Source: Deltaproteobacteria bacterium
GTDB taxonomy: Bacteria; Desulfobacterota; DSM-4660; Desulfatiglandales; Desulfatiglandaceae
Length of the DNA stretch: 34,141 bases
Direction: 5' to 3'
Assembly (NCBI GenBank): GCA_021737785.1
Contig: JAIPDI010000053.1
Coordinates: forward strand, 1 to 34,141
Shown: positions 1-34,141 of the stretch, piece by piece
Numbering within the stretch: the first letter of the stretch is position 1
How the letters are laid out: every line of letters starts with the position of its first letter
The notes under the pieces: model-generated
Databases searched by the model: none
The model's input: only the letters and a program-made list of their open reading frames with translations
Told to the model about the DNA's origin: nothing
Made by a program: the position numbers and the translations under genes

Positions 1-40
1 CCGTGATTTTTCCTGTATGCTTCTGGATAAACTTTCTCAT
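1..40 (-). CDS. start of a leftward gene, cut by the window edge
   Basis: Read on the minus strand, an AAGGAGGG ribosome-binding site (about 47-54) sits 6 bases before an ATG at 40. The ATG opens a frame beginning MRKFIQKHTGKIT that runs off the left edge. Only 13 residues are visible, so the product cannot be assigned firmly. The opening resembles the N-terminus of a multicopy hypothetical family that starts with a short Lys/Phe/Ile helix followed by a T-G-x-L-S pattern, but that is recollection and not proof. The strong ribosome-binding site is the main support that this is a real start. Confidence 0.5.
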   Translation of the reverse strand, partial: MRKFIQKHTGKIT

Positions 41-110
41 GGCGTTCCCTCCTTAGTGGCTGTTTGGCAACTACCACTTTAATGGATGAACGCCATATTT
101 TTCTACACTA

Positions 111-140
111 TTTGGTTGCGGCCGTTAGGCCGCCTTGGGA
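111..140 (+). repeat. 30-nt palindromic dispersed repeat, copy 1
   Basis: The 30 bases match 32398-32427 at 29 of 30 positions in the same orientation. The core is a hairpin, GCGGCC, loop GTTA, GGCCGC. The repeat ends 10 bases before the start codon of the HigA-like gene, so its last bases supply that gene's weak GGGAG ribosome-binding sequence. It has the character of a REP or MITE-type intergenic repeat. Its family is not known to me. Confidence 0.75.
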
Positions 141-150
141 GACTGTAAGA

Positions 151-447
151 ATGAAAAAAATGGAGCCCATACACCCGGGAGAAATCCTGTTTGAGGAGTT
201 TTTAAGACCCATGCAGCTAAGCCAGAACAAGATCGCCTCGGATATCGGTGTACCTCCTCGGCGGATCAATGAAATCATCCATGGAAAAAGGAGAATAACG
301 GCTGACACCGCACTTCGGCTGGCCCATTACTTTGAGATGTCACCACAGTTTTGGCTTGGACTTCAAATGGACTATGATCTGGATGTTGAAGAAGACAAGC
401 TTGGTGACAGACTGGACGAGGAGGTCAAAAAGTATCACACCGCATAA
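151..447 (+). CDS. higA: HigA-type XRE antitoxin, without a visible toxin
   Basis: A 98-residue helix-turn-helix protein of the HigA (addiction module antidote) family. The family hallmark 'IHPGEILFEEFL' is at residues 7-18. The helix-turn-helix covers about 25-65, with QNKIASDIGV followed by the recognition helix region 'RRINEIIHGKRRITADTALR'. 'FWLGLQ' at 67-72 is also typical. HigA normally neutralises the HigB mRNA interferase and represses the operon. The start at 151 is chosen because the family begins a few residues before the HPGE motif, although the frame is open upstream to 64. higB normally precedes higA, but here the upstream space is filled by a dispersed palindromic repeat and a leftward gene. 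The antitoxin therefore appears orphaned, or was separated from its toxin by rearrangement. Confidence 0.85.
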   Translation: MKKMEPIHPGEILFEEFLRPMQLSQNKIASDIGVPPRRINEIIHGKRRITADTALRLAHYFEMSPQFWLGLQMDYDLDVEEDKLGDRLDEEVKKYHTA

Positions 448-450
448 CTT

Positions 451-549
451 CCCTACACCTTCACTGAGCAGAGAGTCGCCACGTTTTTAGGTGCACCGGA
501 TAGCCCGAAGGTCGTTAGGAGGATGCTGCAATATCCGAAAAGCCACTAG
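451..549 (+). pseudogene. possible relic of an ORF6N/Rha-like gene
   Basis: An open stretch of 32 codons without a start begins PYTFTEQRVA. This closely resembles [10 protein letters not shown] in the ORF6N-domain gene just downstream (about codons 87-96 there). After those ten residues the similarity fades. It may be the remnant of a second gene of the same family, left between the antitoxin and the next gene. The match is short, so this is a weak call. Confidence 0.3.
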
Positions 550-581
550 GCGGAGAATACCCAGCGGTTTGAAAACAGGAT

Positions 582-1137
582 ATGATTATGAATGAGAAAA
601 CGCCTCTTGCAGTTGATCAAATTGAAAGTATTATCTTCTTTATGCGCGGTCAGAAGGTCATGCTGAGCCCTCATCTGGCAGAGCTGTACGAGATTGAACC
701 ACGTGTCTTGGTTCAGGCGGTAAAACGAAATATCAAAAGATTCCCAGGGGATTTCATGTTTCAGCTGACAGATGACGAGTTCCAGAACTTGAAATCACAA
801 ATTGTGATTTCAAGTTGGGGTGGTTCTCGCAGGGCGAATCCCTACGCTTTTACGGAACAAGGTGTCGCAATGCTCTCCAGTGTATTGAGAAGCAAGCGGG
901 CAGTCCAGGTCAATATTCAGATTATGTGAACCATTCGTTCAGTTGAGACAAATGCTCGCCGTGCACAAAGACCTCGAACGTAAGCTAATGGCTTTAGAGA
1001 CAAAATACGATGAGCAGTTCAAGGTCGTCTTTGACGCAATCCGCGCCTTGATGACGCCCCTTGAGAAACCACAAAGGAAGATCGGGTTTGAGGCAAAGGA
1101 AGGCCGTGCCGCCTATGGCAGAAGAAAGAGGGGTTGA
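582..1137 (+). pseudogene. ORF6N-domain protein, broken by a one-base frameshift
   Basis: The first frame (582-929) encodes a 115-residue ORF6N domain: [16 protein letters not shown], then LAELYEIEP, a KRNIKRFP basic helix, [10 protein letters not shown] and [21 protein letters not shown]. This family is found in prophages and accessory islands and is thought to bind DNA. The frame stops directly after 'VQVNIQIM'. The normal C-terminus ([15 protein letters not shown], then a coiled coil ending in a basic tail) continues in the next frame up to 1137. Removing one T near 927 restores a continuous reading ([10 protein letters not shown]). No slippery heptamer is visible at the junction, so decay by mutation or a sequencing error is likelier than programmed frameshifting. 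Confidence 0.75.
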
Positions 1138-1225
1138 GGAATTGAAAAATCAAAGAGTAGCTCTGTGGAACATTTGGAATCAATGGGAAAATCGAGACGG
1201 ACGAGGCGTGTGAGAGGATGAGATT

Positions 1226-2962
1226 ATGTTGACAAAACTGACCATCCGGAATTTCAAGAAGTTCGATCAAGCGGAAATAGAACTGGGCAGCCCGGTTGTC
1301 TTTATCGGCCCCAATAATTCGGGCAAAACTACCGCCCTTCAAGCCCTGGCTTTTTGGGATATCGGGCTTAAGCGCTGGAATGAAAAGAGAAGGGGGAGAA
1401 CCTCCCCAGAGAAACGACCGGGCGTAACCATCAACCGGAAAGACTTGATCGCCGTGCCCGTTCCCAATGCAAAACTCCTCTGGCGTGGGCTCAGCGTTAG
1501 GGATGTTAAAAAGATTTCGGGGAAACAAGAAACCAAGCATCTATTCATTGATGTCATTGTGGAAGGCATCACCGCTGATACCACATGGGAGTGCGGCCTT
1601 GAATTCTACTATGCGAATGAGGAATCACTCTACTGCCGGCCGCTTCGCCTGTCCGACGAAGAGAATCCTCAACGAATGCCCATCCCTGAAGAGGCCAATA
1701 ATGTTCAATTTGCATTTCTTCCTCCCATGTCAGGGTTGGCGGCGAACGAAACCAGGCTGGATCCGGGAGCCATCAATGTCCGTGTCGGAGAGGGACGGAC
1801 AGCCGAAGTCCTACGCAATCTATGTCACAGGATTTACGAAGGCGATGAAAAACTCTGGAAAAGACTTTCGGACTATATCCTGAATTTATTCGGTTCAAAA
1901 TTGGAGGTGCCGCAGTATGTCACCGAACGGGGCGAAATCGTCATGGCATATACCGAACATGACATCAAGCTGGATCTTTCTTCATCTGGCAGGGGTCTTC
2001 AACAAACCCTCCTTCTTTTGGCCTATATGTATGCCCATCCCGGGTCTGTGCTTTTGTTAGACGAACCTGACGCACACTTGGAAATACTCAGGCAAAGGCA
2101 GATTTATCAGCTCCTGACGGACGTCGCTCGGGAAAACGACAACCAGATTATCATCGGGAGCCATTCCGAGATCTTGCTCAATGAGGCCGCAGATCGCGAT
2201 GTGGTGGTTGCCTTTGTTGGAAAACCCCATCGTATCAATGACCGAGGGAGCCAGGCCTTGAAGGCACTAAAGGATATCGGGTTCGAACATTATTATCAGG
2301 CAGAGCAAACGGGGTGGGTCCTTTATCTGGAGGGTTCAACGGACCTGGCCATTTTGCAGGAATTTGCACGGATTTTGGAACATCGGGAGGCCATGGATGC
2401 TCTTCAGAGGCCATTTGTGCATTATGTGACGAATCAGCCGTCTGAAGTGAGAAAGCATTTTTTCGGGCTCAAGGAAGCGGTCCCCCATCTGAAAGGGATT
2501 GCAGTTTTTGACAGACTGGATCGACATCCTTCAGAGGATATCGGGGCCGAATTTCATATGTGGAGCAAGCGGGAGATCGAAAACTATCTCTGCTATCCAG
2601 AGGTCCTTGAAGCCTATGCTGTAGCCAGCGGCAGGGAAAGCCTCCCCGGGCCGCTCTTCGAGTCAGCCCATGCCGAACCTCGCAGAAAAGCCATGAAAGA
2701 AGCCATTATTGAGGTCTCCCAGGCATTGGAGAAGATCCAAGACGTCTCACCCTGGGACGGAAACACAAAAGTCAGTGATTATTTTCTCAAGTCAGTTTTC
2801 AGGGAATTCTTCAAGAAACTCGGTCACTACAATGTGATGGACAAGAAGAATTTCCATGAACTGGCCCGGTTTGTCCCGAAAGAGAAAATCGATCCCGAGG
2901 TAAGAGAAAAACTTGAGGCCATTGTGGCAGTATCCCGGACCGCCAGGCCAACGGTGGAGTAA
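1226..2962 (+). CDS. OLD-like AAA ATPase fused to a TOPRIM-type nuclease domain
   Basis: A 578-residue protein. The N-terminal half is an SMC/ABC-type ATPase: Walker A GPNNSGKTT at 28-36, a degenerate signature LSSSGRG at 251-257, Walker B VLLLDE at 275-280 followed by PDAHLE, and a switch histidine in GSHS at 311-314. The C-terminal part begins LYLEGSTD (Glu369), then FDRLD at 428-432 and KREIENYL at 448-455. This is the Glu / Asp-x-x-x-Asp / Glu layout of TOPRIM domains in OLD-family and DUF4435-type nucleases. Relatives include OLD, the GajA subunit of Gabija and the AriA-AriB proteins of PARIS, so an antiphage role is plausible. The gene is preceded by an AGAGGATGAG ribosome-binding stretch. 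No partner gene (UvrD-like or DUF4435) follows it, which fits a single-gene system. The ATPase-plus-TOPRIM architecture is fairly sure; the exact subfamily is not. Confidence 0.75.
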   Translation: MLTKLTIRNFKKFDQAEIELGSPVVFIGPNNSGKTTALQALAFWDIGLKRWNEKRRGRTSPEKRPGVTINRKDLIAVPVPNAKLLWRGLSVRDVKKISGKQETKHLFIDVIVEGITADTTWECGLEFYYANEESLYCRPLRLSDEENPQRMPIPEEANNVQFAFLPPMSGLAANETRLDPGAINVRVGEGRTAEVLRNLCHRIYEGDEKLWKRLSDYILNLFGSKLEVPQYVTERGEIVMAYTEHDIKLDLSSSGRGLQQTLLLLAYMYAHPGSVLLLDEPDAHLEILRQRQIYQLLTDVARENDNQIIIGSHSEILLNEAADRDVVVAFVGKPHRINDRGSQALKALKDIGFEHYYQAEQTGWVLYLEGSTDLAILQEFARILEHREAMDALQRPFVHYVTNQPSEVRKHFFGLKEAVPHLKGIAVFDRLDRHPSEDIGAEFHMWSKREIENYLCYPEVLEAYAVASGRESLPGPLFESAHAEPRRKAMKEAIIEVSQALEKIQDVSPWDGNTKVSDYFLKSVFREFFKKLGHYNVMDKKNFHELARFVPKEKIDPEVREKLEAIVAVSRTARPTVE

Positions 2963-3293
2963 GCGGGGGCAAACTATATATGGTTCCATTTTGGAATCTT
3001 AGAGAGGCGCCAGCATTCAAAATATTTGCCCTAAACTTTTGAGGAGCAAGGCCAAAATGTCACTCATCACAAGCGGCATCCATGACAATCACAAACGGGG
3101 TCGGGTTGGTGCCCGACAAATAGTGAAAGGAAACAATGCATCTTCAGAAATCGGCAAGAGGCACCGGTTGTATTTGCGGCTGTGACGGGGTTGCATGATA
3201 GGATATGCTGTAAAAGGTATGTGACCTTGATATAGGTGTAGCATAGGGGAGAAACCATTTTCATAGACGGCAAGAAATTAGGAGAGAGTGCCC
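2963..3293. other. non-coding gap before the Cas remnants
   Basis: About 330 bases without a convincing reading frame on either strand. A small 6-bp hairpin (GTCGGG / CCCGAC, 3100-3117) is present. No CRISPR repeat and no recognisable fragment of csb2, cas1, cas2 or cas4 was seen. It presumably contains the former promoter region of the cas operon. Confidence 0.4.
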
Positions 3294-3506
3294 ATGTCTG
3301 AATTATACGCTCAAATATTGTCAGCGGTGGCAGATGCCTCCGCCCTTCGTCTCGTGGTGAACCTCAAACCGGCCAATGTGGATGGACTCGTTTATCCGCC
3401 GACCTACGACCAGGGCCAGCACATCTTTCGCCCTGCCTGGATCGATGGAAAGGAGCGTGACGCGGTTTTGCTTGACTCCGTCCAAAGTCAGGCTATCCCC
3501 TGCTGA
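3294..3506 (+). pseudogene. csb1: 5' fragment of csb1 (Cas7 of type I-G), truncated by deletion
   Basis: The frame starts at ATG 3294, 7 bases after a GGAGAG ribosome-binding site. It reads like the N-terminus of Csb1 (GSU0053 family), the Cas7-type backbone subunit of type I-G (formerly I-U) Cascade. It has 'RLVVNLKPANVDGLVYPPTY', a Csb1-like 'GLVYPPTYDQG' segment, and 'DAVLLDSVQSQA', which in the family is followed by N-R. After about 67 residues the similarity ends and the frame stops three codons later (IPC, then TGA at 3504). Csb1 proteins are around 300 residues or more, so most of the gene is missing. What follows directly is the 3' half of cas3 in another frame, so one deletion seems to have removed the csb1 3' end, whatever lay between, and the cas3 5' half. 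Confidence 0.65.
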
Positions 3507-5485
3507 CGAATTACATTCGGTCCTTCACCGCCGGCTTTGGGCCTCAAAAAAAGCACAACTCGCTACGGCGGACGGGGGCGAGCGCGATTTTGTGGAACTG
3601 GTCGTCTCTGCAGGGGAAAAGCTGTCAGAATCCGTCAGGGTAATTGGAATCATTGTCAACCGGGTCGCCACTGCCCGGAGTATCCGTCAGGCCCTGGTCA
3701 AACGAAAGCACAGGGCCGAACTCCTCACCGGCCGGGTGCGTCCCCATGATCGTGATGGACTGATGGAGCGTCTCCTGCCTGAGATCCGTGCAGGGAGGAC
3801 CCGAATTGAAGGGCCGGTCCTGTTTATTGTCGCCACTCAGACCGTTGAAGTGGGCGCGGATATCGATTTCGATGCCCTTATCACGGAGGCAGCTCCCCTG
3901 GACTCCCTTCGCCAGCGCTTCGGTCGGCTCGACCGGTTCGGGGAGATTGCGAATACACAGGGGGTGATCCTTTACCGCAAACCCAAACTCGACAAAAACG
4001 GCCAACCCATGCCCGATCCTGTGTACGGCACAGCTATCCAAGAGGCCTGGGAATGGCTGGAAGCGGTATCGCGTGACGGTTGCGTTGATTTTGGGGTAGG
4101 CGGCCATGGCAGAGATGTTCGAACAGCGAAGACCGCCGGTTAGACCGTTTAAACATGGACCGACCCTGCTTCCGAGCCACATCAGCCTTTTGGCGCAAAC
4201 CGGCCCTGAAGCCCCTGAAATCAATGTCTCCCCCTGGCTTCATGGTGCTGGAAGCGGAGCCCCTGATGTGTCCATTGTCTGGCGGTTGGATTTGCCCGCC
4301 GCCAATTCTGTGGGATGGGAGGAGGCGGTGAGGCTGCGTCCCCCCCTCACGCGGGAGGCCCTTGAAATCCCCGTGTATGCTGCTCGATCGTGGCTGGAAG
4401 GGGGTCGCGCCCAGGACGTAACGGATCTCGAGGGCATGGCGGGAAGGCCTTCAGGCGCAGGCGCATCCGGCAAACCTGTCCTTTGCTGGCGCGGGCCTGA
4501 CGATTGCCGCGTCATCTTCCCCCGCGATATCCGTCCGGGCGACACCCTGGTGGTCCCCGCCGCCTATGGCGGTTGCGATCCATATGGATGGGCCCCAAAC
4601 AGCAACGCCCCGGTGGAGGATATCGCTGATTTCTGTTCGTTGGAACGAGGAGGCGCCCACATTGTCCGCCTGGTGCCGGGGCTGACAAGCTGGATGGGAC
4701 CCCATGAAGCGCCCGTACAGGAGGCAGTAACTGAGCTGTTTTCAGCCGAGACGGAAATGGATCCGGAAATGGGTATTGACCAGGAACGGGTCCAGCTTGC
4801 CCAGTCTGCCCTGCGTGCTTTCCTTCTGGAGGTCGATCACCCTTTGATCACAGCCTTTCACGGGGGATTCGAGATCGAACCACATCCGGCCGGCGTGGTG
4901 CTGAGAGGCCGTGTCATGGATGAGGTGGAAGCCGTATTAAGCAGCGGCGTAGCCGTAGAACTGGATCGTCACCTGAAAGGTGTGACGGACCAGGCTCTGA
5001 CATTAGCCGTCGGCCACCCGGAAAAAGGCCGCATATCGCTTGCTGCAAGCAAGCACGACCTCGGAAAAGCAGAGCCCCGCTTTCAGGCCATGCTTCACGG
5101 GACCCCGTTGGCAGCAGCCAGCGGACCCATCTTGGCAAAATCGGGGCTCCGGAAACTCTCGCAGATCCGGGCCGCCTATGCCCGGTCGGACCTGCCCGCC
5201 GGATTCCGTCACGAGCTGGCTTCACTGGCCTACGCCTTTGAACCGGACCAGATCGTTCGCTACCTCATCGGTACGCATCACGGATACGGGCGGCCCTGGT
5301 TCCCCGCATGCGCCGATACGGAGGCCCCGGGGACCGATCAGATCTTCCTTGGAAGCCCATGGGCGCAGGCGTTTGCAATCTTGCTGGATGAGTGGGGTCC
5401 CTGGGGCCTGGCTGGGATGGAGCTGCTCCTGAGGGCATCGGATATTCGCCAGTCGATTCTTGAGCAGGAGAAGACGGATGCATGA
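3493..5485 (+). pseudogene. cas3: 3' part of type I-G cas3 (helicase C-terminal and HD domains), frameshifted
   Basis: From about codon 'SPADELHSVLHRRLWASKKA' onward this matches the second RecA domain of a Cas3 helicase: VIGIIVNRVATARSI (motif IV region), FIVATQTVEVGADIDFDALI (motif V) and PLDSLRQRFGRLDR (motif VI). The first RecA domain with Walker A and DEAH is absent. At about 4099 one extra G ends this frame (stop at 4141). The protein continues in the frame of 4106-5485, and removing that G gives V-A-A-M-A-E-M-F-E-Q, a smooth join. The rest ends in an HD nuclease domain (ISLAASKHDLGKAEPRFQ, THHGYGRPWF). A helicase-then-HD order is characteristic of type I-G Cas3. As read, no functional Cas3 can be made. 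The 3' end overlaps the next gene by 8 bases. Confidence 0.8.
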
Positions 5486-6308
5486 CCTGCCCGGTATGAG
5501 CGCCGCGTCGCCCATAGGATTTCTGGCAGCACTCGGGATGCTTCGCGTGCTGGCACGCGACTGCCAACTGGATGTGCGGCTGGCATGGCGCGACGGGCAC
5601 GCGGTTGTGGACGGAATCGATCCGGATACGGCCATCTCAGAGATCACCCACAACATGGCAGGTCGCAGCCAATCTCCAGAGTTCACCTGGACAGACTCGC
5701 TCAGAGGGGTTCCTCCCGAGTCCTATCGAAATGCGTGTGCCGAGATGAGGGAAGACCAACGCGCCCTTGGCTTTATGGCAGGCTGGGCAACCGATGCCAT
5801 CGTGCGACAGGGCTCTGTGGTGGTCACACGACTGGATATGACCTCCGGTCAGCAGAAGCTGCTACGGGATCTTCGAGGGCTGGCTGAAAGGGTTACGCCT
5901 GACCATTTCCATTGTGCGTTGTTGGGAGGGGCTTACGAAAACCAGACCTCGTTTGGGCTCGACCCCATAGCCGTCCGCTCGCACGCACACGAACCCAAGG
6001 CCCCCACCAAGACCGCGCCTCCAGGCAAGCCTGGCCTGATCTGGCTCGCCTTCGAGGCCATCCCCCTCCACCCGGTGGTCCCGGTTGCCGCCAACATAGC
6101 CAAGACCACCGGATGGAGAAGGCACCCTGAGGCGGCTTACGTGTGGCCCATCTGGGAGGCATTTCTTTCCCTTCAGGAGGTAATACTTTTGAGGGCATTG
6201 CCCGTGGATCGGCTTCCATACAGGCCGGGGATGACGGAGGTGTGGTCCTCCAGGTATGGATCGAGCGGGAAATATGGGATGTTGCTGCCGCCCCTGCGCG
6301 AACGGTAA
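5478..6308 (+). CDS. putative Cas8-like subunit (Csx17/Csb3-like) of the type I-G locus
   Basis: A 276-residue protein starting at ATG 5478, 9 bases after CAGGAG and overlapping the end of cas3 by 8 bases, so it was translationally coupled to it. The opening 'LPGMSAASPIGFLAALGMLR' resembles the start of the Csx17/Csb3-type large or accessory subunits of type I-G Cascade, in which a short glycine/proline loop precedes a 'FL-ALG-LR' helix. Position between cas3 and a CRISPR array supports a Cas role. I cannot say which named family it belongs to: Csx17 is usually much longer and Csb3 usually has a different N-terminus. The reading frame is intact. The conserved-looking segments LRGVPPESYR, ALGFMAGWATDAI and CALLGGAYENQTSFGLDPIA have no function I recognise. 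Confidence 0.5.
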   Translation: MHDLPGMSAASPIGFLAALGMLRVLARDCQLDVRLAWRDGHAVVDGIDPDTAISEITHNMAGRSQSPEFTWTDSLRGVPPESYRNACAEMREDQRALGFMAGWATDAIVRQGSVVVTRLDMTSGQQKLLRDLRGLAERVTPDHFHCALLGGAYENQTSFGLDPIAVRSHAHEPKAPTKTAPPGKPGLIWLAFEAIPLHPVVPVAANIAKTTGWRRHPEAAYVWPIWEAFLSLQEVILLRALPVDRLPYRPGMTEVWSSRYGSSGKYGMLLPPLRER

Positions 6309-6473
6309 GCTCACACGAAAACCCAGGGAGGTTCGCGCGAGGGAAATACTATGGGATATAAAAGGGTTAGGGTCAACACGGCAATCGCAACCCGTTTGCA
6401 GGAGGCAAAAATTCAAGGGTTCGCGGAAAGCAACCTAAAAAGCCTGTGTCCACAATATGTTATACGTGTGCAG
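6309..6473 (+). promoter_or_regulatory. probable CRISPR leader region
   Basis: A 165-base stretch between the Cas8-like gene and the first repeat, with no convincing gene. The repeat ending in GTTGAAGC and the degenerate last copy at the right end both indicate that the array reads rightward, which places the leader here. No promoter hexamers are convincing. Confidence 0.4.
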
Positions 6474-6722
6474 GCGATCTCCCGGCGAAAGCCGGGACTA
6501 CGTTGAAGCTTGCTAATCTCGGGCATGTTGATCTCGAAACCCGGGCGATCTCCCGGCGAAAGCCGGGACTACGTTGAAGCTTGCTAATCTCGGGCATGTT
6601 GATCTCGAAACCCGGGCGATCTCCCGGCGAAAGCCGGGACTACGTTGAAGCATTTCGGGCGTGCTATCGGCGGTTGTGTCGAATAGGCGATCTCCCGGCG
6701 AAAGCCGGGACTGCGTTGAAGC
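6474..6722 (+). CRISPR. short CRISPR array, 4 repeats and 3 spacers, two spacers identical
   Basis: Four 36-nt repeats lie at 6474-6509, 6545-6580, 6616-6651 and 6687-6722. The first three are identical. The fourth has one change (A to G at 6713), as expected for the trailer-end copy. Each carries a hairpin CCCGGC-GAAA-GCCGGG and ends GTTGAAGC. All spacers are 35 nt (6510-6544, 6581-6615, 6652-6686), and spacers 1 and 2 are the same sequence. The array follows type I-G cas remnants and the repeat is of a type compatible with subtype I. No cas1, cas2 or cas4 is in the window, so no new spacers can be acquired from here. Confidence 0.88.
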
Positions 6723-6837
6723 ACCGCATATCGGAGACCGACCAGGACCTGTTGAAAACGAGAATGCAAAAAGCGGCGGACCTTTTCCGTGTTGCCGTGC
6801 TCAGTTTCTATAAGGCCTTAGCAAGAGGAGTCTTAAC

Positions 6838-7188
6838 ATGAAAGGCAAGCTCTCCCTGTTCTCTTTCAGATTGAAAAATTTCAAGGCCGTTCAAGACAGC
6901 AAGACAATAATGTTTACCCCTCTGACAGTATTTATCGGGAATAACGGCTCCGGTAAGAGCAGCATTTTCGAAGGGCTGGAGACCTTGCAGACGCTGGCGC
7001 TCCACGGACTGGATGCGGCTATGCTCCCTTGGCATGTTGAGAAGTCTTTGTATCCAAGATTATTAAAGCATGCCCGAAAGCCATATATTCACACCTCCGT
7101 GTTCCAGATTGTCCGAACATTGCAAGAACTCAATCGCCGCATACATTCACCATTTTTACCAAAAGCTGGGGTGCATGGAATGGGTTGA
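6838..7188 (+). pseudogene. N-terminal fragment of an AAA ATPase
   Basis: Starts at ATG 6838 after an AGAGGAG ribosome-binding site. The first 65 or so residues are the N-terminal lobe of an SMC/ABC-type AAA_21 ATPase: FRLKNFKAVQDS, then Walker A GNNGSGKSS at 34-42, then 'FEGLETLQTLALHGLDAAML'. After 'LPWH' (near base 7035) the sequence no longer looks like this family, and the frame stops at 116 residues. Walker B and signature motifs are missing, and complete members are normally 350 residues or more. This is most likely a deletion-truncated defence-type ATPase. What the tail after 7035 derives from is unknown. Confidence 0.65.
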
Positions 7189-7531
7189 AACCTGCTGTTT
7201 TAATTAGAATAGCAAGATTTCTTAGAAGCGTAAATGTTTGTAGCAATTCCCCTAAAGCGAGATCCGTCCATTGACAATAGGGCTTTGTTCCTTTAATGTG
7301 ATAGAAGCGGTATTTCTGGTTTCAGGATTGATCAATATATTGATATTATTGTCTATTGTTGCTACCCATTTGCTATTGGACGCGGCACATCTATCATCCT
7401 GTAGCCACAAGTATCGCCAGAGGCTATCCGATCACTTAACCAAATGCAACCAATAATATTTAACTTATTCCAATGATAGTTGTATTTGTTTACTTTACTA
7501 AATTTGATGATGAATAGGTCTTTGTTAAGCG
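7189..7531. other. AT-rich non-coding gap upstream of the methylase-PyrK operon
   Basis: About 340 bases of clearly more AT-rich DNA separate the broken ATPase from the next operon. One hydrophobic 61-codon frame (7271-7456) opens with TTG, has no ribosome-binding site and is not credible as a gene. The stretch most likely holds the promoter and 5' untranslated region of the downstream operon. The drop in GC begins here and continues to about 12600. Confidence 0.4.
7271..7297 (+). promoter_or_regulatory. candidate sigma-70 promoter for the methylase-PyrK operon
   Basis: A perfect TTGACA (7271-7276) is followed after 15 bases by TTTAAT (7292-7297), five of six matches to the -10 consensus. 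The spacer is shorter than the ideal 17, and the site lies about 235 bases before the start codon. It is therefore only a candidate. Confidence 0.25.
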
Positions 7532-10500
7532 ATGCTCTTGGATCAAGAAAGAAGACTATTTAAAAGTATCTCTCGTTCTCATTTGTACTGGGGCCGTAAA
7601 CCTATCACTGGCCTCTCCAGAATCTTAGAAGGTTTGGGACCCGGTGACATTTTCCTTGATCCATTTTGTGGAGGTGGAACATCAATCGTCACGGCACTTA
7701 GTAAGGGGGCAAGGGTGATAGCAAGTGATTTAAATCCCATGGCTGTGTTCCTGTCGAAAGTGCTTATTCAGCCAGTAAGTCTTTTCGCGCTGAGAGAATC
7801 CTTTGAAATAGTCCGGAAAGATGTTGCCGGTTCCATACTTAAAAATTATACCATTTCCTGTCCAAAATGCGGAAAAGAAATCCCTTTCGATTATCTGAAG
7901 TGGATTATCCAAAACGGGGAGGCGATACCCGAGGCTATAAAGATCACATGCAACTATTGTGGCTTAAGGGATCTGCGAGAGTTGTCAAGAACTGAAATTG
8001 GCAGGCAACTGAAACTCTCAGCTACGCAGCCAAGGCGCTGGTGCCCCAAAACCCGTATCCGCTCTCAAAGAAAAACAAAGGTTGAGTTTTTCCACGAGCT
8101 TTTTACAGGGCGCAATCTAACTTCATTATCCAAATTATGGCATGCTATTGAACAGACCCCTTCGGCCACATGTAAAGATGTATTGAAATATGTATTTACT
8201 GCCATGCTTTACAGTTGCAGCTCAATGCAAATGGTTTCGGACAAATGGCCTTCGTCCTCACGCGGGTGGACCGCTCTAAGATTTTACTTGCCTTCAATTA
8301 GGCAGGAAAAGAACGTATGGCAAGCTTTCGCAAATCGTTTCAAAACGGTACTAAAAGCAAAAGAAAACGTGAATCCGATTTGTCAGTTTGTGCGAATATC
8401 AGATTCAATGGATAAATTTGAAAGTTCAGATGACCACGCATTCATTTTTGAAGAAAGTTTTTCTAGGTTTTCATTCCCCAAGAATTTGGAGGTTCATCAC
8501 GTTCTTCTAGATCCCCCATACAATGACGATATTGACTACATAGGATTCTCAGAGTTTTGGGGGTCTTGGTTGGGCGCGGCTTCTGACATCAATTCCGGCT
8601 GGCATCCGGGCACTATTTCGATTAAAGAGAATTCAGAAAAACTTATGAGTCTTCTAATGCGCATTAAAGAAAACACAACTTCTAGATGTCCAGTTACTTT
8701 GGCTTATGGTTCAAAAAATGCGATGGCCTGGGAATTCTTAAACGAAATCATATCAAATGCTGGCTATGAAATTCGAAATAAGATACCCATTCTTTGGGAC
8801 AACTCCCAGAAAAGAGGCAAGAAGCCTTCAACCGATCTCTATCTTGTTCTTGGCAGGGCAACTACAAGCCACAAAGATAACGATTACGGGCTTTCGGAGG
8901 AGGACTCGAACGAAATGGCATTTTTTGTCAGGGTGGCTGCGTTCTTGTTGCGCCCTGATGTGTCAAATCCTGAAGGTATTGTAGATCTGGCAGTCAATCT
9001 TGTTAAACATCATTTGAGAATACCATTAAGAAATGTTGATTCGTCCTCCATCAGGTTATGGGCATCAGATGAACAGATGAACCGAAAAGCCTATAACAGA
9101 TTAGCGTTTGCTCTCATCAAGCCAATATTGTCACAGGATGGTTTCAGTATTGTTTCAGCCAATATCAGTGAATTTGATCAATCTAATCTACAAGGCTATG
9201 AACAAATAGGATCTCTTCCGATGCCGAAAGGCCTGGCTAAGGGGGCTGACTTTGTTTCCGAAAATGCGGAAGGCAATCGGATTCTATTTTGCTTCCATAG
9301 GCAGTCAGATCTTGATGCGCTGAAACACCTTGCTAAACGAGTTTTAGATAAGGATAAGGATAAATTTCAAACTATCTGTTATTTGATAGTCCGAACTCAC
9401 GATCAGATACTGCGATGTAGAAAGGATGACCAGTCAGATAACTGGCCAAGGGGATTTTTCATCGAATTCAACGAACTGCTTAAAAAGGCTAGGAATATCA
9501 ATAAAAGCCGTTTTGGTCACCTAAGTACGATATCGCCACGGGCCGATTCCGACTTCAGATCTCAAAAAAAAATTGAGCACTTTAATGCGAAAGTCATAGA
9601 GAATTTTCCTGTGGGTGGTGACGGTGATCCCAAACATTTTATGCTGCGATTCGAGGCACCCCAGCTTGAATATGTTGTACCTGGCCAATTTCTAATGATT
9701 GACACATTGTCATATGAAAAAAGACGGCAGGATAGTATGGGCCAGTCTTTTACCACTTTACCTACTCCAGGAAGCTATCCTCCAATTCGTAACACGCTCC
9801 TAGAATCTAAATCATTTCTTAAAAGGCCCTTCAGTATTCACAGGGCTTATTACAGGCATTTTGAATTGGGTTACCTAAAGAATATTTATCTGTCTCGCAC
9901 GCTTGCATCTATAACACATACTGTTTTTCCACACAAATTTGAAATCTTTTACAAGGTAACCGAAAATGGCACGGGTACGAATGAACTTAAAAAGATGAAA
10001 AAGGGGCATAGGTTTCGGACCCTAGGGCCACTGGGTAAAAGACCGAATTTAGCCAAATGGCTATCGGATGGTATTCAAGAGGTTCATCTTATTGGCGGTG
10101 GTGTCGGGATGGCTCCGCTCATGTTCTTTGGACAGGCTTTAAGGTATTATTCATTCAGGATCAAGGCCTTCATAGGAATCGATACCATAGGGTCATTACT
10201 GTTTAAGGCGCCTTTGGCAGAAACTTTTGGAGAAGATGATCCGAGCAGGGCTTATGTGTACATCGATAATTTAAAAAGTATTGGGCTTAGTGAAAATGAC
10301 ATCCACATATCATTCGAAAAAACCATAAATGACAGTGAGACAGACATTGGGTTGCCCAAGCAAAACTACTTTACGGGCTTCGTTAGCGGACAATATAAGG
10401 CTTTTCTCGAAAAATTGGACAGCTACAATGGGATATTGGTGCTTACTTGTGGTCCTAAGCCCATGCTGAGGGCCTTAGCAAAAATTACCTCCATAGCCAA

Positions 10501-10663
10501 TATACAGATGAAAGTTCTCCTGGAGAAAAGAATGGGTTGTGGGATCGGTGTATGCATGTCTTGCGTCTGTCGAACCAAGAAAAATGGAGCGGAACGATAT
10601 TCACGAGTTTGTACGGAAGGACCGCTTTTCGATTCTCAGGATATTGTATGGGAAAAGTTATGA
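7532..10663 (+). CDS. DNA methyltransferase fused to a PyrK-type electron-transfer subunit
   Basis: A 1043-residue protein in one uninterrupted frame. Residues 1-440 are an amino-methyltransferase: HLYWGRKPITGLSRI (18-31), SAM-binding DPFCGGG (43-49), SDLNP (65-69), a zinc-ribbon insert with CPKC (110-113) and CNYC (140-143), and catalytic DPPYND (327-332). This layout recalls DUF1156-type methylases with inserted zinc ribbons. Residues 440-680 are unrecognised. Residues 680-1043 match PyrK, the FAD/[2Fe-2S] subunit of class 1B dihydroorotate dehydrogenase: RPFSI for FAD (765-769), GGGVGMAPL for the nucleotide (855-863), CGPKPM (973-978), and cluster ligands Cys1003, 1008, 1011 and 1027. The stop overlaps the pyrD start by 4 bases. 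The ribosome-binding site is weak. A chimera from assembly error is possible but unlikely, because the frame is open throughout and composition is even. Confidence 0.85.
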   Translation: MLLDQERRLFKSISRSHLYWGRKPITGLSRILEGLGPGDIFLDPFCGGGTSIVTALSKGARVIASDLNPMAVFLSKVLIQPVSLFALRESFEIVRKDVAGSILKNYTISCPKCGKEIPFDYLKWIIQNGEAIPEAIKITCNYCGLRDLRELSRTEIGRQLKLSATQPRRWCPKTRIRSQRKTKVEFFHELFTGRNLTSLSKLWHAIEQTPSATCKDVLKYVFTAMLYSCSSMQMVSDKWPSSSRGWTALRFYLPSIRQEKNVWQAFANRFKTVLKAKENVNPICQFVRISDSMDKFESSDDHAFIFEESFSRFSFPKNLEVHHVLLDPPYNDDIDYIGFSEFWGSWLGAASDINSGWHPGTISIKENSEKLMSLLMRIKENTTSRCPVTLAYGSKNAMAWEFLNEIISNAGYEIRNKIPILWDNSQKRGKKPSTDLYLVLGRATTSHKDNDYGLSEEDSNEMAFFVRVAAFLLRPDVSNPEGIVDLAVNLVKHHLRIPLRNVDSSSIRLWASDEQMNRKAYNRLAFALIKPILSQDGFSIVSANISEFDQSNLQGYEQIGSLPMPKGLAKGADFVSENAEGNRILFCFHRQSDLDALKHLAKRVLDKDKDKFQTICYLIVRTHDQILRCRKDDQSDNWPRGFFIEFNELLKKARNINKSRFGHLSTISPRADSDFRSQKKIEHFNAKVIENFPVGGDGDPKHFMLRFEAPQLEYVVPGQFLMIDTLSYEKRRQDSMGQSFTTLPTPGSYPPIRNTLLESKSFLKRPFSIHRAYYRHFELGYLKNIYLSRTLASITHTVFPHKFEIFYKVTENGTGTNELKKMKKGHRFRTLGPLGKRPNLAKWLSDGIQEVHLIGGGVGMAPLMFFGQALRYYSFRIKAFIGIDTIGSLLFKAPLAETFGEDDPSRAYVYIDNLKSIGLSENDIHISFEKTINDSETDIGLPKQNYFTGFVSGQYKAFLEKLDSYNGILVLTCGPKPMLRALAKITSIANIQMKVLLEKRMGCGIGVCMSCVCRTKKNGAERYSRVCTEGPLFDSQDIVWEKL

Positions 10664-11616
10664 AATCACTTTGTGTTCAGATTAAAAATCTAAAACTGAA
10701 AAGCCCTTTAATGACTGCCTCAGGCACATCCGGACATGGGGATGGAACGGCGGTATTGAGAAAGAGCTCCGAAATATTATCATCTCTTGGGGCATTTGTG
10801 ACAAAGGGAGTTACGCTTGAACCAAGAGAGGGAAATCCTGAATTCAGGATTGTTGAAACTCGCACAGGTATCATAAACTCGATCGGTTTGCAGAACAACG
10901 GCGTGCAAGTTTTTGTAAAGAAAGAACTCCCTGAGTTTCTCAATGCTGATTTGCCAATTATCGTCAACATTGCAGCGAATTCGATAGAAGAATTTGGCAG
11001 ACTCGCATCCTATCTGAGCGAGAATGATTTGAGCCAGTTAATCAACGGAATCGAAATCAACGTATCATGCCCGAACATTAAAAAGGGTGGAGTATCGTTC
11101 GGCATCGATCCAAAGCAAGTTGAACGCATCGTTAGAGCTGTTAAAAAGAATATTGACAGTCGAATTATGTTGATAACTAAACTCACTCCAAATATTACAG
11201 ATATTACCTTGCCAGCGCGGGCTGCCATTGAAGGAGGGTCTGATGCACTTTCAATGATTAATACACTTCGTGCTATGGCTATAGATATTACCACAGGGAA
11301 ACCGTATCTTGGAAGCAGGTCGGGCGGTCTTTCTGGCCCAGCCATAAAACCCGTCGGTGTATTTATGGTATATGAATGTTTCGATAAGATCCCAGAATGT
11401 AGCAGGGGAGATGTGCCGATAATTGGAATTGGAGGGATTTCAACGTGGCGAGATGTTCTTGAATATGTAATGGCAGGGGCAACGGCAGTTGGTATTGGCA
11501 CGGCTTGGTTCGTCAACCCTGATGTCTTCAATGAAATCCACAAAGGCATAGTGCAATATTTGAGAACGAATAATACTACTATTAGGGATTTAATAGGCAA
11601 AGCTCATGAAGCGTGA
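10660..11616 (+). CDS. pyrD: dihydroorotate dehydrogenase, class 1B catalytic subunit
   Basis: A 318-residue FMN TIM-barrel enzyme, close to the usual length of about 305. It oxidises dihydroorotate to orotate in pyrimidine synthesis and passes electrons through PyrK to NAD+. Substrate and FMN motifs are complete: MTASGTSGHG (18-27), TKGVTLEPREGNP (48-60), 'ETRTGIINSIGLQNNGV' (66-82), NVSCPN with the class 1B base Cys137, KLTPNITDI (174-182), INTLRAMAID (200-209), GGLSGPAIKP (222-231) and IGIGGI. The start at 10660 is chosen because its ATG overlaps the upstream TGA (ATGA), a classic coupling arrangement; an in-frame ATG at 10648 is the alternative. The gene is fully conserved and looks catalytically competent. 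Its partner electron-transfer subunit is the fused C-terminus encoded just upstream. Confidence 0.93.
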   Translation: MKSLCVQIKNLKLKSPLMTASGTSGHGDGTAVLRKSSEILSSLGAFVTKGVTLEPREGNPEFRIVETRTGIINSIGLQNNGVQVFVKKELPEFLNADLPIIVNIAANSIEEFGRLASYLSENDLSQLINGIEINVSCPNIKKGGVSFGIDPKQVERIVRAVKKNIDSRIMLITKLTPNITDITLPARAAIEGGSDALSMINTLRAMAIDITTGKPYLGSRSGGLSGPAIKPVGVFMVYECFDKIPECSRGDVPIIGIGGISTWRDVLEYVMAGATAVGIGTAWFVNPDVFNEIHKGIVQYLRTNNTTIRDLIGKAHEA

Positions 11617-12097
11617 AAGAGGGCATTATACCGCTAAACTATCAGGTACAGAAAAGATTGAGTTCTATCTTAAAAACCTTGCGTCAAGCTCCGCGTTTAG
11701 CTTCATTGCAACGGAGCGGAAAGAGAAACTGTATGTAGAAATTTCGGGCCCCAAAAAAATCTCTGACAACGAAAGCTTGGATGATATCGAGCACCAATTG
11801 TCAAATCGTGCACGAGAATTAGGGATTGACGCTCCAAAATTGGTAAGAGATGTGGGCCAAGATATTTTTAATGCCCAAAAAGCAGAAGAAATTGTTCTGG
11901 ATGGCCCAATGCAACTTGAGGCAACACCAAACAAAGAAGCCGAGGCAATCATTGTAAAACTGACTCTGGTTCTGGATGGGGACCCCAAGGTAGATGAATG
12001 TATCGATCAATACGCTTTGTTGCGGGTTATTTGGTTGGCGAATTCTCTGGGAATGAACTTCGAAGAATTTGAAAAGAAAACCGTTCCTCTGCACTAA
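11606..12097 (+). CDS. unrecognised small protein, third gene of the methylase-PyrK-PyrD operon
   Basis: A 163-residue protein whose ATG overlaps the end of pyrD by 11 bases, so it is almost certainly translated from the same message. It has no signal peptide, no transmembrane segment and no cysteine cluster. The composition is acidic and mixed alpha/beta. The last 50 residues (VKLTLVLDGDPKVDECIDQY, then LLRVIWLANSLGMNFEEFEK) are the most structured-looking part. I do not recognise a family. The tight coupling suggests it works with the two enzymes, for example as a regulator, substrate adaptor or toxic effector, but nothing in the sequence decides between these. Composition is AT-rich like its two partners. 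Confidence 0.75.
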   Translation: MKRERGHYTAKLSGTEKIEFYLKNLASSSAFSFIATERKEKLYVEISGPKKISDNESLDDIEHQLSNRARELGIDAPKLVRDVGQDIFNAQKAEEIVLDGPMQLEATPNKEAEAIIVKLTLVLDGDPKVDECIDQYALLRVIWLANSLGMNFEEFEKKTVPLH

Positions 12098-12162
12098 AGC
12101 TCCCCATTCAATTCGCAGCTAACGTGGATAGGTTATATGAATAACCCCCACACATCCACAAA

Positions 12163-12207
12163 TCCGACAGATGTTTGATAATTGTTGGCTTCTGACTATC
12201 TGTCGGA
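12163..12207. terminator. inverted repeat after the operon, possible terminator
   Basis: TCCGACAGAT (12163-12172) and its exact complement ATCTGTCGGA (12198-12207) enclose a 25-base loop, 65 bases after the last gene of the operon. There is no T-tract, so intrinsic termination is uncertain. A protein-binding site or a mobile-element scar are alternatives. Confidence 0.3.
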
Positions 12208-12358
12208 GCATGTCCCAAAACGATGTCGAGCCCTCACTCGGTTCAAGATCAACGGCTTCAAAAGATTCTGTTCGATGAGGATGTCTGTGATGGCCGGTCT
12301 ATCCCAAGGATCTCTCTAAACTTCATTTCCCCCAGCCCCATACTAAGGAGAACGTTTG

Positions 12359-12499
12359 ATGGATGAGGGCATCGCTGAGAGAAAGACAGCGGCTGATTAT
12401 CTCAATGAACTTGAAAATATTGGCATTCTTGAAAGGCAGAAAGTGGGAAGGGAAAATCTGTATCTGAATCGGGGATTATTTGAGATTCTGTCAAGATAA
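12359..12499 (+). pseudogene. C-terminal scrap of a Fic-family protein
   Basis: A 46-residue frame reading AERKTAADYLNELENIGIL and then VGRENLYLNRGLFEILSR. This is like the winged-helix C-terminus that follows the catalytic domain in Fic/DOC AMP-transferases. The catalytic HxFx(D/E)GNGR motif is absent from the sequence upstream, so only the tail survives. An AAGGAG lies 8 bases before the ATG, so a small peptide could be made, but descent from a deleted fic gene is the simplest reading. Confidence 0.6.
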
Positions 12500-12562
12500 C
12501 GTGTCCATGTTGTGGACATGTCGATAAAACGTGTCCAAATTTTTTGGTTTCGTGGACACGTT
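12498..12562. repeat. cluster of AACGTGTCC repeats, operator-like
   Basis: AACGTGTCC occurs at 12498-12506 and 12528-12536, and inverted (GGACACGTT) at 12554-12562. The first copy also forms a GTCCA / TGGAC hairpin (12503-12517). A fourth partial TTTGGACATG lies at 12581-12590. Regular spacing of about 30 bases upstream of the gene at 12652 suggests an operator array. It could equally be left from the lost fic locus. Confidence 0.4.
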
Positions 12563-12651
12563 ATTTGTATCGGGGAACGCTTTGGACATGAAAAGGGGAG
12601 GAAGGGCAAACCGAGGATGGACCCATTTTTTAAACAGGAAAATCACACTCG

Positions 12652-14013
12652 ATGAAGACAAAAAGATCCAAGAAATGGAAAGATCCCCTGATTGATCAGA
12701 TGGAGCGGGCTTTAGACCTTGGCCGGTTCATTTCCTACAATGATTCCTGGGAGTTTGTACAGGACCTGGAAGAGATAAAAGGGGAAATCGATAAACTGGG
12801 AGGGTCTGGCGAAACCGATCGGGCGGTGCACCTCTATGAGCTGTTTTTATCCGGGTGTTATGACAAGGCGGAAGAAATTGACGATTCAAGTGGTCGTTTG
12901 GGAATGTTTTTTGAGGATTTGTTTTTGGCCTGGATCAAAACAAGGCAACAGGCAGGAGGTGCGGCAGAGGAAACGGTCCAAGAGATCCTCGGATGGATGG
13001 AGAATGACGACTACGGCTTTTGCTATGACATCGAGAAAAAAGTCGCACGGGCTCTTAACAGGCCAGCTCTCCGCTTATTTAGACAGCATTTTGAGGATCG
13101 CTTCAATGAAGCCTTCGCCCCTTTCGATTCCGAAAAGCCCCGATTCATTTATGACTATCCTGCAGATGTCTATCGGAGTGCGGACAAGCTCAAAGACATT
13201 TATGTGGGGGAAAGGGATGTCAAGGCCTACGTGTCGCTTTGCGAGAGGGTAGGAGTTACACCGAAGGATTGCGAGCATATCGCTTCACTGTACAAGGCAA
13301 AAAGACAGTATGCAGACGCGCTGGTTTGGGCTGAAAAGGGATTGAAGCTTCAAAAGGCACGGAAATGGCCGAACCAATCCAGCTATGCACTGACTGCTAT
13401 CAGGATGGAATTGCTCAACAAACTAGGACGGAGAGGGAATGCCCTTGAGAGCGCCTGGGAAGAATTCATCCAGTACCCATCGAAAGAGGGCTACGACCAA
13501 CTGAAGAAATACGCCTCCAAGAAAGACTTCCCCCATTGGCATCAGAAGGCGATGGAAAATGCAAAGAAGGCCTCTTTGTCTGCATTCATTGATATCTGTA
13601 CGACAGCAAAGGACTGGGAAGTGCTTTCAAGGCATATCCTTGACGTCGAAGACCGTGAATTGGAAGAAATAAGCCATTATACCACTGAGCAGGCCGCAAA
13701 AAGCCTGTCAAGCAAGCACAGCCGCGCTGCCGCCAAGATTTACACTGCCCTGGGAATGCGGATTATCCAGAATGGGAAGAGCAAATATTACCCTTATGCA
13801 ATGGAATATTTTCGGAATGCCAAAAAGCTCTACAAAAAGGCGGGATGCGACGAGACATGGCTATGCGTCGTTGAGAGAGTGCGAAAGGACCACTCCCGAA
13901 AACACAGCTTCATCGGTGGATTTGAGGATATTGCGGGTGACAAGCCCCTCAAGTCTCCAGATTCTTTTGAGAAAAGGGCACGAAACAGGTGGAAGAGGCA
14001 GACAGTAAGATGA
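12652..14013 (+). CDS. helical-repeat protein, first gene of the SEC-C/SNF2/SWIM cluster
   Basis: A 453-residue soluble protein, almost wholly alpha-helical by composition. It has TPR-like segments such as 'IASLYKAKRQYADALVWAEK' (about 210-229) and 'AMEYFRNAKKLYKKAG' (about 383-398), and a strongly basic C-terminus. There is no signal peptide and no catalytic motif. Proteins of this general type (large helical repeat, often encoded beside SWIM zinc-finger genes) are known, and the SWIM gene of this cluster lies 5 kb downstream. I infer that it is a scaffold or interaction partner of the SNF2/SWIM pair. The gene is 44 bases before the SEC-C gene, so the two are probably cotranscribed. The ribosome-binding site (AGGAAA, about 12 bases before the ATG) is weak. 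Confidence 0.7.
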   Translation: MKTKRSKKWKDPLIDQMERALDLGRFISYNDSWEFVQDLEEIKGEIDKLGGSGETDRAVHLYELFLSGCYDKAEEIDDSSGRLGMFFEDLFLAWIKTRQQAGGAAEETVQEILGWMENDDYGFCYDIEKKVARALNRPALRLFRQHFEDRFNEAFAPFDSEKPRFIYDYPADVYRSADKLKDIYVGERDVKAYVSLCERVGVTPKDCEHIASLYKAKRQYADALVWAEKGLKLQKARKWPNQSSYALTAIRMELLNKLGRRGNALESAWEEFIQYPSKEGYDQLKKYASKKDFPHWHQKAMENAKKASLSAFIDICTTAKDWEVLSRHILDVEDRELEEISHYTTEQAAKSLSSKHSRAAAKIYTALGMRIIQNGKSKYYPYAMEYFRNAKKLYKKAGCDETWLCVVERVRKDHSRKHSFIGGFEDIAGDKPLKSPDSFEKRARNRWKRQTVR

Positions 14014-14056
14014 GCGGGAGGTCTCCCGAAATTTTAAAGAAGAGAAGGGGGGTGTC

Positions 14057-15073
14057 ATGACAAAGATCGGTAGAAACGACCCCTGCCCCTGCGGTTCGGG
14101 GAAGAAGTACAAGGACTGTTGTCTGGCAAAGGAGGCTCAGGAGGGTGAAAAGGGCATGGTCGATCGTCTGATGGAAGAAATCGGTGAGCAATTGGGCGAC
14201 CGAAAATTTGGTTCCCTTGAAGAAGCAAATGAGTTCCTTGGGCGTTTCATGGAGAGAAAGGCCTCGGTTCCCCAGATGGATTTCCTGGGTCTCTCCTCAG
14301 AGCAGATGCACCGGATGCTCCATGCCCCCCTGGAGAGCCTGGATGACATGGTCCGATTCAACCATGTCTTGGAGCCGGCGGCCTTTCACGAGATTCCAGT
14401 GGTGAAGAACACCCTCCTTTTTTTGAGTCGGTTGAAAGAGAAAGAGCCTCTCAAGGCCACTGCCAAGGGCAATCTTCCCCTTGCATTTGCGCGGGCGCTC
14501 TATGAGGCATTCAACGCGCGATCTCATTCATTTCCTCACCCTATCCGCTCTGAACAAGACGCCGTGTCCGTGAACAGCTTGCGGCATATCCTCAAACTCT
14601 GCGGATGGTTGAAAAAGGCGAACAACCGTTACAGCCTGACAGCCAAAGGGACAAAGGTGATCGAAAAAGGCTTTTCTGCGCCTCATTTTTTCACACTGAT
14701 GAACGAGTTCGTTCGTCGTTTCAACTGGGGATTCCAGGATCGGTATGCCTCGTTCTGGATCGTCCAGGGCGGGGCTGTGTTCTCATTATGCCTGTTGCAT
14801 CAAAAGGCGCGCCGGTTTATCCCGGCAGAACAACTGGGGGATTATTTTATCCGGGCCTTTCCGGCTGTTCTGGATGAGGTTACGGCAACACCTTTCTGGA
14901 CTCCCAGGGAGCAGGTCCGCAGCTGTTTTTCGCTCCGTTTTCTGGTGCGATTCTGCGAGTACTTCGGTTTTGTGGATATTCAGAGGGAAGAGAAGACGCC
15001 CCATATGTTCGAGTTGTCGGTCAGAAAAAGCGCATTCTATGATCAATACATCACCTGGTCGAATGTCTCCTAA
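14057..15073 (+). CDS. SEC-C zinc-motif protein
   Basis: A 338-residue protein that opens with a perfect SEC-C motif, IGRNDPCPCGSGKKYKDCC (Cys10, 12, 21, 22), the zinc-binding module first seen at the SecA C-terminus and common in stand-alone proteins. The remaining 300 residues are not SecA-like. A winged-helix-like stretch is suggested by VNSLRHILKLCGWLKKANN followed by YSLTAKGTKVIEKG (about 175-208), a pattern seen in uncharacterised SEC-C proteins. The start is supported by AGAAGGGG just upstream. It follows the helical-repeat gene in the same direction by 44 bases. The function is unknown; zinc-dependent binding to nucleic acid or protein is inferred. Confidence 0.8.
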   Translation: MTKIGRNDPCPCGSGKKYKDCCLAKEAQEGEKGMVDRLMEEIGEQLGDRKFGSLEEANEFLGRFMERKASVPQMDFLGLSSEQMHRMLHAPLESLDDMVRFNHVLEPAAFHEIPVVKNTLLFLSRLKEKEPLKATAKGNLPLAFARALYEAFNARSHSFPHPIRSEQDAVSVNSLRHILKLCGWLKKANNRYSLTAKGTKVIEKGFSAPHFFTLMNEFVRRFNWGFQDRYASFWIVQGGAVFSLCLLHQKARRFIPAEQLGDYFIRAFPAVLDEVTATPFWTPREQVRSCFSLRFLVRFCEYFGFVDIQREEKTPHMFELSVRKSAFYDQYITWSNVS

Positions 15074-15162
15074 AGAAGCATTCACAAACGTTGCTGATCG
15101 GGAAAAATAGAGGAGAGAAATGGGAGAAGGGATCGCTCGACACCATCAGCCCTGACGCAAAA

Positions 15163-15191
15163 CCCCTCCCCCCGTGATCAGGGAGGAGGGG
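15163..15191. terminator. bidirectional hairpin terminator between convergent genes
   Basis: A GC-rich inverted repeat, CCCCTCC ... GGAGGGG, lies between the end of the SEC-C gene (15073) and the end of the leftward gene at 15235. On the minus strand the stem is followed by TTTTG, so it best suits termination of the leftward gene, but it can stop both. Confidence 0.5.
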
Positions 15192-15234
15192 CCTGTGAAT
15201 TACGCGGGCGCCCAAGTGGGGAGAGTGGCTATGG

Positions 15235-15630
15235 CTAATCCGTCTTGAGGCCCTCGGTTTCAGATGGTTCAGGGGCGTCCACGTCTTCGTCGGTGCCTGG
15301 GTCTTTCTTGCCTTTCAGTTCTTTATTGAGGCTCCGGTCGATATCTATCATGCGGGCCTCATTCTCTGAAATCTCCATCATGACAGCTTTCACACCCAGC
15401 TTTTCGGCGACATCGTCCAGCCTTTCCACGGATATTTTGTCATAGACAGCATTTCCCAGTTCGGCCAATTGCCGGGTCACCTGAGTTTCCAGCCTGGCCT
15501 TTTCTCGTCTCAGACGGGTCAGCTCGATTCCCTCGCCGGCCTTTTCCGTAATCACATGAACAGCCGACAGCGCGGCATCAAAACCCTCTTCCATTCCCCT
15601 TTCTATCCTGTCCCACAGCTTGATTTTCAT
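15235..15630 (-). CDS. small charged coiled-coil protein, unknown function
   Basis: A 131-residue leftward protein with an excellent ribosome-binding site (AAAGGAGG, complement of 15639-15646) before its ATG. The middle (LTRLRREKARLETQVTRQLA, about 57-76) is a predicted coiled coil. The last 30 residues are a disordered acidic tail rich in Asp, Glu and Pro. It has no signal peptide and no membrane segment. The N-terminal 'FDAALSAVHVITEKAGEGIE' helix is amphipathic. The family is not recognised; small proteins of this style with an 'ELG..VYDKI' segment occur in other anaerobes. It interrupts the otherwise rightward SEC-C/SNF2/SWIM cluster and is probably independently expressed. Confidence 0.75.
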   Translation of the reverse strand: MKIKLWDRIERGMEEGFDAALSAVHVITEKAGEGIELTRLRREKARLETQVTRQLAELGNAVYDKISVERLDDVAEKLGVKAVMMEISENEARMIDIDRSLNKELKGKKDPGTDEDVDAPEPSETEGLKTD

Positions 15631-15886
15631 ATTCCTTACCTCCTTTCGTGAATGGTTGGTGATGCTGCATCAAAAAACCACACGCATGGAAAAACTGCCT
15701 TGAAATCCTTTAGTTACGACGTTGATCCCTCATTCTCGAAATCCCAGGGATATCCCCTGATCGAGACTCACACGTGAGATTAAACTAATCTGAAATCAAA
15801 GACTGTCAAGAGGGGCGCACCAGGTTTTACAGGATGGAAAAAGGAAGTGGGGCATGGTTCTTCGGTCCCGGGCCAACCGGGGTTAA

Positions 15887-18796
15887 ATGGGATTGATCGA
15901 CAACGGCATTTGGGGTATGGTCTGGCTGATTTTCAGGAATTGGACGGGACGCAAAGGCCTGCGACCCAAGCAATACAGGGAGACGTATCGGATCGCACTG
16001 GATCGCAACCGCGCAACCTTTTGCGCCATGGTGAAGGTGCCCCGACCCGTCACGCGGCAGACGACGCCGACCCCACTACCTTTACTGAATCATGAGTTGG
16101 GTGATCGCATGCAGGAAGTGACACATCAGGAACTGAATGTGGTGGTGATGCCGAATCGGTCCCTGCAACTGGAATGGACAGATGCGGCGGATGTGATTGG
16201 CCAAAGCAGCCGATTGATCCAGGACGATATTTGGAAGCGTTTCACGTCCAAAGATGATTCCTGGCTTTTTATGCTGGGCTTTTCAGATCAACAGGTCCCC
16301 CTCTCTCCATCCCTCGATTACTGGCGCGGCTTTGCCGGTGCGTTTGCAGGGAAACTGATCCAGACCCCGAATCTCGAAACCCTGCGTCACAAGATATCGC
16401 TCCCGCTCTCCGCAGATGAACGACAGCTTTATCTGGACCGGATCCCGATGATGATCGGTTCGGAATACATCGATGCCGATCTTCTTGAAAACGCGTGGCA
16501 AGTGCTGCACAGGGCATTTGGCCATGCCATCCGGTCATACAAGGGATCCGTAGAAGAGTTTGTCAGGACCTACAGCCCCAATGCCCAACTCGTGGGACGG
16601 GTATTTTTCCACCTGGTCGAAAACAGGGATGACGTCTACCCGTTCGCCTTTATGGCAACCTATAGCACCAGCCTGAACCGGCAGGGAAAGTCGAGACATC
16701 TTCCCCTGAAGCACGCCCTGCAGGAGTATGGGGATGACTCTCAAAAGCTGTTGGAACTCCTTGCCACCGTTCATAAGGCCGCAGATCAAAGTCCCCTGAT
16801 GACGGAACTCCTGGAGACAGGGGAGATCTTCCATCCCATGGCCTGGACCTCCGGGGATGCCTTCTCGTTCTTAAAGGAGATCCCGATCTATGAAGCATCG
16901 GGCATCCTGTGCCGGATCCCCAACTGGTGGAAGGGGAACCGAGGCCGGGTCTCCCTGAACTTCAGCGTGGGCGATAAGCAGCCCTCTTTTGTGGGCATGG
17001 ATGCGCTGCTCAGTTTCAACCCGAGACTTTTTGTCGGGGATATGGAGATCTCCGAGGAGGAGGCCAGAAGGCTTTTGGATGAATCCGAAGGCCTGGCCTT
17101 TATCAAGAACAAGTGGGTGGCCGTGGATCAGGAGCGGCTCAAACAGACGCTGGATGCCTATGAAAAGGCAAAAGAGCTTATGGAAAGGAAAGGGATCAGC
17201 CTGAGAGACGCGCTTCAGATGCAGCTCATGCCCGAAAAGTTCCTGGATATGGATCCCGGCCGGATCGACCACAGCGTGTCGAACGGCGAATGGCTGCGGT
17301 CAGTCGTTGAAAAACTGATCAATCCTTCCCTCATCCCTTCGGTTGCGCCTGATAAAGGGTTCAAGGCAACCCTTCGCCAATATCAGCAAAAGGGGATTAA
17401 CTGGCTCTATTTCCTCCATTCACTCCGATTCGGGGCCTGCCTGGCGGATGATATGGGCCTGGGCAAGACCGTCCAGGTCCTGGGGCTCCTGAATATCCTG
17501 AAATCCGATGCCAAAAAATCCAAGCAGCCGAACCGCGCATCCCTCCTCATCATACCCGCATCCCTTATCGCCAACTGGGAGCATGAGATCAGGCGATTTT
17601 ATCCTGACCTTAATATCTATATCGCACACCCGGGGGCGGATTTGAAAAAAGGGAGTGGCCCTGAGGATAAAAAATCACTGGATGGCGTGGATCTCTGCAT
17701 TACCACTTACGCCCTCGCCCAGAGGCTTCAGTGGCTGAAAGGTTATTCGTGGAACTATATCATCCTGGATGAGGCCCAGGCCATCAAGAATCCGGGGACC
17801 AAACAGGCCAGGGCCATCAAGGGTCTTATATCCGCAAACAGGATCATCATGACAGGGACCCCCATCGAAAACCGGCTCTCGGACCTCTGGTCCCTCTTTG
17901 ACTTTCTGAACCCGGGACTGCTCGGGAGCACCAGGGAATTTAAGACGTTTTCAAAGGGTTTGACGAACAACCCGTCAGGCTATTCGAGATTGCGAAAAGT
18001 CGTCAGTCCGTATATATTGCGGCGCCTGAAAACAGACAAGTCGGTCATATCCGATCTCCCCGAAAAGGTGGAGATGAAGACCTATGCCCCGCTCAGCAAA
18101 AGGCAGGTCCTCCTGTACAAGGATATGGTTGAGAAGATAAAGGCATCCATTGGCGAGACAGATGGGATCCAGCGAAAGGGGCTGATTCTTTCTTCGCTCA
18201 TGCGATTCAAGCAGATCTGCAACCACCCGGACCAGTATCTGGGCACGGGCGAATTTGTGGAAGACGACAGCGGCAAATTCTTAAGACTCCGCGAGATCTG
18301 CGACACCATATACGAAAAACGGGAGAAGGTCCTTGTATTTACCCAGTTCAAGGAGATGACAGGCCCGCTTCACGATTTCCTGGAGACCATCTTCAAGCGA
18401 AAGGGCGTTATTCTGCACGGGAGCGTCCCTGTCAAAAATCGAAAAGCCATTATTGATGCATTCCAGAGTCCAACCTATGTCCCGTTTATGGTATTGTCCC
18501 TCAAGGCCGGCGGGGTGGGGCTCAACCTGACCGAGGCAAGCCATGTGGTCCATTTTGACCGGTGGTGGAACCCTGCCGTGGAAAACCAGGCAACGGACCG
18601 GGCCTTCCGCATCGGTCAGAAAAAAAATGTCATCGTGCATAAGTTCCTGACCCGAGGGACCGTCGAAGAAAAGATCGACAAGATGCTGGAAGAAAAGACC
18701 CGGTTGTCCCAGGAGGTCATTGCCGAGAGCGGGGATAAATGGATCACCGAGATGAACAACGATGAGTTGATGGATCTTTTCAGCTTGAGGCTATAG
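15887..18796 (+). CDS. SNF2-family helicase/translocase
   Basis: Up to 969 residues. The C-terminal half is a complete SNF2/HepA-type ATPase: LRQYQQKGINWLYFL, Walker A DDMGLGKT (521-528), DEAQ box (628-631), MTGTPIENRLSDLWSLFDFL, and in the second lobe VLSLKAGGVGLNLTEASHV and ATDRAFRIGQ (902-911). The N-terminal 450 residues are the helicase-associated region typical of bacterial SNF2 proteins that pair with SWIM proteins. Such enzymes translocate on double-stranded DNA and displace proteins. The SWIM gene follows after about 100 bases. The start is uncertain: the frame is open from 15887 (weak GGGG before ATG), but ATG 16109, 'MQEVTHQELNVVV', is an equally good start and the first 74 residues look unlike the rest. 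Confidence 0.9.
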   Translation: MGLIDNGIWGMVWLIFRNWTGRKGLRPKQYRETYRIALDRNRATFCAMVKVPRPVTRQTTPTPLPLLNHELGDRMQEVTHQELNVVVMPNRSLQLEWTDAADVIGQSSRLIQDDIWKRFTSKDDSWLFMLGFSDQQVPLSPSLDYWRGFAGAFAGKLIQTPNLETLRHKISLPLSADERQLYLDRIPMMIGSEYIDADLLENAWQVLHRAFGHAIRSYKGSVEEFVRTYSPNAQLVGRVFFHLVENRDDVYPFAFMATYSTSLNRQGKSRHLPLKHALQEYGDDSQKLLELLATVHKAADQSPLMTELLETGEIFHPMAWTSGDAFSFLKEIPIYEASGILCRIPNWWKGNRGRVSLNFSVGDKQPSFVGMDALLSFNPRLFVGDMEISEEEARRLLDESEGLAFIKNKWVAVDQERLKQTLDAYEKAKELMERKGISLRDALQMQLMPEKFLDMDPGRIDHSVSNGEWLRSVVEKLINPSLIPSVAPDKGFKATLRQYQQKGINWLYFLHSLRFGACLADDMGLGKTVQVLGLLNILKSDAKKSKQPNRASLLIIPASLIANWEHEIRRFYPDLNIYIAHPGADLKKGSGPEDKKSLDGVDLCITTYALAQRLQWLKGYSWNYIILDEAQAIKNPGTKQARAIKGLISANRIIMTGTPIENRLSDLWSLFDFLNPGLLGSTREFKTFSKGLTNNPSGYSRLRKVVSPYILRRLKTDKSVISDLPEKVEMKTYAPLSKRQVLLYKDMVEKIKASIGETDGIQRKGLILSSLMRFKQICNHPDQYLGTGEFVEDDSGKFLRLREICDTIYEKREKVLVFTQFKEMTGPLHDFLETIFKRKGVILHGSVPVKNRKAIIDAFQSPTYVPFMVLSLKAGGVGLNLTEASHVVHFDRWWNPAVENQATDRAFRIGQKKNVIVHKFLTRGTVEEKIDKMLEEKTRLSQEVIAESGDKWITEMNNDELMDLFSLRL

Positions 18797-18904
18797 ATAG
18801 AAAGGGATTTGGCAAAATAATTCGGGACAAAATAATTTATGGGAGCAATTTATAGACCCTGTGGAATATCTTGGGTTGCGGCGATGCCGCGTTAGGAGGT
18901 GAAC

Positions 18905-20014
18905 ATGCGGTACAGGGGGGAGTACTGGGGGTATCCGCCTTATGTCAGCGTAGCGGAAAAACGTGCCAAGGCGGCCAGGAAGCTCCAAGAACTCAGAAAG
19001 AAAAAAACGAATATCTGTCCGATCTGCATTGAAGGCACAACCATTGCCCGAACATGGTGGGGCAAGTCATGGAACCAAAACCTGGAGTCGTATGCAGACT
19101 ACAGCAACCGCATCGGACGAGGCAGGAGTTATGTCCGGCATGGGGCGGTGCTCGATCTAAAGATCGGTCCCGGCAAGGTTGACGCCCTGGTTCAGGGGAC
19201 GCGATCAAGGCCCTATTCTGTCTGCATCCAGATCAAGCCGATCGAAAAGAAGATTTGGAACCATATTAAAGCGGCCTCAGAAGGAAGACTCGGTTCCCTG
19301 CAAGAACTCCTGGCCGGCAAATTCCCCAAAGAACTGGGCGAGCTGTTCATGGTCCAGGGAAAAGGGCTTTTCCCATCGCCCAAAGAGATCGGGTTCAGTT
19401 GCAGCTGCCCGGACTGGGCCTATATGTGCAAACACGTGGCAGCCTCGCTCTACGGCATCGGGGCCAGGTTGGATGATGAACCAGATCTGTTCTTTAAGCT
19501 CAGAAATGTGGAAATGAAGGACCTGGTCGCTGAAGCGATCAAGGACAAAACGCGCAAACTCCTTCAAAAGGCCAAGAAAACGACCGGCCGGGTCATTGCC
19601 GAAGCAGATGTGGCGGATGTGTTCGGCATCGATATGGAGGATCCGGCAGTGCCATACAAGAAGTCGAAAGCATCCCCCAAAAAGGCATCCAAAAGCAAAT
19701 TGTCTTTGAAACGCGCATCTAAAGAGAACGAGGCCAAATCCCCTGGCAGGGGAGCAAACACGAAACACCCTCGCAAGAAGGCCGCTTTAAAGAAAAAGCT
19801 CAAAACGCCCTTTGAAACGGTCTTGGGGATCGTGAAACGGAGCAGAAAAGGCGTTACGGTCGCTGATATCCGAGGAAAGACGGGGTTCGATGATCAGCAA
19901 ATACGAAATTGCATCTATAGAGCAAAACAAAAGGGCTTGGTTGTCAATAGATCCAGAGGCGTTTATATGTCGTCTGCTCAGGCCAATCGCCCTGCACGGA
20001 AGGCGTCGATGTAG
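18905..20014 (+). CDS. SWIM zinc-finger protein, partner of the SNF2 helicase
   Basis: A 369-residue protein. The start at ATG 18905 is fixed by AGGAGG five bases upstream. The SWIM motif C-x-C-x6-C-x-H is at Cys166, Cys168, Cys175 and His177 (FSCSCPDWAYMCKHVAASLY). It is preceded by the usual N-terminal segment with ARTWWGKSWNQNLESYADY (48-66), found in SWIM proteins encoded beside SNF2 ATPases. A Lys/Ser-rich linker (about 250-295) leads to a C-terminal winged-helix-like domain (TPFETVLGIVKRSRKGVTVA onward). SWIM domains bind DNA or proteins, and the protein probably targets the helicase to DNA. The 3' end overlaps the convergent methyltransferase gene by 37 bases (19978-20014). Confidence 0.88.
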   Translation: MRYRGEYWGYPPYVSVAEKRAKAARKLQELRKKKTNICPICIEGTTIARTWWGKSWNQNLESYADYSNRIGRGRSYVRHGAVLDLKIGPGKVDALVQGTRSRPYSVCIQIKPIEKKIWNHIKAASEGRLGSLQELLAGKFPKELGELFMVQGKGLFPSPKEIGFSCSCPDWAYMCKHVAASLYGIGARLDDEPDLFFKLRNVEMKDLVAEAIKDKTRKLLQKAKKTTGRVIAEADVADVFGIDMEDPAVPYKKSKASPKKASKSKLSLKRASKENEAKSPGRGANTKHPRKKAALKKKLKTPFETVLGIVKRSRKGVTVADIRGKTGFDDQQIRNCIYRAKQKGLVVNRSRGVYMSSAQANRPARKASM

Positions 20015-20772
20015 TCCATGCAGTAGTCGTCTTTTCCGGCGACGGCCAGGCCGGCCTTGAGGGCCGCGTAGAGGAGGGGATCGGTAGGGTCCATAATTAC
20101 GGCGTCCAGCCCCCGTGAAATGGCGGCTGCAAGGAAGGTCCGGTTGATGAGTTTCCTCTCGGGAAGACCGTATGAAACATTTGTGAGACCGCAGATGGTA
20201 TGGACCCCTGGAAACTCCCCCATGATCCGGTCGATGGCCGCCATGGCCGCCATGGCCGACCCGGAATGGGTGGCCAGCGGATAGACCAGGGGATCAATGT
20301 AGAGGTCACTCAAGGGAATGCCCGCCCTGGTGACCCTCTCAACCAGTTGACCGGCCAGGCGCAACTTGTCGTCCACCGATTCAGCCATTTTATCCTCTGA
20401 CTGACACAGCCCGATGACCCTGGCCCCGTGCGCGGTCACCAACGGCAGGATATGGTTCAGCCGTGCCGGCTCCAGGGTGATGGAATTGATCATGGGGGGC
20501 CGCTCCAGGAGGGGGAGGACGCCCTGGATGACCGCGGGATCGGGGCTGTCGATGGCGAGAGGGAGGTCCGTGGCCTTCTGGACCACCTCCACCACCCACC
20601 TGAGACACTCCGCTTCTTCACCCGCAAATGCCCCTGCATTCACATCGATGTAATCGGCCCCGGCCTCATCCTGGGCCTTGGCCTCACCCCGAATAAAGGC
20701 CGCGTCACGGCTCTCAATGGCCCGGGCCACCGATTTCCGGGATGAATTGATTCTCTCGGCAATAATCAGCAT
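19978..20772 (-). CDS. methyltetrahydrofolate:corrinoid-type methyltransferase
   Basis: A 264-residue TIM-barrel protein of the pterin-binding (DHPS/AcsE/MtgA-like) methyltransferase family. Diagnostic segments are AERINSSRK (5-13), DEAGADYIDVNAG (35-47), LAIDSPDP, MINSITLE, and 'GLTNVSYGLPERKLINRTFL' near 215. Such enzymes move a methyl group between a corrinoid protein and tetrahydrofolate, feeding demethylated C1 units into the Wood-Ljungdahl pathway. The corrinoid protein gene lies 5 bases upstream and a MtaA-like gene before that, so the three form one operon. The start is supported by AGGATAGGG just before the ATG. The direction of transfer (to or from tetrahydrofolate) cannot be told from sequence. 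Confidence 0.88.
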   Translation of the reverse strand: MLIIAERINSSRKSVARAIESRDAAFIRGEAKAQDEAGADYIDVNAGAFAGEEAECLRWVVEVVQKATDLPLAIDSPDPAVIQGVLPLLERPPMINSITLEPARLNHILPLVTAHGARVIGLCQSEDKMAESVDDKLRLAGQLVERVTRAGIPLSDLYIDPLVYPLATHSGSAMAAMAAIDRIMGEFPGVHTICGLTNVSYGLPERKLINRTFLAAAISRGLDAVIMDPTDPLLYAALKAGLAVAGKDDYCMDYIDAFRAGRLA

Positions 20773-20777
20773 CTTCC

Positions 20778-21428
20778 CTATCCTTCTCCTGCGAGAACCA
20801 GACGCCGCGCCAGCCCCACGGCCTCGGCCGCATCGGCGCCATACCCGTCTGCTCCGATCTCCTTTGCAAAAGAGGCACTCACCGGAGCGCCGCCCACCAT
20901 TACCTTCACCTTTCCTTTGAGCCCCTTTTCCTGCAACGCCTGGATAGAACGTCTCATTTCAGGCATGGTGGTGGTGAGGAGGGCGGACAGTCCAATCAGG
21001 TCCGGTTTAACGGCCTCGATCTGCTCCATAAGTTTTTCCACGGTCAAATCCACCCCCAGGTCAATGACCTGGAATCCCGCGCCCTCGAGCATCATGATAA
21101 CGATGTTTTTTCCGATGTCGTGGATATCACCCTTGACCGTGGCCATCATGACGGTGCCTCTGGACCGGGTATCCCCGCTCTTCAGGAGGAGGGGCTTCAC
21201 CACATCCAGGCCCATTTTCATGGTCAGTGCCGACACAAGCATCTCGGGCACAAAGATCTCGCTGTCTGAAAACTGCTGACCCACCACATCCATGGCGGCA
21301 ATGAGCCCGTTGTCGATGATCGTGTTGGGATCGATGCCTTCATTAACGGCAGTCTCCACCAATCCTTGGATTTCGGCTCTCTTCCGGGTTATCACCGCGT
21401 TCTTAATCTGCTGCAGTGTATCGCTCAT
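20778..21428 (-). CDS. corrinoid protein (B12-binding, MtbC/MtgC type)
   Basis: A 216-residue two-domain protein. An N-terminal helical cap domain (1-90, with 'FSDSEIFVPEMLVSALTMK') is followed by a Rossmann-like cobalamin domain. The lower-ligand motif D-x-H-x-x-G is intact (Asp101, His103, Gly106, in KGDIHDIGKNIV), with VIDLGVDL, IGLSALLTTTM and VMVGGAPVS downstream. It carries the methyl group as methylcobalamin between a substrate methyltransferase and the downstream methyltetrahydrofolate methyltransferase. GGAAGGA precedes the ATG. The methyltransferase gene follows after 5 bases. No activating protein (RamA/RACo, with C-terminal 4Fe-4S sites) is visible in the window, though such methyl-transfer systems normally need one. 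Confidence 0.92.
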   Translation of the reverse strand: MSDTLQQIKNAVITRKRAEIQGLVETAVNEGIDPNTIIDNGLIAAMDVVGQQFSDSEIFVPEMLVSALTMKMGLDVVKPLLLKSGDTRSRGTVMMATVKGDIHDIGKNIVIMMLEGAGFQVIDLGVDLTVEKLMEQIEAVKPDLIGLSALLTTTMPEMRRSIQALQEKGLKGKVKVMVGGAPVSASFAKEIGADGYGADAAEAVGLARRLVLAGEG

Positions 21429-21559
21429 CGATTGTATCCTTCCGCTAATATGCCCGCATAAAATCCGGTCCTGGTTGCTCGTGACTCGTCACCGGTTACT
21501 CGATGATGGATGATTGATCTCCTGACCCCTGACATCCGATTCCTGATCTCTGTTTTCTT

Positions 21560-21621
21560 GCTTTCAGCTTTGAGCTTTCAGCTTTGAGCTTTCAGCTTTG
21601 AGCTTTTAGCTTTGAGCTTTT
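21560..21621. repeat. 14-bp tandem repeat, about 4.4 copies
   Basis: The unit GCTTTCAGCTTTGA occurs at 21560, 21574 and 21588 without change and at 21602 with one change (C to T), followed by a partial copy. It ends directly at the stop codon of the MtaA-like gene, within the 194-base gap between that gene and the corrinoid protein gene of the same operon. Slippage-type expansion is likely. Confidence 0.85.
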
Positions 21622-21622
21622 C

Positions 21623-22633
21623 CTAATACCCTTCATGTACCGCAGCCACAATGGCCTTAAGGTTTTCCATCGGCGTGGACAGGGGAATCGCACACTCCGG
21701 CCCGATGATATCGACACCTGCTTCAATGGCGTAGCGCGCCTGTTTGTACACATCCTCGGGCGTTCCCTGATAGAGGGTTTCCGCATTATTGACATTCCCC
21801 ACCAGACACATCCGGGAGCCGATCTTTTCCACCGCTGTTTTCGCGTCCACCTGCCATTCAAAGTGATACCCGTCAAAACCGGCATCTGCAAACATCTCCA
21901 GCCGGTCCGTGCAGTTCCCGCATACGTGAAGGATCAAAGGCCCCTCGATGGCGGCGGTCAGTTCCTTGTGGATGGGGAGGAGGTACTCCTCATAATGGTA
22001 GGCCCCCACCAGATTGCCGGTGGCATGGTCGGCAAGGACCACGATATCGGCCCCGGCCTGGAACTGGGCCCTGGCAGAGGCGATGGTCGCCGGCATCAAC
22101 TGGCGCAGCATCTTTCTGACCTTTTCCTTTTCCTCCATACCGATCTGGAGGAGAAAATTCTGGGTCCCGGCCACATGATAGGAGAGGGTCCATGGGCCCA
22201 TGACCTTGCCGATAATGGCGGCCTTTCCCCCCACATGACGACGAAGGATGGAAAGGGCGTCCAGGACTACCCGGATCGAGGGCTTTTCCAGAAAATCCTC
22301 GGGCACCACCACATCGGAGAAATCTGCGTGAGGAAAAAACTTGGTATCCGGCATCCGATCCCTATCGCCCCAGTCAATCTCGCAGCCCAGGGCGGCCGCC
22401 TCCTGATCCACGCTGTATTCCGGCATGACCGTGTCGAATCCCAGGATCTCATGCCCTGCCAGGGCCAGTTCCGCCATGGCCCGGGGATTCAGATGGGCCT
22501 CTGGAAAGGATATCCCGCACGCATCCATGAGCCCGTGGCACACGATGGATGTGGGGTTCCCTGCCGGGGGCCGGTCCCCCTTCATCCCCTTGTACAGGGC
22601 CGACATGATCAGATTGTATGGTGTTGATTTCAT
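21623..22633 (-). CDS. MtaA/UroD-like corrinoid methyltransferase
   Basis: A 336-residue protein of the uroporphyrinogen decarboxylase superfamily, methyltransferase branch (MtaA/MtbA/CmuA type). The zinc site of this branch is present: His236 and Cys238 in LHVCGNC and Cys314 in GPECAIPL. True HemE decarboxylases lack this site. It would transfer a methyl group between methylcobalamin on a corrinoid protein and a thiol or other acceptor. ATG 22633 is chosen over an upstream in-frame GTG (22663), because it sits after GGGGAG and a GGGAGGAGG stretch and the family begins near MKSTPYN. It is the first gene of a leftward operon with the corrinoid protein and the pterin-dependent methyltransferase. 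The substrate is unknown. Confidence 0.87.
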   Translation of the reverse strand: MKSTPYNLIMSALYKGMKGDRPPAGNPTSIVCHGLMDACGISFPEAHLNPRAMAELALAGHEILGFDTVMPEYSVDQEAAALGCEIDWGDRDRMPDTKFFPHADFSDVVVPEDFLEKPSIRVVLDALSILRRHVGGKAAIIGKVMGPWTLSYHVAGTQNFLLQIGMEEKEKVRKMLRQLMPATIASARAQFQAGADIVVLADHATGNLVGAYHYEEYLLPIHKELTAAIEGPLILHVCGNCTDRLEMFADAGFDGYHFEWQVDAKTAVEKIGSRMCLVGNVNNAETLYQGTPEDVYKQARYAIEAGVDIIGPECAIPLSTPMENLKAIVAAVHEGY

Positions 22634-22925
22634 GCTCCCCGATCGCCTCCTCCCTTTTCGCACATAAACGACCGCTACTCCCCTCCATCCACGTCGATAC
22701 CATTTTCCTTATAGGGAAGTGAATTCATCCGTGTCAAGGGCAAATCCGTTTCATCCTCGCCCCTCTGCCTGCGACACCCGGGTTGATCTTCGCGAAACCT
22801 TGCGGGAATACGGTCTTAAAGGGCCATTTTGGGCAAACGCCATATTGCATTGGTGAAGCGCGTGTGATAACGTCCCCACGACTCGGACCTCAGACCTTGA
22901 CAAACATCCTTCAGGAGGAAACGCA
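22634..22925. promoter_or_regulatory. divergent promoter region
   Basis: A 292-base gap between the leftward methyl-transfer operon and the rightward Tm-1-like gene must contain both promoters. No convincing -35/-10 pair or operator palindrome was recognised. Confidence 0.35.
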
Positions 22926-24191
22926 GTGAACCAGACCCCAGCCGTCGCCGTTGTGGGAACCTTCGACTCCAAGGGAGAAGAGCACCGGTTTTTGAAAAGG
23001 CGCATCGAAAAAAGAGAGGTCCCCGCCATCACCATCCATGTGGGCACCAGACGTCCTTCCCCTTTCCCTGTAGACTATGATCTGTACCAGCAGGTCATCC
23101 AGAAAGGCGGGGCAGGGATGACAGACCGGGACCGGGCCATAGACGCGGTCATTACAGAGGCCAGGAGGCTCATCAGCGACCTCTATCAAAAGGGTGATAT
23201 ATGCGGCATGATCTCAGCAGGGGGCGGCACCGGAACCCATATCAGCGCCAGCATTATGCAGGTACTTCCATTGGGAGTCCCCAAGGTCATGGTCTCCACG
23301 GTGGCGTCCAGGGACATGAAACCGGTGGTGGGAACCAAGGATATCACCATGATGCACAGCGTGGCGGATCTCCTCGGAATTAACAGCATTACAGGCAAAA
23401 TCCTCGACCGGGCCGCTGGGGCGATTTCGGGGATGGTTTTGAAGCAATGGAAACAGACGGAAGATAAAAAGCGGGTGGCCCTCACCATGTTTGGATTTAT
23501 CACCAAGGCGGCCGAGGCCGTCAAGGCCTCCCTGGAGGGGATGGGCTACGAAGTCGTCGCCTTCCATGCCAACGGCACCGGCGGGATGGCCATGGAAGAG
23601 CTGGCAGCCGAAGGATATTTTCACGGCATCCTGGATCTGGCAACCCACGAACTGGCCGATGAATTGATGCACGGTTATTGCAGTGGGATCGGGCCCGCAA
23701 GGCTGGAACCGGTCGCCGGTCGTCATATTCCCCGCCTGGTGGTCCCGGGGGGCCTCGATTGTGCGGTGCTCGAATTCACCCGTAATACGATCCCTGAAAA
23801 GCTCAGAGATCGAAGCATATTTTTCTACGATTTCAGGTCCGCGGTCCGGTTGAGTCTTGACGAAACCCGGTTTATCGCCAGGCAACTGGCCGAAAAGCTG
23901 AATCAGGACATCTCAGGCATTGAGGTGCTGGTCCCCACGAGAGGATGGTCCGAGGCGGATGGACAGGGAAACCCACTCCATGATCCGGCAGCCCAGGATG
24001 CCTTCATGAAAACATTACGACAGGTTATAAACCCCCGGGTGCCCATCAAGGAAGTGGACCTCCATATCAATGACCCCTCCTTTGCAGCCATCGCCTCAGG
24101 GACCATGGATCAAATGATCCGTGAGATCGACCAGGGTCCCGGTCGCCCTATTCCCGGCTCCGGATTTGAAACACATATGTCCCAAAGGTAA
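22926..24191 (+). CDS. Tm-1-like ATP-binding protein (UPF0261)
   Basis: A 421-residue protein of the UPF0261/Tm-1 family, matching the usual length of about 400. The N-terminal nucleotide-binding lobe shows VVGTFDSKGEEHRFLK (9-24), 'ISAGGGTGTHISASIMQ' and 'GVPKVMVSTVASRDMKPVVG'. The C-terminal lobe shows 'VVPGGLDCAVLEF' and 'VLVPTRGWSEADGQGNP', all family hallmarks. Plant Tm-1 binds viral replication proteins, but the bacterial role is unknown. The start is GTG at 22926, 7 bases after AGGAGG. It is divergent from a corrinoid methyl-transfer operon, so co-regulation and a role in the same C1 or carboxylate pathway are possible, but this is inference only. Confidence 0.88.
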   Translation: MNQTPAVAVVGTFDSKGEEHRFLKRRIEKREVPAITIHVGTRRPSPFPVDYDLYQQVIQKGGAGMTDRDRAIDAVITEARRLISDLYQKGDICGMISAGGGTGTHISASIMQVLPLGVPKVMVSTVASRDMKPVVGTKDITMMHSVADLLGINSITGKILDRAAGAISGMVLKQWKQTEDKKRVALTMFGFITKAAEAVKASLEGMGYEVVAFHANGTGGMAMEELAAEGYFHGILDLATHELADELMHGYCSGIGPARLEPVAGRHIPRLVVPGGLDCAVLEFTRNTIPEKLRDRSIFFYDFRSAVRLSLDETRFIARQLAEKLNQDISGIEVLVPTRGWSEADGQGNPLHDPAAQDAFMKTLRQVINPRVPIKEVDLHINDPSFAAIASGTMDQMIREIDQGPGRPIPGSGFETHMSQR

Positions 24192-24534
24192 TTCTCAACG
24201 ACACCAAATAAGCCCCAATGACACCCACCCCCCAGCCTCCTTTTTGGTAAGGTAATCCCAGGCGGTTCCTCACTCCCTTGACTCCCAACGCCCGCTTCCT
24301 TATATTGGTAAAGAATGAAACGTGACGGAAAGATGGCATAACCGGCGGCGTATCGGCTGGACAGGAGGGACCGAACCCCGACAGCATCGGCAGTATAGAG
24401 GGGATCGGATCAACGTGAATGCAGGGTAAGCGCCCTTTCCTGCGGAAAAGAATATCAGAGAACGGGATTTTAATGGGGAATGATCGTCGACACATTTATT
24501 TAATGGCGTTGAACGCCGAGAAGGAGGGAATGAA
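24192..24534. other. non-coding gap before the SYLF gene
   Basis: About 340 bases without a credible gene. The only visible structure is a short palindrome GGCGTT-G-AACGCC (24505-24517) immediately before the ribosome-binding site of the SYLF gene. This could modulate its translation. No clear terminator for the Tm-1-like gene was found. Confidence 0.4.
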
Positions 24535-25242
24535 ATGAAAGCGCTATGTAGAATTTCGATTGTCCTGATGATTGTGTTGTTGACGGGTCTGCTTGTCCTG
24601 GGGGGAGGCCGGCCGGCCGTGGCCGAGGATGCGAACGACGCGAAGCAGTTGGTTGAAAAGGCCACCATGACGCTTGAAGGCTTTGAAACAGCAGAGACAA
24701 TGGATGCATTTCGTGATCTGATCAAGAAAGCGGAGGGCGTTTTCATCGCCCCACAGGTCCTGAAAGGCGCCTTCATTGTGGGGGCATCCGGTGGGACCGG
24801 GGTGTTTATGGCCCGGGATAGAAATACCCAGAAATGGAACGGTCCAGCCTTCTACACCATCGGTGAGGCAAGTTTCGGCCTTCAAATCGGTGGAACCGCC
24901 TCTGAAGTGGTTCTGCTGGCCATGACCGACCGGGGGGTTAAGGCTTTTATGTCCAGTAGTGTTAAATTGGGTGCCGATGTCGGGGTCGCCGTGGGCCCGG
25001 TCGGGATGGGCGCAGCGGCAGCCACCGCCAACCTTAGTGCGGATATCCTGAGCTTTTCACGCTCTAAAGGCTTGTTTGGCGGTGTTTCCGTGGACGGGGC
25101 GGTGGTCGCGGTTCGCCCCAGTCTGAATGAGGCCTATTACGGCAAGAAGATGGACGTAACGGATATTTTGGTAAAACCCGCTGCCGAGAGTAAAGCGGCC
25201 GCCGGCCTGATCCGGGCGTTGAACAAGGCTGTCGCCAAATAA
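24535..25242 (+). CDS. secreted SYLF-domain (Ysc84-like) lipid-binding protein
   Basis: A 235-residue protein. Residues 1-30 are a signal peptide (basic start, hydrophobic core IVLMIVLLTGLLVLGG, cleavage near PAVAE), so it is exported to the periplasm. The rest is a SYLF domain (DUF500), with KKAEGVFIAPQVLKGAFIVG, GGTGVFMARD, GPAFYTIGEASFGLQIGG, DVGVAVGPVG and 'SRSKGLFGGVSVDGAVV'. SYLF domains bind phosphoinositides in eukaryotes and are thought to bind lipids in bacteria. AAGGAGGG lies 6 bases before the ATG. The gene stands alone and ends in a strong hairpin. The function in bacteria is not established. Confidence 0.9.
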   Translation: MKALCRISIVLMIVLLTGLLVLGGGRPAVAEDANDAKQLVEKATMTLEGFETAETMDAFRDLIKKAEGVFIAPQVLKGAFIVGASGGTGVFMARDRNTQKWNGPAFYTIGEASFGLQIGGTASEVVLLAMTDRGVKAFMSSSVKLGADVGVAVGPVGMGAAAATANLSADILSFSRSKGLFGGVSVDGAVVAVRPSLNEAYYGKKMDVTDILVKPAAESKAAAGLIRALNKAVAK

Positions 25243-25245
25243 CCG

Positions 25246-25285
25246 TTCGGTCCCCAGCCCCTCAGCGGACAGGCTGGGGACCGAA
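25246..25285. terminator. 14-bp perfect hairpin between convergent genes
   Basis: TTCGGTCCCCAGCC (25246-25259) and its exact complement (25272-25285) flank a 12-base loop, 4 bases after the SYLF stop codon. It lies between the SYLF gene and the leftward ligase gene, so it can end both transcripts. No long T-tract follows on either strand. Confidence 0.7.
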
Positions 25286-25382
25286 TGATTAAACAAAATG
25301 TCATTGCTACCCAAAAATTCTCACACAACGCCGCGAAGACAAAGATACTTTTTGTATAGACTTTCAACCAATAATAACGGTT

Positions 25383-27038
25383 CTAACTATCCGAAACGTC
25401 TTTCTCCTTCTCGATCCTGCGCCTTTCTTCGTCCCTTATTTCTCTTCTCAGGAGTTTTCCCACCTTGGATTTGGGGAGCATGTCTCTGAATTCGATGTAC
25501 TGAGGTACCTTATAAGCGGCCAGTCTGTCCCTGCACCATCGTTGAAGTTCGCCCCCGCTGACCCCTCTCACGTCTTCCTTCAACACCACAATACATTTGA
25601 TCCGCTCACCCACCTTCGAATCCGGGACGCCCACCACACACGCACCGATAACGGCCGGATGATCCTGAAGGATGGCCTCGATTTCGGAACAGGAAACCCG
25701 GTACCCCTTGTACTTGATGACATCTGCGCTCCTGTCCACATAGAAAATCTGCCCGTCGCTGTCCACCCGGACATAGTCATTCATCCGATACCAGATGGCG
25801 CCGTCGATCTCCACGTATGCGGCCGCGGTCTCATCGGGTTTGTTCCAGTATGCCTTGGATATGAATTCCGAGGTCACCAGGAGTTCTCCGGAGTCCCCCG
25901 GAGGGACCGGTTCCAAAGTTGCCGGATCCACGATCATGGTCTTTCTGGAGGGGAACGGCAGCCCTACACTCCCCGGAACCGGTTCCCTGTCCAAGGGGCT
26001 CATGGCCGTGAACCCCACCTCTGTGGAGCCGTAGGCCTGATAAATAGGCACATGGAACCGCTCTCTCCATCGGTGAAGCACTTCCATCGGGAGGACATCC
26101 CCGCCGCTCCAGCAGTACTTGAGCGAACTCAAATCAAACAGATCCAGCCTGTCGTTTTCCAGTATCATCCGGTAGAGGGTCGGCGCCCCCAGAAAAAGGG
26201 TCCCTCTATGTCTCTCGATGGCATTTAAAATGGCATCCACCTGAGGGATCGGCATGAGCACGGCGGTATTCCCGCGGGTCAGTACCATGCCCAGAATGAT
26301 GCCTTGGGCCAACTGGTGAAAGAGAGGGTTCACCATGATGAAGACCTCCCTGCCGTCCAGGATGTGTCCCTCTCCCACCTCTCGGATCTCATTGACAAAA
26401 GATACCATGCCCGTGTGCGTGGCGATGCACCCCTTGGGAAAACCGGTGGTCCCGCCGGTGTAAAGGATGTAGCTGAGATGTTCGGCCGGATGGATGTCGT
26501 GTTTCGGCGGGCGTGGAGGATATTTGCGGATAAGCCGTTTGAAGGAAAAGATGTTCTCCCCCTTTTGAATGACGCCGTTGGGCACCTTGTCGAACAAAAA
26601 GCCGAAGGCCCGCTTATAGAGAGGGAGGAGATCCACGTAATTGGTGATGATGACACGCCTGAGACAGGTGTCGGGGAAGACCTCCTGAATGTACCGGAAG
26701 TTGGTGTCCTGGCAGAGGACGGTCTCGGCCCCGGCGTCATTAATGAGGTACCGTATTTCGTGCGGGGTGTAGATGGGGGAGACCGGGACCGGTACGGCCC
26801 CGATCAGCTGGGCCCCGAAATACCCGATGAGAAACTGCGGGCAGTTGGGGAGATAGATCATCACCTTGTCATTGTCGTGGACCCCCAGATCGTACAACGC
26901 AGCGGCAAACCGGTCGATGAGTTCCCGCAGCCTGCGATACGAGAACCTCTCCCCGAGATAAATGAGGGCGATCCTGTCAGGGTAGGTATCGCACGCCCTG
27001 TGAAATGCGGAAATGACCGTTTCATTGGCTGCTGTCAT
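25383..27038 (-). CDS. acyl-CoA synthetase (AMP-forming ligase)
   Basis: A 551-residue member of the ANL superfamily, full length. The ATP-binding loop LYTGGTTGFPKG is at 192-203, YGSTEVG at 336-342, and the hinge/ADP region near YRMNDYVRVDSDGQIFYVDR and KYKGYRVS. The C-terminal catalytic lysine is in PKSKVGKLLRRE. It activates a carboxylic acid as acyl-AMP and then acyl-CoA. It is the last gene of the liv operon, 18 bases after livF, which suggests it activates the acid imported by that transporter. Substrate cannot be read from sequence; medium/long-chain or aromatic acids are usual for relatives. An AGGGGC stretch precedes the ATG. Confidence 0.93.
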   Translation of the reverse strand: MTAANETVISAFHRACDTYPDRIALIYLGERFSYRRLRELIDRFAAALYDLGVHDNDKVMIYLPNCPQFLIGYFGAQLIGAVPVPVSPIYTPHEIRYLINDAGAETVLCQDTNFRYIQEVFPDTCLRRVIITNYVDLLPLYKRAFGFLFDKVPNGVIQKGENIFSFKRLIRKYPPRPPKHDIHPAEHLSYILYTGGTTGFPKGCIATHTGMVSFVNEIREVGEGHILDGREVFIMVNPLFHQLAQGIILGMVLTRGNTAVLMPIPQVDAILNAIERHRGTLFLGAPTLYRMILENDRLDLFDLSSLKYCWSGGDVLPMEVLHRWRERFHVPIYQAYGSTEVGFTAMSPLDREPVPGSVGLPFPSRKTMIVDPATLEPVPPGDSGELLVTSEFISKAYWNKPDETAAAYVEIDGAIWYRMNDYVRVDSDGQIFYVDRSADVIKYKGYRVSCSEIEAILQDHPAVIGACVVGVPDSKVGERIKCIVVLKEDVRGVSGGELQRWCRDRLAAYKVPQYIEFRDMLPKSKVGKLLRREIRDEERRRIEKEKDVSDS

Positions 27039-27056
27039 ATTTGCCCCTGCGCCTTG

Positions 27057-27809
27057 CTACATCCCGAAGTAGGCCGATTTTACATCCGGATTATCCATCA
27101 GATCTTCAGAGGTCCCTTCCAGAACCACTCCGCCGTTTTCAAGCACATAGCCGTGATGGATGATCGGGAGGATCGGCCTGGCATACTGCTCGGTAATCAA
27201 CACGGTGATCCCTGTTTCCTGATTGATGGTTTCGATGGCCTCTGTGAGCATCTCCTCCATGGTGGGGCTCAGCCCGAGCAGGGGCTCATCCAGCAGGAGC
27301 ATCGTGGGTTGGGCCATGAGGGCCCTCCCGATGGCGAGCATCTGCTGTTCACCGCCGCTCAGAAACCCTCCCTCCCTTCTCTTGAGCTTGACGAGGGCCG
27401 GAAACAGGGTAAAAACATAGTCGAGCGTCTTCTTTGCCTGGGCCTTGGTTGCCAGGATCCCGCCGATTTTCAGATTTTCCATGACGCTGCTTTCCTGAAA
27501 GATCCGCCTCCGCTCCGGACAGAGGACAATCCCGTTCCTGGCCCTCTTGCTGGGCTCCATGTCGATAATGTCAACCCCGTCGTACAGGATGTTCCCCAGG
27601 ACGGTAATCCGTTCCCCGCCCCGCATCCGCGCCTTCTTCTGCACATCCAGAATGATCCCTGAAATGGTGTACATGAGGGTGGATTTGCCGGCGCTGTTGG
27701 CCCCGAATCCGCCGGTGACCTCCCCCTTCACACACGTCATGTTCACATTGTTGATGGCGATGGCGTTTTCGTAAAACACCATGAGATCCCTGATTTCCAG
27801 CAGCGTCAT
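27057..27809 (-). CDS. livF: branched-chain amino acid type ABC transporter ATPase LivF
   Basis: A 250-residue ABC ATPase of the LivF group. It has Walker A GANSAGKST (36-44), signature LSGGEQQMLAIGRAL, Walker B MLLLDEPLLGLSP and 'ITVLITEQYARPILPI' with the switch region. LivF and LivG together power the LivH/LivM channel in the inner membrane. The gene starts within the last codons of livG (ATGA overlap, 27806-27809). Walker A carries Asn-Ser where most members have Asn-Gly, a mild change that keeps the invariant Gly-Lys-Ser/Thr. An insert 'QKKARMRGGERITVLGNILY' at about 56-75 makes the N-terminal lobe slightly longer than usual. Confidence 0.93.
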   Translation of the reverse strand: MTLLEIRDLMVFYENAIAINNVNMTCVKGEVTGGFGANSAGKSTLMYTISGIILDVQKKARMRGGERITVLGNILYDGVDIIDMEPSKRARNGIVLCPERRRIFQESSVMENLKIGGILATKAQAKKTLDYVFTLFPALVKLKRREGGFLSGGEQQMLAIGRALMAQPTMLLLDEPLLGLSPTMEEMLTEAIETINQETGITVLITEQYARPILPIIHHGYVLENGGVVLEGTSEDLMDNPDVKSAYFGM

Positions 27810-28624
27810 TTCCGTTTCCCTGTTCCCAGGTAGGCGGCCTTCACCGCTTCCTGCGCCATTACCTCTTCCGGGACCCCCTCAGCAATCTTCTGACCGAAAT
27901 TGATGACCATCACCCTGTCGGCCAGTCGGAAGAGTTCTCTCAGGCGGTGTTCAATCATCATGATGGTGATCCCCTCCATCTGCAGTTTTTCAAGGAGCGG
28001 GATCATGCTCGCGATCTCGGACATGCTCAACCCGGAGAAGACCTCATCGCACAGGATGACTTCGGGTTTAAGGGCCATGCACCGCGCCAGCTCGAGTCGC
28101 TTCAGATAGCCCAAAGGAAGGGACCCGGCGGTCTTGTAAGGGACCCGGGCATCTCGTTCAAAGCCGATCTCTTCCAGGATATCGATGGCCACGGAGTCCT
28201 TGTCCCCTAATTTTCCCGCCCTGGTTCGTCGAACACGGGGGGAATTGAGGGGAACAATAAGATTTTTAAATGCAGGCAGGCTGTGATACGGCCGCATCAC
28301 CTGAAAGGTCCGTGCCAGGCCGAGATTGGCGATCTTGTGGGGCTGAAGACCCCTTATATTTTTCCCCTTGAACATAATCGTGCCCGTATCCGGCCTGACG
28401 AAACCGGTGATGAGATTGATCAAGGTGGTCTTGCCCGCCCCGTTGGGCCCGATAATCCCTAAGATCTCGCCTCTGAAGAGGGTAAACTCCACGCCCAACA
28501 CCGCCTGAACCCCGCCGAACGCCTTGCCCAGCCCGTTGACCTGGAGGATCGGCCCACTGTCCGGGTCCCCGTTCCCCGAATTCTCAGTCCGTACCGAATC
28601 TATGCGTTTTTCTGAATACACCAT
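27806..28624 (-). CDS. livG: branched-chain amino acid type ABC transporter ATPase LivG
   Basis: A 272-residue ABC ATPase of the LivG group. It has Walker A GPNGAGKTT (59-67), the LivG-style signature LPLGYLKRLELARCMAL, Walker B EVILCDEVFSGLS, and 'ITIMMIEHRLRELFRLADRV' with the switch histidine. The canonical fold begins near residue 26 (ILQVNGLGKAFGG). The first 25 residues are a non-conserved extension encoded from a poorly ribosome-bound ATG, so the true start may be slightly downstream at a non-ATG codon. It overlaps livF by 4 bases. The 97-base gap to livM contains a CTGGATG-type tandem repeat. Confidence 0.93.
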   Translation of the reverse strand: MVYSEKRIDSVRTENSGNGDPDSGPILQVNGLGKAFGGVQAVLGVEFTLFRGEILGIIGPNGAGKTTLINLITGFVRPDTGTIMFKGKNIRGLQPHKIANLGLARTFQVMRPYHSLPAFKNLIVPLNSPRVRRTRAGKLGDKDSVAIDILEEIGFERDARVPYKTAGSLPLGYLKRLELARCMALKPEVILCDEVFSGLSMSEIASMIPLLEKLQMEGITIMMIEHRLRELFRLADRVMVINFGQKIAEGVPEEVMAQEAVKAAYLGTGKRK

Positions 28625-28691
28625 TCAGCATCCAGTTGAAAAAAGGCCTTGGGCGTTAGGCAAAAGGCGCAAGGCCCGACGTATAAGGGTT

Positions 28692-28721
28692 TCATCCATT
28701 ATCCAGTATCCAGCATCCAGC
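28692..28721 (-). repeat. CTGGATG/CTGGATA tandem repeat in the livM-livG gap
   Basis: Read leftward, the stretch repeats a 7-base unit (CTGGATG, CTGGATA, CTGGATA, ATGGATG). It abuts the livM stop codon. The same word pattern, in the opposite strand, is at 34068-34094 after the glycerate kinase gene. A further single CTGGATGCTG lies at the livG start. Confidence 0.75.
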
Positions 28722-29732
28722 CTACACATCTTCCCAGCGCTCGAACTGGTGATATTTCCGCTCGAGGTAGTTCATCAATCCTTCGGGCTTATAGAGAATA
28801 AATCCGATGAGGACCACACAGTAGAGGACCACCCGGAGCTGCCCGAATCCGCGGAGGGCCTCGGACATGGGGGTCAGGATAATGGCCCCGATGACCGGGC
28901 CCACCAGGGTCCCCATCCCTCCCATGACGGTTGCTGCAATGGGGAGGATGGAGAAGTCCATGGCAAACAGAGAGAGGCCCAGCCACCCGTACAGATGGCT
29001 CAGATAGGCCCCGGCAAAGGAACCGATAAGGGACGCAATGAAGACCGCCTTGATCCGGTAGGCGGTGATGCTGATACCCGATGCCCGGACCGCCTGGTCG
29101 TTGTCCTTGATCCCCCGGAAGATGAGACCGATATCCTCATTGACCAGCCTCCTGACGGCGAAGAGGGCCACGATGATCGCCCCGATGATCAGGTACTGCT
29201 CCATCCATATATTGGGAAGGGTGTCCAGGGCGCTGATCCCCTCGGTGCTCCCGAAGAGACCGAGCGCAATAATGATGTAGACCGAAAAGAGGGGGAGCAT
29301 GAAACTGACAATGGCAAAGTAGATCCCCCGCAATCGCAGGCAGGGGATCAGGACCAGGGTGCTCATGATCGCCCCGGCCACTGTGGCGATCGGTATAGTC
29401 ACCAGGATGGGCCATTCAAAATAGGCGTTCAGGACCCCGGATGTGTATCCGCCGAAGCCGATGAACATGGCCCCTCCAAGGCAGACCAGGCCCACATATT
29501 CGGCCAGGAAGTCAAAGCTGAGGGCCAGCAGGGCATAGATGCCCGCTGCACAGAGGACCCGTTGCCAGTACATATCCAGTGTGAGCGGGGCAATCAGGAG
29601 ACCTGCGATTAACAGGAGCCTCGGCATGGCCAGATACCCCATCTCACGCCACGAGGAGACGGCATAAAGGCCCTCGCACCTCACCTTGATGCTCCGGTCC
29701 AGCCGCTTCTTGCGCCTTCCTTTTTCAGCCAC
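28722..29732 (-). CDS. livM: branched-chain amino acid type ABC permease LivM
   Basis: A 336-residue polytopic membrane protein with a basic cytoplasmic N-terminus (AEKGRRKKRLDRSIK) and about eight to ten hydrophobic segments. Family motifs are 'ALLALSFDFLAEYVGLVCLG' (about 90-109), the cytoplasmic EAA-like loop 'FRGIKDNDQAVRASGI', and 'MGGMGTLVGPVIGAI' near 275. It forms the inner-membrane channel with LivH. The start is GTG at 29732, directly after the livH stop codon with no gap, and its GGAGGAG ribosome-binding site lies inside the livH 3' end, so translation is coupled. Confidence 0.92.
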   Translation of the reverse strand: MAEKGRRKKRLDRSIKVRCEGLYAVSSWREMGYLAMPRLLLIAGLLIAPLTLDMYWQRVLCAAGIYALLALSFDFLAEYVGLVCLGGAMFIGFGGYTSGVLNAYFEWPILVTIPIATVAGAIMSTLVLIPCLRLRGIYFAIVSFMLPLFSVYIIIALGLFGSTEGISALDTLPNIWMEQYLIIGAIIVALFAVRRLVNEDIGLIFRGIKDNDQAVRASGISITAYRIKAVFIASLIGSFAGAYLSHLYGWLGLSLFAMDFSILPIAATVMGGMGTLVGPVIGAIILTPMSEALRGFGQLRVVLYCVVLIGFILYKPEGLMNYLERKYHQFERWEDV

Positions 29733-30617
29733 TTAGACCCGCTCCTCCAGTTCTTTCTGTTTTCCCATGAGTCCCGAGGGCTTGATCAGAAGGATCAGGA
29801 TAATCGTTCCCACCAACACCACATTCTCCCACAGTGCCCCGAAGATCGCCGTACTGGTAATCATGGAAAAACCCAGGACAAATGATGCCAGGATAGTGCC
29901 CGCCCAGCTTCCCAGACCCCCGATGATGCAGACCGCCAACGCATAGACCAGGACCCGATACCCCTGTTCCGCGGCAATATTCCCCAAAGGGAGAATCAAA
30001 ACAGCGGCCAGCCCGGCCAGGGCGGACCCGATGGAGAGGGATATCATGGCCGTGCGATCGGAGTTGACCCCCAGCATCATCGCGGCCTGCTCGTCCTGGG
30101 CAATGGCCCTGAGGGACAGACCGGTCTTGGTATGATGGGTAAAAAGCCATACCAGCGTCAGTATCGCCACACCGGCGCCGATAATAATCACGCGCTGGTA
30201 ATCCAGTAATACGCCGAGCACATTGATCTTGCCGTCCACAAAGGGTTTCAGGACATAAAACGGTCCGATGAAGCCTTTGAACCCGGCGATCCCCTGCATG
30301 CGCAGGCCTTCCAGTATGATCAGGCTGACCGCAAAAGAGGCGATGATCTCAGAGGTGGGCATTCCCCTCAGGCGGATGAGGATAAATCGATAGATGATCA
30401 GGCCGACCACTGAAGCGATAATGATGGAGAAAAGGATGGAAACGCCGTAGCTGAGGTTCAGATCATTGATGAAGCTCCACGTCAAAAAGCCCACCAGGAC
30501 GTATAGGGAGCCGTGGGCGAAGTTGGGTATCCGGCTGACGCCATAGACCAGGGTAAATCCCACAGCGATCAGGGCGAATACGATGCTGTTAACCGTGCCG
30601 TAGATCAGGATGTCCAT
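29733..30617 (-). CDS. livH: branched-chain amino acid type ABC permease LivH
   Basis: A 294-residue polytopic inner-membrane protein, of usual length. LivH hallmarks are 'GTVNSIVFALIAVGFTLVYG' (7-26), 'IPNFAHGSLYVLVGFLTW' (30-47), the cytoplasmic loop 'GLSLRAIAQDEQAAMMLGVN' and 'GGLGSWAGTILASFVLGF'. It pairs with LivM. The ATG at 30617 has only a weak ribosome-binding sequence. Upstream, in the gap to livK, is a strong hairpin, which is typical where the binding-protein gene is made in excess over the membrane components. Confidence 0.93.
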   Translation of the reverse strand: MDILIYGTVNSIVFALIAVGFTLVYGVSRIPNFAHGSLYVLVGFLTWSFINDLNLSYGVSILFSIIIASVVGLIIYRFILIRLRGMPTSEIIASFAVSLIILEGLRMQGIAGFKGFIGPFYVLKPFVDGKINVLGVLLDYQRVIIIGAGVAILTLVWLFTHHTKTGLSLRAIAQDEQAAMMLGVNSDRTAMISLSIGSALAGLAAVLILPLGNIAAEQGYRVLVYALAVCIIGGLGSWAGTILASFVLGFSMITSTAIFGALWENVVLVGTIILILLIKPSGLMGKQKELEERV

Positions 30618-30649
30618 ATGGCAAGTGGGCTAAAGGGACCAAAGTTGAC

Positions 30650-30679
30650 GCACGCCCCGCTCCCTTGGAGGGGGCGTGC
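30650..30679 (-). terminator. hairpin between livK and livH, likely attenuator or RNA stabiliser
   Basis: GCACGCCCC (30650-30658) pairs with GGGGCGTGC (30671-30679), extended after a one-base bulge by CTCC/GGAG around a 3-base loop. There is no T-tract, so it probably causes partial termination or protects the livK message from 3' decay, favouring excess binding protein. Confidence 0.5.
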
Positions 30680-30702
30680 CGGCTGATGACAGGCTGTCCC
30701 CT

Positions 30703-31983
30703 CTATTTCTTCAGCCAGGGGGGCATCTGGATGGTGCCGGTGGCGGCGACCTCCGGAAAAATACATACCCGCTGGCCGTCCTGCCACTGGACCCAGCATC
30801 CCAGGACGCTGGTCTTGGGGTCGTAGCCGTAGATGATCTGGTGGTTTTCATCAAAACGGATGGTCCCTCTTACCGATGGGAGGTTGGTCTTCTCAATAGC
30901 TGCGATCAGGGCGTCTTTGTCCAGGGTCCCTGCCCGCTCAATGGCGTCTTTCAACACATATAGCGCCTCGTAGGCGCTGACGCACCCGGTGCTTCGAGGG
31001 GGAACGCCCCATCTTTTTTCAAAGGCCTCATAAAACGGTTTGGCCAGCGGTGTGGCATCCGTGGGAACATTGCCCGTCTCAGAAAGGGTGACAATGGTAT
31101 AGGCGCCCTTTCCGTTGGTGGCCTTCCAAAAACCCGGGTCTTCAGCCGCACCGATAAACCCGATGGGGAGGGCCGGCACCTCCATATCGGCCCACTGCTT
31201 CAGAAGGATGGAACTTTCAGGCGAGTAGGCCCATATAAACAGCACCTGGGCCCCCGACTTCTTACAGTCGTTCAGGGCCACCGAGTAGTCCGTAGTGCCG
31301 ATGGGGTGCTTGTCCGATCCCACGATCTCCCAGCCTCCCTTCGTGGCCAGCTTTTCCACGATCCCTGCGGCCTTGCGGCACATGAGGCTGTCGTCAATGG
31401 AGATAAACATCTTGTTGAATCCGTGTTCCTTCTTGATCTTGGCCAGTAGATCGAGGGCCTCTTTGATATACCACTTGACGCTCCCGCTCTCCCGAAAGCT
31501 ATATCTGTACTTCTCCGGATTTTTGGCAACCTTCTGATCCCAGCTCGGGGTGTAGCAGCCGATGCTCACGATATCGACGGTTTTATACCGGGCATAAAGA
31601 TCCATGGCCGCCATCCCGCATTCAGACATGCAGGGGCCTCCGACAATGACATCGGACTTTTTCTGAAGGATCAGCTTTTCGATGGCCAGGAGGACCTCGC
31701 TGGTGGGCACGCCCGGTTCTTCATCGCGGTCGTCAATGATCTCCAGTTTGAGGGGCCGCATGACCCCTCCGACGTTAACCCCGCCGGCCGCATTGATCTG
31801 TTCTGCAGCCAGGATCATGCCCCGCTCACCGTTCTGGCCGTATGCGCTGGCCCGCGGGACCGGCGCCCCCACGATAATCGGATCTCCCTGTTTCGCGGCC
31901 CAGGCAGTGCTCGCGCCCCCCATACCGATAATGACACCCCCCAAAAGTAGCACCAGAAAAGCACGGACCAGTCTGTTCTCCAT
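30703..31983 (-). CDS. livK: LivK-type periplasmic substrate-binding protein
   Basis: A 426-residue type I periplasmic binding protein. Residues 1-30 are a signal peptide (basic start, core AFLVLLLGGVIIGMGG, cleavage near TAWA/A). The mature N-terminus IIVGAPVPRASAYGQNGERG (36-55) and ILAAEQINAAGGVNVGG are typical of the LivJ/LivK family. ATG 31983 is fixed by AAGGAGG just upstream, although the frame is open to 32052. It is the first gene of the operon. Relatives bind branched-chain amino acids, but also amides, urea or aromatic acids. Together with the terminal acyl-CoA ligase this one may bind a carboxylate. At 426 residues it is somewhat longer than classical LivK. Confidence 0.92.
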   Translation of the reverse strand: MENRLVRAFLVLLLGGVIIGMGGASTAWAAKQGDPIIVGAPVPRASAYGQNGERGMILAAEQINAAGGVNVGGVMRPLKLEIIDDRDEEPGVPTSEVLLAIEKLILQKKSDVIVGGPCMSECGMAAMDLYARYKTVDIVSIGCYTPSWDQKVAKNPEKYRYSFRESGSVKWYIKEALDLLAKIKKEHGFNKMFISIDDSLMCRKAAGIVEKLATKGGWEIVGSDKHPIGTTDYSVALNDCKKSGAQVLFIWAYSPESSILLKQWADMEVPALPIGFIGAAEDPGFWKATNGKGAYTIVTLSETGNVPTDATPLAKPFYEAFEKRWGVPPRSTGCVSAYEALYVLKDAIERAGTLDKDALIAAIEKTNLPSVRGTIRFDENHQIIYGYDPKTSVLGCWVQWQDGQRVCIFPEVAATGTIQMPPWLKK

Positions 31984-32143
31984 GATCGCCTCCTTACTTA
32001 GGGTTAACTGCTGTCCAAGCCGACCGCGGGAGTCCACCCGCGTCCTAACCATGCATCCGGGGAATCGTCCGAATCCTCCAAATTTAGGCCCTTAGTTTGT
32101 AACTTCTCTGCACCATGCGGAGAAGCTGGTGCCTTATGGGTAA

Positions 32144-32362
32144 GCGCGTGGGGGTCTCTTTCCAAGAGCTGCATTAAAATGGATACACACCGCTCGGCGG
32201 CCGCCCCAGGGCTTTGAATACCTGTTATGAAAAGGCAGCAGGAACGACCGTTGTATGAAAGCCTGTTCTTGGGGCTGTAACGCGCCGCAGTTTAGAGCCC
32301 TGCTGCCGTTCCCACGAGCTGTTGCAGGTTTTTGCAGCTCTTGGAAAGAGACCCCCACGCGC
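32144..32362. repeat. large inverted-repeat element with 30-bp perfect arms
   Basis: The arm at 32144-32173 is exactly complementary to 32333-32362. Nested inside are CAGGGCT (32207-32213) and AGCCCTG (32296-32302). No transposase is present between the arms (about 160 bases). Next to it, at 32398-32427, is the second copy of the 30-nt palindromic repeat. This looks like a MITE-type element or composite intergenic repeat in the 728-base gap between livK and the glycerate kinase gene. It might also fold as one long RNA hairpin. Confidence 0.7.
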
Positions 32363-32397
32363 GCTCGGAAAATTTCCGGGATTTGCTCCAATACCTT

Positions 32398-32427
32398 TTT
32401 GGTTGCGGCCGTCAGGCCGCCTTGGGA
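32398..32427 (+). repeat. 30-nt palindromic dispersed repeat, copy 2
   Basis: Matches 111-140 at 29 of 30 bases in the same orientation, with the same GCGGCC / GGCCGC hairpin and a loop differing by one base (GTCA against GTTA). It is non-coding here, 285 bases upstream of the glycerate kinase gene. Confidence 0.75.
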
Positions 32428-32478
32428 ATGTGTATACCATATGAAAAGATCAATCAAGAATAAAGTTTAAAGAAACTG

Positions 32479-32519
32479 CCATGTGGGCAGGGTCGGAGCC
32501 CTGTTTGCCGTCCACATGG
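32479..32519 (+). promoter_or_regulatory. nested hairpin upstream of the glycerate kinase gene
   Basis: CCATGTGG (32479-32486) pairs with CCACATGG (32512-32519), and inside CAGGG (32488-32492) pairs with CCCTG (32499-32503). The structure lies about 190 bases before the kinase start and could be part of a structured leader or of the repeat-rich intergenic element. No known riboswitch consensus was recognised. Confidence 0.3.
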
Positions 32520-32711
32520 ATAGTGTCCGAGGCGCTTCATGTTGACTTGGAGTGGTCAAGCATTCTATCATGATGCCGATCGGGACAGGGAGCGGAGACC
32601 GGTAATCCTGTGTATGGCTAAGATCTCCGTCTCTTTATGACCCGGCATAAGCCCTTTTCGGTTCCGGCTTGCCGGGCCGTGCACTCCTGGAGATTTGAGA
32701 AAGGATAGGAC

Positions 32712-34061
32712 ATGGAAAACACCATAAAAGAGATGCGTTCAGAATCCGAAGAAATATTCAGGAGTGCCGTGGCGGCCGTAAACCCGTATGATGCAGTCAG
32801 GCGGTTTGTCCGGGTGGAGGGAGACAAGCTCTCCCTGGGACCCGGAGAACGGCCGGCAATCGAGATGGATTTGAGCCGATACGGTCGCATTCTGCTGGTA
32901 GGGGGAGGAAAGGCCACGGCCCCGATGGCGAGGGCCATCGAGGAACTGATGGGTCCAAGGCTCAGCCAGGGGATCATCACCGTCAAGTACGGATTCGGCG
33001 AAAAGCTGTCCAAGACGGAAATCATCGAGGCGAATCATCCCCTGCCGGATCAAAAGGGAGTGGAGGGCACCGCAAAGATCCTTCATCTCCTTCAAGGCGC
33101 AGGCGAGAAGGACCTCATCTTTTCCCTCATATCCGGAGGCGGTTCCGCACTGCTGGTCCAGCCGTCCGGGGGGATCACCCTGGAGGAGATGCAGGACCTG
33201 ACCCGAAGCCTTCTCGACTGCGGGGCCGGTATCGATGAAATAAATACCCTCAGGAAGCATATATCGTCCGTAAAAGGGGGGCAGATGGCCAGGGCGGCCA
33301 TGCCGGCGACCACCATTAACCTGATGTTGTCGGATGTGGTGGGCGACAACATGGACGTCATTGCATCAGGCCCTTTTGTCCCGGATACATCGACCTTTGA
33401 ACACGCCTTACACATCCTCAAAAAATATGATTTAAAAGAGGTCCCCCCGGCCATCCGGTCTCATCTGACCCAGGGGAGGGAAGGCCGAATCCCCGAGACG
33501 CCCAAGGCCGGTGATCCGGCCTTCGGCCGGGTTCACAATCTCATCGTCGGGAGTAACATCATGGCCCTCGAGGCGGCGGAAGAAAGGGCCGGGGCATTGG
33601 GTTACCATACCTTGATCCTTTCCTCCATGATCGAGGGGGAGACCCGCGAGGTCGCCCGGGTCCACACCGGCATCGCCAGGGAGATGCTGAAGACGGGACG
33701 ACCCGTTCCCTCCCCTGCATGTATTATTTCAGGGGGTGAGACCACCGTGACCATCCGGGGGAAAGGCCTGGGCGGAAGGAACCAGGAGTTCTGTCTGGCG
33801 GCGGCCCTTGAATTAAAAGACCTCCCGCTGAGGGTCGTGGTCCTGAGCGGGGGCACCGACGGGGATGACGGACCCACCAAGGCAGCAGGGGCGATTGTGG
33901 ACCCGCACACGGTTGTGCGCGGCAACCGCGCCGGGATAACGGCATCGGATTTCCTTGAAAACAATGATGCGTATCACTTCTTTGAAAAAACCGGGGACCT
34001 CCTCATCACCGGCCCCACCGGTACCAATGTCATGGACGTGAGACTGGTCCTGGTGAGATAG
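32712..34061 (+). CDS. glycerate 2-kinase (GckA/MOFRL type)
   Basis: A 449-residue, full-length member of the DUF4147/MOFRL family, which phosphorylates D-glycerate to 2-phosphoglycerate. The N-terminal domain has LLVGGGKATAPMARAIEE, ANHPLPDQKGVEG, LISGGGSALLVQPSGGITLE and 'EINTLRKHISSVKGGQMARA' followed by LMLSDVVGDNMDVIASGP. The C-terminal MOFRL domain has ISGGETTVTIRGKGLGGRNQEF, split here by its variable loop, then VLSGGTDGDDGPTKAAGA and GPTGTNVMD. AAAGGA precedes the ATG. It is divergent from the liv operon. The enzyme links glycerate from serine, glyoxylate or tartronate routes to glycolysis, and its relation to the neighbouring transporter is open. Annotation as hydroxypyruvate reductase, common in databases, is a historical misname. 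Confidence 0.93.
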   Translation: MENTIKEMRSESEEIFRSAVAAVNPYDAVRRFVRVEGDKLSLGPGERPAIEMDLSRYGRILLVGGGKATAPMARAIEELMGPRLSQGIITVKYGFGEKLSKTEIIEANHPLPDQKGVEGTAKILHLLQGAGEKDLIFSLISGGGSALLVQPSGGITLEEMQDLTRSLLDCGAGIDEINTLRKHISSVKGGQMARAAMPATTINLMLSDVVGDNMDVIASGPFVPDTSTFEHALHILKKYDLKEVPPAIRSHLTQGREGRIPETPKAGDPAFGRVHNLIVGSNIMALEAAEERAGALGYHTLILSSMIEGETREVARVHTGIAREMLKTGRPVPSPACIISGGETTVTIRGKGLGGRNQEFCLAAALELKDLPLRVVVLSGGTDGDDGPTKAAGAIVDPHTVVRGNRAGITASDFLENNDAYHFFEKTGDLLITGPTGTNVMDVRLVLVR

Positions 34062-34067
34062 TGGAGC

Positions 34068-34094
34068 GGATACTGGATGCTGGATGCTGGATGA
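34068..34094 (+). repeat. GGATACTGGATGCTGGATG-type tandem repeat
   Basis: Three to four copies of a 7-base CTGGATG/CTGGATA unit lie a few bases after the glycerate kinase stop codon. It is the same word family, on the opposite strand, as 28692-28721. Confidence 0.75.
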
Positions 34095-34141
34095 CGGGCG
34101 CGCTGAACAGCTCAAAACGGGTTGATGGTTTCAGGTATGCG

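Follow-up and report, generated by a model that had tools for sequence, protein, structure and literature searches.

A methyltransferase–PyrK fusion recurs in class 1B-type dihydroorotate dehydrogenase operons of Desulfobacterota

Class 1B dihydroorotate dehydrogenases (DHODHs) consist of PyrD and PyrK (PDB 1ep1–1ep3, 5ksw and 5ue9), the latter a protein of about 260 residues with FAD, NAD and [2Fe-2S] parts, and are encoded by adjoining genes. A stretch of 34,141 nucleotides from contig JAIPDI010000053.1 of a Deltaproteobacteria bacterium (the window) carries on its forward strand an operon of three genes with the same PyrK parts and gene arrangement, and its PyrD is alike over the whole length. 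In contrast to the known PyrK, however, the PyrK of the window ends a protein of 1043 residues; it is preceded by a methyltransferase and a middle domain, and its FAD part contains an insert. The fusion occupies a single open frame with an ATG start (7532–10663) and overlaps by 4 bases the class 1B-type pyrD (10660–11616, ATG at 10660, 318 residues). The latter overlaps by 11 bases ORF3 (11606–12097, 163 residues), for which Pfam and NCBIfam gave no family at E 0.1; its best PDB match is at E 0.08, and it reaches at best E 0.05 in PHROGs. Any role of ORF3 is putative. These coordinates bear out the continuous frame and both overlaps described in the initial annotation, as well as its DPFCGGG and DPPYND motifs, two CxxC pairs and C-terminal PyrK. 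It had also stated that no described system like the operon was known to it, and a literature search found no such description among the matches listed.

The PyrK part (residues 678–1043, positions 9563–10663) was delimited with Pfam, PDB and an alignment. Pfam DHODB_Fe-S_bind (PF10418) matches the C terminus over its cut-off (E 2.1e-14), PDB 1ep1 chain B matches with an E of 3.9e-14, and four NCBIfam PyrK models match the fusion partially, the best with an E of 5.9e-29 and 100.9 bits vs. a cut-off of 314. The FAD, NAD and [2Fe-2S] parts are all present, the insert follows RPFSIHR, and the four cluster cysteines (1003, 1008, 1011 and 1027) and the GGG(V)G and CGP motifs are conserved in the alignment. 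PyrD exceeds the cut-offs of NCBIfam PRK07259 (354 bits vs. 269) and TIGR01037, and matches PDB 5ue9 chain A with an E of 1.3e-62. It carries all seven DHODH motif patterns checked, which we take to be the orotate and FMN sites and the catalytic cysteine, so that it belongs to class 1B and is predicted to be catalytically active.

The amino-methyltransferase module (residues 1–440, positions 7532–8851) was recognized from motifs, PADLOC, Pfam, profile alignment and the modelled fold. It contains the SAM motif I DPFCGGGT (residues 43–50, positions 7658–7681), motif IV DPPYND (residues 327–332, positions 8510–8527) and two CxxC pairs that resemble a zinc ribbon (residues 110/113 and 140/143). 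Its structure model is a methyltransferase fold, with fold matches of Z up to 14.8, and the two motifs in this Rossmann fold place it among the amino (N4/N6) methyltransferases. The Pfam N6_N4_Mtase score of 23.8 bits is just under the cut-off of 26.7. The fusion shares methyltransferase motifs with type II methyltransferases and with the DUF1156 antiphage protein: PADLOC returns methyltransferase models from several systems, with a generic type II one on top (E 5e-22), and the DUF1156 model NF042963 scores 27 bits vs. a cut-off of 1000, over residues 43–75 only, which does not make the fusion a member. Four standalone methyltransferases of the same phylum (843–849 residues) align with the module over 425 columns at 29% identity. 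Unlike the fusion, they have no PyrK part, and in the two checked the preceding gene encodes a UPF0758 N-terminal (RadC-like) domain.

Between the two known parts lies a middle domain (residues 455–676, positions 8894–9559) with helices ahead of an alpha/beta part; it may be a degenerate PD-(D/E)XK-like domain. The C-terminal domain of the standalone methyltransferases resembles the extension found in genomes G115 and G151; the middle domain of the window itself gave no significant match to that C-terminal domain, and the link runs indirectly, through G115 and G151. The reverse search from the C-terminal domain was weak, with G151 at E 0.004 and G115 at E 3.7 among the matches listed. Similarity to a nuclease by the domain's own sequence was not significant, with ranks of 5–36 for an eight-row profile and about 300 for a six-row profile among 371 background ORFs. 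These were left from 390 non-duplicate ORFs of 200–900 residues after PyrK and methyltransferase relatives had been dropped by motif; one such methyltransferase remained as its second half, and this was the top background row for the G115/G151 profile. Apart from the first, the acidic residues are not kept in the alignment, a separate structure model is poor (pLDDT 52), and any origin proposed for the domain is conjectural.

The fusion noted in the initial annotation is real and recurrent. Full-length homologues, without a stop between the halves, occur in two further Desulfobacterota genomes, G018 (52% identity) and G153 (49%). In both, pyrD follows directly, with a 2-base gap and a 4-base overlap, respectively, and G153 also repeats the three-gene order, its ORF3 homologue behind pyrD being 40% identical. 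The G153 fusion exceeds the Pfam cut-off (31.3 against 22, D12 class); in G018, DPPC replaces DPPY at motif IV, which may weaken its methylase. Catalytic and CxxC residues are otherwise mostly conserved across the fusions, and the methyltransferase part, where present, is as conserved as PyrK (identities of 59/54/50% vs. 55/52/52%). Related 'long PyrKs' without the methylase, which also keep the middle domain, were found in five more genomes, giving eight carriers in all. The cognate genes adjoin in G018, G153, G367, G289 and G310 and are about 1 kb apart in G115. Six cognate PyrDs were checked; each has 5 to 7 of the motif patterns, and all six have SCPN. Not every copy looks sound, since the only pyrD of G367 contains an in-frame stop and, in the PyrK of G310, Gly replaces the first cluster cysteine.

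The whole-genome search covered Desulfobacterota, a second phylum search drawing nearly the same sample. GTDB contigs were scanned with two peptide patterns; the G153 fusion matches neither, and the scan may therefore have overlooked fusions outside this phylum. A match was seen in 107 plasmid and 21 phage records, none of which covers 80% of the fusion. A viral origin was rejected on the same two patterns: none of 30 pattern stretches in viral contigs encodes a relative of the fusion. The three methyltransferases (542–601 residues) and two PyrKs (262 and 282 residues) seen there are all separate proteins.

Whether the hosts also carry an ordinary pyrK and pyrD, as the initial annotation wondered, has a mixed answer. 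Compared with its G002 counterpart, the ordinary pyrD in the genome of the window (187 residues) lacks 120 codons (360 nt), in frame; the NAIGL, NISCPN and KLSPN segments, and hence that of the catalytic cysteine, are missing, and the adjoining pyrK is intact. The short gene could be an assembly error. In G018, G367, G289, G310 and G115, only one gene scores as pyrD over the family cut-off, namely that following the long PyrK, and a search for an ordinary pyrK found none. G153 alone has an intact ordinary pair besides its fusion operon, which shows that replacement is not universal. Thus, no intact pyrD other than that of the operon was found in six of the eight carriers. An intact ordinary pyrD is present in 1/8 carriers vs. 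12/14 non-carriers examined (Fisher p 0.0015, for genomes neither random nor independent). The absences are no proof, since G289, G310 and G115 are 85%, 78% and 85% complete and a non-carrier, G022, also showed no pyrD at 95% completeness.

A concatenated tree of six close relatives, without G151, groups G367 with G153 (100/100) and G289 plus G310 with G018 (96/95). Because every lineage without the methylase has a fused one as its sister, one ancestral fusion followed by two methylase losses would be the simplest history. The tree of PyrD alone, built from 21 of 22 rows without the shortened ordinary PyrD of the window's genome, conflicts with it, placing the PyrD of the window with those of G153 and G367 (97/95), that of G018 outside, and that of G115 apart from the other cognates. 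A further comparison took 19 of the 21 rows, no row being found in L130 and L016. A tblastn search before the shortened PyrKs revealed no credible methylase remnants. Just ahead of the start codon, G289 and G310 have a stop in place of the Trp of their relatives.

The enzyme of this operon is a known one in variant form, and its history is unusual. In the reading we prefer, with a probability of roughly 0.7, it would be a laterally spreading housekeeping class 1B DHODH that replaces the resident enzyme and bears the methylase as an accessory or passenger. This draws on features read directly from the sequences, namely the fusion and its motifs, its recurrence, the state of the ordinary genes and the tree. 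PyrD, with its FMN, would turn dihydroorotate into orotate, and the electrons would reach NAD+ by way of PyrK, through its [2Fe-2S] cluster and then its FAD. An ancestral PyrK would have been fused N-terminally to a methyltransferase module, which three descendants keep and the others would have lost. The operon was probably acquired horizontally and would then stand in for the resident DHODH, presumably in that direction. Since descendants that lost the methyltransferase kept the DHODH, the module appears to ride on an essential enzyme, outside the core reaction, and any role of its own is putative. In most of the few carriers the operon holds the only intact copy detected, which makes the gene that bears the module look indispensable.

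In a bolder form of this reading, a selfish or orphan methylase would persist by joining an essential enzyme, after which the resident copy is lost. We regard this as possible yet rather doubtful. The continuous frame in three genomes, the deletion or apparent absence of the ordinary genes in most carriers and a methyltransferase conserved as well as PyrK are consistent with it. However, two apparent losses of the methylase left the DHODH in place, so the fusion protects it poorly, and in G018 the DPPC may weaken it. It is similarly tentative that the fusion acts as an addiction device in which a metabolic enzyme takes the place of the toxin, making the methyltransferase hard to lose as it moves between lineages and displaces the resident pyrimidine gene; the flavin/Fe-S subunit might also make the methylase respond to the redox or orotate state. 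A coupled sensor, in which the redox or orotate state of PyrK/PyrD controls the methyltransferase or nucleic-acid-binding part and so regulates genes or modifies RNA or DNA by pyrimidine supply, seems improbable. The physical fusion and most catalytic and CxxC residues are kept across large divergence, but G367, G289 and G310 have lost the methyltransferase and kept the DHODH, and a scan for promoter-like sites did no better than chance (11 found vs. 12.0 expected).

The initial annotation favoured an antiphage or DNA-hypermodification system, which now looks very improbable. Its description of an AT-rich operon among broken defence genes is accurate: G+C is 42.3% in the operon vs. 55.0% in the remaining window, upstream of it are a 116-residue fragment of an AAA ATPase and pieces of Cas3 in two frames, and a probable CRISPR mini-array is beside the island, which looks foreign. 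No direct repeats were found at the operon's edges. The G153 operon is likewise low in G+C (35 against 44%), and the contrast is small in G367, G289, G310 and G115. One study describes strong early down-regulation of pyr operons when phage infects Lactococcus (PMC10986495), so a pyrimidine–phage link is not absurd. Against defence, the G153 copy has ordinary neighbours (it sits behind uvrB, a sigma factor and dnaJ), no PADLOC partner model matches PyrD or ORF3, PyrD carries the motifs of a normal DHODH and is often the sole intact one, the methylase was apparently lost twice, and the two patterns revealed no viral relative of the fusion. The initial annotation thought its idea would suffer if this were the only pyrimidine copy, with no recurrent methylase link; the window's pyrD is indeed the only intact one found in its genome, and the methylase link does recur. 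As for the possibility that two genes were wrongly joined in sequencing or assembly, the genome is a draft of 96 contigs, but the identical join in three genomes at 49–52% identity, with no internal stop, practically rules this out.

The preferred reading, a spreading DHODH with a passenger methylase, would make this an apparent natural case of a central-metabolism enzyme replaced by a foreign version that bears a methylase. It comes with snapshots: one genome has an in-frame shortened pyrD of its own, and another still keeps both versions. The path by which a module can become indispensable could be tested on this example. It also advises caution, as a methylase may lie hidden in a gene annotated 'pyrK'. 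Should the methylase be active, nucleic-acid methylation would be physically tied to pyrimidine synthesis.

The three genes of the operon follow one another on the forward strand: the methylase-PyrK fusion gene (7532-10663, +), a class 1B-type pyrD that overlaps it (10660-11616, +), and ORF3, encoding a 163-aa protein and overlapping pyrD (11606-12097, +). An ORF and motif check bore out the continuous 1043-residue frame, its motifs and both overlaps as described in the initial annotation. The first 440 residues of the fusion are an amino-methyltransferase, residues 455-676 a middle domain, and the C-terminal third PyrK. Two Pfam families fall just below their cut-offs (N6_N4_Mtase, 23.8 bits vs. 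26.7; MethyltransfD12, 20.2 vs. 22), the PADLOC type II MTase matches with an E of 5e-22, and profile alignment of the methylase part with standalone methyltransferases gives 29% identity over 425 columns. The structure model of the fusion (mean pLDDT 60.8) is best in the methylase part, and the solved structures nearest to it belong to methyltransferases (best Z 14.8, 183 residues, 3.5 A).

A protein search of 148 relatives and a two-row profile search of 85 genomes of the order found the fusion in the window's genome (G000) and in Desulfobacterales bacterium isolate NIOZ-UU19 (G018; contig JACNIU010000313.1, 5004 bases). The middle domain and PyrK, together termed long PyrK, were combined in a profile that was run against 395 genomes drawn from the phylum and revealed seven long PyrKs: that of G000, a third methylase fusion in G153, and forms without methylase in G367, G289, G310, G115 and G151. 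With G018 included, three of the eight known carriers have the methylase. G153 repeats the three-gene order, its ORF3 being 40% identical to the window's; the available stretches around the genes of the other six carriers yielded no ORF3 homologue, the stretch from G018 reaching only about 0.6 kb beyond pyrD. The pyrD of G115 is separated from the long PyrK upstream of it by about 1 kb, which holds another frame; in G151 no pyrD was found before the contig end. In the long PyrK of G310 (L089:5191-6774), Gly replaces the first [2Fe-2S] cysteine.

Searched against 1419 background ORFs, the PyrK extension found in G115 and G151 picked out the C-terminal domain of standalone methyltransferases (E 6e-6 to 7e-4) and nothing besides (next E 3); against 371 ORFs all four standalone methyltransferases ranked first, and the reverse search, from that domain to the PyrK extensions, was weak. 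The window's own middle domain showed no significant link in the comparison with 371 ORFs; its tie to the standalone proteins follows from G115 and G151 being relatives of the fusion. Both share with it an insert after RPxSxHR, and G115 was its best PyrK-only match among the 148 relatives (E 3.5e-32; next 8e-22). The standalone C-terminal domain (ID...FEVEST) is, we assume, PD-(D/E)XK-like. Since the acidic residues of FEVEST are absent from the PyrK extensions, any nuclease there is probably dead. The standalone methyltransferases (L009-L013) have 843-849 aa and a conserved C-terminal domain, the L009 copy being frameshifted; a short UPF0758 N-terminal-domain gene precedes them (L010 and L013 by search, other loci by eye).

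In the PyrD tree, a clade with 100/100 support unites six cognate PyrDs and is distant from 13 ordinary PyrDs and one from a viral contig; the G115 PyrD lies outside it on a long branch. In the PyrK tree a branch (82/87) sets all eight long forms apart, with the caution that long branches come together there. A concatenated tree of the middle domain, PyrK and PyrD from six close relatives joins G367, without methylase, to G153, with methylase (100/100), and G289 and G310, without it, to G018, with it (96/95); addition of G115 leaves both groupings (95/99 and 94/95). PyrD alone also pairs G367 with G153 (99/96), but G000 joins them (97/95) and G018 is left outside. The simplest history of the six relatives is one fusion followed by two methylase losses. 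With G115, which lacks the methylase, as outgroup, three independent gains require as many steps; a single fusion is preferred, as the fused proteins share one junction and the methylase identities (59/54/50%) parallel those of PyrK (55/52/52%). Operon G+C is far below that of the surroundings in G000 and G153 and hardly so in other carriers. This, and the fact that G000 and G018, members of one family, do not group, leads us to infer lateral transfer of the operon, most strongly for G000 and G153.

Whether the hosts also possess an ordinary pair was answered differently among carriers. G153 retains ordinary pyrD and pyrK, each on a different contig. G000 has an intact ordinary pyrK (270 aa) followed on contig C57 by a pyrD of 187 aa (L006:1321-1884), in frame and 120 codons short. 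Compared with G001 and G002, it is well conserved except for one large in-frame gap (360 nt shorter than in G002), which removes the NAIGL, NISCPN and KLSPN segments; going by class 1 enzymes, a PyrD lacking these cannot be functional. A family search for class 1 PyrD, positive in 14/14 control genomes including E. coli, hit five places in G000: the window gene, two halves of the short gene, DusB on C2 and a weak match on C19 (E 4e-4). In G018, G367, G289, G310 and G115, where no ordinary pair was found, the long PyrK is followed by the sole pyrD over the family cut-off. In G367 this sole copy (L087:6617-7573) is interrupted by an in-frame stop about 80 codons after its start. With an ordinary PyrK as query, G000, G153 and four non-carriers gave strong matches; G018, G367, G289, G310, G115 and G151 gave only the cognate PyrK and proteins of about 30% identity or less, the best non-cognate ones in G018 and G367 being NfnA-type. 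An intact ordinary pyrD was found in all in 1/8 carriers vs. 12/14 non-carriers examined (G001 scored intact though cut by a contig end, G039 having half a gene and G022 none), with Fisher p 0.0015, or 0.003 without G151, for genomes that are neither random nor independent. Multiplying the stated incompleteness of the five genomes in which no ordinary copy was found gives, as a rough figure, 7e-6. G022, 95% complete, yielded no pyrD at E 0.001. All eight carriers have a pyrE match, five over the cut-off, G151 and G000 below it (full length in G000) and G310 weak and partial only, so the next pathway step is present in most.

What speaks for the proposed new antiphage or DNA-hypermodification system is confined to the operon's neighbourhood in this one genome. 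Upstream of the operon there are indeed a probable CRISPR mini-array (6472-6722; four 38-nt repeats, 71-nt spacing, spacers one and two identical) and broken defence genes, including Cas3 pieces beside it (3376-5485; best match Cas3g). Downstream follow a DUF6880 protein (12652-14013), a SEC-C motif protein (14057-15073) and an SNF2-type helicase (DUF3670; 15887-18796) with ZorD and DpdE as best PADLOC matches. This setting is not repeated in G153, where uvrB, a sigma factor and dnaJ precede the operon and a small REP-transposase-like gene (61 bits, cut-off 80) follows it; these neighbours argue against the defence reading. The G367 neighbours, named by eye, resemble nifS/nifU and secretion genes. 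Among the open-access papers listed by literature searches, none was on a PyrK-methyltransferase fusion. One study reports that pyr operons are strongly down-regulated early in phage-infected Lactococcus (PMC10986495).

Motifs and gene content instead point to dihydroorotate oxidation: the operon's dihydroorotate dehydrogenase would oxidise dihydroorotate and pass the electrons to NAD+. The methylase has apparently been lost in some lineages and is constrained where retained; the G018 copy has DPPC, which may weaken it. Its link to the dehydrogenase could be selfish, regulatory or neutral. The reading that fits best makes the methylase an accessory or passenger activity tied to an essential enzyme.
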